A DNA stretch of 45,757 bases. Origin: Candidatus Dojkabacteria bacterium. Its GTDB lineage: Bacteria > Patescibacteriota > Dojkabacteria > B142 > WJKM01. The notes beneath the pieces were generated by a model that was not told where the DNA came from, made no database searches, and saw nothing but the letters and a program-made list of their open reading frames with translations. A program made the translations under genes and the position numbers. The stretch spans positions 77,648 to 123,404 of the forward strand of contig WJKM01000023.1 of NCBI GenBank assembly GCA_014729085.1. The letters are read 5' to 3'. Shown piece after piece: positions 1 to 45,757 of this stretch; within the stretch, counting starts at the first letter, position 1, and each line of letters opens with the position of its first letter.

Positions 1-33
1 TAGATTTACTCTTACTAATTTATTTTTATATTG

Positions 34-52
34 GCTCCGCGGGGGAGACTTG
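34..52. repeat. 19-bp direct repeat of the tRNA-Asn 3' end (gctccgcgggggagacttg), other copy at 220-238
   Basis: Exact match to 220-238. Read on the minus strand it ends CCGCGGA-G-CCA, i.e. a tRNA 3' end with discriminator and CCA. Confidence 0.8.
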
Positions 53-220
53 CTCAACTTGCCTGCTGTTAGGCAGGTGAAAGGTTAGTGAAAACGATCT
101 CCTGTAAGGAGAGAAGCTTGAATTTACCTGAATTAGTCCTCCGTAATCACGTCACTCGTGATGAAGGAGGAAACTCCTAACTATTCTTATACTTATTCAA
201 ACTGAATTTTTTTCGAAGAG

Positions 221-292
221 CTCCGCGGGGGAGACTTGAACTCCCAACCAATCGGTTAACAGCCGAGTGCTCTACCATTGAGCTACCGCGGA
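221..292 (-). tRNA. tRNA-Asn(GUU), copy 1
   Basis: Minus strand TCCGCGG TA GCTC AATGGTA GAGC A CTCGG CTGTTAA CCGAT TGGTT GGGAG TTCAAGT CTCCC CCGCGGA G; full cloverleaf, anticodon GTT, no encoded CCA. Confidence 0.95.
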
Positions 293-500
293 ATATTGAA
301 TTTTAAGTATTGATCAAGTAATTCTAACCATTGCCACTCAGAAGGTGTATACCAAATAGCATACCATGAGTCTCCTTTGAATTACCTTTTGGTGTTTTTG
401 TGGAAACTACCAAAGAATATCTGAACAAAACAATTTTTGCGAATAGATTATACCAAGTTATTTTGGAATACAACAATATTGGAAAAGTAACTTTAAACAA

Positions 501-1376
501 TCAATCAGTATCAAGGATTTCAACAATTTTTGCTTTTGTCTTTTCAGGCTTGCTACGAAATAAATTATGTTCTGCACCTTCTATGATGGTATATTCCTCG
601 GTAATCTTATCTGCATAATTTCTCTGAGCATCTTTTTCTCCATATATGAATACTGTCTTATTTTCTACTAACGAAAGTGCCTTGGGAAAGTCTATCTCAA
701 CAGCTTTAATGTAATTTATATCCGCTAGAGACCTAGGATCTGTTGTTTGCAATTTTATTAAAAATTCTTGATTATTCTCTTTTGCTTTAGTTCCAATATT
801 TGTTCTTAAAATTGGTATTAATAAATTTTCTTTGCCCCATTTTGTTGAAATAATAATCCTACGAATAAATATAGGAATTTTATTTACGAACCTTATCTTC
901 CACCCGATTATTTTTGCCGGGGCTCCCACATGTATTAATTTCGCTTTTGTACAGCCTAATGTTGCAGCTTTCGTACTCACAATTGTACCTAATGAATTGC
1001 TAACTATTGGAACATTATTAAGTTGTTCATGTTCAATAAAAATACACAATGCCTCAGTGAACAAATCTGTATTATGAACTCTCCCCTTTACAGTGTCTGA
1101 ACCTCCAAATCCCGGCAAGTCTGGTATATAGACCTTATAATTTTCAGCTAATTTTTCATCAAATGTGTTCCAGGAGTCACTATAAATAGAACCATGTAGA
1201 AGTATAACTGGCTTTCCCTGGCCAATTACTTTATAACTCATGGTATACCCTTTAAATTCATATGTGTTCTGATAAGCTTGCTTCTTCCGAGACGATAATA
1301 TTTTGTGATAGACAATGAATAAACTACCTACTAATAGAATTAAGAACAAAATTATAAAAATAAAATTCTTTCCCAT
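501..1376 (-). CDS. alpha/beta hydrolase with N-terminal TM anchor
   Basis: VILLHGSIYSDSWNTF, PDLPGFGGSD, SNSLGTIVS nucleophile-like elbow, C-terminal GAEHNLF. Confidence 0.8.
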   Translation of the reverse strand: MGKNFIFIILFLILLVGSLFIVYHKILSSRKKQAYQNTYEFKGYTMSYKVIGQGKPVILLHGSIYSDSWNTFDEKLAENYKVYIPDLPGFGGSDTVKGRVHNTDLFTEALCIFIEHEQLNNVPIVSNSLGTIVSTKAATLGCTKAKLIHVGAPAKIIGWKIRFVNKIPIFIRRIIISTKWGKENLLIPILRTNIGTKAKENNQEFLIKLQTTDPRSLADINYIKAVEIDFPKALSLVENKTVFIYGEKDAQRNYADKITEEYTIIEGAEHNLFRSKPEKTKAKIVEILDTD

Positions 1377-1390
1377 ACTTGTGTCTTTAA

Positions 1391-2353
1391 TTAATAATAC
1401 TGTTTATTATCCATATATTTCCAAACCATCAAGCTAATCTCCTTTTCTACCTTCGAAGCACTATTTAATCCTACTCCATCTGAAAGTATAACCAAGGCAT
1501 AATCTGTTCTATTCCCATAAATTATACCTGCATCATGATGTGCTGATCCAAGACTTCCGTATTTATTAGCAACCTCTATTCCTTCTGGCAATCCTGCTTT
1601 TATACGATTGAATTCGGTGCTTTCTTTCATCAAATCAATTAAATACATTGAATATTCCTCATTTAAGTATTCGTTCCAGTATAATTTTTCCAAAAGAAGG
1701 CCTAAATCTCTGCTGGTAGTTTTAAAATCAACTAAAGAAGTATCATAAAGCCTTAATTCTTGATATATCCGTTCATCAATTTTTTCCTTACCTCCATCCA
1801 TTCCTAACTTATTTAGCAATGCACGATGGGCTGTATTACTCGAATTTACAATCATTAATTTCAATAATTCTTCTAACGAAACATAATACTTCGTGCTTTC
1901 TTTATCGATCTCTTCGTCCTGATAAAAAAGTACCTTTTGATTCAAATCATACCTTTCTTCCTCTATATCTTTTAAAATTAGCATTGCAGTAAATAGTTTA
2001 AATGTACTTGCGGGTTTAAAACCTTTAACAGAGCCTATCTCAATCTCTTCGCTGTCGTAGAGATCTTTAATAAAAATGGAGTACGAACCCTTCTCTTCAT
2101 TTATCTTCTCGCTTAATTGCTTTATGAGATCTATCTGCTCTTTATCCATATTAGATTCTTCAGCCACAGTTGTTTTATTTTGTCTCTGGATTTCGTCTCC
2201 TTTTATAGTATTTACCCCTTTTACATCTGGGAATTTAGTAATAGAATTCTTTATCCTTATTGAAATAGAAAGTAAGAGCAAAAATAATATAAATAATAGT
2301 AGATTTATTACAAAATATTTATATTTTCTTATTTTAATATTTTTATTATTCAA
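1391..2353 (-). CDS. Serine hydrolase of the beta-lactamase/PBP fold (Beta-lactamase2-like), membrane anchored
   Basis: STFK (SxxK), SSN (SxN), NKYGSLGSAHHDAGIIYG in the KTG position; N-terminal TM. Confidence 0.75.
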   Translation of the reverse strand: MNNKNIKIRKYKYFVINLLLFILFLLLLSISIRIKNSITKFPDVKGVNTIKGDEIQRQNKTTVAEESNMDKEQIDLIKQLSEKINEEKGSYSIFIKDLYDSEEIEIGSVKGFKPASTFKLFTAMLILKDIEEERYDLNQKVLFYQDEEIDKESTKYYVSLEELLKLMIVNSSNTAHRALLNKLGMDGGKEKIDERIYQELRLYDTSLVDFKTTSRDLGLLLEKLYWNEYLNEEYSMYLIDLMKESTEFNRIKAGLPEGIEVANKYGSLGSAHHDAGIIYGNRTDYALVILSDGVGLNSASKVEKEISLMVWKYMDNKQYY

Positions 2354-2434
2354 GAGATGAAAATGAAAGTATAATGCTAATGTATAGTATACAACATGTC
2401 CATAATAGCCCTTCTATTATGAGCAATTCATAGC

Positions 2435-2995
2435 CTACTTAGAAGATATTTTCTTTTTAACAAAAGAAGTCAAACCTTTATCAAAAAAATTTCCTTTTTG
2501 ATTTTGATAAGTATTAAAAGATACAATACTATCCAACTCCAATCTTATACCTTTACGTTTTTTTTCTGTAGGATATCCCAGTGTAATAAGACCGATCACT
2601 TTAATACCTTTTGGAATCCTCAAGATATCCTTTACTTTTTGCTCATTAAAAGCACCTACAAAACAAGTACCTAAGCCCAATGAATGGGCTTCAAGCATTA
2701 TATTTTGCGCCGCTAAACTACAGTCAATAACAGCCCACTTGCTTTTTTTTATTTTAGCGCAGATTGCAATGACAATTGGAGCTCTTGAAATAAAAGCACT
2801 GAATAGTTTTCCGGACAGCTTTTTCTTAATTGATTCTTTTTTAATAACAATAAAATTCCAAGGCTGGCGATTTACTGCAGAAGGAGCCCACCTCGCTGCC
2901 TCTAAAACCTTATGCAATATATCATCAGAAATTTTTTTATCTTTGAATTGTCTGATACTTCTTCGGTTTCTAATTGTTTGTAGTATGTCCATCAA
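2435..2995 (-). CDS. Nitroreductase family protein
   Basis: RRSIRQFKDKKISDDILHKVLEAARWAPSAVNRQPWNFIVI and LGLGTCFVGAF motifs. Confidence 0.9.
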   Translation of the reverse strand: MMDILQTIRNRRSIRQFKDKKISDDILHKVLEAARWAPSAVNRQPWNFIVIKKESIKKKLSGKLFSAFISRAPIVIAICAKIKKSKWAVIDCSLAAQNIMLEAHSLGLGTCFVGAFNEQKVKDILRIPKGIKVIGLITLGYPTEKKRKGIRLELDSIVSFNTYQNQKGNFFDKGLTSFVKKKISSK

Positions 2996-3025
2996 TATTC
3001 AATAAAATTTTATATAGATATACTT

Positions 3026-4279
3026 TTAATTTTCAGACTTATTCTCCATTACCTTCTCTTCTTTCTCTTCATACTGCTTATTTTCCATATACTCCCAAAC
3101 TAGGCTACTTACATCTTTAATTGTATTGACTGCATTCTGCTCAATAATATCATCACTATAAACAACTAGAACATAATCAGTGTTATTTCCAAAAACAATT
3201 GCCACATCGTGTTTTGAAGTTTCCAGAGTACCTCCCTTATTAGCAGCTTTAACACCAGAAGGAAGCCCTGCTTTTATCCTGTCTCGTGCATATCCATTAA
3301 TCATTAAGTTAAGCAAATACTGTGAGTTATAATCATTGAGATAATTTCGATAATACAAATTTTCGAGTGCATATGCCATGTCTCTATTTGTAGTATGGAA
3401 TTCTTTTAAAGATGTATTCTCTAAATTTAATTCTGATTCTAGTCTATTTTCAATATTTGCTCTTCCATTTAATGCAAACAGCATCGATTGAGCTGTGTTA
3501 TCTGACTGCACAATCATTCTCCAAAGAAGATTCTGTGCAGAAAAAACCTTACCCAAATCTTCCTTCTCAAACCAAGTACCAGGACCTGGAGACCAAAGAG
3601 CTTTAGACAAAGTAACCCCACTGGACCAATAAAGATTTCCATCTTCAATATTTTTTAAAGTTAAAATTGCGGTATAAACCTTGAATGTACTAGCTGGTGG
3701 ATACTTCCTAAATCTACCAAATTCAATAACTTCTTTATCTGTAAGATCTTTAATATAGATTGTAAATTCTCCTTCCTCTTTTCCCACCCTTTCTTTGATT
3801 TTATTCTCTAATTGCTTTCTTGCAAATAAATTCAATAAGTTCTTATTTAATTTTACTTCGTTCTCTGCATAATCAGCAGTTCTTAACTGTTCCTTGAAAT
3901 TTGTCTCGATATAAGGATAGATACTTTCCTTTTGGTACTCCTGGATAAAATTCTTTCCGCTGGAATATACATTTTGAGCCTTTGCTACTGATCTATATAA
4001 ATTTAAAAATATGGATACTGATATATTAGTTGTATGGTTATAAACAACCTTCTTGTTTTCTTCATCCTTCTCTCGTATTTGAACCAAATATTTATTGGAC
4101 CTTTTACCGATATCATATGAAATTGCTTCCATATAAATAGCTAAATCCTTATGAAAATTTCCAAGCTTTAATTCCTCTGACTTCAGAATTGAATTTATAG
4201 ACATAAAAATAAAAAGGGATACAATAATCCCATCCAATATAAATGCTATTTTAAATATAAATCTTTTCTTTTTACTCAT
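3026..4279 (-). CDS. Serine hydrolase of the beta-lactamase/PBP fold, paralog of 1391-2353
   Basis: STFK, SDN, NKGGTLETSKHDVAIVFG; shared C-terminal LVWEYMENKQY with the paralog. Confidence 0.75.
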   Translation of the reverse strand: MSKKKRFIFKIAFILDGIIVSLFIFMSINSILKSEELKLGNFHKDLAIYMEAISYDIGKRSNKYLVQIREKDEENKKVVYNHTTNISVSIFLNLYRSVAKAQNVYSSGKNFIQEYQKESIYPYIETNFKEQLRTADYAENEVKLNKNLLNLFARKQLENKIKERVGKEEGEFTIYIKDLTDKEVIEFGRFRKYPPASTFKVYTAILTLKNIEDGNLYWSSGVTLSKALWSPGPGTWFEKEDLGKVFSAQNLLWRMIVQSDNTAQSMLFALNGRANIENRLESELNLENTSLKEFHTTNRDMAYALENLYYRNYLNDYNSQYLLNLMINGYARDRIKAGLPSGVKAANKGGTLETSKHDVAIVFGNNTDYVLVVYSDDIIEQNAVNTIKDVSSLVWEYMENKQYEEKEEKVMENKSEN

Positions 4280-4373
4280 AAATACATTTTGGAAATTTCT
4301 TAATTATACTATGGAAAAAGCTCTTATGCTAAAAGTTGTTATTATGAAGTAATGAAACTCAACTTATTGAAAA

Positions 4374-4727
4374 TTATAACTCTGGAGAAGCAAATTTTTG
4401 TTTTTGATATTGTTCGTAAAAATAGAAACCTAAGAGAAGTATGGAAGAAGATATTGTAACAATACCAGCAACGGTGACTATATTAAATTTGTAATCAGCA
4501 ATATCATTTGGGTTGTTTGTACCTAGACTGGTGTCACTTTGAGAAGTACTTATACCTGCTACCTCTCCTTGGTTTTGAGGTTCATTGCTACTATAAATAT
4601 CGTAAAGCCTTGCTGGTAAGGCAAATACAAACAAAAACAGCAATGTTACTACTATCACTTTACCCAAAGATAAATCAATATTAATCCCTCTTTTTACTTC
4701 GTTTTTACCCAATGAATTAATATCCAT
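4374..4727 (-). CDS. Hypothetical protein with two predicted TM segments
   Basis: Open ORF co-oriented with mltG; hydrophobic stretches VIVVTLLFLFVFAL and IVTISSSILLLGFYFY. Confidence 0.6.
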   Translation of the reverse strand: MDINSLGKNEVKRGINIDLSLGKVIVVTLLFLFVFALPARLYDIYSSNEPQNQGEVAGISTSQSDTSLGTNNPNDIADYKFNIVTVAGIVTISSSILLLGFYFYEQYQKQKFASPEL

Positions 4728-4735
4728 AAGATAGA

Positions 4736-5839
4736 TTATTTTGATTTATTTTTCTCGTGTTCTGCATTCGTCTTAGCATAGTGTATCTCACCCTCACTAT
4801 CATGTAAATAGTATAAATATTCATTTGCTGTAGGATTTAAAACCGCCTTTATAGTCACTATGCCAGGATTCGAAATTGGAGTAGGAGGCAATCCTAAATT
4901 TTTGCGTGTATTATAAGGATTTTCATCTTCTAATTCTTGATAAGTCAACTCAGCTTCCCAATCTTTCAACTGGTATAAGCTTGTTGCATCCACCCCAAGA
5001 TGCATTCCAATCTGTAATCTTCTTTGCAAAATATCAGAAATCATCTTATATTCTTTTTCGGTAAACCCCTCTCGCTCTAACATAGATGCAATATTAAGCA
5101 CTTCATATAAACTAAGATTTGATTTTTCAATCTCCTGCAACAAATTTTCTTCTTCCAATCTTTGTTTTAAAGTCAATACTAGCCTATCAAATACTTCCCA
5201 TGTTTCTGCATCTTTATAAAAATCATATTTTGCTGGGAAGAGAAACCCTTCAGCTGAATTACCCTCAGGAACATATTTCGTTACAAATAATATACCTTCA
5301 GTCCCCATACCTTTATATGCCCATGGGTCTTCGCACATGTTTAAAAATTCCTGTTTAGAAAAATTCCTCTCTGTTACCGAGGCAAAACCCTTTTCAAGAT
5401 AATTTGCTATTTCATCATACCTAATGCCTTCTGGAAAAGCATCAATCCAAATAACATCCTCTTCAGGAATCTGCTCTAACTTGATAATAATGTCACTTAT
5501 GCTCATTGAACCATTTATAGTATGAATCCCAGCTTTAATATCTCCGCCTTTTTTTGTAATTTTCGTATAAAGAATAAAAAGATCTGAGCTCTTGATTATT
5601 CCCTTTTCTTCTAATTTTTCCGCTATTTCATATCTACTATCCCCCTCCTCTACCTCAATCTTGACATTATTATTACTGCTTGAGATAAAAAACAGGTATT
5701 TATAGCTGCCAAAAAGAAATAAAACTAGGACAATAGGCACAAGAAATAAAATCGGCAACATTTTTTTTAACTTATTGATCCTTTTTGCTTTCTGTTTTCT
5801 ATCTTTTCTAAAGGATTGTTTTTTATTTCGTTTATACAT
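4736..5839 (-). CDS. mltG: Endolytic murein transglycosylase MltG (YceG-like)
   Basis: VEEGDSRYEIAEKLEEKGII, EGFLFPAKYDFYK, ASMLEREG, LGVDATSLYQL, NTRKNLGLPPTPISNPG motifs. Confidence 0.93.
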   Translation of the reverse strand: MYKRNKKQSFRKDRKQKAKRINKLKKMLPILFLVPIVLVLFLFGSYKYLFFISSSNNNVKIEVEEGDSRYEIAEKLEEKGIIKSSDLFILYTKITKKGGDIKAGIHTINGSMSISDIIIKLEQIPEEDVIWIDAFPEGIRYDEIANYLEKGFASVTERNFSKQEFLNMCEDPWAYKGMGTEGILFVTKYVPEGNSAEGFLFPAKYDFYKDAETWEVFDRLVLTLKQRLEEENLLQEIEKSNLSLYEVLNIASMLEREGFTEKEYKMISDILQRRLQIGMHLGVDATSLYQLKDWEAELTYQELEDENPYNTRKNLGLPPTPISNPGIVTIKAVLNPTANEYLYYLHDSEGEIHYAKTNAEHEKNKSK

Positions 5840-5854
5840 TTTATTTGATAAAAA

Positions 5855-6310
5855 TTAATTTTCTTTACAGCATTGTTTCTTGTAAAAATTGCTTTCCAAA
5901 AACTCCTGTAAAAAAATTCGTGCTGCTTCACTATCTGCCTTTTCCTTTTTAAACTTTCTTGATTTTCCCTTTTCCGCTATTTGAGTTGAAAAAGATTCAT
6001 CCCATGTTTGAATATTAGGCGGATTGACTATTCCTCTTTGCTCACTATTATCATGTAATTCCTTTTTAAATTCTTCAATAAAATTTTTAATGTCTATAGC
6101 TTGTTTTGAGTCTCCTCCACTAGAACTAGAAGGCACGCCAAATAAAAGGAGCTGCGGATCAAATTCTCTAATAGCAAAAAATATCCCCTCCATCTTATCC
6201 CGTTCATGCTTTACCTGTAAAACAGGTAATTTTACCGAAGCTATCCCTAATTCATCAGAAATTGCTAGTCCTATTTTCTTCTCTCCATAATCAACAGCTA
6301 AAACTTTCAT
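5855..6310 (-). CDS. ruvX: Putative Holliday junction resolvase RuvX/YqgF
   Basis: MKVLAVDYGEKKIGLAISDELG start, WDESFST, DSEAARIFLQEFL. Confidence 0.88.
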   Translation of the reverse strand: MKVLAVDYGEKKIGLAISDELGIASVKLPVLQVKHERDKMEGIFFAIREFDPQLLLFGVPSSSSGGDSKQAIDIKNFIEEFKKELHDNSEQRGIVNPPNIQTWDESFSTQIAEKGKSRKFKKEKADSEAARIFLQEFLESNFYKKQCCKEN

Positions 6311-6345
6311 TTCTTTTTCGTAATATATTATTTGGAAGCCCCTTA

Positions 6346-6768
6346 CTAAGTAGAGTATTCTGGGTCTGGTGTATTTGCCCAGGAAAAATCTATACCTAAA
6401 ACTTTTTCAAGTATCTTTACGATAGTTTTAGTCTGATCCTTGTTAGATTTAATTATTTCATAATCAGCCCATTTAGAGGTTTCCATAATTGAATAGCCAA
6501 TAATTTTTATTTCCGGATATATTTCCCGTAATTTCTGAGCTATTTTCTCTCCATCATCATGATCTATATCAATATAAGTATCGATGATTGCAACATCTGG
6601 TTTGATCTTTTTATTTTGAATATCCTTAACTATTTTTCTTAATTCTTTTTTATTCGTAACCTTAATGGCAGGTTTTTGGTTCATGTTATAAAGCACCAAA
6701 TCAAGCGTATAATGATAAAAATCATCTGTTTCAAATTGTACAATTGTATAGTTTTTTTTCTTCGACAT
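6346..6768 (-). CDS. Receiver-like (response-regulator fold) protein
   Basis: VAIIDTYIDIDHDDGEKIAQKLREIYPEIKIIGYS; start trimmed from 6822 to the ATG of MSKKKNYTIV. Confidence 0.55.
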   Translation of the reverse strand: MSKKKNYTIVQFETDDFYHYTLDLVLYNMNQKPAIKVTNKKELRKIVKDIQNKKIKPDVAIIDTYIDIDHDDGEKIAQKLREIYPEIKIIGYSIMETSKWADYEIIKSNKDQTKTIVKILEKVLGIDFSWANTPDPEYST

Positions 6769-6784
6769 TTCAAAATTAATATAA

Positions 6785-7345
6785 TTAAATTGGTTTTTTC
6801 TTAAGACCCAACAAATAACCAATGACGGTACTTATCGGATGCATTACAAAATACAAGATTGCGATTAATAAGTAAATAGATATGCTTAACCGGATGTACA
6901 GTAATGATAAAAGTATCCCTCCAATAATATAGTCTAACTGATCAAAAGGGATCCAAGCTTCGCCGGGTTTAATACTTTGACGTCTTTTGAAAAAACTTTT
7001 TACTGCATCACCAATCAATGCACCAAAACCTAGACAAAATCCAAGTATTACTGCACTTATGTTCTCGTAGTCAATAACTATAAATTCCATTTGACCGGCA
7101 TACTTTGCATAAATGGCTTTTTCTATAAATACAGTTATTATAGCCATTGAAATTCCTGTCACAAAACCTCTTATCGTCTTATGATCTCCAAACACCCTAA
7201 TACCTCTCCATTTTTTTCCAAAATCAATTGGGTAATTAAATTTTTTCAATAACGGTAGTTTTGCAACGAATACTGGAACACTATTTGCAATTCCAGCAGG
7301 AATAAAAAACCATAAAGCGAAAAGAATGTCATTCAGCATGATCAA
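6785..7345 (-). CDS. CDP-archaeol synthase-like (CarS/DUF46 family) integral membrane protein
   Basis: NSVPVFVAKLP..., PIDFGKKWRGIRVFGDHKTIRGFVTGI, GDAVKSFFKRRQSIKPGEAWIPFDQLDYIIGG. Confidence 0.8.
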   Translation of the reverse strand: MIMLNDILFALWFFIPAGIANSVPVFVAKLPLLKKFNYPIDFGKKWRGIRVFGDHKTIRGFVTGISMAIITVFIEKAIYAKYAGQMEFIVIDYENISAVILGFCLGFGALIGDAVKSFFKRRQSIKPGEAWIPFDQLDYIIGGILLSLLYIRLSISIYLLIAILYFVMHPISTVIGYLLGLKKKPI

Positions 7346-8273
7346 GTAATGTTTTTAAATAAACTTTGGTTTGATTTAGAATTATGTCGGGAAGAATAAA
7401 ACCTCTTTTTACAATATTACTGTCTGTCTCCCAAAACCATCTAGTATCAATAAATTTTACACCATCTTGCGAAATTATAATATTATCCGTATTACTTATC
7501 CAATTAACAGCTTCCATAAGACTATATCTTGGTCTTGTATCCGGAAGTAGTTTAAGTTCAGAATGCATAAGCATAATTAGATAAAACATTAAAATCAACT
7601 GGTCTATCTGATCTTTTTTTAACTCTTTTTCATTTACATCGTGTAAACATTCACCATTAATGAATTCTTGAAAAATATAATATGTGTTTTTCCCCCTATT
7701 CTCTTCAGATATTGATTTTCCGGCAAGCAGATACTCCTTTGGGACATAATTATGTTCTAAAGCTTTTTTATTTGACAATGCTTTCTTAAGCTGATTTTTG
7801 GTAAAACGAAATCTATATTCTTTTTTCAGTATATTGAATTTATCCAATAAGGAATTCCGTATTTTCTTTTGCAACTCGAAAATATAATTCGCCTTTGGAT
7901 GATAATATGTGTCTGCATTACTAAAAAAACCTAAATACTTAATAAAATCTAAATATAGTTTATACTGTCTGTCTATCTCTTCTTTTCTAGGTAAAAAACT
8001 AACCTCAAATAACCTCAGTAAATTCTCGGTACTTTCACCAGGTATCGGAATACTTACATTTGGAAAAATTGATATATCGATATCCCATCTACCCTCTTTC
8101 ATTACCCAATCTGTTCCTTTAATCTTAAAAACTCTAGAAAAAGTACCCATTGAAATAAATTCAAGCTCATAAGCACTAATAATATTCTCAATACTAGTTT
8201 TAAAATAATCAGTATTTGAATAAGGTTGATAAATTGCATTTTTTTGTAATAGAGTCTCTAATTTCTTATTCAT
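7329..8273 (-). CDS. Divergent protein-kinase-like fold protein
   Basis: MGTFSRVFKI (Gly-rich-like), WVMKEG (Lys), IFQEFINGECL hinge-like, VKFIDTRWF in the DxG position; divergent. Confidence 0.45.
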   Translation of the reverse strand: MNKKLETLLQKNAIYQPYSNTDYFKTSIENIISAYELEFISMGTFSRVFKIKGTDWVMKEGRWDIDISIFPNVSIPIPGESTENLLRLFEVSFLPRKEEIDRQYKLYLDFIKYLGFFSNADTYYHPKANYIFELQKKIRNSLLDKFNILKKEYRFRFTKNQLKKALSNKKALEHNYVPKEYLLAGKSISEENRGKNTYYIFQEFINGECLHDVNEKELKKDQIDQLILMFYLIMLMHSELKLLPDTRPRYSLMEAVNWISNTDNIIISQDGVKFIDTRWFWETDSNIVKRGFILPDIILNQTKVYLKTLLDHAE

Positions 8274-8277
8274 TAAA

Positions 8278-9270
8278 CTATTGGACTAATTCGTGTTTTT
8301 TATAAAATAATATAGCTTCTTTGATTATGTCATCAAGATTTTGTCTTGGTTCCCAATTTAATTCTTTTTGGGCTTTTTTGCTTGAAAAATATCTATAACT
8401 GAAAGCTATTTCTACTATAGCTGGATTAACTATCTTACTTTGAAAAATATTTTCTAGAATTCCAGCAAAAAATTTTAACAATGGGGCTATTTCTCTCGGA
8501 ATGACAAACCTAACTCTCTGCCCATCGAAATATTCAGCTATTTTATTCATCAATTCCTTATTAGTTACCCTCATACCTGTAAGAATATACTTCTCACCGG
8601 GTTTCCCATATTTCATTGCCTTTAAATGCCCCTCTACACAGTCCTTTACTCCAATTATTGAATTTCCTCCTTCAGGAGCTACTAATATTCTGCTATTTTT
8701 GACTTTGTTATATATCTCGCCCACATTCATATTTATATCCCCTGCTCCCATTATTGTAGAGGGAGAAACAGCAACTACCTTTAACCCCTTTCTATTATAA
8801 TCAAGTGCGATTTTTTCTGCTAATCTTTTTGAATTTAAATATGGAATTTTTTTGTATTTGGAGAAGAATGGATATTTTTCATCAGCAATTTCTTTTGGTC
8901 TTGGAATCCCAACAGCGGCAGTCGAACTTGTTAGAATAAATTTAGCGACTTTATTCTTATATGCTTCTCTAAGTATATTCTCTGTGGCTTTAATATTAAG
9001 ATCACGTACAAGTTTTTTATCAAACTTGCTATAACTTACTTTACCAGCTACATGAAAAATAACATCTATATCTTTGAAAGAATCGCTATAAGATTTAGGT
9101 TCAAATAAATTTCCATATACTACTCTTACCTTAGATAAGTTTAGAAATGGGTGTTTTGATTCTTTTCTCAATAAAACAGAAGTTTCATATCCTTCCGAAA
9201 CTAATTTTTTCACTAAGTTGGAACCTAGAAATCCAGTTGCTCCAGTAACAAAAACTTTTTTTCGTTTCAT
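8278..9270 (-). CDS. NAD-dependent epimerase/dehydratase (extended SDR)
   Basis: KVFVTGATGFLGSNLVKKL (GxxGxxG), DVIFHVAGKVSYS, YLNSKRLAEK (YxxxK). Confidence 0.92.
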   Translation of the reverse strand: MKRKKVFVTGATGFLGSNLVKKLVSEGYETSVLLRKESKHPFLNLSKVRVVYGNLFEPKSYSDSFKDIDVIFHVAGKVSYSKFDKKLVRDLNIKATENILREAYKNKVAKFILTSSTAAVGIPRPKEIADEKYPFFSKYKKIPYLNSKRLAEKIALDYNRKGLKVVAVSPSTIMGAGDINMNVGEIYNKVKNSRILVAPEGGNSIIGVKDCVEGHLKAMKYGKPGEKYILTGMRVTNKELMNKIAEYFDGQRVRFVIPREIAPLLKFFAGILENIFQSKIVNPAIVEIAFSYRYFSSKKAQKELNWEPRQNLDDIIKEAILFYKKHELVQ

Positions 9271-9291
9271 AATAGAAGATTAAATCTTGGC

Positions 9292-9864
9292 TTAAAGTTC
9301 GGCTTTCTTCCAAAGGTCTTTATACTTAAATAGATAATAAAAGCCTGAATAATAAGAAAGGAACAAAGATATCCAAGCCAAAACTAAAACCCCAGTATAA
9401 CTAAAAATTAAGGACAAATTCTCGATTTCGAAATATTCAGAATTAAGAAAATATAATAGAGCATAAAAGATCATGAATGTTTGGAAGGTAAACTTTACCT
9501 TCCCCGGCATTTTTGCAGAAATCTTCCAGTTTTTCTTTGCAGCAAATACCCTTATACCTGTAACAGCAAATTCCCTAAACAACATTAAGGAAACGAGCCA
9601 TGAAGGGAGTATATCCTTTTCAACTAAAGCAAGAACAACAACAACCAATAAAATTTTATCAGCTACAGAATCAAAAATCTTGCCGAAGTCAGTTACAAAC
9701 TTATTCTTACGTGCCAAATAACCATCCAGGGTATCACTTATACTTGCTAAAATAAAAATTATCAAGGCAAATATATTTGTATAAAAATTTGGTATATAAA
9801 AGAAGATCATAAAAACAAGAGCTAGTAAAACTCGTGAGACAACTAATTTATTTGCTATATTCAT
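9292..9864 (-). CDS. pgsA: CDP-diacylglycerol-glycerol-3-phosphate 3-phosphatidyltransferase
   Basis: SDTLDGYLARKNKFVTDFGKIFDSVADK: CDP-alcohol phosphatidyltransferase motif. Confidence 0.92.
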   Translation of the reverse strand: MNIANKLVVSRVLLALVFMIFFYIPNFYTNIFALIIFILASISDTLDGYLARKNKFVTDFGKIFDSVADKILLVVVVLALVEKDILPSWLVSLMLFREFAVTGIRVFAAKKNWKISAKMPGKVKFTFQTFMIFYALLYFLNSEYFEIENLSLIFSYTGVLVLAWISLFLSYYSGFYYLFKYKDLWKKAEL

Positions 9865-10005
9865 TATGGTTTTTTTTATAATTTAACTAATGAATATTAA
9901 TCTTATATTGTAAACTTGACTACTACCAATATCTAAAAATGATTATAGTATAAAATAAGAAATCTAAGCCAAATTTAATTCTGATATAACTTCTATTCTA
10001 ATTTC

Positions 10006-10590
10006 GTGAATAAACAAAGTTTAAAAGCAATTATTAAATTCGCACAAGAACAAATGACATCCATTCTGGACTCTCAGCATAATTATTATCACTTACAAAG
10101 AGTTTGGAAAAATAGTAGACAAATTATAGATATATTGAATATAAAAAACGATATAGATATGAGTCTATTACAAGTATGCTGTTTTTTACACGATATACAC
10201 TACACTTGTTATAAACCCAGTTTTTCAACTTATATTAATGAGAGAGCTCTTTTGAAGGAAATGCTACCTAATATACTGAATAAATTCCATATTTCTAAAG
10301 AAGAACAGAAAACAATAAAAACAGCTATTTATAACCATCCTTTTTCATTTCCTTTCCGTAAACTAAACAAGAACAATGATATCTATTCTCAAGTTTTACA
10401 AGATGCGGACACAATTGATTATTTTAGTGAAGAAAGATTCTCTAGTCTACAAGCTAATAACTCAAAAACATTAATATATAAATTTGCAAAAAAATTTGGC
10501 CGACCTTTCTGGAAGTATGGCAGAAAACATTTATCTTTATTTCTTAATTTCCCCGAACTTGCAGAACGATTTTATAAAAAAAAGACTTAA
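10006..10590 (+). CDS. HD-domain phosphohydrolase-like protein (GTG start)
   Basis: HNYYHLQRVW, CFLHDIHY, LQDADTIDYF. Confidence 0.75.
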   Translation: MNKQSLKAIIKFAQEQMTSILDSQHNYYHLQRVWKNSRQIIDILNIKNDIDMSLLQVCCFLHDIHYTCYKPSFSTYINERALLKEMLPNILNKFHISKEEQKTIKTAIYNHPFSFPFRKLNKNNDIYSQVLQDADTIDYFSEERFSSLQANNSKTLIYKFAKKFGRPFWKYGRKHLSLFLNFPELAERFYKKKT

Positions 10591-11368
10591 AATTGATAGA
10601 AATATATATAAATTTTACAAAGCAGGGAAAAAGTCTGATAAAACTGTATTATTTCTACCTGGTTATGCAAGTGCTACTAAACTTTTTACACGTTTACTTC
10701 CTATTCTAAGTAAAAATAATCAGGTTTATATGCTTGATTATCCAACCCTTCAAGGTCAAGCAGTTTACTCTTTGGGCGAAATTCTAGAATACATGAAAAT
10801 TTTTATTAATTCACTAGAAATAAAAAAGTTATCTTTATTAGGTTTTTCACTTGGAGGTATATTATCTTATCATTTGGCAAGAAGCTTAGATAACAAGATA
10901 CAAGATTTAATACTAATAAACTCATTTCCCACAGTGATTCTTACAAAATTTCAAATTAAAACTCTTCAACTATTACAACCTTTACAAACGAGACATGCCT
11001 TTTTAAAGTTTATTGGAAAAATATTGTCAAATGAACATCTAAGAAATATTGTTAATGCGAGTACCCCACCTCAGGCAGCTCTGGACAATTTGGCACAACA
11101 CCCCATATCAATCTATGGGACTTTATTCAATATAATTACAAAATTGCAAGACTACAATTCTCAGGAAACTCTATCGCAATTTTCCAAACTAGAGTCAAAT
11201 AAAATAATTATTCTCTTTAAAGATGACGATATTTTCAAATATAAAACATATTCCTCATATTTGAAAGAATTAAATTCAAATATTGAGATTTATGAAGAAG
11301 GAGGACATATGGAAAAAGAGGAATTCTGGAAAAACTTAGAGTCTTTTTTCTCTACCTATCAATTTTGA
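10517..11368 (+). CDS. alpha/beta hydrolase
   Basis: VLFLPGYASATKLF, LGFSLGGILSYH, GGHMEKEEFW; start uncertain (TTG at 10484 also possible). Confidence 0.75.
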   Translation: MAENIYLYFLISPNLQNDFIKKRLKIDRNIYKFYKAGKKSDKTVLFLPGYASATKLFTRLLPILSKNNQVYMLDYPTLQGQAVYSLGEILEYMKIFINSLEIKKLSLLGFSLGGILSYHLARSLDNKIQDLILINSFPTVILTKFQIKTLQLLQPLQTRHAFLKFIGKILSNEHLRNIVNASTPPQAALDNLAQHPISIYGTLFNIITKLQDYNSQETLSQFSKLESNKIIILFKDDDIFKYKTYSSYLKELNSNIEIYEEGGHMEKEEFWKNLESFFSTYQF

Positions 11369-11917
11369 GCATGAATTCCTTTCCTGTGCTCTTACTAAAC
11401 TAAAAGGGAAAGGACTTTTGTGCCCAGAAAGAATCTCTGAATATGGATGTACAAGTATTCTCTTTTTAATGCCTGCTAAATAAGCACCATACATATCAGT
11501 AATTGGCATATCCCCCACCATCACAGTTCTATTGGGGTTAATATCAAATTCCTGCATTATTTCAAAGTATCCTTTGGGATTTGGTTTATTCTTAGTATAT
11601 GAAACAAACAATTTCAATTCTGCAAAAAAATCAAGATCTTTTTTAATTCTTTTTCGGGGACTATTTGAATAAATTGCCACTTTAAAACCAAGATCTACTA
11701 ACTCCTTCAATAATTTTCTGGATTTTTCTCCAAGTTTATCATGATAACCCGCAAGAGTGTCATCGAAATCGAATATAACCAAATCATAATCGCTTTTTAA
11801 TTTTAAAAAGTTAATATCGAAAACAGTGGGAAGAATATCAGTAGCAAACAAACTTCTACCAATAAAGAGATCAATATAAAACTTTAAAAATAAATAAAAA
11901 ACTTTTAACTTGACCAT
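11336..11917 (-). CDS. HAD-superfamily (YqeG-like, subfamily IIIA) hydrolase
   Basis: LVIFDFDDTLAGYH, IYSNSPRKR, KPNPKGYFEIM, MVGDMPITDMYGAYLAG. Confidence 0.85.
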   Translation of the reverse strand: MVKLKVFYLFLKFYIDLFIGRSLFATDILPTVFDINFLKLKSDYDLVIFDFDDTLAGYHDKLGEKSRKLLKELVDLGFKVAIYSNSPRKRIKKDLDFFAELKLFVSYTKNKPNPKGYFEIMQEFDINPNRTVMVGDMPITDMYGAYLAGIKKRILVHPYSEILSGHKSPFPFSLVRAQERNSCSKLIGREKRL

Positions 11918-11932
11918 TATTAGAATATAATT

Positions 11933-12259
11933 TTATAAATCATCATTTATAAGAAATACCTCAAAAGCTCCCTCCTGTCCATTGTAATAACCTGCTGTTT
12001 TAAATCTCTCTACATACTTATTTTGTGAGAGCAATTTTTTAACTAATGGCTTTATAACTTTACCTTTTCCCGTAATCACTAGCAGCCTACTTAAGCCAGC
12101 GACATAACTATCTTCAATAAACTCTTTTAATGTCTTTTCAATATCGTACTTTGTAAAATTCTCTAAATTGTGAAAATCCAACTCTTTATCTGGTTGGAAT
12201 GTAAACCCCCAAAAAATCGAAGTTCTATTTTTTCTATTACTCATTGGATAAAATATCAA
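11933..12259 (-). CDS. Smr-domain protein
   Basis: ELDFHNLENFTKYDIEKTLKEFIEDSYVAGLSRLLVITGKGK. Confidence 0.8.
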   Translation of the reverse strand: MIFYPMSNRKNRTSIFWGFTFQPDKELDFHNLENFTKYDIEKTLKEFIEDSYVAGLSRLLVITGKGKVIKPLVKKLLSQNKYVERFKTAGYYNGQEGAFEVFLINDDL

Positions 12260-12264
12260 TAAAC

Positions 12265-12453
12265 CTATAAATCACCGATATTGTCACTAATATTCTTCCC
12301 GTTTTCCACAAGTTCCTGACTATAGAAATAAAGATATCCAGTTAGGCCAATGCTTGTTATGATCAATAGGATAAGCAATATTATCAATGCTTTTATAATC
12401 TTGTTTAATTTCTTTGTCATAGTTAAGCTGTAATTATTTATATTATTATACAC
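12265..12453 (-). CDS. Small single-TM protein, hypothetical
   Basis: 62-aa ORF directly upstream of and co-oriented with the Smr gene; strong TM segment. Confidence 0.45.
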   Translation of the reverse strand: MYNNINNYSLTMTKKLNKIIKALIILLILLIITSIGLTGYLYFYSQELVENGKNISDNIGDL

Positions 12454-12651
12454 ATATAGAATAAATGAGTTTATATACTTTCTATGTTTTTAACTGACGT
12501 TAATATACGATATAATTATGAAGTTCGTATAATTATAGAAATATAGTAATAGAGGTACCATAAATTTAAAAGTGTAAAAAAATTTGTATTAATATAAATT
12601 CTTATTTATCAGATATACATTTACTGTCCCTTTAAATATTAAAAGTAATAT

Positions 12652-13224
12652 ATGATTATTGGAATAAGCGGGAAAATAGGTACTGGGAAATCACATGTAG
12701 TTAAGTATCTCAAAAGAAAATTAAAGTTTGAGGTCATTGATGCAGAAAAGATCAAACACGAATTAATAGAAGAACCAAATATTAAGGAAAAGTTACTTGA
12801 TAAGCTAGGGATGAAAATCCTTCATCCAAATGGGACGATTCATAGAAAAAAACTTACTCTCAGATGTGCAAAAGATACTAATAAACTTAAATATCTGAGC
12901 GAAAATTTAGATCTATTAATTGGTGAAAAAATTAAACAAATCGTTAAAGATGATGATGATAACTATATAATTGAATCTACTCAACCCGACAAACAAAGTA
13001 TTACATCTCTATTTGATGTATCTGTTTTAATCACAACATCCAAACGAATTGCATATACACGTCTATTAAGAAAATATCCTAAAAAAGTCATTGATAATCT
13101 TTGGAGATGGCAAAAAAATACCAGAGCTTATGACTATATCATTGAAAACAAAACTTCAATAAAAGATCTCAAAGATGATATCAATGAACTGATCTCAGAG
13201 ATGTTTAAAAACCAGAAAAAATAA
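12652..13224 (+). CDS. Dephospho-CoA kinase-like P-loop protein
   Basis: MIIGISGKIGTGKSHVVKYL Walker A, VIDAEKIKHELI; CoaE-like layout. Confidence 0.65.
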   Translation: MIIGISGKIGTGKSHVVKYLKRKLKFEVIDAEKIKHELIEEPNIKEKLLDKLGMKILHPNGTIHRKKLTLRCAKDTNKLKYLSENLDLLIGEKIKQIVKDDDDNYIIESTQPDKQSITSLFDVSVLITTSKRIAYTRLLRKYPKKVIDNLWRWQKNTRAYDYIIENKTSIKDLKDDINELISEMFKNQKK

Positions 13225-13226
13225 TC

Positions 13227-13970
13227 ATGTTAAACTATCTCTCTTTTAACGAAACGTCAAAAATACCACCCATTGTAATACTCCATGGTTGGGGAGGAAG
13301 TATAAAAAGTCTCAAAAAATTAGGTGAGAAATTAAAGAATAAAGTATCAAATCCGATTTACATACTAGATCTACCTGGGTTTGGCTTATCTCCACTACCT
13401 CAAAAATTAATGACTACAGAGGACTATAAAAATTCCGTAAAACATTTCATGCAAGAAAAAAAACTGCAAAATACTATTTTAATCGGCCATTCTTTCGGAG
13501 GCAAAATATCTCTAAGCTTTGCCACAAGCAAAGAAAAAAATATTTCTAAAATGATTTTAATAAACTCATCAGGTATTAAGCCTAAAAATAACCTTAAAAA
13601 GAAGTTTGCTCAAATAATCAAAACCATTATTCCAAAAACATTACAAAAAAATAATCTCTTAAAAAAATTTTTCTACTATTATGTATTACGAGAGCGAGAT
13701 TATCTAAAAGCAGGCGAACTCAAGCAGTCCCTTTCCCAAATTGTAAATGAACATTTTGATAATGAATTGGCAAATACTGAAATTCCAGTTCTCATAATTT
13801 GGGGAGTAAAAGATCAATATGTACCTCTATGGATGGGAGAAAAACTACAGAACTTTATACCAAATTCTACTTTTATTACTGTTGATGAAGGTGGCCATGA
13901 TCTACCAATTAAGCATCCAGAATTGGTATCTGAAATTATATCTAATTGGTTAAAAAATAAAATTAAATGA
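13227..13970 (+). CDS. alpha/beta hydrolase
   Basis: PIVILHGWGGSIKSL, DLPGFGLSP, IGHSFGGKIS, EGGHDLPIKHPE. Confidence 0.85.
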   Translation: MLNYLSFNETSKIPPIVILHGWGGSIKSLKKLGEKLKNKVSNPIYILDLPGFGLSPLPQKLMTTEDYKNSVKHFMQEKKLQNTILIGHSFGGKISLSFATSKEKNISKMILINSSGIKPKNNLKKKFAQIIKTIIPKTLQKNNLLKKFFYYYVLRERDYLKAGELKQSLSQIVNEHFDNELANTEIPVLIIWGVKDQYVPLWMGEKLQNFIPNSTFITVDEGGHDLPIKHPELVSEIISNWLKNKIK

Positions 13971-15736
13971 AAAACCTAATTGTCCTAGCATTATTTCTAT
14001 GGTTTCCTGGCATGGTTGTTATCCTCAGAAATGCATTAGAAGACACACTATTATGGCAACTTAAAGAATATAGGCTAGATAGAATGACAGCTCATATGAA
14101 GGATACCCATGAACCCCAATTCAGGGGATCTAAGAATATGATACTAAAGATAACCCTTCTGTTATTGAGTTTTGCCTTTTTTGTCCTTCCTTCTAACCTA
14201 TTTCTACTAATTCCAATAATTATCTATTATATTTATACTCTGGATTTCATTCACACATTTCATTTAATTAAGAAAAAAATCTTAAAAAGACCTCGAATTA
14301 GTCCTAGAAATATCCTGATAATACTGCTATTTCTGGCTGTGCTTATAATTATTATAATGGTAATGTTTAAATATTTTTCATTGATTATTGCTGATAACTC
14401 AAACAATGTCCTTATCAAAGAAACGCTCATACAAAGCCTAACAAGTCTTTTTGTTGAAAAACATCCTGTTATTGGAGCGCCAATCATACCAATTACTACT
14501 GCATTCATTTTCATCAATTTCATTATCATACTTCTTTGCGAAATTCTAGAGCCATTAATAGTATTTCTACTAGTTATCCTAACTGCCCCAATAGCAACTA
14601 TAAAAAGGGAACTCACGATACTAAAAGCAAAAATCAAAATAATGAAATTCAACAATTTAAAAATAATTGGAATTACAGGAAGTTATGGAAAAACAAGCAC
14701 TAAGGAAATTCTGGCTAAAATTTTATCTACTAAATACAATGTTGTTGCAACTCCTGGAAATGTTAATACGGCGATTGGTATTGCTCAAACTATTCTTAAT
14801 AAAATCAATCAAAAAACAGAAGTTTTCATTGTTGAAATGGGAGCTTATAGAAAAGGAGAGATTAAAAAAGCAGCCAAACTTACTCCGCCTGATATTTCTA
14901 TCATAACTAATATTGGGAAAAGTCACTTAAGTATTTTTAAAACTGTACAGAATATAGCTAAAACAAAGTTTGAAATAATAGAACAATTGAAAAATGATGG
15001 GATCGCGATATTGAATGCTGATAATAGCCACACATATGCAATGAAAGACAAAATCGACAAAAAAACAGTTCTTTACAGTCTGGATGAAGAGAAAGAATTT
15101 GAACCAGATCAGTATTTTGTAAAAATAAAAAACATTGAGGAATCAACAAATGAATCAAGTTTCACAGTAGAATTAAAGAATAACCAAGAAAATATGGCAA
15201 CCAATATTATTGGATCCCATAACCTGAAAAACCTAGCTCCTGCAATAGCAGCAGCAATACACCTAGGTTTAAGTTCAAAACAAATTAAGGATATTTTAAA
15301 AGATGCAATATTAAAAACTTCCCATTTTCAAATATATAATGGAAAAAAGAATACGAAAATAATAGATGATAGCTATAACACTAATCCCGATGGTTTTGGA
15401 ATAGCCCTAGAACATCTGAAACAACTAGAAAATAAAACAAGAATCTTAATTACAAAAGGAATTCCAGAAATTGGTAAAGAAATTCAATATATTTATGAGA
15501 ATTTATCAAAACAAATTATAGAAATTTGTGATGTCCTAATCACATCAGATCAGGTCTTATGCGAAGAGATTTCCAAACAAGATACCAATGAATTAGTTTG
15601 CCATCTGGTAAAAGATACACACGATATGAACGAAAATATTAAGAAGTATATTAAGAAAAATACTGTATTTTTGATTGAAGGAAGGGTTAATCCAGAAACT
15701 ATTAAACTTTTGAAAAAAACAGAAAATGAAAATTGA
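13967..15736 (+). CDS. murF: Mur ligase family protein with N-terminal TM region (MurF-like)
   Basis: ITGSYGKTSTKEILAKIL, EMGAYRKGEIKKAAKL, ITNIGKSHL, IDDSYNTNPDG. Confidence 0.82.
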   Translation: MKNLIVLALFLWFPGMVVILRNALEDTLLWQLKEYRLDRMTAHMKDTHEPQFRGSKNMILKITLLLLSFAFFVLPSNLFLLIPIIIYYIYTLDFIHTFHLIKKKILKRPRISPRNILIILLFLAVLIIIIMVMFKYFSLIIADNSNNVLIKETLIQSLTSLFVEKHPVIGAPIIPITTAFIFINFIIILLCEILEPLIVFLLVILTAPIATIKRELTILKAKIKIMKFNNLKIIGITGSYGKTSTKEILAKILSTKYNVVATPGNVNTAIGIAQTILNKINQKTEVFIVEMGAYRKGEIKKAAKLTPPDISIITNIGKSHLSIFKTVQNIAKTKFEIIEQLKNDGIAILNADNSHTYAMKDKIDKKTVLYSLDEEKEFEPDQYFVKIKNIEESTNESSFTVELKNNQENMATNIIGSHNLKNLAPAIAAAIHLGLSSKQIKDILKDAILKTSHFQIYNGKKNTKIIDDSYNTNPDGFGIALEHLKQLENKTRILITKGIPEIGKEIQYIYENLSKQIIEICDVLITSDQVLCEEISKQDTNELVCHLVKDTHDMNENIKKYIKKNTVFLIEGRVNPETIKLLKKTENEN

Positions 15737-16397
15737 TATAGTAACCTTATTTCCAAAAATGTTTTATGGGCCATTCTCAGAAAGTATAATTGGTAAGGCA
15801 CAAGAAAATGATTTAATAGAAATTGAAATTCACAATCTAAGAGATTGGGGGCTTGGAAATTACAACCAAGTAGACAATAAGCCCTTTGGTGGTGGTGGTG
15901 GTATGGTAATTATGATTGAGCCAGTCTATAAATGTCTCAACCAAATCAAGAAAAATGCCCAAGAAGTAAAAAATCCCAAAGTAATTGCTTTGAGTGCAAA
16001 AGGGGAACCATTGAAACAGTCCAAAGTAAAACAGTTATCAAATGAAAAACATTTAATTTTTCTAGCTGGGCATTACGAAGGCTTTGACCAAAGAATACTT
16101 GATTATCTTGTAGATCTAAAAATATCTATTGGAAATTATGTCCTAACAGGAGGAGAAATACCTGCTATGGTCTTAACAGATGCTATAGTAAGGTTAATAC
16201 CAGGAGTTGTAGGGAACGATACAACCCCAACTACGGATTCTTACTTCAAAGATGATCAGTCAAGACAGTACCCCCAATATACAAGACCTGCTGAATTTAA
16301 AATGAATAATGGACAACAGCTGAATGTACCCGATGTATTGATTAGCGGTGATCATGGTAAGATTAAAAAGTGGAAAAAAGAAAATATAGAAAAATAA
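15726..16397 (+). CDS. trmD: tRNA (guanine-N1)-methyltransferase
   Basis: MKIDIVTLFPKMF, KPFGGGGGMVIMIEPVY, LAGHYEGFDQR, SIGNYVLTGGEIPAMVL. Confidence 0.96.
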   Translation: MKIDIVTLFPKMFYGPFSESIIGKAQENDLIEIEIHNLRDWGLGNYNQVDNKPFGGGGGMVIMIEPVYKCLNQIKKNAQEVKNPKVIALSAKGEPLKQSKVKQLSNEKHLIFLAGHYEGFDQRILDYLVDLKISIGNYVLTGGEIPAMVLTDAIVRLIPGVVGNDTTPTTDSYFKDDQSRQYPQYTRPAEFKMNNGQQLNVPDVLISGDHGKIKKWKKENIEK

Positions 16398-16605
16398 CAC
16401 CTGAATATTTAACGCACGGTTAAATTAAGCTTAACAGTAATTATGTGAAAATTGAATAATACACAGTAAACCAAACTTATAAAATATTAACTAACATCCT
16501 TGAGAACGCTATTTTTTTCTTTTAATTTTTAATGCTTTTAGTAAAATACAAGATTTCAAGTATCGGAGCTAAATAGCTAACAAATATTTCTCTACAAAGA
16601 ATAAT

Positions 16606-17178
16606 CTACTTAATGTCTTTAATTTTTTCCATTATACTTTTATTGACTTCCTCAATTGAAGGACTTGCATCTACCTGAATTAATTTCCCTCTCGACTTAT
16701 ATTCGCTAAGCACAGGCTTTATAGTAAGTTTATAAGAAAGCAATCTTTGCTTCATAATCTTAGTTTGTAGATCACTCCTTTCCTCTTCTTCGTCTGCTTG
16801 TTTTCTCATTCTCCTCATAACCTCTTCATCATCCAGCATAAAATGGATTACTGCATCTAGTGCTTCCTCTCTCTTTTTCAACAAATCATCAAGCAAAAAT
16901 ATTTGAGCTTCTGTACGTGGAAAACCGTTTAATACATACCCTTGTTCATTTTTAGATTTAGGTAGATTATGCTTTAATAACTCGAAGGTTATATTATCGG
17001 GAACCCATTTACCTTTTGAGATATATGAATCAATAATTTGACCAGTCTTAGTAGCTTTATCAATCTCTTCTCTCATTAATCTACCTGTTGATATATTGAT
17101 GAGATTATATCTATCGACAAGAAGTTTAGCTTGGGTATCTTTCCCTGAACCTGAAGGACCGAGTATTGAAACTATCAT
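16606..17178 (-). CDS. adk: Adenylate kinase
   Basis: ILGPSGSGKDTQAKLL, ISTGRLMREEI, GYVLNGFPRTEAQ. Confidence 0.93.
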   Translation of the reverse strand: MIVSILGPSGSGKDTQAKLLVDRYNLINISTGRLMREEIDKATKTGQIIDSYISKGKWVPDNITFELLKHNLPKSKNEQGYVLNGFPRTEAQIFLLDDLLKKREEALDAVIHFMLDDEEVMRRMRKQADEEEERSDLQTKIMKQRLLSYKLTIKPVLSEYKSRGKLIQVDASPSIEEVNKSIMEKIKDIK

Positions 17179-17185
17179 TATGGGC

Positions 17186-17887
17186 TTAAATCAGAACGAA
17201 AAATATTAATCCTAGAAAACCAAGGACTGTAAGAATAATAGACAACGGAAATAATATTCTAATCATATTTTCTTCAAATTTCCGCGGTCGAAACGTATGA
17301 ACCGTATCGAGCAATAATCCTAAAATAACACCACCTATGAATCCTCCCAAATGTCCCAGGCCACTAATACCTGGCATACTGAAGCTAAAAAATAACCATA
17401 TTAAGACGCTAGGTAATAGCTGTTTTAAATCAAGGGGAAGACCTGGTGAATATGTATTTTTCTTTAAGAGATTACCTACAATGACACCTAAAAATCCCCA
17501 TATTCCAGCTGATGCACCAAATGAAACTGCACTAAAATTTAACAAAGAAAGTGTTGTCCCCGCTATTCCTGATAATAGATAAATGATGAATAATTTCTTA
17601 GAAGAATAAAATTGCTCTATAAATTTTCCATAATAATAAAGAGAAAGGACATTAAATCCCAAGTGGAGAATATCGACCTGAAGAAAGTTGGCAGTAATGA
17701 GTCTCCATACTTGCCCTTGTAATATCAAAGTTATATTACTTCCACCCATGAATACAGCAATTTCAAGATCATTTGTAGTGAATACTGACTGTAATATTAT
17801 TGAAAAAATGAAGATTAATATATTTATAATGATGAGGATATAAGTAACTGTTGGTCCGTACTTTAGTTCTTCGAAGATATGCTTCAT
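17186..17887 (-). CDS. Rhomboid-family intramembrane serine protease
   Basis: GASAGIWGFLG (GxSxG) and GHLGGFIGG (catalytic His), six or more TMs. Confidence 0.9.
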   Translation of the reverse strand: MKHIFEELKYGPTVTYILIIINILIFIFSIILQSVFTTNDLEIAVFMGGSNITLILQGQVWRLITANFLQVDILHLGFNVLSLYYYGKFIEQFYSSKKLFIIYLLSGIAGTTLSLLNFSAVSFGASAGIWGFLGVIVGNLLKKNTYSPGLPLDLKQLLPSVLIWLFFSFSMPGISGLGHLGGFIGGVILGLLLDTVHTFRPRKFEENMIRILFPLSIILTVLGFLGLIFFVLI

Positions 17888-17919
17888 TTTGTTATATTTA
17901 GAATCAAAATTTCGATTAG

Positions 17920-19017
17920 CTACTTTAGGTAATCCTTCAACTTATGTACAACCTCTTCGCTCTTTAGTCTCTTCAAGGCTTTTGCTTCAATTTGTCTTAT
18001 TCTCTCTCTTGTTACCTTAAATTCATGTCCCACTTCCTCAAGTGTTCTTGATACACCATCTTTAAGTCCAAATCTAAGTTCTAAAACCTTTTTCTCTCTA
18101 TCAGATAAGCCTTCCAAAATCTCCTGAATTTGTCTTTTAAGAAAAGCCCAGGTTGCAACTTCGGTTGGTGATGAAGAATATTCATCCGGAATGATATCTC
18201 CTAATTTACTATCCTGTTCCTCCCCTATTGGGGCTTCAAGAGAGGCTGGGCGTTGTGAAATACGTACAATGTCGTGAACTTTGCTTACTTCGAGGTCCAT
18301 TTCCTTCGCAATTTCTTCCGGTTTAGGACGCCGACCTAATTTGGCTGCCAATTGGCTTTGTACCTTACTATATTTATTTATTGTTTCAATCATATGGACT
18401 GGTACCCTTATTGTCCTTGCATGATCGGCAATTGCACGTGTTATAGCCTGCCTTATCCACCAAGTTGCATAAGTGGAAAACTTAAACCCTCGTCTATATT
18501 CGAACTTCTCAACTGCTCTCATTAACCCAATATTACCTTCCTGTATTAAATCAAGAAGGTCAAGACCTCTTTTAGCATATTTCTTTGCGATAGAAACTAC
18601 CAACCTAAGATTAGCAGTTCCAAGTAAATCTTTAGCTTCTATATCTCCCTTCTCTATACGTTTAGCAAGTATAATTTCCTCCTCTGCAGTTAATAGAGGA
18701 ATTCGTCCAATCTCATGCAAATATGCTCTAACGGGATCTGTTGAAATATGTGATCTAATCTTTTTTAAAATATGAATCTTCTGTTCAAAGCTAATACCTT
18801 TACTTCTGGGCCTGGATTCCTTTTCATCTACAATAACTGGCTCAATTATCTCTATCCCTGCATCTTGCAGTTCTGCAACGACATATTCAAGCAAAGGGAG
18901 ATCTTCCTCAATATCAGGGAAGAATTCTAAAACCTCGTCTTGGGTCAAATACCCTTGGCTGCTACCTAATTCAATTAACTCTTTTACTTTATCTTTTTGT
19001 TTTTTCTTTATTGCCAT
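17920..19017 (-). CDS. rpoD: Primary RNA polymerase sigma factor
   Basis: [65 protein letters not shown], ...[18 protein letters not shown]. Confidence 0.97.
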
Positions 19018-19198
19018 GTAATATAGATGATATCTATTAAAAATTAAATTTCTCTACTATTTTATAAGAATTGAAAGAATTTAGAAATATCATGTGTAAT
19101 TATCCCAAAATTAAATATCTCTTGTACAATTTCGTTAGATTCTTTAAACTATATATTGTATTAAACCTTATAAGTTATATAAAGTATGAATTCTTAAA

Positions 19199-20077
19199 AT
19201 GTCACTATATTCTTACAAAAAAGCACCTGTAAAAAAAAGAAAAAAGAAAAATTTCAAAAAACATTACAAATCTAAAGTTGTATTACAACTTCAGCAAGAA
19301 CCGCTTACTCTTTGGAAGCTTTTAAAAGGTCTTTCAAATGATATCAAGGAAATTCTTACAACTTCACGTTTTGCGGGTGCAATTATTCCTACAATTTTTA
19401 TTATTTATGGAATATATTTATTGTCGATCCAAATTATACCAACTATACAAGAGAAACTACAAAAAAACCTAGGATACTTTAATCAAGGACATACATCGCT
19501 GGTTGCTCCGAATTATGTAGCTGCTAAACAACAATATTTATCAAACCCCGGCTCAAAATATTTTGAACAATTACAAACAAATGCCTTTCAAACTAATGTT
19601 ATACAAGAAGATCCAACCAGCAATAACTATAGAGGAACTTTTAGAATTTCTATTCCAGATCTGGGACTGCATGATATAAGAGTGCAAGCAAACGTAAATA
19701 GCGGTATTGAGGAAGTATATGACAAAATATTAGAAAAAGGTCTCGCTCATATGGAAACCACTGGTCTACCTATCTCGGATGTGAATAATAACATTGTAAT
19801 CTATGGACACAGTGCAGGAGGATCATATTTCCAAAGATCAGGAGACCATGCAGCTGCTTTTTCCATACTGAACAAAATCAAAATTGGGAATAAAATTCAA
19901 ATTGTAATAGAAGGAAAAACATATAACTACCAAGTTACTAAAACCAAGATTGTAAAACCTTATGATGTATCAATCATAACTGGAAATAATCCTTATGTTC
20001 AAACTTTAACACTATTTACGTGCTATCCAGCTGGCAATAATGCACAAAGATTAGTCGTTACTGCTAACCCTGTTTAA
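19199..20077 (+). CDS. Sortase
   Basis: NIVIYGHSAGGSYF, LTLFTCYPAGNNAQRLVVTA (TxxTC...R). Confidence 0.88.
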   Translation: MSLYSYKKAPVKKRKKKNFKKHYKSKVVLQLQQEPLTLWKLLKGLSNDIKEILTTSRFAGAIIPTIFIIYGIYLLSIQIIPTIQEKLQKNLGYFNQGHTSLVAPNYVAAKQQYLSNPGSKYFEQLQTNAFQTNVIQEDPTSNNYRGTFRISIPDLGLHDIRVQANVNSGIEEVYDKILEKGLAHMETTGLPISDVNNNIVIYGHSAGGSYFQRSGDHAAAFSILNKIKIGNKIQIVIEGKTYNYQVTKTKIVKPYDVSIITGNNPYVQTLTLFTCYPAGNNAQRLVVTANPV

Positions 20078-20111
20078 AGGAATAATAAGAATATATTTTA
20101 GGAGGAGAATA

Positions 20112-21257
20112 TTATTTCTTCTTTCTTCTTCTCATGAAACTTGGTGTGTCTAGATCATCTTCTACATCATCTGTTATTGCTGTTCTAGTAATATCTGAAA
20201 CATTAGACTCTTGCTGGTTCTCTGATGTATCTTCCTCAGATCCAGCAGCACCACCCCATATTGATCTAGCCTCCATTCCTCGTCGTTCTTCAGGTCTTGG
20301 AATACTCATTTCAAAGCCAGTTGCCAAAACAGTAATCCGAATTTCGTCTTTAAGATCCGAATTTATCGATGCACCAAAAATGATATTGGCGCTTGAATCT
20401 ACCGAATCATAAATTAATTTTGCTGCTTCGTCCACTTCGTACATTGCAAGATCATTCCCTCCTTCTACATTGAATAAAACTCCTTTTGCTCCATCTATAG
20501 ATAATTCGAGTAGTGGACTTGAAACCGCCATTTGAGCTGCTTCTTTTGCTCTGTCTTCGCCCGAGGCTGAGCCGATACCCATCAATGCAGTACCTGCATT
20601 GCTCATAATTGATTTAACATCAGCAAAGTCTACATTAATCATACCTGCTTGGTTAACTAAGTCTGAGATACTCATAACAGCCTGAGCCAAAACATCATCA
20701 ACTCTTTTCATTGCCTCCATAAAGGAAATATCTTTTTCTATTATTTCTAAAAGCCTTTGATTCGGGATAATTATTAAAGTATCTACCTTGTCCTTTAACT
20801 CTTCGATGCCTCTTAAAGCTGCATCCATTCTTCTCTTGCCTTCGAACGTAAAGGGTTTTGTGACAATAGCAACTGTTAAAGCTCCTAAGTTCTTTGAAAT
20901 ATTGGCCACAACAGGAGAGGCTCCTGTTCCTGTTCCTCCACCCATACCAGCTGTGATGAAAACCATATCTGCATCAGCCAGATGTTCATGAATCAAATCT
21001 ACGCTCTCTTCTGCCGCCTTTCTACCAATTGCAGGATTACCTCCACTCCCCAGTCCGCGCGTTACTTCTTCTCCAATTTTTAACTTCACATCGCCTTGTG
21101 AATTAGCTAAAGCTTGCGAATCTGTGTTAATAACAATAAACTCAACATCCTGAATATTGTAATTTGAAGCCATATTATTGATAGCATTTCCGCCTCCACC
21201 GCCTATACCTACAACTTTAATTCTTGCTGGACTCGTATTTTGTGGTTTAACTAACAT
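20112..21257 (-). CDS. ftsZ: Cell division protein FtsZ
   Basis: VVGIGGGGGNAINNM, FITAGMGGGTGTGASPVVA. Confidence 0.97.
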   Translation of the reverse strand: MLVKPQNTSPARIKVVGIGGGGGNAINNMASNYNIQDVEFIVINTDSQALANSQGDVKLKIGEEVTRGLGSGGNPAIGRKAAEESVDLIHEHLADADMVFITAGMGGGTGTGASPVVANISKNLGALTVAIVTKPFTFEGKRRMDAALRGIEELKDKVDTLIIIPNQRLLEIIEKDISFMEAMKRVDDVLAQAVMSISDLVNQAGMINVDFADVKSIMSNAGTALMGIGSASGEDRAKEAAQMAVSSPLLELSIDGAKGVLFNVEGGNDLAMYEVDEAAKLIYDSVDSSANIIFGASINSDLKDEIRITVLATGFEMSIPRPEERRGMEARSIWGGAAGSEEDTSENQQESNVSDITRTAITDDVEDDLDTPSFMRRRKKK

Positions 21258-21447
21258 AATAAATATTCTAAGAAAAAATAAGCATCGTACTAGTCATTGA
21301 TAAGTTAATAGATTTAAATCTTTTTAATAATATCAATCAATAACTATTTATTAAATTTGAAAATATATTATATAAAAAACTGAAATAACTCAAAGCCTAA
21401 TTTGAACGTTTCTTTAAGTATAATCTTGAATCTTTATCCTCGAAAAC

Positions 21448-22758
21448 TTAAGGCATTAAGTTTTTAAAAAATCCAGATATACCTTTAAAGATACCACCAC
21501 CTTTTCGTTTGGATGGGCCTTCTCTGAGTCCCATTGCTCCTCCCATATTCCATTCGTCTTGGCTTGCATATAAAATCAACCCTTGTCCAACTGAATATGC
21601 AGGATTATTTATTTCATCGACTAATCCCTCTAAGCCCTTTGGATATCCAACTCTTGCAGGTACACCAAAAACTTTCTTTGCAATACTTGTGACATTTGGA
21701 AGCAAAGAACTACCGCCTGTAATTACAATTCCAGCTGGTAATCTTGCTTCATTTCGGGATTGTTCTACTTGAGAGAGTACTAAATCAAAAATTTCAGAAA
21801 GTCGTGCTTCGATAATTTCATCAAAAAGTTTTTTGGAAAGTGTATTCGTTCCTTCAATATTGAGACTGCTTACATCTATCAAATCGGACTTTTCCTTTTC
21901 TTTAGATTTTTTCTTTTCATCCTCTTTTTCATCTTTTGATTTTGTACTTGATTTCTTCTTTTCCTTAGTAATCTTACTCAACTCATCAGCATTAACTTTT
22001 ATTTTCTCTGCATCCTCTATAGATATCCTCAAACCTATTGCTAAATCAGAAGTTACATTCGATCCTCCAAATGGAACTGAACCACTATAGGTGATTGCAT
22101 CCTCAACAAAAGTAGTAATAGAGGTTGTCCCGCCTCCTATATCTAAAAGCATAACTCCTAATTCTTTTTCCGTATTTGTCAAAACAGCAGAAGATGCAGC
22201 CCAACCACTAAATACTATATCATCGACTTTTAATCCTAATTGTTGTACAACCTTTACAAGATTATGTAATGCCGTTGTTGTCGCAGAAATTATATGTGCA
22301 TCGACCTCTAATCTTGTTCCAGACATCCCTACAGGATCTTTAATCCCGCCTTGTGTATCCACTGAAAATTGCCGAGGTATCACATGCAATATTTCTCGCG
22401 AAGGTGGGATTGAAACGGTTCTAGCACTTTCGATTGCTCTGAAAATATCATCTGTTACAATTTCATCTTGAGCGACTGCCACAACACCTCTATTATTGGT
22501 ACTAGTGATATGCTTGCCATTTATAGAAACATAAACTGAGGATATAGTTAAACCAGCCATTCTTTCTGCTGCCTCTATTGCCTCAGCAACAGAATTTATC
22601 GCTTCCTCAATATTTACAATTACTCCTTTTTTTAATCCTTTACTCGGATAAGTTGCTACTCCTATTACGTTGGGAAGCTTACCTTCTTCTAGTGTTGCAA
22701 TTATCGCATTTATTTTACTTGAACCAACATCCAGCGCTGCTACAATATTATTTGCCAT
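21448..22758 (-). CDS. ftsA: Cell division protein FtsA
   Basis: VAALDVGSSKINAIIA, LLDIGGGTTSI, VITGGSSLLPNV. Confidence 0.95.
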   Translation of the reverse strand: MANNIVAALDVGSSKINAIIATLEEGKLPNVIGVATYPSKGLKKGVIVNIEEAINSVAEAIEAAERMAGLTISSVYVSINGKHITSTNNRGVVAVAQDEIVTDDIFRAIESARTVSIPPSREILHVIPRQFSVDTQGGIKDPVGMSGTRLEVDAHIISATTTALHNLVKVVQQLGLKVDDIVFSGWAASSAVLTNTEKELGVMLLDIGGGTTSITTFVEDAITYSGSVPFGGSNVTSDLAIGLRISIEDAEKIKVNADELSKITKEKKKSSTKSKDEKEDEKKKSKEKEKSDLIDVSSLNIEGTNTLSKKLFDEIIEARLSEIFDLVLSQVEQSRNEARLPAGIVITGGSSLLPNVTSIAKKVFGVPARVGYPKGLEGLVDEINNPAYSVGQGLILYASQDEWNMGGAMGLREGPSKRKGGGIFKGISGFFKNLMP

Positions 22759-22930
22759 AATTTATAAATATCAAAAAATATTACTGAACTAATTAAAAGT
22801 ATATACAAATTAAACCCAATATACAAGTATTTGGCTTGAGTCAAAGTTAATAAGAGCAAGTTTATTCTATTCATTTCATTTATTTCTTATTTATATCATA
22901 ATACAAAAAAAACAAACGAAACAACCCTAC

Positions 22931-23959
22931 TTACCAATATTCCACCAATACCTTTTCGCTGGTAAGATCAATCATCCTTATTTCCTCTGATTCCTTGTCT
23001 ATTTCTTCTAGTATCAACTTTAAGTCTTGTAATTGATAATTAAGTTTTCTTGATGGAGATAAGATTAAATCAATTCTTTGATCTATAGTGCAAATCAACC
23101 TCAATTCACCATCCCACAAACACTTTATATCCTTAGGATTCATACGCTCTTTCAGAGAATTCACAGCATTACCCAAAAACTTAATTTTTTTTCTGTCATC
23201 AAAATCACCTACCTTATATACACTTTCGTCCCAGGCTTTGATTATGGGTATTTGATATTCACTAAATAATTCTAACTTCTTTGAGTTGTTATCTAAAATC
23301 TTATTAAATTTAGTTTGTTTTTCGACAACAATTGAATTTAATACCTTTTGTTTTTCTTTCGAATCCATTTCTTCAAATATAAAATCTTCGATTTCCTCTT
23401 CATCTAAATCTTGATATACTCTGTCCTCAATATATGAAGCATCTTCATCTCCAAAACCACGAGCAAGCTCATAATCTAATTCTGAGAACTCAACTTTACT
23501 CCCTGCCTCCCAAGCTTTAAGAACTTCTCCTTTTGTATCAAAAAGAAAAATACCACTAAAATTTAGATATATAATATGGGGAATTTTTTCTTCGATATAG
23601 AAATTTATTTTATTTCTATAAACTTTCTCAGCTCTAGCCTCACTAATTTCTATAAAATGCTCATTGAGTTCGTCAGCTAATTTCTGGGGATTGACAAAAA
23701 AAATATTGCGTCCCAAATAAGGGTCTATATATTTATTCAACTGGGATTTTTCTAAATTCTTTACACCAAAATACTTAACTTCCTGAAATTTCCAGCTATC
23801 TCCTCCTAAAATAAACGAAGAAATGATTATCCCCAATATAAATATAATTGCTAAAAATATCCATTTCTTTTTAAAAATATTTTTAAAATTTATTTTTTTT
23901 CTTCTAGGATGAACTTTAGAAGGTTTTCGATGCCAGATTACTTTTGCCAAATTTTGCAA
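22931..23959 (-). CDS. ftsQ: FtsQ/DivIB-like cell division protein with POTRA domain
   Basis: Single N-terminal TM then WKFQEVKYFGVKNLEKSQLNKYIDPYLGRNIFFVN; gene order next to ftsA/ftsZ. Confidence 0.7.
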   Translation of the reverse strand: MQNLAKVIWHRKPSKVHPRRKKINFKNIFKKKWIFLAIIFILGIIISSFILGGDSWKFQEVKYFGVKNLEKSQLNKYIDPYLGRNIFFVNPQKLADELNEHFIEISEARAEKVYRNKINFYIEEKIPHIIYLNFSGIFLFDTKGEVLKAWEAGSKVEFSELDYELARGFGDEDASYIEDRVYQDLDEEEIEDFIFEEMDSKEKQKVLNSIVVEKQTKFNKILDNNSKKLELFSEYQIPIIKAWDESVYKVGDFDDRKKIKFLGNAVNSLKERMNPKDIKCLWDGELRLICTIDQRIDLILSPSRKLNYQLQDLKLILEEIDKESEEIRMIDLTSEKVLVEYW

Positions 23960-24013
23960 TTTTATAATTAATTATGCATATTATAGTTTATTAGGGTGTA
24001 CTAAGGAAAAGTA

Positions 24014-24047
24014 AACAAAAAAAGGACTAACTGAATTAGTCCTTTTT
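24014..24047 (-). terminator. Intrinsic terminator downstream of rpsO
   Basis: AAAGGACTAA-ctgaa-TTAGTCCTTT 10-bp stem with flanking A/T tracts. Confidence 0.85.
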
Positions 24048-24063
24048 GATGAAGTACATAAAT

Positions 24064-24333
24064 TTATTTCAAATCCAACTGCTTTTTTAACTTCTGAACT
24101 GATTTTGCACCTTCCGTATCTTCGAGATAGTTGAACAATCTTCTCCTCAATCCTACCATTCTTAGAAGCCCTCTTCTTGAATGATTATCCTTTTTATGTG
24201 TTTTAAGATGATCCGCTAATTTATGGATTCTTTTTGTAAGAAGGGCTATTTGAACGTATGGGGAACCTGTATCTTCGGGAGAGGCTTGATACTCCTCTAT
24301 GATTTTTTTCTTCTCTTCCTTGGTAAGAGACAT
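24064..24333 (-). CDS. rpsO: 30S ribosomal protein S15
   Basis: [53 protein letters not shown]. Confidence 0.97.
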
Positions 24334-24368
24334 TTTATTGTTTTAATAATTTAACTAAAACCACAGAA

Positions 24369-24435
24369 AGGGTCATCTGCAAAATCAGAAATCAAGTTTT
24401 AAAACCCTATCCGTAGTGAAAGTCTGGGATTTCTG
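24369..24435 (-). promoter_or_regulatory. Candidate structured rpsO leader (H-type pseudoknot-capable)
   Basis: Minus strand CAGAAATC (24435-24428) pairs GATTTCTG (24393-24386); loop AGGGT (24408-24404) can pair downstream ACCCT (24373-24369). Confidence 0.45.
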
Positions 24436-24443
24436 ACTTTTAT

Positions 24444-24473
24444 ATTATATCATTTAAACTTAGTGTAAATCAA
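24444..24473 (-). promoter_or_regulatory. rpsO promoter
   Basis: Minus strand TTGATT - 18 nt - TATAAT. Confidence 0.65.
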
Positions 24474-24522
24474 AGAAGTCAACTGTTTTGCTCGATCCAA
24501 GTTATTTCAAACCCTACGATAT

Positions 24523-24551
24523 TTGATTCTAGAAGGAATTCCCTATATAAT
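24523..24551 (+). promoter_or_regulatory. Promoter of Thr-attenuated operon
   Basis: TTGATT (24523-24528) - 17 nt - TATAAT (24546-24551); predicted TSS about 24558-24559, at the leader ATG. Confidence 0.75.
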
Positions 24552-24558
24552 AGTGAAA

Positions 24559-24606
24559 ATGAAAATCAAAAGTATAAATACAACAAGAAGCACCACAACC
24601 CCTTAA
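24559..24606 (+). CDS. Thr-rich leader peptide 1: MKIKSINTTRSTTTP*
   Basis: ATG AAA ATC AAA AGT ATA AAT ACA ACA AGA AGC ACC ACA ACC CCT TAA; 5 of 15 codons Thr; followed by attenuator structures. Confidence 0.8.
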   Translation: MKIKSINTTRSTTTP

Positions 24607-24645
24607 GAAATAGAAGGGAGGCTTTTGTATTTATTTCGAATTAGT

Positions 24646-24670
24646 AAACCTCCTAAAAGAGGTTTTTTTT
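24646..24670 (+). terminator. Attenuator terminator 1
   Basis: AAACCTC-ctaaaa-GAGGTTT plus T8 tract; alternative pairing of GGGAGG (24616-24621) with CCTCCT (24649-24654). Confidence 0.88.
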
Positions 24671-24685
24671 ATTTAAAAAGACAAA

Positions 24686-24745
24686 ATGACAATAATACAT
24701 TCCAAAAAAACAACTACTACCTTGATAACCTTAAGAAAGGGGTAG
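24686..24745 (+). CDS. Thr-rich leader peptide 2: MTIIHSKKTTTTLITLRKG*
   Basis: ATG ACA ATA ATA CAT TCC AAA AAA ACA ACT ACT ACC TTG ATA ACC TTA AGA AAG GGG TAG; four consecutive Thr codons, 6 of 19 Thr. Confidence 0.8.
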   Translation: MTIIHSKKTTTTLITLRKG

Positions 24746-24769
24746 TTTTTCCTATATTTTTTATTTTAG

Positions 24770-24796
24770 AACTCCCCTGAAAAGGGGAGTTTTTTT
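24770..24796 (+). terminator. Attenuator terminator 2
   Basis: AACTCCCCT-GAAA-AGGGGAGTT, 9-bp stem with GAAA tetraloop and T tract; 5' arm alternatively pairs AGGGGtAGTT (24738-24747). Confidence 0.92.
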
Positions 24797-24807
24797 ATAT
24801 ACATATT

Positions 24808-26631
24808 ATGAACGAACAAATACAACAAGCAAACATTCAACTTGAACAACCTCCTATCGATTTATTTGCTAGTGTAGAACATGCTCATAAGGACATGGGA
24901 GCGGAACAATATATCTCTTTTGATGCATTCCAACAATGGCTTAACTCAAGAGGATTCGAAGTAAAAGCAAACCCAAAAACTGCTGGAGGATTTATCTATG
25001 ATACTAATACTCAATACGTGGGATACATAAGGCCTCCTTTTTGGCGAACTAATAAAGGTGATCCAAATCTCATGCCTTCTGATATACAAGAAATTGAACC
25101 AATCAGGGAACGTTCCAATAATTATCAAAAAGTTAAATCTGGCTTTGAGTTAGAAATCTTTGGAATTAAACAAGAAAAAAAGGATGGAGAAATCATGGCA
25201 AGTCTCTTTGAGAACGGTCTAGATCTAGAAGGGAGAATAAATAATAATAACGCAGATAATGAAATACCAATTATTGATTTTGACTCAAAGTTTAGAGCAT
25301 TGCCCTCAAATTTAAGGGAAATACGTTTCGGAAGGGAAATGGCTAAATATACAATCGAAATCAACGGGCATCCTACCTCAAATCCTATTAAAGGAGGTTT
25401 ATCTTTTCTACGTAATCAACAGGTATTAGCCGAAATTTTTGATGATCATGGTTGGTTCCTTTGTCCTATTTCTGCATTTTCGCACAGACCCTTTCGGGCT
25501 TCGGATATTTCTAATGATAGTTACTTGCAAAGAATTGTTCTCAATAATGAAATGTGGCCTAGAGAGAAATCTTTACATTATGTTGGTAATTCTGCACAAT
25601 TTCATTGTGAAATTTTAAATGAAAAAGCTGGATTAACTGCTCTCAATCTTTATCAATTGGTTTATCCTCTAACTGTGGGTATTTCACTTGCAAGTCCCTT
25701 TATGCACGGAAAAACAAATCCAAATTTAAAAACAATCTTAGTAGATCAAGCACAGCTGGGGAAAGATAAAGACCCAAATATTATAAAGACATTGGATAAT
25801 GAAGGATTTCTCTCAGTCAGAGAAGGTACGAGATTTCTAGCTGGAATAGATTCAGGTATTTTACATGAACCTTTTCCAGAAAACCCAGATGACTATATAG
25901 AACTCGTAGAACAAAAATTAAATTCCGGAGATATACCTCATCCTGATCGAGGAGGTGGGCAACAAGCGGACAGATTCAAATTCAGCTTGCATACTTTAGA
26001 AGTATCTAATATGGATACATTCGCTGGTAATACTTTAAAATTTCTTTCTGCGCAAGAATTTTCCAAGGCACTTATGTGGAAACTCCAAGTGTATGGTTCA
26101 AACCAACGAGGTATTGCAAGTCTCTGCGACAGATTCCCTTCTCTTTTTAAATACCCTGTTGATAAAACGCTTCTAGACCATGTTAGGCGGAACGCACTAG
26201 AGGTAACTAAAGATGGTCTAGATGCTAAATTAGTAGGAGTTGACGGAAATCTATACGAAGCGCAAGAGCTCTTCTACGAATTGTTAGATTTTGTTAACGA
26301 ACCCATACCAGAACTTCAATATTACGGTTTACCATTCAACGTAATCAGAGAACTAATAAAAAGTAGTGAAATTCCATCCCAAGACGATTTTATTCGATAT
26401 CTGGATGAAGAAGGACTTCCTTCAGTTTATGGATATTACGATAGCGGAATCGGTACAGCAGCACATTGGCTAAAAGCGCGAGCAAATACTTTAGTTAAAG
26501 AATTCAATATGCCAGAAGGAGACGCTGTCGAAAATTGCCTCATTGACCTTGGAAAAAGTTATCATAGACATTTGAAACAAATATACGGAAAAGATATTGA
26601 AAGATTATTCTCATCATATAAAGAACCATGA
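24808..26631 (+). CDS. GCS2-like (glutamate-cysteine ligase/YbdK superfamily) carboxylate-amine ligase
   Basis: GFELEIFGI, FGREMAKYTIEINGHPTSNP, NSAQFHCEIL, LTVGISLASPFMHGKT, HTLEVSNMDTF in the expected order. Confidence 0.65.
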   Translation: MNEQIQQANIQLEQPPIDLFASVEHAHKDMGAEQYISFDAFQQWLNSRGFEVKANPKTAGGFIYDTNTQYVGYIRPPFWRTNKGDPNLMPSDIQEIEPIRERSNNYQKVKSGFELEIFGIKQEKKDGEIMASLFENGLDLEGRINNNNADNEIPIIDFDSKFRALPSNLREIRFGREMAKYTIEINGHPTSNPIKGGLSFLRNQQVLAEIFDDHGWFLCPISAFSHRPFRASDISNDSYLQRIVLNNEMWPREKSLHYVGNSAQFHCEILNEKAGLTALNLYQLVYPLTVGISLASPFMHGKTNPNLKTILVDQAQLGKDKDPNIIKTLDNEGFLSVREGTRFLAGIDSGILHEPFPENPDDYIELVEQKLNSGDIPHPDRGGGQQADRFKFSLHTLEVSNMDTFAGNTLKFLSAQEFSKALMWKLQVYGSNQRGIASLCDRFPSLFKYPVDKTLLDHVRRNALEVTKDGLDAKLVGVDGNLYEAQELFYELLDFVNEPIPELQYYGLPFNVIRELIKSSEIPSQDDFIRYLDEEGLPSVYGYYDSGIGTAAHWLKARANTLVKEFNMPEGDAVENCLIDLGKSYHRHLKQIYGKDIERLFSSYKEP

Positions 26632-26694
26632 AGATCAAATTATAATGCATTAGAACTGATATAATGTAACGATCATAAATATTTATATATTATT

Positions 26695-27669
26695 ATGAGC
26701 TTATCCAAAGATCTTCAGTCAAAATTTAAAAAATATAAAAAACAATTTGTTTTAATTGCACCCTATAAAAACCCAAGTAAGCTTATTGTATTTCCACACT
26801 CCGGTTATACCTTTTTCTTCAACCAAAAACATAGAGACATATTTAATGATTGTGTTGCTCAGGATTTCAAAATCGGTTCTGAAGAGATTGACTATAACTT
26901 CTTTAAATTTCTACAGGAGACAGACATAGGCTTTGAACATTCTGTCCTTCCTTTTTTATTATCCGGTAAACTAGAACTTGAAAAAGAGATACTCCCCAAA
27001 GATACCTGGGCATTAATAAATAAAGGCCACAGAATTACAGCAGGAGATGTAAACCGCGGATGTGCAGAACCACAAAAAATTGTTCCTCTAAAAACCTTTA
27101 CCGGTATGCAAATCTTTAAAGATAAAAGTAAACATCATGATTATAGTAACTGGGTAATTCAAAATCATGTTCAACCTTTTCAATCTTCATATCTTGATAT
27201 TTTAAAAGAGAATCCTTCGATAGAAGTTGCAATACATATGCATACTCTGGATCCAACCTCTGGTTTTGCAAATATAAAGACTTCTATGCAAGACAGAATC
27301 CGTCCAATGGCTCAGTTATTTCAATATGCGTCTGTTTATCCAGAAATCCATTCTACTTTTTTTAAAAACAGAAAAAATGAAAAACCTTTTGAGATCGAAT
27401 TTTTACCTTCTCAAATATTGGAGGAAGCAAAAAGAATACTTAAAAAACATCTGTCAAAGTATTATATAGGCTCAAAACCTAAAATTTTAGTAGATTCACC
27501 CTATTGCATGAAAGGATATAAAGGTGTAGGATTTGCCTCATTAACCGCAATGCACAATCCAAAAATAAAGCAAATTTTAGTCGAAGCAAACAAAGCGGCA
27601 CTAAATACTGACAGGAGAGCTGGTAGAGATTATCTAGAAGCAACTTTAAAAATAAGTAGCCTTCTATAA
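26695..27669 (+). CDS. N-formylglutamate amidohydrolase-like (FGase superfamily) protein
   Basis: LIVFPHSGYTFFF, HRITAGDVNRG, IEVAIHMHTLDP, ILVEANKAALNTDRRAG; divergent. Confidence 0.5.
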   Translation: MSLSKDLQSKFKKYKKQFVLIAPYKNPSKLIVFPHSGYTFFFNQKHRDIFNDCVAQDFKIGSEEIDYNFFKFLQETDIGFEHSVLPFLLSGKLELEKEILPKDTWALINKGHRITAGDVNRGCAEPQKIVPLKTFTGMQIFKDKSKHHDYSNWVIQNHVQPFQSSYLDILKENPSIEVAIHMHTLDPTSGFANIKTSMQDRIRPMAQLFQYASVYPEIHSTFFKNRKNEKPFEIEFLPSQILEEAKRILKKHLSKYYIGSKPKILVDSPYCMKGYKGVGFASLTAMHNPKIKQILVEANKAALNTDRRAGRDYLEATLKISSLL

Positions 27670-27718
27670 TCTTTTATTCAAAATTGAAGTACCAACACTA
27701 AATTTATCTAATACTGGG

Positions 27719-28498
27719 ATGGATTCCTCTTCAAGTCTAAAACAAATCGATCCAAAGATTATCAGTGATTTAATTATTGGTTATTCAGGTTATCTCTGTA
27801 AACAAGGACGAAATAAAGTCGATTCAATGGGCTTTCTGACTCAGCGTACATATTTAGATTATTGTATATCAATATATTTTAATCCTGTTCTGGACAAATA
27901 TCATAAACCCCAAGATAGTGTAGGTATTTTTGTCCAAGACAATAGATTAGCTTTTGCAATAGCTGACGGGGTATCTATAATAAGAGGAACCACTCAAAAT
28001 GATTCCGGATATGTTGCACATAAATTAGTTTCCAATCTTCCCCAATTTTATTTCGACAAACTCAACTCACAACTTAAAAAAATTTCTAGAGAATTGAAGA
28101 ATAAGAATACTTCGGGAGCTTCTACCCTTTCCCTGGGAATAATACGCCACGAAAAAGACACAGATCAAATTGACTTTTCTTTTATCGGTAATACTCTGGA
28201 TATTGGAGTTAGTATGATCTCTCTTGGAAACAAATTAGAAACAATTCAAAATCAAAGTAGTGGATATTTTCTTTCAAATTATCGAATATCTACTAAAAGT
28301 TATGAGTTAAAAAAATGCTATGATATTTTCCTATCATCAGACGGGTTGAAGCTACCAATGAATGCTGTTAAAAAACTGATTGATATGAACATAAAACAGA
28401 GATCCTCAGACTTTATAAAAGTTATAAAGCAATTTCAATCAAAAATCCCAGATGATCAAAGCATAATAATTATTTCAAAAACAAACTCCGAACATTAA
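27719..28498 (+). CDS. PP2C/PPM-like phosphatase
   Basis: LAFAIADGVS, GASTLSLGII, FSFIGNTLDIG, FLSSDGLKLP, DDQSIIIIS. Confidence 0.65.
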   Translation: MDSSSSLKQIDPKIISDLIIGYSGYLCKQGRNKVDSMGFLTQRTYLDYCISIYFNPVLDKYHKPQDSVGIFVQDNRLAFAIADGVSIIRGTTQNDSGYVAHKLVSNLPQFYFDKLNSQLKKISRELKNKNTSGASTLSLGIIRHEKDTDQIDFSFIGNTLDIGVSMISLGNKLETIQNQSSGYFLSNYRISTKSYELKKCYDIFLSSDGLKLPMNAVKKLIDMNIKQRSSDFIKVIKQFQSKIPDDQSIIIISKTNSEH

Positions 28499-28568
28499 AT
28501 TCTTCCCCTGGCTGCTTATATTATCCAAAATAGTCAGAATAATTATTAAACAAACTGACGATATTAAA

Positions 28569-29066
28569 CTAACTTAGATTATTCACATAATCGACTAACT
28601 TTTTAATGCTCTGTTTCTTAACACCATCGAAGTCTTTTAACATATTTTTCTTGACTTCAGGATCTTTCACAAAAATTCTACCGATTTTCATCATTAGTTT
28701 ATCAGTGAAGCTGAGTCTTTGAAAAATCATTCTTCCCCGAAAACCAAATAATATAATTTGTTTAGAAATTTCGTCTGAAAAACTGTTACTCGAAACCATT
28801 TCAGTAAATTCCGCTGTAGGCAGAGCACCTGAAGTCGAAAACACTATTACTTTTTTCTTTTTCAGCTCCTCCCAATTTTTTTCTAACCAAGATCCCGCTC
28901 TGAGTCTATTACCCATTACCCAAGATCCAAAAATAATTAGGTCTTTATGTTCCAAATTCTGTTTTACATTGCAAGGAGATACCTCAAAGCCAAGTTCATC
29001 GGCTATCCATTCAGCATATTGGCGGGTACTGCCATACTTAGAGCAGTATATTACAACGCCTTTCAT
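28569..29066 (-). CDS. Flavodoxin-domain protein (HemG-like)
   Basis: GVVIYCSKYGSTRQYAEWIADELG, IFGSWVMGNRLRAGSWLEKN. Confidence 0.8.
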   Translation of the reverse strand: MKGVVIYCSKYGSTRQYAEWIADELGFEVSPCNVKQNLEHKDLIIFGSWVMGNRLRAGSWLEKNWEELKKKKVIVFSTSGALPTAEFTEMVSSNSFSDEISKQIILFGFRGRMIFQRLSFTDKLMMKIGRIFVKDPEVKKNMLKDFDGVKKQSIKKLVDYVNNLS

Positions 29067-29067
29067 T

Positions 29068-29556
29068 TCATTTAACTGGAACCATATCAGCTAGAATATT
29101 CTCCAACTCGTCTTCATGTTCTACCTCATCTTCAAGAATTTCTAATAGCATCCTAAACGTAATATCATCTTTGCCTCTTACAAACTCAAGAAGTTCCTTA
29201 TAGACTTTTATTGCACACTGCTCTCCTTTAATGTTTTGCTGAAGTAGCTTTTTAGTATTAAAATCCGAAGGCTCTTCGTAGCCACAATTTGTTTTATCCA
29301 TCCATTCAGATGGATTTAGAATCGGTGTACCGCCAAGTTGAGTAATACGCTCTACAAGCATATTGGCATGCTCCAACTCTTCCTGTGCATGCTCGTTTAG
29401 TTCTTCTGCAACAAAACCTCGCATTCTGCCTTCTGCTACTTTAGCTCCAACCCAGTATTGATAATATGCAAGCCATTCATCTGCAAGCGCCTTGTTTAAC
29501 TTTTCAAAAAGTTTGTCAAGATCTAAGTTAACTAACTCTGCTCCTTTTGTTCCCAT
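29068..29556 (-). CDS. Ferritin-like/Dps-bacterioferritin family di-iron protein
   Basis: LADEWLAYYQYWVGAKV, EELNEHAQEELEHANMLVERI, EILEDEVEHEDELE. Confidence 0.85.
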   Translation of the reverse strand: MGTKGAELVNLDLDKLFEKLNKALADEWLAYYQYWVGAKVAEGRMRGFVAEELNEHAQEELEHANMLVERITQLGGTPILNPSEWMDKTNCGYEEPSDFNTKKLLQQNIKGEQCAIKVYKELLEFVRGKDDITFRMLLEILEDEVEHEDELENILADMVPVK

Positions 29557-29653
29557 GTTTATATATTAAGAATTTAAATAATTAGGGAGTATTCGAATCA
29601 TTTTTATTATAAAATAAGAAGATTAAATTTTGAAGGTCATAAATCATAATTAA

Positions 29654-31420
29654 ATGAATAATCAAAAAAAATTAGCTGAATTATTCTATTATACGTTCTC
29701 TTTGTTATTAATAATATTTTTCTATATCATATTAATTTTTCCTAAATCGGCACAAGGCCAAGAGGAGTACTACGAACCTGGTGAGTACAATATCCAAATA
29801 AAAGGATGCCAACCAATATATGGAGAATACAATGCCCCACTCAAAATCCTATTTTTAAATCTTAATGATGCTCCATATTATTCTGAACTCGTAAATGATA
29901 TTATTCATAACCAATTTAAAAACATTGAACCTTTTAAATATTTCTTTGATTCTACATCCTTCTATTCTCTTGATATCTCCAGTCTTAGGAATATAAACGA
30001 AGAAATTAAATCCGAATGTAAAATTGATGATTTAAGAGCTATAATAAAAATTGTAATTCGAGAATCTGAATATGAAGGCTTTGCTGGTGAATATGCACTA
30101 ATTGGAACACAACTACAAAATGATGTGTCTCAATATTTAAGCACAACTGGCAATTATACACCTTTACATGAAATTGCACATTTATTTGGTTTGTCTGATC
30201 TCTACCAATCTCAAATCAAACTAGATGGTTCTGCCATCAAAGTATCAAAAGACTATCTAACACAGGCATTAAATGTTGATAATCCCGGTTGTACTAAATG
30301 GTGCAGAGATTATAAACCTGTTTCTCAATATAACCAAACTTCAGCATCAAAATGCATACAAATTTCAGATAAAGAGACTTGCATTACATATAATCGAAAC
30401 TCGCTTGGAATATGTGATTATGAGAATACTTTCCCGACTTGCTGTGTATGGTCTGATACCCCATTTAACTACTTTGATTCAAGATGTATACCAGCATATG
30501 ACTCTGAAAACATTGGCCTGAACTGTTCAGATGGGACCGGATGCTATCTCGGTGGCGATCATAGTAATAATGCTTTCAGGCCAGTGTTGACAAAAGAAGA
30601 AAGCATAATGATGAATCAACGGAAAGCCGATGGATTTGATCCCGTATCCGAAAAAGCCCTGACAAATATACTAAGATGCTGCCTTACAGAATATGCATAT
30701 GACGAAGCTTGTACAAATTTTAGAATTAACTATTCTAATCTTTTATCTTCCTCAAATAACTATTCTTACTATAATTTCAATAGACGTATCGGATCTTGTG
30801 GGAAGAAATTAATTGAGGAGGATTCAAGTAATCAATTAGTAAAATGTGAAGCCGTATTTCCTGATATTTGCGAGAATATTTTCAGAGAAGACATCGAAGC
30901 TCTCTATAATCTAGGAGTAATAAACGGATATAATGATGGAACTTATAAACCTTTTAATTATGTGACAAGAGGACAAATAGCAAAGTTTTTAGTCAACTCA
31001 TTCAACCTAGAAAAAGATATATCCTGTATACCCTATCCCGATGTGCAAATCGATCATGTTTTTTATAATGAAATAATGACATTAAAATGCAAAAATATTG
31101 CTAAAGGATATACTGATGGAACCTATCATCCTCAAAGGGAAATAACACGAGCCGAAGCTGTAAAACTTATTGTAAACTCCATGAAAACTTCCGGAATAGA
31201 AATTGACTTAGAAAATTATGTAAACGATGTTTATCCTGATGTACCGCCCTCTCATACCTTTAATAGCTATATCAGTTACCTAACAAAGATTAAAGTTGAC
31301 GAAATTCAAGTTATAAGGGGATATTCCGACGGAACTTTCCGGCCTACACAACCCATCGACAGAGGGCAAACAGCAAGAATTGTTAACTTTGCAACGATTG
31401 CTACGAATAATTTATCTTAA
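29654..31420 (+). CDS. Secreted metzincin-like metalloprotease-domain protein with C-terminal SLH repeats
   Basis: Signal peptide, HEIAHLFGLSD (HExxHxxGxxD), and SLH repeats INGYNDGTYKPFNYVTRGQIAKFLVNSF etc. Confidence 0.8.
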   Translation: MNNQKKLAELFYYTFSLLLIIFFYIILIFPKSAQGQEEYYEPGEYNIQIKGCQPIYGEYNAPLKILFLNLNDAPYYSELVNDIIHNQFKNIEPFKYFFDSTSFYSLDISSLRNINEEIKSECKIDDLRAIIKIVIRESEYEGFAGEYALIGTQLQNDVSQYLSTTGNYTPLHEIAHLFGLSDLYQSQIKLDGSAIKVSKDYLTQALNVDNPGCTKWCRDYKPVSQYNQTSASKCIQISDKETCITYNRNSLGICDYENTFPTCCVWSDTPFNYFDSRCIPAYDSENIGLNCSDGTGCYLGGDHSNNAFRPVLTKEESIMMNQRKADGFDPVSEKALTNILRCCLTEYAYDEACTNFRINYSNLLSSSNNYSYYNFNRRIGSCGKKLIEEDSSNQLVKCEAVFPDICENIFREDIEALYNLGVINGYNDGTYKPFNYVTRGQIAKFLVNSFNLEKDISCIPYPDVQIDHVFYNEIMTLKCKNIAKGYTDGTYHPQREITRAEAVKLIVNSMKTSGIEIDLENYVNDVYPDVPPSHTFNSYISYLTKIKVDEIQVIRGYSDGTFRPTQPIDRGQTARIVNFATIATNNLS

Positions 31421-31510
31421 CAGAATTTCAAATTCGACTATCAATACCTGATTAAATTTATAGAAGAATATATTATAATTATTTGTTATTAATTCTTAAA
31501 CTTAAACTGA

Positions 31511-31801
31511 ATGACTCAAAATCCCTCAAGTAAGATTATCTCTTCTGTTATTCCTTACAAAAACAAAAAGGCACTATTCTCCTACTATATTGGGGTTTTT
31601 TCCTTCATACCAATTCTTGGTCTGCTACTGGCACCCTTGGCATTGATACTTGGTGTCTTAGGATATAAAGAATATAAGCAGAATAAAAACAAAAAAGGCA
31701 AATTTCATGCTTGGTTTGGACTAATTGTAGGTTTATTTTTCTTCCTAGTACATTATGGATTACTTGCCTGGTTCATCTATCAAGTGATTCTCAATCCCTG
31801 A
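31511..31801 (+). CDS. Small two-TM protein (DUF4190-like)
   Basis: SYYIGVFSFIPILGLLLAPLALILGVLGYKEYKQNKNKKGKFHAWFGLIVGLFFF. Confidence 0.65.
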   Translation: MTQNPSSKIISSVIPYKNKKALFSYYIGVFSFIPILGLLLAPLALILGVLGYKEYKQNKNKKGKFHAWFGLIVGLFFFLVHYGLLAWFIYQVILNP

Positions 31802-32483
31802 TCTTCTCTCTATATAAAGAAAATACTTCGGCATAAGTGACTTGGTTACTTGATACATTCGAACCAAACCCTTTTCTAGCTTCTGTTTGGGTTACTGCTC
31901 GATAACGATTTAAGCTCACAATGGCGTCTATCCAATCCGTACGCTCAATTTGGGATTTATGTTTTCTCAAAGCCTCTTTTTTTACTTTCATTAACTCTTC
32001 ATCAAAATAAAATATCTCGTCCGGTTGCTCCATAGGTGTCCAAGCCTCACCCAAATATACAATCGTAGTATTCAAAATTCTACCTATGGATTTTATTAGT
32101 AGCTCGGTAACCCGTTTATGTGTAGGATGCTCTTCATTTTTATGCAGCGATATAATGATTGAAGGATCTGAATCGGTTATATAGTTCTTGAAAATTTTAA
32201 TAATTTTATCCTCATTTTTCTTTTTCTTAAGATCATCATCCAAATTGAGAAAATAAGGATCGCAACCCAAGACCTTACATGCCTCTTTTGCTTCTTTTTG
32301 TCTAATATTTATTTTTGATTTAGATGAATACTCTCCTTGTACTCCTCTTGGGCTGTTAGTAACATAGACGATTGTAATCTTATTATACTTAGCCAATTCA
32401 GATAAGAAGGCACCCGCTGCAAGTACTTCGTCGTCGGGATGGGGAGAAAAAAATAAAATTTCTGTATTCTTAGGTATTTCCAT
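31791..32483 (-). CDS. PIG-L/LmbE family deacetylase
   Basis: ILFFSPHPDDEVLAAGAFL, NEEHPTHKRV. Confidence 0.92.
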   Translation of the reverse strand: MEIPKNTEILFFSPHPDDEVLAAGAFLSELAKYNKITIVYVTNSPRGVQGEYSSKSKINIRQKEAKEACKVLGCDPYFLNLDDDLKKKKNEDKIIKIFKNYITDSDPSIIISLHKNEEHPTHKRVTELLIKSIGRILNTTIVYLGEAWTPMEQPDEIFYFDEELMKVKKEALRKHKSQIERTDWIDAIVSLNRYRAVTQTEARKGFGSNVSSNQVTYAEVFSLYREKIRD

Positions 32484-32522
32484 TTGCTCTATAAAATAAT
32501 ATCAGAACATGGAATTAGATAT

Positions 32523-33020
32523 TCATCTTATACTTACTTTGAAAAATCTCAATTCATTTATTTTTTGTGTATCTACATCAGCCTGTTGAATAAACTTTGA
32601 ATTAAACTTTCCATCTTTCACCTGCTCTAAAGGAACTACACTCAGTATTCCTTCCTCCATTAGGTTAAAAATTACATTATTTATTAGTTTATCCAAACCA
32701 TTCCAGTATTTTTGCAAAAAATTCTTTTTAAATAATGACTTTACTTCATATAAATCTATTACTTTTTCGGGAATATCTTTGTATATAGCTTCATTATTTG
32801 GAAGCTTGACCGTTCTTTCATATATCCAATTACCATCTTTTTTGAAGCATCGTCTTGTGCCATGAGTATAACCATGGAAAAAATGATCCCTACGTTTTAC
32901 AACTTTATTCCTCAAACCTCTTAGGCACTTACATACTTTAAGAAGTGAGGTTGTGATTATATATTCTATATTCATATTGATTAGTATTATTACATCATCA
33001 TTGGTTGTTGATTTTGACAA
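32523..33020 (-). CDS. Hypothetical protein
   Basis: 165-aa ORF co-oriented with neighbours; start uncertain (MNIEYI may be the true start). Confidence 0.5.
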   Translation of the reverse strand: MSKSTTNDDVIILINMNIEYIITTSLLKVCKCLRGLRNKVVKRRDHFFHGYTHGTRRCFKKDGNWIYERTVKLPNNEAIYKDIPEKVIDLYEVKSLFKKNFLQKYWNGLDKLINNVIFNLMEEGILSVVPLEQVKDGKFNSKFIQQADVDTQKINELRFFKVSIR

Positions 33021-33517
33021 GCTATCTTCTTGATAGTTTGAAGATGTTTATCTGGCTCTAAAATATTTTTAAGATATATTGGTTGATCTTCCATCTGGGT
33101 TTCAATTAATATTGTCCCAAATTTGAATAATTTTTGCCAATTAGTTTGTTTCATAGTAATTTTAATAATATTTCTCAAAACATATACTTTCTTTCTTTTA
33201 ATAATTGTTCCAAAACTGTGAGTAATCGAATCCTGTGTAATTTTATATTTATTATTTATCCATTTTAGGACAAAGGCAATAATCAAGTAGACTTCTAAAA
33301 TGAAAAGCAAGATGTATATGATAGTAATATTCTGAAAAATTGCCGAAGAAAAAAGATCAAAATTGTTTTTTATATAATGCCAAATTAGAAGAACAATAAT
33401 TATAAAAAAATCTATGTAGAAAAATTTCGCAAAGTAAGGTACGGGGCTAGTCCTAATTATTAATGACTTAATATTTAGAACAGATTTTTGTTCTACTTTT
33501 TGACTGTTTTTTTGCAT
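32990..33517 (-). CDS. Membrane protein with bacterial PH (DUF304-like) domain
   Basis: Two TMs followed by NKYKITQDSITHSFGTIIKRKKVYVLRNI...GTILIET. Confidence 0.6.
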   Translation of the reverse strand: MQKNSQKVEQKSVLNIKSLIIRTSPVPYFAKFFYIDFFIIIVLLIWHYIKNNFDLFSSAIFQNITIIYILLFILEVYLIIAFVLKWINNKYKITQDSITHSFGTIIKRKKVYVLRNIIKITMKQTNWQKLFKFGTILIETQMEDQPIYLKNILEPDKHLQTIKKIACQNQQPMMM

Positions 33518-33525
33518 AATCTATT

Positions 33526-33726
33526 TTACCAGCTTGCCTTTTTCACTCCTGGTATTAAGCCTTTATTTGCCAACTTCCTAAGACATATTCTACAAATTCC
33601 GAAATGACGGATATAGCCTCTTGTACGTCCGCATCTTTGACAAACATTATATTCCCTAGTTTTAAACTTAACATTCTTAGGGCGGTAGTTAGTATGTTTA
33701 GATTTTTTTGTAATTCTAATACTCAT
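33526..33726 (-). CDS. rpsN: 30S ribosomal protein S14 type Z
   Basis: [41 protein letters not shown] with CxxC...CxxC zinc site. Confidence 0.96.
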
Positions 33727-33933
33727 TAACAGTTTTTAAGATCTAATTTATTCCAAGCTTAATTACATAAGCTGAATTTAAATAGTAATTCTGATTATTA
33801 TTATAGAGATGATTAAGAAGGAATCTATTCAAGCTTAATATTTTGGTATTGTTTAATCTCTAAATAAAAATGCTTTATTTGCAATATTGATCTAATTTTA
33901 CACGAGCTCCATGAGTTTGTCAAACCACTGAAT

Positions 33934-33951
33934 GTATTAAAATTTTAATAC
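33934..33951. promoter_or_regulatory. 18-bp perfect palindrome, candidate operator
   Basis: GTATTAAAATTTTAATAC, 8 bp upstream of the MerR-gene -35 element. Confidence 0.5.
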
Positions 33952-33959
33952 CTTTGCTA

Positions 33960-33988
33960 TTAACAAAACCATAAATTTATGCTATAAT
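33960..33988 (+). promoter_or_regulatory. Promoter of merR-like/carD-like pair
   Basis: TTAACA (33960-33965) - 17 nt - TATAAT (33983-33988). Confidence 0.7.
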
Positions 33989-34014
33989 TAGTAATATTAG
34001 TAATTCTCAGCATT

Positions 34015-34335
34015 ATGAATATAAGTAATAAACCTGTTTACACTTCTGGTGTTGCATCGTCTATTCTAGGTATTAACAATAAAACGTTAATTAACTATGA
34101 GAACGCAAAACTCATATCCATTAAACGAAATGCAAAAGGCCGAAGATTATACTCTCAACAGGACCTTTACAATATATTGCTCATCAGATATTTGATGAAG
34201 GAAAAGGGACTTACAATGAAAGGAATCAAACTTGCAAAAAAGTTAGTCAATGCAGCCAAAAAGAAAGGAGCAGATATTTTTAATCTACTTGTTCCTCCCA
34301 AAATCGAACAAAAACTACTAAAAAAAGTAATTTAA
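34015..34335 (+). CDS. MerR-family HTH regulator
   Basis: YTSGVASSILGINNKTLINYENAKLISIKRNAKGRRLYSQQDLYNILLIRYLMKEKGLTMKGIK. Confidence 0.85.
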   Translation: MNISNKPVYTSGVASSILGINNKTLINYENAKLISIKRNAKGRRLYSQQDLYNILLIRYLMKEKGLTMKGIKLAKKLVNAAKKKGADIFNLLVPPKIEQKLLKKVI

Positions 34336-34353
34336 TTCTTAACATCCGATCAT

Positions 34354-34851
34354 ATGTTTAAAAAAGGAGAATTAGTTATATACCCAGGACATGGTGCTGG
34401 AAAAATAAAAAAAACTTTCAAACAAAAGTTCAATGATGAAATGAAAAAGTATTATAAAATAGCTTTTTTTGACGCTGACATTGAACTCTCTCTTCCTGTC
34501 GAGAACGCAGAACATCTTGGACTAAGAAAACCAACTACCAAAAAAGATTTGAAAACTATGCTGAAAAGCATCAACAAAAAAACAAGATATACAAAAAAAA
34601 TTGAGGACGGCTTGCAAGATAAAATGAAAAAGGCAATACATAATGGTGAAACAGACCTTATCATCAAAAATCTTAAACGACTAAAAACAGTAAGGAAGAA
34701 AAGAAAAAAGGAAGGCAAATCATTTAAAACAACTAATTCACGGCTTATTTCCAGAGCTATTGAATTTCTTAAATCAGAGGTTAGTTTGGTACTTGGAGAT
34801 AAATATGTAGAAAGATTTGATCTAAATCAAGAGTCGGCTCTATATGGATGA
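34354..34851 (+). CDS. CarD/CdnL-family transcriptional regulator
   Basis: MFKKGELVIYPGHGAGKIKKTF...YYKIAFFDADIELSLPVENAEHLGLRKP. Confidence 0.85.
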   Translation: MFKKGELVIYPGHGAGKIKKTFKQKFNDEMKKYYKIAFFDADIELSLPVENAEHLGLRKPTTKKDLKTMLKSINKKTRYTKKIEDGLQDKMKKAIHNGETDLIIKNLKRLKTVRKKRKKEGKSFKTTNSRLISRAIEFLKSEVSLVLGDKYVERFDLNQESALYG

Positions 34852-34921
34852 AAATAGTAATTAATTTTCATACTATATCAGTCAAATATCGAAAACCCTT
34901 TAAGTTATTCTTCTTTATACT

Positions 34922-34993
34922 ACTGAGCGGGTAGGACTCGAACCTACAATCCTCCGGTTAACAGCCGGACGCATTACCATTATGCTACCGCTC
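34922..34993 (-). tRNA. tRNA-Asn(GUU), copy 2, downstream of an Asn-codon attenuator
   Basis: Minus strand TGAGCGG TA GCAT AATGGTA ATGC G TCCGG CTGTTAA CCGGA GGATT GTAGG TTCGAGT CCTAC CCGCTCA G; all stems paired; anticodon GTT; no encoded CCA. Confidence 0.96.
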
Positions 34994-35012
34994 AACAAAT
35001 TTCCTTACATAA

Positions 35013-35040
35013 CAAAAAATCCTCGATTTCTCGGGGATTT
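35013..35040 (-). terminator. Attenuator terminator upstream of tRNA-Asn copy 2
   Basis: Minus strand AAAATCCCCGA-GAAA-TCGAGGATTTTTT (one C-A mismatch), T6 tract, ending 20 nt before the tRNA 5' end. Confidence 0.85.
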
Positions 35041-35073
35041 TATATACTACTTGTTAGACAACCAAAATCCCAC

Positions 35074-35127
35074 CTAAAAAAGTGGATTATTATTTCGGTT
35101 ATTGTTAACAAATATCTTTATTTTCAT
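35074..35127 (-). CDS. Asn-rich leader peptide MKIKIFVNNNRNNNPLF*
   Basis: ATG AAA ATA AAG ATA TTT GTT AAC AAT AAC CGA AAT AAT AAT CCA CTT TTT TAG; 6 Asn codons in 7; followed by attenuator structures and tRNA-Asn. Confidence 0.85.
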   Translation of the reverse strand: MKIKIFVNNNRNNNPLF

Positions 35128-35133
35128 ACCATT

Positions 35134-35163
35134 ATTATATCAAAGAAGATTTATTTTTCACAA
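35134..35163 (-). promoter_or_regulatory. Promoter of Asn leader/tRNA-Asn unit
   Basis: Minus strand TTGTGA - 18 nt - TATAAT, 6 nt before the leader ATG, so predicted TSS at or near the ATG. Confidence 0.7.
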
Positions 35164-35268
35164 TCACAGCTAAATAATCAATATATTTCTAATTTTATAT
35201 TAATTAACTGTAACTTAAATCCAAGTTCGTCGTAAAATTAAATAGTAATATTTAATAATTATAAAAAC

Positions 35269-36468
35269 ATGAAAAATAAATTTCATTTAGCACTTATCTT
35301 ATTTTCCACTTTCTTTCTTATTACCTCGTTTTATAATACAGCTCGTGCATATCTTAAATTTGAAAATCTGGGAATAAACTCAACCGAATCTGAGCCTACC
35401 AGTATTGGAGAGTATTCCAAACCATATGACGGAAGTTTTACAAAACTTGCTATAGAGGTACCTGAAGTTGTCAACCCAGGACAAGACTTTACCTTAAAAT
35501 ACATTTTTTCAAGCCGATATCTCGATATGGATGTGCACCAATGCTCTATCTATCCTGTCATCATCAATAAGAATCAAGAAACAAATTTAATTGGGACAAT
35601 GACTAATCAAATTTTTACTTATCAATATCTTCCGGGTATGGAATTAGATGAAACAAGTAAAAACTGGGAATCAGTTACTGTACAAGCCGGAGATACATAT
35701 ACTGGTTTTGATTTTGATGAACATTTTTACTTTGAAGGTTATGATCAAGGTTCTACATGGGGTCCTCTCCAGCAAGTTGTTGAACAAGATATTAAATTTA
35801 ATGATACTTTAGATATAGGTGATAAAATTAGACTCGATGTTTATTGCTTCTCTCATCTAGATAATCTATTTATTCACGGTTATACAACAACTTGGATAGG
35901 AGACGCACCAGAAAAATTGTTTGTTGATGTCACAGACAAAAATTATCAGTACTATGACGCAATACAATATGCAAAAGAAAACTATATCGTACATGGCTTT
36001 TCCGACAACACATTTCGTCCAGACAACTATATTACAAGAGGAGAATTTACTAAAGTTATAATTAGATCACAGTTTTCACAATCTGAAATTGACGACTGTA
36101 AAACACTTGCTTTTCCAGACATTACTTCATCCAATGTCTTTAAAAACTATATTTGCGTAGCATCTAAACATAATATAGTAAATGGCTTTACGGATGGAAC
36201 ATATAAAACAAATAATAATATAACCCTCGCAGAAGCTACAAAAATTATTTCTCATTCATTTGGCTTCACTGAAAATGTCGAGGAGGTTGAATCCATTAAC
36301 CCGGTTCATCAATTTAAACCATATATCATAGCTCTCGAAGAAAGGAACGCTTTTCCTTCTACAGATACTACCATGCTTAGAGATTTAACAAGAGGTGAAA
36401 TGGTCGAAATGATATATCGAATACTGGAAAACATAACAGACAAACCATCAGCTCAGATTTATCTTTAA
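35269..36468 (+). CDS. Secreted SLH-domain protein
   Basis: Signal peptide; VHGFSDNTFRPDNYITRGEFTKVIIR, VNGFTDGTYKTNNNITLAEATKII. Confidence 0.8.
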   Translation: MKNKFHLALILFSTFFLITSFYNTARAYLKFENLGINSTESEPTSIGEYSKPYDGSFTKLAIEVPEVVNPGQDFTLKYIFSSRYLDMDVHQCSIYPVIINKNQETNLIGTMTNQIFTYQYLPGMELDETSKNWESVTVQAGDTYTGFDFDEHFYFEGYDQGSTWGPLQQVVEQDIKFNDTLDIGDKIRLDVYCFSHLDNLFIHGYTTTWIGDAPEKLFVDVTDKNYQYYDAIQYAKENYIVHGFSDNTFRPDNYITRGEFTKVIIRSQFSQSEIDDCKTLAFPDITSSNVFKNYICVASKHNIVNGFTDGTYKTNNNITLAEATKIISHSFGFTENVEEVESINPVHQFKPYIIALEERNAFPSTDTTMLRDLTRGEMVEMIYRILENITDKPSAQIYL

Positions 36469-36474
36469 ATTAAT

Positions 36475-37920
36475 TTAAAGAAATTTTTCTTTCAACATTT
36501 TTTCTGCAAGTTTAGGATTTGCCTTTCCTTTGGATAACCTCATTACCTGTCCAACAAGGAACTGAATTGCATTAGGATTTTTTTCAAGACTTTTAACCAC
36601 CTTGGGGTTATCCTCAATTGCTTTATCGATAAACTCTTCAATTTGCTCTTTATCATTCACTACTTCAAGATCTTTATCTTCAATAATTGTTTCAACAGAT
36701 TTGCCAGTTTTAAAAGTCTGCTCTAAAACATTTTTTGCAATTGTCCCAGTAATTTTATTTGTTTTTATAGCTGAGATAAGTTCCAGTAAATCTTCGGGTT
36801 TTACCCTCAAGTCTTTATAAAGCACATCATTCTTCTTTTTTAATCTGGTTAATTCTCCTAGAATCCAATTTGCTATTTCTTGAGCATATTCATTAATATC
36901 CTCTACCTTAGATGCAGATTTCAAGCATGCTTCAAAAAAACTAGCCCTTGCTTTATTCCTTGCAATATTTTCAGCCGAATCGGGCTCTAAATCGTATTCC
37001 TTAATATACCTATCCTTTTTCTCCTGAGGAAGTTCAATTAAATCCTTTTTAATATCATCTAACCATTCTTCACTTATGAATATAGGTGGTATATCTGGTT
37101 CTGGAAAATATCTATAGTCATCAGACCCTTCTTTTACTCTCTGACTCACGGTATCCCCATCCATATTACGAAGTCCTCTTGTTTCCTGCCGCGGTGTTTC
37201 TCCCTTATCTAGCATTTTACTCTGCCGCTTAATTTCTTTCACAATGATTTTTTTCAAAACAGAAATAGATGCAATATTTTTGACTTCAACTTTGTAATCA
37301 GGAAGCCCCTTCTCTCCCGGCCTTTTAAGAGAAATATTTAGCTCATATCTCATCTGGCCTTTTTCCATATCCGCATCACCAATTCCGAGATAACGTACAA
37401 TTTGCCTCAATCTTTTAGCAAATTTATCAACTTCCTTAACATCTACAAAATCAGGTTCTGTAACTATTTCGATCAATGGTACGCCTGACTTATTAAAATC
37501 AAGAAGAGTTTTTTTCCTTTCATACATACTTTTACCTGTATCCTCTTCCATATGAACTCTAGTTATTCTTATTCTCCTCGAATCTCCGTCTATATCAAAT
37601 TCAATGAAGCCTTTTTCTCCAACTGGTACATCATACTGAGAAATCTGGTAACCTTTTGGTAGATCAGGATAAAAATAATTTTTCCGGTCAAATTTTGTTG
37701 TTTTATTAATATTGCAATTCAAGGCCAAAGCAAGCAATATACATTTTTCTAATCCTTCTTTATTCGGGACAGGTAATGCACCTGGAAGGCCTAAGCATGT
37801 AGGACAAGTATGACTATTTGGTTGCGAACCGAAATATTCAGCAGAACAAGTACAAAACATTTTTGATTTTGTCTTAGGTTGAAGATGCACTTCAAATCCA
37901 ATTATAGGTTGGTACTTCAT
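36475..37920 (-). CDS. gatB: Asp/Glu-tRNA(Asn/Gln) amidotransferase subunit B
   Basis: GFEVHLQPKTKSKMFCTCS, CPTCLGLPGALPVPN, KNYFYPDLPKGYQISQYD. Confidence 0.97.
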   Translation of the reverse strand: MKYQPIIGFEVHLQPKTKSKMFCTCSAEYFGSQPNSHTCPTCLGLPGALPVPNKEGLEKCILLALALNCNINKTTKFDRKNYFYPDLPKGYQISQYDVPVGEKGFIEFDIDGDSRRIRITRVHMEEDTGKSMYERKKTLLDFNKSGVPLIEIVTEPDFVDVKEVDKFAKRLRQIVRYLGIGDADMEKGQMRYELNISLKRPGEKGLPDYKVEVKNIASISVLKKIIVKEIKRQSKMLDKGETPRQETRGLRNMDGDTVSQRVKEGSDDYRYFPEPDIPPIFISEEWLDDIKKDLIELPQEKKDRYIKEYDLEPDSAENIARNKARASFFEACLKSASKVEDINEYAQEIANWILGELTRLKKKNDVLYKDLRVKPEDLLELISAIKTNKITGTIAKNVLEQTFKTGKSVETIIEDKDLEVVNDKEQIEEFIDKAIEDNPKVVKSLEKNPNAIQFLVGQVMRLSKGKANPKLAEKMLKEKFL

Positions 37921-37987
37921 AAAATATAATTAAGAGCTTATTATTGTAAAAAAAATTGTTTTCGATCATTGTTAAATTTTGCCTTTT

Positions 37988-38563
37988 TTATTTCAATAAT
38001 CTTTTAAATTTATTAATCTTATGGTCCAGTTTCATCTTTATTAATTTTTGAGTAAGTTCTACATCTCTAAAATTATCACTTGTGGCCATTTCGATAAACT
38101 CATCGATCGTAACTGTTTCGATCATAATTTTTTCACCTGGATCAGGATTTGGTTTTTCATTGCGCTTACATCCTTTCGCAATAAATATATAAATCACCCA
38201 ATCTATCTTCTCCATAGGTCTATATGCATACCACAAATTTATTTCAGATGCTACATATCCAGTCTCCTCCAGCAACTCTCTTTTCGCAGCTACGATTGGT
38301 TTCTCATTATCGTCAATCCTTCCACCCGGTAAACCAATAAATTCCTTCCTACCAGGAAATTTCTGTTTAGTTAAAACTACCTCTTTTTGTTCAGTAACAG
38401 CAATTACATCAGCAGTATCTGGTCTCTTGAGTTTCTCGAAAGTCGCTTTACTTCCATCAAATTGTTCTTGTTCCCATTGATAAACATCAAAAATCACTCC
38501 CTCGAACACTTTTTTTGCATGCTCCGGTATCGGCTGTTTTGATTTTGGTCGTTTTATTTCCAT
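37988..38563 (-). CDS. NUDIX hydrolase (ADP-ribose pyrophosphatase-like)
   Basis: GLPGGRIDDNEKPIVAAKRELLEETGYVA Nudix box. Confidence 0.92.
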   Translation of the reverse strand: MEIKRPKSKQPIPEHAKKVFEGVIFDVYQWEQEQFDGSKATFEKLKRPDTADVIAVTEQKEVVLTKQKFPGRKEFIGLPGGRIDDNEKPIVAAKRELLEETGYVASEINLWYAYRPMEKIDWVIYIFIAKGCKRNEKPNPDPGEKIMIETVTIDEFIEMATSDNFRDVELTQKLIKMKLDHKINKFKRLLK

Positions 38564-38585
38564 AACATTAAAAGAAAATCACTTT

Positions 38586-39830
38586 TTAATCCACACAAAT
38601 CATAGGCTGGGATTCTCCGTCTATCATTTCTGAATAACATCCAAATGGTAGATTTGTACCTCTACAAATTCCTGCCAATTCATTCTTAGTAATATCAACA
38701 ACACATAAATTTTCACATTGGGTGGAATCTGTGCATGGTGCACCTGCATCTGCTGCTAGATATTCGCACATCCAAGTACCTAACAAACCTGCTTGAACCC
38801 ATCTCCCACCTGTTGCAATACATACCTCTGATTGACTCATTCCTTCATCCATATAACAAGCCTCGGTGCAAGCTTCTGTACACTGGCCAATATAGTATCT
38901 CCCACAAGTGGGCGCACAACTGTCATATTCGCCCCCATTAGCCTCACATACACTTCGAGATAAATCATTGCATTGCATTGACCTTTCAATCCAAGTTCCC
39001 CCAGCTGTTATACAAATACTTTCCCCTGACGAACTTCCTATCTCCACCTTTCGTGAAAGATCAACAATCTTAGCCATCTGGCCTCGGGTCAATACTCTAC
39101 TAGGTCTATAATATCCATCCGAATATCCCGAAATAATCTGCTCTCCATTGACTACTATATTAGTTAATATAGCTATATAACCTTCAAAATCGTTGCCATA
39201 AATATCTGGGAAGGTATGTGGTTTATCCATATTTACTGTCATTCCCTCAACTTCCAAAGCCTTTACTATATATTTAGTTACCTGTCCACGTGTGACATTT
39301 CTTTCTGGATGATACATACCATCACTATAACCCGAAACAATTTCCAAATTTCTAATAGTCTGAATATATTCATTTAAATCCACCGTCATATCATCAGCAT
39401 CGGGAAAACTGTCCCCAGAAGTATCTAAATCAAAGTCAAAAGCTCTAACAATAAATTTCGCCATTTGTGCTCTTGATACAGGATCTTTAGGACCATAAGT
39501 TCCATCACTAAATCCACTGACTATATTGTCTGCATACAAGTTTTCAATATATTTTGCAAAACTATTATTCGCAATATCTGGAAAACTATACTTTATCCAG
39601 GTAGTTCCACACTCATGGGTATAGAAAGCCCATTCCTCGCACATACTACCATCTGAAAAAATACATACTCCATACTGCGAACCATCTGCTTTCGTTCGAA
39701 TCTCGGACGTATACCCCATATCCTCACAATATTCAGAAGCTGGATTAGAGATTGCATAGACCTTTATTGTATAAAAACCAACTGAAATAATTGATAATAA
39801 AAAAAGTATGAAAGTTATTCTTTTTCTCAT
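38586..39830 (-). CDS. Secreted SLH-domain protein with Cys-rich C-terminus
   Basis: Three SLH repeats (VSGFSDGTYGPKDPVSRAQMAKFIV, VSGYSDGMYHPERNVTRGQVTKYIV, ISGYSDGYYRPSRVLTRGQMAKIV), then multiple Cys. Confidence 0.85.
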   Translation of the reverse strand: MRKRITFILFLLSIISVGFYTIKVYAISNPASEYCEDMGYTSEIRTKADGSQYGVCIFSDGSMCEEWAFYTHECGTTWIKYSFPDIANNSFAKYIENLYADNIVSGFSDGTYGPKDPVSRAQMAKFIVRAFDFDLDTSGDSFPDADDMTVDLNEYIQTIRNLEIVSGYSDGMYHPERNVTRGQVTKYIVKALEVEGMTVNMDKPHTFPDIYGNDFEGYIAILTNIVVNGEQIISGYSDGYYRPSRVLTRGQMAKIVDLSRKVEIGSSSGESICITAGGTWIERSMQCNDLSRSVCEANGGEYDSCAPTCGRYYIGQCTEACTEACYMDEGMSQSEVCIATGGRWVQAGLLGTWMCEYLAADAGAPCTDSTQCENLCVVDITKNELAGICRGTNLPFGCYSEMIDGESQPMICVD

Positions 39831-39852
39831 TTTAATATTTCTAATAACTTAA

Positions 39853-41298
39853 CTAGGATTCATTGATTATCTTTTCAGTATTTGCTGCAATTCCCAACAA
39901 CTTAGCCTCTGAAAATTTTTCACTCATAATCTGGAAGCCAATGGGCAAACCTTCCTTGTTGTATCCGCAATTTATACTTATTGCTGGACATCCAGCGATA
40001 TTTGCATTTACTGTATAAACATCGGCTAGATACATGGCTAACGGATCATTTGATTTTTCACCTAATTTAAAGGCTACAAAAGGTGAAGTTGGTCCAACTA
40101 GGATATCTACTTCTTTGAATAGCTCCATAATTTCCCTTGTAATCTTTACCCTAACTCTCGATGCATGTTTATAATACTCATCCGCATATCCAGCACTTAA
40201 TGCATATGTCCCAAGCATAATTCTTCTTTTCACTTCCGGTTCTAAATATTTGCTTCTGGTCTTCAACAGATTTTGCATATAATTATCTTCCTCTTTTCTT
40301 CCAAATCGAATTCCATCATATCTAGCCATATTTGAGGAGATTTCAGAAGGAACTAGAATATAATAAACAGAAATTCCCTGCTTCAAAATGGGAAGCGAAA
40401 CATCAATTATTTCTGCTCCATTTTTTTTCATTTTTGTAATTGTTTTCTGGACCGCTTGTTTAACATCTTGTGTAATTCCCTGTTCAAAATATTGTTTGGG
40501 AACACCTACTTTAACTTTATCGAGGTTCTTAATTTCATTGAGTTTTTTAAAATAATTTTCAACTGGTAAATCATATGTTGTTGCATCCTTCGAGTCCTTA
40601 CCTGCGATAATTTCCTCAATAAAGGCAGCTTCCCTTACTGTATGTGAAAGGATTCCGGGAGTATCAAAAGAGGATGCCATTGCAATTAAACCATACCTTG
40701 AATTCCTGCCATATGTAACTTTCAGTCCTACTAAACCGCAAAGTGATGCCGGTTGTCTTACAGAGCCCCCCGTATCTGTCCCTATTGCAAAAAGGCCAAT
40801 GCCTGCAGCAAGTGAAGCAGCTGCCCCGGAACTTGATCCTCCTGGTACCCTTGTATTATCTATAGGATTTAGAGTAGGACCAAAACCTGAATTTTCTCCG
40901 CTTGCACCATAAGCGAAGGGGTCACAATTAGTTTTGCCAATGATTACAGCCCCCTCCTCTTCCAACTTCTCTACAACAGTCGCTGAATAAGGTGCAATAA
41001 AATCCTTTAAAATCTTAGACGCAGCTGTAGTTCTAATTCCTTTGGTCATTAATATATCTTTTACAGTACAGGGGATTCCAGCAAGCAATCCAACCTTTTT
41101 GCCCTCTTGAATTTTTTGATCTACTTCCCTAGCTTTTTCTATTGAATCATCTAAAACTGTAATAAAAGCATTTAAATCCTTGCCTTTTGTATTTGCCAGT
41201 TCAAGATGATAACGAACTAGCTCCTCTGACTTTAATTTCTGTTTTTTAATTAGATCAATTGCTTCGAACAATCTAATCTTGGATAAATCTTTCATCAA
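39853..41298 (-). CDS. gatA: Asp/Glu-tRNA(Asn/Gln) amidotransferase subunit A
   Basis: GIPCTVKDILMTKG, PGGSSSGAAASLAAGIGLFAIGTDTGGSVRQPASLCG amidase signature. Confidence 0.97.
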   Translation of the reverse strand: MMKDLSKIRLFEAIDLIKKQKLKSEELVRYHLELANTKGKDLNAFITVLDDSIEKAREVDQKIQEGKKVGLLAGIPCTVKDILMTKGIRTTAASKILKDFIAPYSATVVEKLEEEGAVIIGKTNCDPFAYGASGENSGFGPTLNPIDNTRVPGGSSSGAAASLAAGIGLFAIGTDTGGSVRQPASLCGLVGLKVTYGRNSRYGLIAMASSFDTPGILSHTVREAAFIEEIIAGKDSKDATTYDLPVENYFKKLNEIKNLDKVKVGVPKQYFEQGITQDVKQAVQKTITKMKKNGAEIIDVSLPILKQGISVYYILVPSEISSNMARYDGIRFGRKEEDNYMQNLLKTRSKYLEPEVKRRIMLGTYALSAGYADEYYKHASRVRVKITREIMELFKEVDILVGPTSPFVAFKLGEKSNDPLAMYLADVYTVNANIAGCPAISINCGYNKEGLPIGFQIMSEKFSEAKLLGIAANTEKIINES

Positions 41299-41318
41299 AT
41301 GAATTTAAAATCTAAAGA

Positions 41319-41615
41319 TCAAAGTACTTTACTAATCGCAAAAAAATCATCTTTCTTTCTACCCTCAGTTGCGTTTAAAAATACATTTTTATCTTCCAAA
41401 CTTGCTTCTGACTTATCTTCACGGAGTCTCTCTCCTTCATAATCAAATAAATGTGAAATGTATTCTGTATTTTGTACATCAACATTCTTGATTTTATCTA
41501 TATATTCCAGTACAGAAGCCATCTGTTCTTTGTATATCCTAACCTCCTCTTTAGATAAATCAAGCTTTGCAAGATCAGCTATTTTTTTAACTAATTTATC
41601 GTCTATTTTAACCAT
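41319..41615 (-). CDS. gatC: Asp/Glu-tRNA(Asn/Gln) amidotransferase subunit C
   Basis: VKKIADLAKLDLSKEEVRIYKEQMASVLEYIDKIKNVD; adjacent to gatA. Confidence 0.93.
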   Translation of the reverse strand: MVKIDDKLVKKIADLAKLDLSKEEVRIYKEQMASVLEYIDKIKNVDVQNTEYISHLFDYEGERLREDKSEASLEDKNVFLNATEGRKKDDFFAISKVL

Positions 41616-41671
41616 AATCAGATATTAAATAAAAAATTACATTATCAAAATATTATACTTATACTTATTAA

Positions 41672-41700
41672 AAAAAGAAAAATCCCTACTGTGGGATTTT
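41672..41700 (-). terminator. Attenuator terminator upstream of gatC
   Basis: Minus strand AAAATCCC-acagta-GGGATTTTTcTTTTTT. Confidence 0.88.
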
Positions 41701-41738
41701 GATCTACTATTTAACCATATTAAAACAATCAAAATCCG

Positions 41739-41789
41739 CTATTCGGAAGAATTTCCATTTTGATTATTTTGTTTAAGGTATTTGTACAT
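41739..41789 (-). CDS. Asn/Gln-rich leader peptide MYKYLKQNNQNGNSSE*
   Basis: ATG TAC AAA TAC CTT AAA CAA AAT AAT CAA AAT GGA AAT TCT TCC GAA TAG; six Asn/Gln codons in 7; segments for attenuation follow. Confidence 0.83.
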   Translation of the reverse strand: MYKYLKQNNQNGNSSE

Positions 41790-41798
41790 TATGTTTAT

Positions 41799-41827
41799 AT
41801 TATACAGTACAAACAAAATATTTCCAA
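41799..41827 (-). promoter_or_regulatory. Promoter of gatCA operon leader
   Basis: Minus strand TTGGAA (41827-41822) - 17 nt - TATAAT (41804-41799), 9 nt before the leader ATG. Confidence 0.7.
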
Positions 41828-41831
41828 TAAT

Positions 41832-42296
41832 TTATAAAGTATAATGAGTCAAACTTATTTCAGTAATTATCCAGCTCCTCTTGCTATCTATTAAACTCAA
41901 AGTAATTTGCTGGTCATTATGATGCAGAAAACTCACTTGTACAAACTTTGTACCATCCCTTACTATGACACTAATAGTTTCTTCAGATTTAATCATATCT
42001 AGAATATTACCACTTAGTATGTTTTCACAATCAATATGATTTGGGAAAATATGTGCTATTCGTTCTTTGGTTTCATTGAAATTATTACTTTCTCTAAAAC
42101 TCTCTGAGAACCAAACTTTATAATCGCTCTCTGTAAAATCCCCATGAGATTTACAGATATCATAAACTATCTCTTCTCTTACTTCATCCCTGCTTCTCAT
42201 AATACTAGATGAAAAGAACACAAAAACACCTATACTAGTGCCAATACCAACGAGTATCACGAGAAAAATTATCAAACCTAATAACAATTTTTTCAT
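41832..42296 (-). CDS. Hypothetical single-TM protein
   Basis: N-terminal TM LLLGLIIFLVILVGIGTSIGVFVFF followed by a soluble domain. Confidence 0.6.
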   Translation of the reverse strand: MKKLLLGLIIFLVILVGIGTSIGVFVFFSSSIMRSRDEVREEIVYDICKSHGDFTESDYKVWFSESFRESNNFNETKERIAHIFPNHIDCENILSGNILDMIKSEETISVIVRDGTKFVQVSFLHHNDQQITLSLIDSKRSWIITEISLTHYTL

Positions 42297-42346
42297 AATA
42301 TATCTTTAGCATCATCAAATTAATAATAGGCATTATTATAGGAAAA

Positions 42347-45300
42347 TTACTCAATAATTTTCAAAAGTATTACATCCCCAGGATTTATAACCTCTCCCTC
42401 GATTTTTTTACTAACTTTGTATACTTTTCCATTTATTTCCAATTCATATTCTCCAGTCTCATCAATGACAAGCCTATCTGTTGTCACAAGCTCTAATTTA
42501 GGATTATTGGAAATAAATTCTTCAAAGGCTTTAAATTTTTTAGTCAAAGTCTTTCCTTCTGTCACATCCAAATTCATACCACCGAAACTTGCTAGTATAT
42601 ATCTATATCCTTCCAAATACATCTTAGTGGCTATTTCTTCTTTGCTTCTGCTGGATTTGTAAAGCCTGTGGAATACTTGCAAGTCGTTGTCCTTAAGTAC
42701 TCTTTTATAATTGTCATCGATAAAATATGTAAGCATAGTTCCTACTCTATAAACTAATGCATCGGGATTGGAATTCAATTCATTTTTAGCCTCTACAAAA
42801 TGTGGACTTATTTCTCCCAAGACATCATCAAATTTATACTGACCAATCATATACCTAGCATTATATGGTCGAAATAAGTGAGTTGACTCACGGTCTTTTA
42901 CTAAGAACATACTAAATGAAGCCAGAACTACCCATAGAAATACTGAAAGTTTAACTATAAATGTTATTACTGGATTGCGATTGTCTCGCTGCAGTTTACT
43001 TTGTAACACAAAAATCATTAAAAACAAAATCACAAATCCGATCATACCGTACCAATATAGTCCATTGCCAAGTATCAACCATAATGAAAGATAAACTGCA
43101 GAAAAAACAGAGATGGATTGTATTTTCCTATTTTTCGATAAAAGCTTTGTAATAAGTAAGAAGAAAATTCCAATACTGCTAAAGACAAAAAAGATAATAA
43201 AAATACCAGTCAAACTAGAAAAAAGTTTATATAAAAGCGTTAACAAAGGCGCTGCTAAGATTACTATATAGTTTACAAATCTCAAGATCGAATTAGAATC
43301 ATTTGAATATTGACTAACAACTTGCTGAATGCATTGTGTGTCTATACTTTTCTCGATACAGGTATCTCTACCAATTACGGAAATATAGGAAATAAATAAA
43401 AATCCTATGATTAATACTAAAAACAATCCTACGGCAAGTTGAGGGTATTTGTCTTTCAAAACTGCTAATACAAGAACTGGTAAAATTGCAAGTAATAAAT
43501 AACTTATATCAAAAAGAGCTGTTAACCTCGGATGATTATTTGTATTCATAACCACATCATATGGCAATGAAAGATATCTTAGGATACCTTCTTCATAACC
43601 TGAATATATAGTTACTGTTTCATACTGTCCCGAACTCTTAAAATTCAACTTTTGAGTCAATCCGCTTTCTTTTTTGCTTTCGTCCTCTTTCACTTGCTCG
43701 TTTACATATTCATCATATTTTTGATCTGCTTCAGTAAAATCAAAAGTTGGCCTTTGGGATTCCCCATAGAGCAACCCTTCCACACTTATTTCTTTTGTTT
43801 CGATGTAATTTTTAACTACCCAAGGTCCAAAACTAATAAAAATTCCGCAAGTAATTAAAAAGAAGGTAATTGCTAGATGTTTTACTTTAGTAGTCTGGAA
43901 CTTCTTAACAATAACTACTAATAATGCAATTACAGATAATGCTAAACTAATAATTTTTGTGAAAAGAATTGTTTTTTCCGAAAATTCAACGCCTGAATAG
44001 CTAAAAAGTTCAAACATAAATGTAAAAAAGATTCCAATAGAACCTACAATTATTAATCCCCAAATTCTGTAAAAAGAAAAAGCAACTGTAGCAAATACTG
44101 CAACTAGTAATATAAAAGATGTATATTTTATCCCAAAGGCGAAACCAGCCAAAACACCAATTAATAAAGCTAGAAGAATAGCTTGTTTAGATATAAGCTT
44201 ATCCTTTCCTCCTTTTGATTGCCTTTTCTTTTTATCTTTTTTCTCAGCTGGCTTTGTTTTAATGTCATTTTGTTTATTTCGGAATAATTCAATAAAATCA
44301 AAAATTAACAACAAAATTACCGCTGAAACAAATAAGAGGCCTAAATCAACCTTCATATCCATTCTGGATTGGAACACGATTGAGGGCAATGTATAAAAGA
44401 TAGTTACTAAAAAAAGCGAAGAAAATTTGGACACATATTTTCTTGCAAGTTTGTAAATGGCTCCGAGTGAAAAAATACCTCCGATTAAAGACAAACCCAT
44501 CGCTACTTCTGTACTGTTAAACAAAATAAACCCGGAACTCATGAATAGAGACCAATTATATGCATTGATACCTTGTACCAACTCACCTGTCTGCCCAATA
44601 ATTTTAGGAATATTCATATAGATTCCCATATCATCCCAACCAATTGGAAAAGGACGTATTATATTCATTAAGTTCAAACAGAAAACAAAAACGAGGAGAA
44701 GCAATGGTAACATTGTCTTTAAACCTAATGTCTTATCTTGAAATAGATTTGTAAAAAGAGTTAATTTTATGAATGATTTTATGTTCTTAAAGCTTAATAA
44801 AAGCATCAAGACTAACAAAGGAGCCAGAATAGGTAATTTTAATAAGCCGAAACTTCCCAAAAGGAACATTATAAAAACAAATACGCAAATCCCAATACTA
44901 ATTGAATAAAGAATTTTTTTTCCTTTATCTAAATGCATTTTTAATAAATTTAAAATCATGCTTCCAATCCCAAAAACTATCAGTGTGATCAAATATAAAG
45001 CAGATATCAACCCAAGGAACTTTAATTCAAAATTTAAAATTGCTGGGAAATAAGACATTTCTGAAAAGATATTGACTTTACGGGCGTAAATAGTAAATAT
45101 TAAACCTGCTAATAAATGAAGATATAAAACTATGGTCCAGCCAGAAATTCTTAAGTTCTTAAATTCTATTTTATTTTTTACAACTAGTTCCGAAAAAAAT
45201 AAAAGAAAAATGCCTGTGAATATCAAGAATAAAATTAATAAATCCCAATAAGCAAAATTAGAAATGAACTTCCAATATAAAGGATGCTGTAAAAAATATT

Positions 45301-45370
45301 CGTTTAGCACGAAAATAATCCAAAAAATTCCAAGGGATATGAATACATAGTTGGTAATTTTTTTAAGCAT
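42347..45370 (-). CDS. Large polytopic membrane protein, possible GT-C (PMT/ArnT-like) glycosyltransferase
   Basis: 1007 aa, more than 12 hydrophobic segments, short soluble C-terminal domain; family assignment tentative. Confidence 0.6.
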   Translation of the reverse strand: MLKKITNYVFISLGIFWIIFVLNEYFLQHPLYWKFISNFAYWDLLILFLIFTGIFLLFFSELVVKNKIEFKNLRISGWTIVLYLHLLAGLIFTIYARKVNIFSEMSYFPAILNFELKFLGLISALYLITLIVFGIGSMILNLLKMHLDKGKKILYSISIGICVFVFIMFLLGSFGLLKLPILAPLLVLMLLLSFKNIKSFIKLTLFTNLFQDKTLGLKTMLPLLLLVFVFCLNLMNIIRPFPIGWDDMGIYMNIPKIIGQTGELVQGINAYNWSLFMSSGFILFNSTEVAMGLSLIGGIFSLGAIYKLARKYVSKFSSLFLVTIFYTLPSIVFQSRMDMKVDLGLLFVSAVILLLIFDFIELFRNKQNDIKTKPAEKKDKKKRQSKGGKDKLISKQAILLALLIGVLAGFAFGIKYTSFILLVAVFATVAFSFYRIWGLIIVGSIGIFFTFMFELFSYSGVEFSEKTILFTKIISLALSVIALLVVIVKKFQTTKVKHLAITFFLITCGIFISFGPWVVKNYIETKEISVEGLLYGESQRPTFDFTEADQKYDEYVNEQVKEDESKKESGLTQKLNFKSSGQYETVTIYSGYEEGILRYLSLPYDVVMNTNNHPRLTALFDISYLLLAILPVLVLAVLKDKYPQLAVGLFLVLIIGFLFISYISVIGRDTCIEKSIDTQCIQQVVSQYSNDSNSILRFVNYIVILAAPLLTLLYKLFSSLTGIFIIFFVFSSIGIFFLLITKLLSKNRKIQSISVFSAVYLSLWLILGNGLYWYGMIGFVILFLMIFVLQSKLQRDNRNPVITFIVKLSVFLWVVLASFSMFLVKDRESTHLFRPYNARYMIGQYKFDDVLGEISPHFVEAKNELNSNPDALVYRVGTMLTYFIDDNYKRVLKDNDLQVFHRLYKSSRSKEEIATKMYLEGYRYILASFGGMNLDVTEGKTLTKKFKAFEEFISNNPKLELVTTDRLVIDETGEYELEINGKVYKVSKKIEGEVINPGDVILLKIIE

Positions 45371-45518
45371 GAAATCGTTGGGTAATAAATATCTGTAACT
45401 TAATCTACAAAATTATAACGAACTCAATATAAAATAACATGTTTATAAATAAATAACACATTTTGCTACTCCATATCCAACCCATATTTTTCTCTATATA
45501 ATGTCATCTCTTTGCTTT

Positions 45519-45610
45519 GTCATTCCTGCGGAAGCAGGAATCTCTTTTCTTTTTCCCTCACTTCACCCCTATACTTTTATACAAGATTCCTGATCACAGT
45601 CAGGAATGAC
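45519..45610. repeat. MITE-like palindromic repeat, copy 1
   Basis: Terminal inverted GTCATTCCTG...CAGGAATGAC; internal hairpins ATTCCTGC-ggaa-GCAGGAAT and ATTCCTGA-tcacag-TCAGGAAT. Confidence 0.85.
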
Positions 45611-45644
45611 ATAAGGAATAAGGTATGACCTCTCCCGCCACTTT

Positions 45645-45736
45645 GTCATTCCCGCGAAAGCAGGAATCTCTTCTTTTTTTCCCTCACTTCGTCCCTATAC
45701 TTTTATACAAGATTCCTGATCACAGTCAGGAATGAC
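45645..45736. repeat. MITE-like palindromic repeat, copy 2
   Basis: About 126-bp period relative to copy 1, nearly identical including flanking ataaGGAATAAGG(t/c)ATGACC; array may continue past the window edge. Confidence 0.85.
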
Positions 45737-45757
45737 ATAAAGGAATAAGGCATGACC

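Follow-up and report, generated by a model that had tools for sequence, protein, structure and literature searches.

A threonine-codon attenuator region upstream of a GCS2-like ligase gene in a Dojkabacteria genome, and its counterparts at other amidoligase-like genes

The window analyzed here is a stretch of 45,757 nucleotides from the genome of a Candidatus Dojkabacteria bacterium. It contains three co-directional genes on the + strand, separated by 63 nt (genes 1 and 2) and 49 nt (genes 2 and 3), which lie downstream of two short open reading frames rich in threonine codons. The region preceding gene 1 (24523-24793) is ordered as promoter, Thr leader, terminator, second Thr leader and second terminator, and the features of the locus are as follows.

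24523..24551, + strand: sigma-70-type promoter, TTGATT-17-TATAAT, matching 10 of 12 consensus positions
24559..24606, + strand: Thr leader peptide 1, MKIKSINTTRSTTTP and stop, with Thr at 5 of 15 residues
24616..24622, + strand: segment 2 of attenuator 1, GGGAGGC, with segment 1 (CCCCT of the leader) or segment 3 (antiterminator) as alternative partners
24646..24665, + strand: terminator stem-loop of attenuator 1 (segments 3:4) with T tail, an intrinsic terminator
24686..24745, + strand: Thr leader peptide 2, MTIIHSKKTTTTLITLRKG and stop, with Thr at 6 of 19 residues
24739..24750, + strand: segment 2 of attenuator 2, GGGGTAGTTTTT, overlapping the leader 2 stop codon
24768..24793, + strand: terminator stem-loop of attenuator 2 (segments 3:4; 11 pairs) with T tail, an intrinsic terminator
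24808..26631, + strand: gene 1, 607 aa, divergent protein resembling GCS2-family carboxylate-amine ligases (GCS2 match at residues 171-304)
26695..27669, + strand: gene 2, 324 aa, possible FGase-like amidohydrolase (motifs only, without Pfam or NCBIfam match)
27719..28498, + strand: gene 3, 259 aa, possible PP2C-like protein (motifs only, without Pfam or NCBIfam match)

Their spacing and common strand suggest that genes 1-3 form one operon. Promoter-like matches as a class were not enriched in the upstream region (20 versus 18 in shuffles). The distance from the end of the -10 hexamer to the leader 1 ATG is 7 nt, which places the predicted transcription start at or adjoining this codon, and leader 1 is therefore probably translated from a leaderless mRNA.

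Both units combine the sequence features of a ribosome-mediated attenuator, i.e., an open reading frame with cognate codons, an intrinsic terminator and mutually exclusive 1:2, 2:3 and 3:4 pairings, the last of which are strong for leader 2 and weaker for leader 1. For attenuator 1, the 2:3 pairing had a calculated energy of -8.1 kcal/mol, with 14 of 300 shuffled sequences as low, and the 1:2 pairing one of -5.2 kcal/mol. In attenuator 2, the codon run ACA ACT ACT ACC (24710-24721) serves as segment 1 and pairs with GGGGTAGTT, which overlaps the leader 2 stop codon and has as its alternative partner AACTCCCC, the 5' arm of the terminator; the 2:3 and 1:2 energies were -9.6 kcal/mol (1 of 300 shuffles as low) and -8.7 kcal/mol, respectively. 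In equilibrium folding, the terminators stayed formed in all states, that with a stalled ribosome included, and antitermination must therefore be kinetic, as it is in known attenuators. Threonine-codon attenuation ahead of three co-directional genes had been proposed in a first-pass annotation of this DNA, and the open reading frames, leaders, terminators and alternative pairings bear this out, so that regulation of the locus by threonine codons is well supported by the sequence. The arrangement resembles attenuators of the E. coli thrL, trpL and hisL type in its short cognate-codon reading frame, exclusive hairpins and intrinsic terminator. However, it differs from them in that the first leader is probably leaderless, the attenuator is tandemly duplicated, and the targets are not threonine biosynthesis genes.

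The description of gene 1 as GCS2-like, likewise made in the first-pass annotation, is supported by two kinds of profile match. Against Pfam PF04107, it gave an E-value of 7.8e-4 and 19.3 bits versus a cut-off of 21 (20.7 bits in a second search, or 21.2 with the frame neighbours included), and the alignment covers the central part of the profile (positions 35-168 of 291). Against a profile of GCS2 proteins from this and related genomes, a single-sequence search returned an E-value of 2.6e-6. By eye, a G-x-E-x-E-like motif (GFELE) and QFH are present, and the counterpart of the GCS2 substrate-binding E-x-R reads LEVSNMD. Gene 1 matches the GCS2/YbdK (TIGR02050) carboxylate-amine ligases over the central part of the domain but differs from them in its length, with an N-terminal extension, in the replacement of the putative substrate arginine, and in scoring far under the subfamily cut-off (18.7 versus 176.4 bits). 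No credible homologue of gene 1 was found in 149 relatives, 389 genomes of the phylum, plasmids or viral contigs.

The labels given earlier to genes 2 and 3 fared less well. Gene 2 carries the motifs PHSG, DVNR, HMH (in place of D-x-H) and LVEAN and matched a home-made FGase profile with an E-value of 0.0057, but it had no match to FGase PF05013 in Pfam at an E-value of 1 and none in NCBIfam; the PF05013 profile found no candidate in the whole genome, and searches of contigs from other genomes and of plasmids gave no homologue of gene 2. These motifs are suggestive of an FGase-like protein, and gene 2 may encode an amidohydrolase. Similarly, the PP2C-like reading of gene 3 stands at the level of motifs (QDS at position 65, ADG at 82, GAST at 133, GNT at 157, SDG at 207 and DDQS at 245), but no PP2C/PPM match to this protein was obtained in Pfam or NCBIfam, the only PF13672 match of the genome lying elsewhere. 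Single-sequence AlphaFold models of the products of genes 2 and 3 had pLDDT values of 35 and 34 and gave no fold support for either label. PDB sequence searches with the three proteins and with the ATP-grasp-like profile described below yielded nothing credible, and PADLOC and PHROGs returned no defence or phage match of weight.

The first-pass annotation had named a lack of conservation of the neighbouring genes as evidence against a functional unit, and this is what was found: no other genome searched has the exact three-gene unit. What keeps the idea alive is therefore solely that the design recurs; the genes themselves do not. In the related genomes G005 and G007, a GCS2 gene has a Tyr leader (NYYYSH) in front of it. 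An Ile/Leu-rich leader is followed by GCS2-like and M20 genes in G002 and an Ile leader by M20 and GCS2-like genes in G047, and in G016 a single gene separates the GCS2-like and M20 genes from an upstream leader in which Ile, Leu and Val are abundant. In G007, an M20 gene lies two genes upstream of the GCS2-like gene, with an Ile run and no good terminator seen; L112 of this genome (10267-6221, - strand) holds an M20 hydrolase gene, a MIP-family channel gene and a GCS2-like gene in a row. The M20 proteins of the relatives resemble ArgE/DapE deacylases. The proposed pairing of a ligase with a hydrolase is thus supported indirectly, by GCS2-like genes beside M20 amidohydrolase genes in G002, G016 and G047, but the label of gene 2 itself is motif-level. 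Since a ligase beside an amidohydrolase recurs in relatives, the FGase-like reading of gene 2 is attractive, though its own evidence is weak. Another arrangement occurs in L113 (1-4390), where a tandem row of four M20 hydrolase genes comes first, then an Ile/Leu leader with a pair of ATP-grasp-like genes behind it, and finally a Mur-ligase-like gene. Both ligase types are rare: 5 of 91 genomes of the class encode GCS2-like proteins of the Leu/Ile/Val type described below, and 2 of 389 across the phylum encode members of the ATP-grasp-like family.

Within the genome itself, sampling of about 45% of the sequence together with whole-genome profile searches revealed ten amidoligase-like genes, five GCS2-like and five ATP-grasp-like. 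The profile searches returned two genes for the GCS2 family, three of the Leu/Ile/Val type and four ATP-grasp-like genes, and the tenth, also ATP-grasp-like, came from the sampled stretches. A tRNA-charging sensor lies upstream of every one of the ten: eight genes have a clear leader peptide, one has a probable leader and one a T-box-like RNA, with two leaders each for Thr, Tyr and Met and one each for the rest of the leader-controlled genes.

GCS2-like, Thr leaders: gene 1, in the window
GCS2-like, Tyr leader: in L026
GCS2-like, Leu, Ile and Val leaders: three genes, in L089
ATP-grasp-like, Phe leader
ATP-grasp-like, Met leader, with the MetRS gene downstream
ATP-grasp-like, probable His leader, judged by two His codons in the control position
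ATP-grasp-like, T-box-like RNA: L101 1109-1263
ATP-grasp-like, Trp leader: L026 16805-14299, - strand, with a trpR-family gene and an Asp/Glu racemase gene

Three paralogues, 52-57% identical, lie behind the Leu, Ile and Val leaders; the first of these leaders had been predicted from the other two before its site was looked at. Gene 1 gave no profile alignment to these three proteins, and the GCS2-like genes are therefore not one family. The other five genes are called ATP-grasp-like because we interpret their conserved K, DG, RGGID and D-x-N-x-R positions in this way; Pfam gave no match for them. The T-box-like RNA contains the motif AGAGGTGGTACCACGG and scored 39 bits (E-value 2.6e-6) in Rfam, below the gathering score of 93; inspection of it yielded no specifier codon assignment. 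The Trp leader, MYNKFFKQINNKWWKTRLC (WW), lies behind a gene assigned to the Trp repressor family (PF01371, E-value 2.9e-21) and is itself followed by the racemase gene and then the ATP-grasp-like gene; a palindrome in the promoter of the trpR-family gene matches the E. coli trp operator at 13 of 15 positions. This module resembles TrpR/trpL-controlled tryptophan genes in having a TrpR-family gene with an operator-like palindrome and a WW leader, but the controlled genes encode an Asp/Glu racemase and an ATP-grasp-like ligase instead of trp biosynthesis enzymes. Asp/Glu racemases accompany both the Tyr and the Trp ligases. Genes for HExxH-like proteins (HEIIH and HELEH) lie beside the Phe and Met ligase genes (L026 6612-5896, - strand, and L084 7252-7818) and possibly represent further hydrolase partners.

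The frequency of such leaders was compared with chance in a scan of 309 upstream regions, drawn from the window and from stretches that together make up about 45% of the 1.6 Mb genome. A hit required a terminator hairpin downstream of a short open reading frame that contains an amino-acid run; these rules were set after the first leaders had been seen, and the counts are not blind. A terminator hairpin was present in 18 upstream regions, 10 of which also had an amino-acid-run leader, versus 1.0 on average and at most 4 in 60 shuffles that kept the terminator and shuffled the preceding part. When whole regions were shuffled, no leader with terminator arose in 40 rounds. One of the ten hits, in which the 3' end of rpsO was taken for a leader, is a false positive; the other nine precede ligase-like genes (Thr, Tyr, Phe, Met, Leu, Ile and Val) or gatC and cysK-cysS. 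The arrangement of leader and terminator in the sampled genome is not due to chance. The 2:3 pairing was no better than in shuffles for the Tyr1, Cys2, Met2, Val and Trp leaders, and for Met2 and Val the position of segment 2 is apparently within the leader reading frame, outside the stretch used for the calculation.

Leaders also precede genes of known role. Cys leaders lie before cysK-cysS (cysteine synthase and CysRS), and metG, encoding MetRS, follows the Met ligase module. A leader with Gln and Asn codons, MYKYLKQNNQNGNSSE, and an attenuator are found upstream of gatC-gatA (window 41789-41739, - strand), the transamidosome genes that make Gln-tRNA and Asn-tRNA. An Asn-run leader, MKIKIFVNNNRNNNPLF, with a terminator lies directly upstream of a tRNA-Asn(GTT) gene (window 35127-34922, - strand), which thus appears to be under leader-peptide attenuation; the window contains a second tRNA-Asn gene at 292-220. 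The Cys, Gln/Asn, Asn and Met leaders stand at matching genes, and we therefore take as a rule that the leader names the amino acid that is served.

Genes controlled by cognate attenuators in classical systems serve the synthesis, import or charging of the amino acid that is sensed, and it is by analogy with these that we infer function from regulation at the Thr locus. We propose that the locus is a threonine-supply module, acting by salvage, capture or interconversion and induced when Thr-tRNA is scarce, a reading that we regard, as a whole, as evenly poised. Scarcity of Thr-tRNA would cause ribosomes to stall where the leader peptides have their Thr codons, leaving segment 2 free to pair with segment 3; the terminator would be prevented at both serial attenuators, and genes 1-3 would be transcribed. 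The GCS2-like protein would use ATP to form an amide bond in which threonine, or a conjugate of it, takes part, a partner hydrolase (gene 2, probably an amidohydrolase) would act in the same route to provide more usable threonine, and gene 3 may regulate the route. Because a ligase consumes an amine and ATP, its induction by starvation does not obviously raise free threonine; an amidoligase might nevertheless supply an amino acid by capturing it as a conjugate, by way of a protected intermediate, or by interconverting D or blocked forms. If ligase and hydrolase worked on one bond, a futile cycle would result, and the two should therefore act in series. The first-pass guess that amino acids related to threonine are salvaged gains strength from the recurrence of the design at ligase genes with other leaders in this genome, whereas the reaction itself is still a conjecture. 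More broadly, the ten genes may belong to an undescribed acquisition system with one dedicated amidoligase for each amino acid that is not made, paired with hydrolases or racemases and induced by shortage of its own charged tRNA, a tentative proposal that we lean somewhat against.

Other explanations were weighed against threonine supply. The ligases might instead make small molecules containing amino acids that are exported, for instance as antimetabolites or signals, and cause a host or neighbour to release the scarce amino acid, the sensor selecting the molecule to be made. The amidoligase-like character of the genes would fit this, as would their biosynthetic-looking partners, namely the racemases of the Tyr and Trp modules, a Mur-ligase-like gene with tandem ATP-grasp-like genes in G001 and a methyltransferase-like gene in G047. 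However, neither an exporter nor a secretion signal could be identified in the modules, and the known co-regulated genes (cysK, cysS, metG, gatCA and tRNA-Asn) all serve intracellular supply or charging, and we consider this explanation unlikely. It is rather unlikely, too, that the attenuators are real but the downstream genes unrelated to threonine, so that the leaders would report only general translation trouble. In favour of this, the trio is an orphan and the functions of its genes are putative, but the leaders differ by amino acid and match known downstream genes (cysK-cysS, gatCA, metG, tRNA-Asn and the trpR locus), and the Leu, Ile and Val leaders sit before the three paralogues.

A different form of salvage would have ligase, racemase and amidohydrolase convert D- or N-acylated amino acids into the L form, for which the N-succinyl-amino-acid racemase route provides a model. 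The racemases found with the Tyr and Trp ligases, the M20 deacylase-like proteins with the Ile-type GCS2-like genes and the FGase-like motifs of the Thr module are in line with such a route, which we hold to be distinctly unlikely, given that the Thr module lacks a racemase, that no module was seen with all three activities, and that a racemase alone would suffice for D-amino acids. Finally, the GCS2-fold proteins might tag or untag proteins as PafA/Dop-like ligases or deamidases, with turnover releasing amino acids. PafA, which attaches a protein tag, and Dop, which removes it, share an amidoligase fold related to GCS2/GS. However, Pfam gave no Pup_ligase match for gene 1 or the Leu/Ile/Val proteins, and an enzyme of general protein turnover would have no need of a separate copy for each amino acid, which makes this a very improbable explanation; the PafA/Dop hydrolase/ligase pair is discussed in PMC7947786.

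A literature search found no report of leader-peptide attenuation in this lineage. PMC1262725 reports comparative evidence that leader peptides and T-boxes occur side by side at amino-acid genes in Actinobacteria; compared with the systems described there, the targets in the present genome are mostly amidoligase-like genes of putative function. Here, rich leader-peptide attenuation occurs beside T-box-like and TrpR control in one lineage. Where homology fails, regulation may reveal function, in that for some ten orphan ligases the likely substrate is indicated by the amino acid to which the sensor responds. If this is true, each ligase would have a directly testable substrate, and the set would offer a view of how single amino acids are managed in a reduced, probably auxotrophic bacterium. 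Should the acquisition system exist, classical attenuation would have amidoligases as its target in place of biosynthesis. Altogether, the recurrence of this arrangement in the genome, with other ligases and for no fewer than seven further amino acids, suggests that single amino acids are secured in a way not described so far.

Follow-up and report, generated by a model that had tools for sequence, protein, structure and literature searches.

Can a bacterial tRNA gene be controlled through translation of its own cognate codons? This question is raised by a short leader upstream of a tRNA-Asn(GUU) gene in a 1.6 Mb genome of Candidatus Dojkabacteria (WS6). The leader lies in a stretch of DNA of 45,757 nucleotides from that genome; we refer to this whole stretch as the window. 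We know of no described case in which a tRNA gene is controlled in this manner. The original prediction, made from the sequence of the window, was that a ribosome stalled on a run of Asn codons in a short upstream reading frame would favor an antiterminator and thereby raise transcription of the tRNA.

A candidate attenuator precedes tRNA-Asn(GUU)

The elements that had been proposed for the 5′ end of this locus were all present on the minus strand: TTGTGA and TATAAT boxes separated by an 18-nt spacer, followed by an ATG at 35127, 6 nt past the TATAAT box. The reading frame that begins there comprises 17 codons, six of which specify Asn; at the Asn frequency of the window, the G+C content of which is 32%, the probability of at least six Asn in 16 residues is 2e-4. 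The features of the locus are as follows, with the evidence for each given in parentheses (the swap test is described below).

35134-35163, minus strand: putative promoter, TTGTGA (35163-35158), 18-nt spacer and TATAAT (35139-35134) (sequence)
35074-35127, minus strand: leader peptide ORF MKIKIFVNNNRNNNPLF* (sequence; Asn runs in all 17 homologous leaders)
35080-35106, minus strand: segment 1, Asn codons included (fold; swap test of 1:2, 0/20000 permutations as good)
35058-35075, minus strand: segment 2, of which the part GGGATTTT (35071-35064) pairs with segment 3 (fold; swap test)
35031-35041, minus strand: segment 3, the 5′ arm of the terminator, also used by the 2:3 antiterminator (swap test; sequence)
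35014-35026, minus strand: segment 4, the 3′ arm of the terminator, and T6 (fold; sequence)
34922-34995, minus strand: tRNA-Asn(GUU), the putatively regulated gene, of a second gene type (U1-A72, G73; D arm TAGCATAATGGTAATGC) (ARAGORN; Rfam tRNA, 72.5 bits)

The leader RNA folds at -33.4 kcal/mol, compared with -16.7 +/- 2.7 kcal/mol for dinucleotide shuffles (z -6.1; 0/200). The 1:2 helix, in which AACAATAACCGAAAT...CCAC pairs with GTGGGATTTTGGTTGT in the computed fold, exists as originally proposed but is longer than first described, because the Asn codons themselves take part in the pairing. Similarly, the 2:3 complementarity is perfect, between GGGATTTT of segment 2 and AAAATCCC of segment 3, but the coordinates first assigned to segment 3 were off by one, and should read 35041-35034. 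The intrinsic terminator (AAAATCC-C-CGA/GAAA/TCG-A-GGATTTT, 35041-35014 on the minus strand including T6) was borne out by sequence and folding, and T6 ends 20 nt before tRNA-Asn(GUU); its 3:4 hairpin has an internal mismatch, is absent from the list produced by a simple consensus scan, and was recovered by folding.

The leader is flanked on its upstream side by a gene for an SLH-domain protein (35269-36468), and the tRNA on its downstream side by a gene for a CarD-like protein (34354-34851); as both lie on the opposite strand, tRNA-Asn is the sole known product of this locus. A tRNA search of the genome listed 44 matches, and for 43 distinct genes we examined the 260 nt upstream of each. A cognate-codon leader together with a terminator was found at one of these 43 genes, the tRNA-Asn at 34922-34995, and at none of the other 42. 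The window also contains a tRNA-Asn gene of another type:

220-292, minus strand: tRNA-Asn(GUU), housekeeping type, without leader (tRNA search)

Housekeeping-type tRNA-Asn genes likewise have no leader across the Dojkabacteria class, nor do the tRNA-Asn genes of the same second type in G005, G007, G011, and G051. Chance as the origin of the Asn run was considered and is ruled out, given the homologues described below and the lack of a comparable leader at the other 42 tRNA genes that we examined.

Homologous leaders in other Dojkabacteria

We examined homologous loci for loss of the Asn codon run or of the alternative pairings. All retained them: 17 Asn leaders in 15 Dojkabacteria genomes (G000, G001, G002 with two, G003, G004, G008, G009 with two, G016, G018, G024, G034, G038, G041, G044, and G053) have a short ORF rich in Asn codons and bounded by a start and a stop, along with the alternative helices and a terminator. 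Sixteen of these leaders precede tRNA-Asn, and the remaining one, from G009, immediately precedes asnS. The layout is the same and the sequence differs among these relatives, as in MLTAVLNNNNQNHTS, MKIQKLNNNNNNSNAF, MRKQINNNNNSNLNITQL, MNRIQLNNNNNDNYCL, MRTILNNNNNNSNSI, and MVLFNLNSNNNLNSSV. This comparison among Dojkabacteria supports the reading of the locus as an attenuator. The G009 asnS, G044, G018, and G016 leaders are independent recoveries, because they were found via a model trained on other leaders or by a separate scan. In G018 the tRNA adjoining the leader looks broken, and an intact copy lies further on. The source genomes are metagenome-assembled, and some are related to one another; ancestry is common to the species, and the 17 leaders are therefore not 17 independent events.

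Looking outside Dojkabacteria, a pattern scan of 84,980 species genomes returned 18 matches, of which only 7 had a leader ORF and terminator, all of them Dojkabacteria/WS6 records, with the rest being chance or coding sequence. No further real case emerged from 379 genomes of the phylum, where three matches outside the class looked like chance from their sequence, and a strict promoter and terminator pattern applied across the class found little.

The position of the promoter bears on how these leaders may be translated. A TATAAT-like box lies 6-9 nt before the start codon in 15 of the 17 Asn leaders; the distance is exactly 6 nt in over half of the 17, and 7-9 nt in most of the rest. Among the 18 leaders examined, those of G034 and G016 show no clear -10 box near the start codon, and a Shine-Dalgarno-like motif is missing from all 18. 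Given that the box sits so close to the start codon and that a Shine-Dalgarno motif is absent, these data suggest that the leader ORF is translated leaderless, from the RNA 5′ end. That transcription begins past the terminator is improbable in the window, where T6 and the tRNA are only 20 nt apart, and also in G004 and G009; such a start is conceivable in G001 and G038, where the gap between terminator and tRNA is ~100 nt.

Several further observations concern the tRNA genes of these relatives. A tRNA-Asn of a third kind, whose variable loop is short and whose D arm is of the GTAACGGTAGC type, occurs at L211/L258 (G016), L208 (G018), L252 (G006), and L251 (G022); a leader is present in G016, and none was seen in G006 or G022. 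At L116 and L117 (G007 and G005, respectively), repeated blocks lie upstream of the second tRNA-Asn that has no leader, and those of G007 contain partial tRNA-Asn sequence. Lastly, at L031 (G002) a truncated tRNA 5′ half sits between the terminator and the intact tRNA-Asn, resembling a decayed tandem duplicate.

Coevolution of the helices and computed switching

Aligned with MAFFT, the leaders were too ragged for covariation to be scored column by column, and we therefore used a swap test, which asks whether a segment forms a more stable helix with the partner from its own species than with one from another species. Own partners were favored in the 1:2 helix (-14.7 kcal/mol own vs -10.6 foreign; 0/20000 permutations as good), the 2:3 helix (-15.3 vs -9.2; 0/20000), and the 3:4 helix (-11.2 vs -5.5; 0/20000), and the control pairs 1:3 and 2:4 showed no own-partner advantage. 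Kinship between species weakens the signal in this test and does not favor it. Coordinated changes can be seen directly in the segments, which include GGGG/CCCC/GGGG types, GAGAGGTAG/CTATCTCTC in G024, and CTGGCTTC/GAAGCTAG in the G009 asnS leader. The parts of the putative attenuator, their conservation, and the coevolution of their helices can thus be read from the sequences themselves.

We then computed structural ensembles with the ribosome placed at different positions. In all 18 leaders a stall favors 2:3 and a ribosome at the stop codon favors 3:4; before segment 4 is made, the antiterminator probability (segment 3 paired upstream) is 0.38-1.00 with the ribosome stalled on the Asn run and 0.00-0.36 with the ribosome at the stop codon. 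We compared the antiterminator with the result of shuffling the intervening region: roughly half of the 17 leaders fell below 0.05 individually, and the combined p was ~8e-12; the window leader, taken by itself, outperformed its shuffles only marginally (p 0.08). When segment 4 is included and equilibrium is assumed, a stall still switches most leaders. The terminator of the window leader is then opened only by a stall in the second NNN block, and in G001, G038, and G053 the terminator wins for most stall positions, so that kinetic (cotranscriptional) control would be needed there.

Genes downstream of the leaders

The products of the genes asnS, gatCAB, and non-discriminating aspS synthesize Asn-tRNA(Asn), either directly or through transamidation, and GatCAB serves both Gln and Asn tRNAs. 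These genes recur behind the leader and tRNA-Asn: gatC-gatA-gatB in G004 and G008, and in G024 with two other genes inside; asnS in G001 and G038, and in G003 after a UDP-glucose dehydrogenase gene; and non-discriminating aspS then asnS in G034 and G041. The G044 contig carrying the leader and tRNA and the contig carrying asnS end in identical tRNA-Asn sequence, and an operon split by assembly is therefore likely. No charging gene follows tRNA-Asn on the same strand in the window or at either G002 locus. No leader was seen at the window genome's own asnS (contig C19), and the G030 operon of tRNA-Asn, aspS, and asnS has none.

A second candidate attenuator in the window directly precedes gatC-gatA:

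41739-41804, minus strand: -10 box TATAAT (41804-41799) and leader ORF MYKYLKQNNQNGNSSE* (41789-41739), with Asn and Gln codons (model/scan; sequence)
41670-41700, minus strand: terminator of the second attenuator, AAAATCCC/ACAGTA/GGGATTTT (fold; sequence)
41319-41615, minus strand: gatC (Pfam GatC, 1.1e-10)
39853-41298, minus strand: gatA (60-63% identity to gatA of G004 and G015)
36475-37920, minus strand: putative gatB (recognized from its translated sequence)

Gln or Asp codons also occur in the leaders of G004, G008, G024, G034, and G041 and in the window gatC leader; leaders that precede gatCAB tend to hold Gln codons, and those that precede aspS hold Asp codons. This pattern is suggestive of Gln codons tracking gatCAB and Asp codons tracking aspS, and we grade it no higher because the cases are few and G009 and G018 are ambiguous. 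We also considered whether a leader is found on every gatCAB operon, which is not so: among 30 gatA loci scanned only those of G000 and G004 have one, in addition to G008 and G024, which were seen separately.

Leaders with other codon runs

The model trained on Asn leaders also identified leaders before synthetase genes (YYYYY before TyrRS, WW before TrpRS, MMM before MetRS, and HIH before HisRS), before biosynthetic genes (FFFFFF before prephenate dehydratase, IIVVVLLI before acetolactate synthase, and TITTFTT before threonine synthase), and before a PALP/LeuA-regulatory fusion (IIMII). These leaders lie in other Dojkabacteria, at loci L229, L231, L232, L233, L235, L236, L237, and L244. Since these codon runs precede matching synthetase or biosynthetic genes, the Asn leader appears to be one element of a larger attenuation regulon, and the match between codon run and gene across unrelated genes strongly supports the view that the Asn leader acts as it looks.

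A generic model applied to the window genome found tandem Met, Thr, and Tyr leaders together with leaders for Phe, Leu, Val, and Ile. In every case the downstream gene encodes one of a group of large uncharacterized proteins; Pfam gave a weak glutamate-cysteine ligase family 2 match to these proteins in the Tyr and Thr cases only. In this same genome (G000), leaders for Met (two), Leu, Tyr (two), Phe, Val, and Ile at loci L225, L226, L227, L296, L297, and L300 precede two groups of paralogous uncharacterized proteins of ~480-620 aa, and the codon runs suggest that each paralog serves a different amino acid. The window itself contains tandem Thr-codon leaders (24546-24796, plus strand), MKIKSINTTRSTTTP at 24559-24606 and MTIIHSKKTTTTLITLRKG at 24686-24745, each with its own terminator, which precede a 607-aa ORF (24808-26631, plus strand) with a marginal GCS2 match.

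Proposed mechanism and alternative explanations

The explanation that we favor, with a probability of nearly nine in ten, is that a ribosome-mediated transcription attenuator of the trp/his/pheST type controls the tRNA-Asn gene. What was found comprises a promoter just 5′ of a short ORF, a conserved cognate codon run, mutually exclusive 1:2, 2:3, and 3:4 helices, a computed switch upon stalling, and a terminator before the gene. RNA polymerase would start at or beside the ATG, and the ribosome would begin at the RNA 5′ end. With ample Asn-tRNA(Asn), the ribosome would clear the Asn codons and proceed to the stop, segment 2 would be occupied or else base-paired to segment 1, and formation of the 3:4 hairpin would halt transcription ahead of the tRNA. 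With too little Asn-tRNA(Asn), the ribosome would stall at the Asn run and mask segment 1, 2:3 would form first, and the polymerase would read into tRNA-Asn. In relatives, read-through would continue into the charging genes asnS, gatCAB, or non-discriminating aspS. In the window, gatC-gatA has its own Asn/Gln leader, so that tRNA and amidotransferase would rise together. We infer from the sequence that the promoter is used and the leader translated, that ribosomes stall on it, and how strongly and in which direction the locus responds, together with a benefit of raising tRNA when charging is low; more tRNA would help only if the tRNA, or the tRNA plus synthetase, is limiting.

It could also be proposed that the attenuator evolved for the charging enzymes (asnS, gatCAB, and aspS), that the tRNA simply rides along as the first gene of the operon, and that the window locus is a relic in which control no longer matters. 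Enzyme genes indeed follow the tRNA in at least eight genomes, and the G009 leader sits directly on asnS. We nevertheless consider this scenario unlikely, as the window and both G002 loci lack a following charging gene yet have an intact leader, helices, and terminator, and the tRNA comes first in 16 of the 17 leaders. The Gln or Asp codons in the leaders of G004, G008, G024, G034, G041, and the window gatC could be taken to mean that the leader senses stalled ribosomes generally, including those caused by antibiotic, cold, or loss of Gln or Asp, with the Asn codons merely placing the stall; these additional codons tend, however, to correspond to the additional substrates of the enzymes encoded downstream (Gln for GatCAB, Asp for AspRS), and this correspondence, albeit in few cases, suggests specific sensing and makes a general sensor quite improbable.

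A constitutive promoter followed by a terminator, with a hairpin that insulates or dampens the tRNA and a short ORF that is accidental in an A+T-rich genome, would be in keeping with the AT-rich nature of Asn codons, the 32% G+C of the window, and the p of 0.08 against shuffles for the window 2:3 helix alone. Such an arrangement is very improbable given that the Asn run, the ORF limits, and the three alternative helices are kept across families with covarying sequence, that none of the 42 remaining tRNA genes that we examined in the genome has the element, and that leaders with other codon runs stand before genes for the corresponding amino acids. A T-box, or a different RNA to which uncharged tRNA-Asn binds directly and which needs no translating ribosome, would follow the logic seen here, with termination upstream of tRNA and synthetase genes made sensitive to charging, but the leader is only ~110 nt long, an ORF with Asn codon runs is present in every case, and Rfam gave no T-box match at E up to 1, which together leave this reading hardly tenable.

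Building on ribosome-mediated attenuation at the tRNA-Asn gene, we find it reasonably probable that Dojkabacteria run an attenuation regulon of this kind for aminoacyl-tRNA supply, in which a tRNA gene would itself be regulated, with feedback on how its own codons are decoded, and leaders with mixed codon runs would match multi-substrate enzymes (Asn and Gln for GatCAB, Asp and Asn for non-discriminating AspRS). If this is true, control of a tRNA gene through its own cognate codons would constitute a direct homeostatic loop for decoding capacity. It would also suggest that an ultra-reduced candidate-phyla lineage relies on classical transcription-translation coupling, apparently with leaderless leader ORFs; Firmicutes use T-boxes for such control. 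Within the predicted set of attenuators, the codon runs would indicate the amino acid served by uncharacterized downstream genes.

Comparison with known systems

Searches of the open-access literature, which omits most subscription journals, found no description of a leader-peptide attenuator on a tRNA gene, nor one of attenuation in Dojkabacteria or candidate phyla. T-box riboswitches resemble the Asn leader in that tRNA charging decides termination upstream of synthetase genes, but they bind the tRNA directly and need no ORF, whereas the Asn leader has an ORF and no T-box motif was found in it. Identity with a T-box or a known Rfam leader was rejected, as an Rfam search to E 1 gave none; among the leader families (Trp_leader, His_leader, Thr_leader, and Phe_leader) none was over threshold, the best being Phe_leader at 24.7 bits against 55. 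Leaderless mRNAs, reviewed in PMC9031893, have a start codon at or near the 5′ end and no Shine-Dalgarno motif; the Asn leaders would probably resemble them, to judge from the distance between the -10 box and the ATG.

The closest parallels are with ribosome-mediated attenuators. Those of the trp, his, thr, and ilv operons share segments 1-4 with 1:2, 2:3, and 3:4 pairing, and the Asn codons lie in segment 1 just as the Trp codons of trpL do; the Asn leader differs in that its target is not a biosynthetic operon. Ribosome-mediated attenuators are also found on synthetase genes, including pheST in gamma-proteobacteria, trpS and leuS in Streptomyces (PMC1262725), and hisS paralogs in Bacillus, which have a his leader (PMC2965389). 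With these the Asn leader shares a cognate-codon leader ORF, an exclusive antiterminator and terminator, and control of the charging machinery, and it differs from them in its amino acid (Asn), its candidate-phyla host, its apparently leaderless leader ORF, and its first, sometimes only, product, which is a tRNA. The attenuator would thus work like those of a known class, and what appears to be new is the cognate tRNA as its first product.
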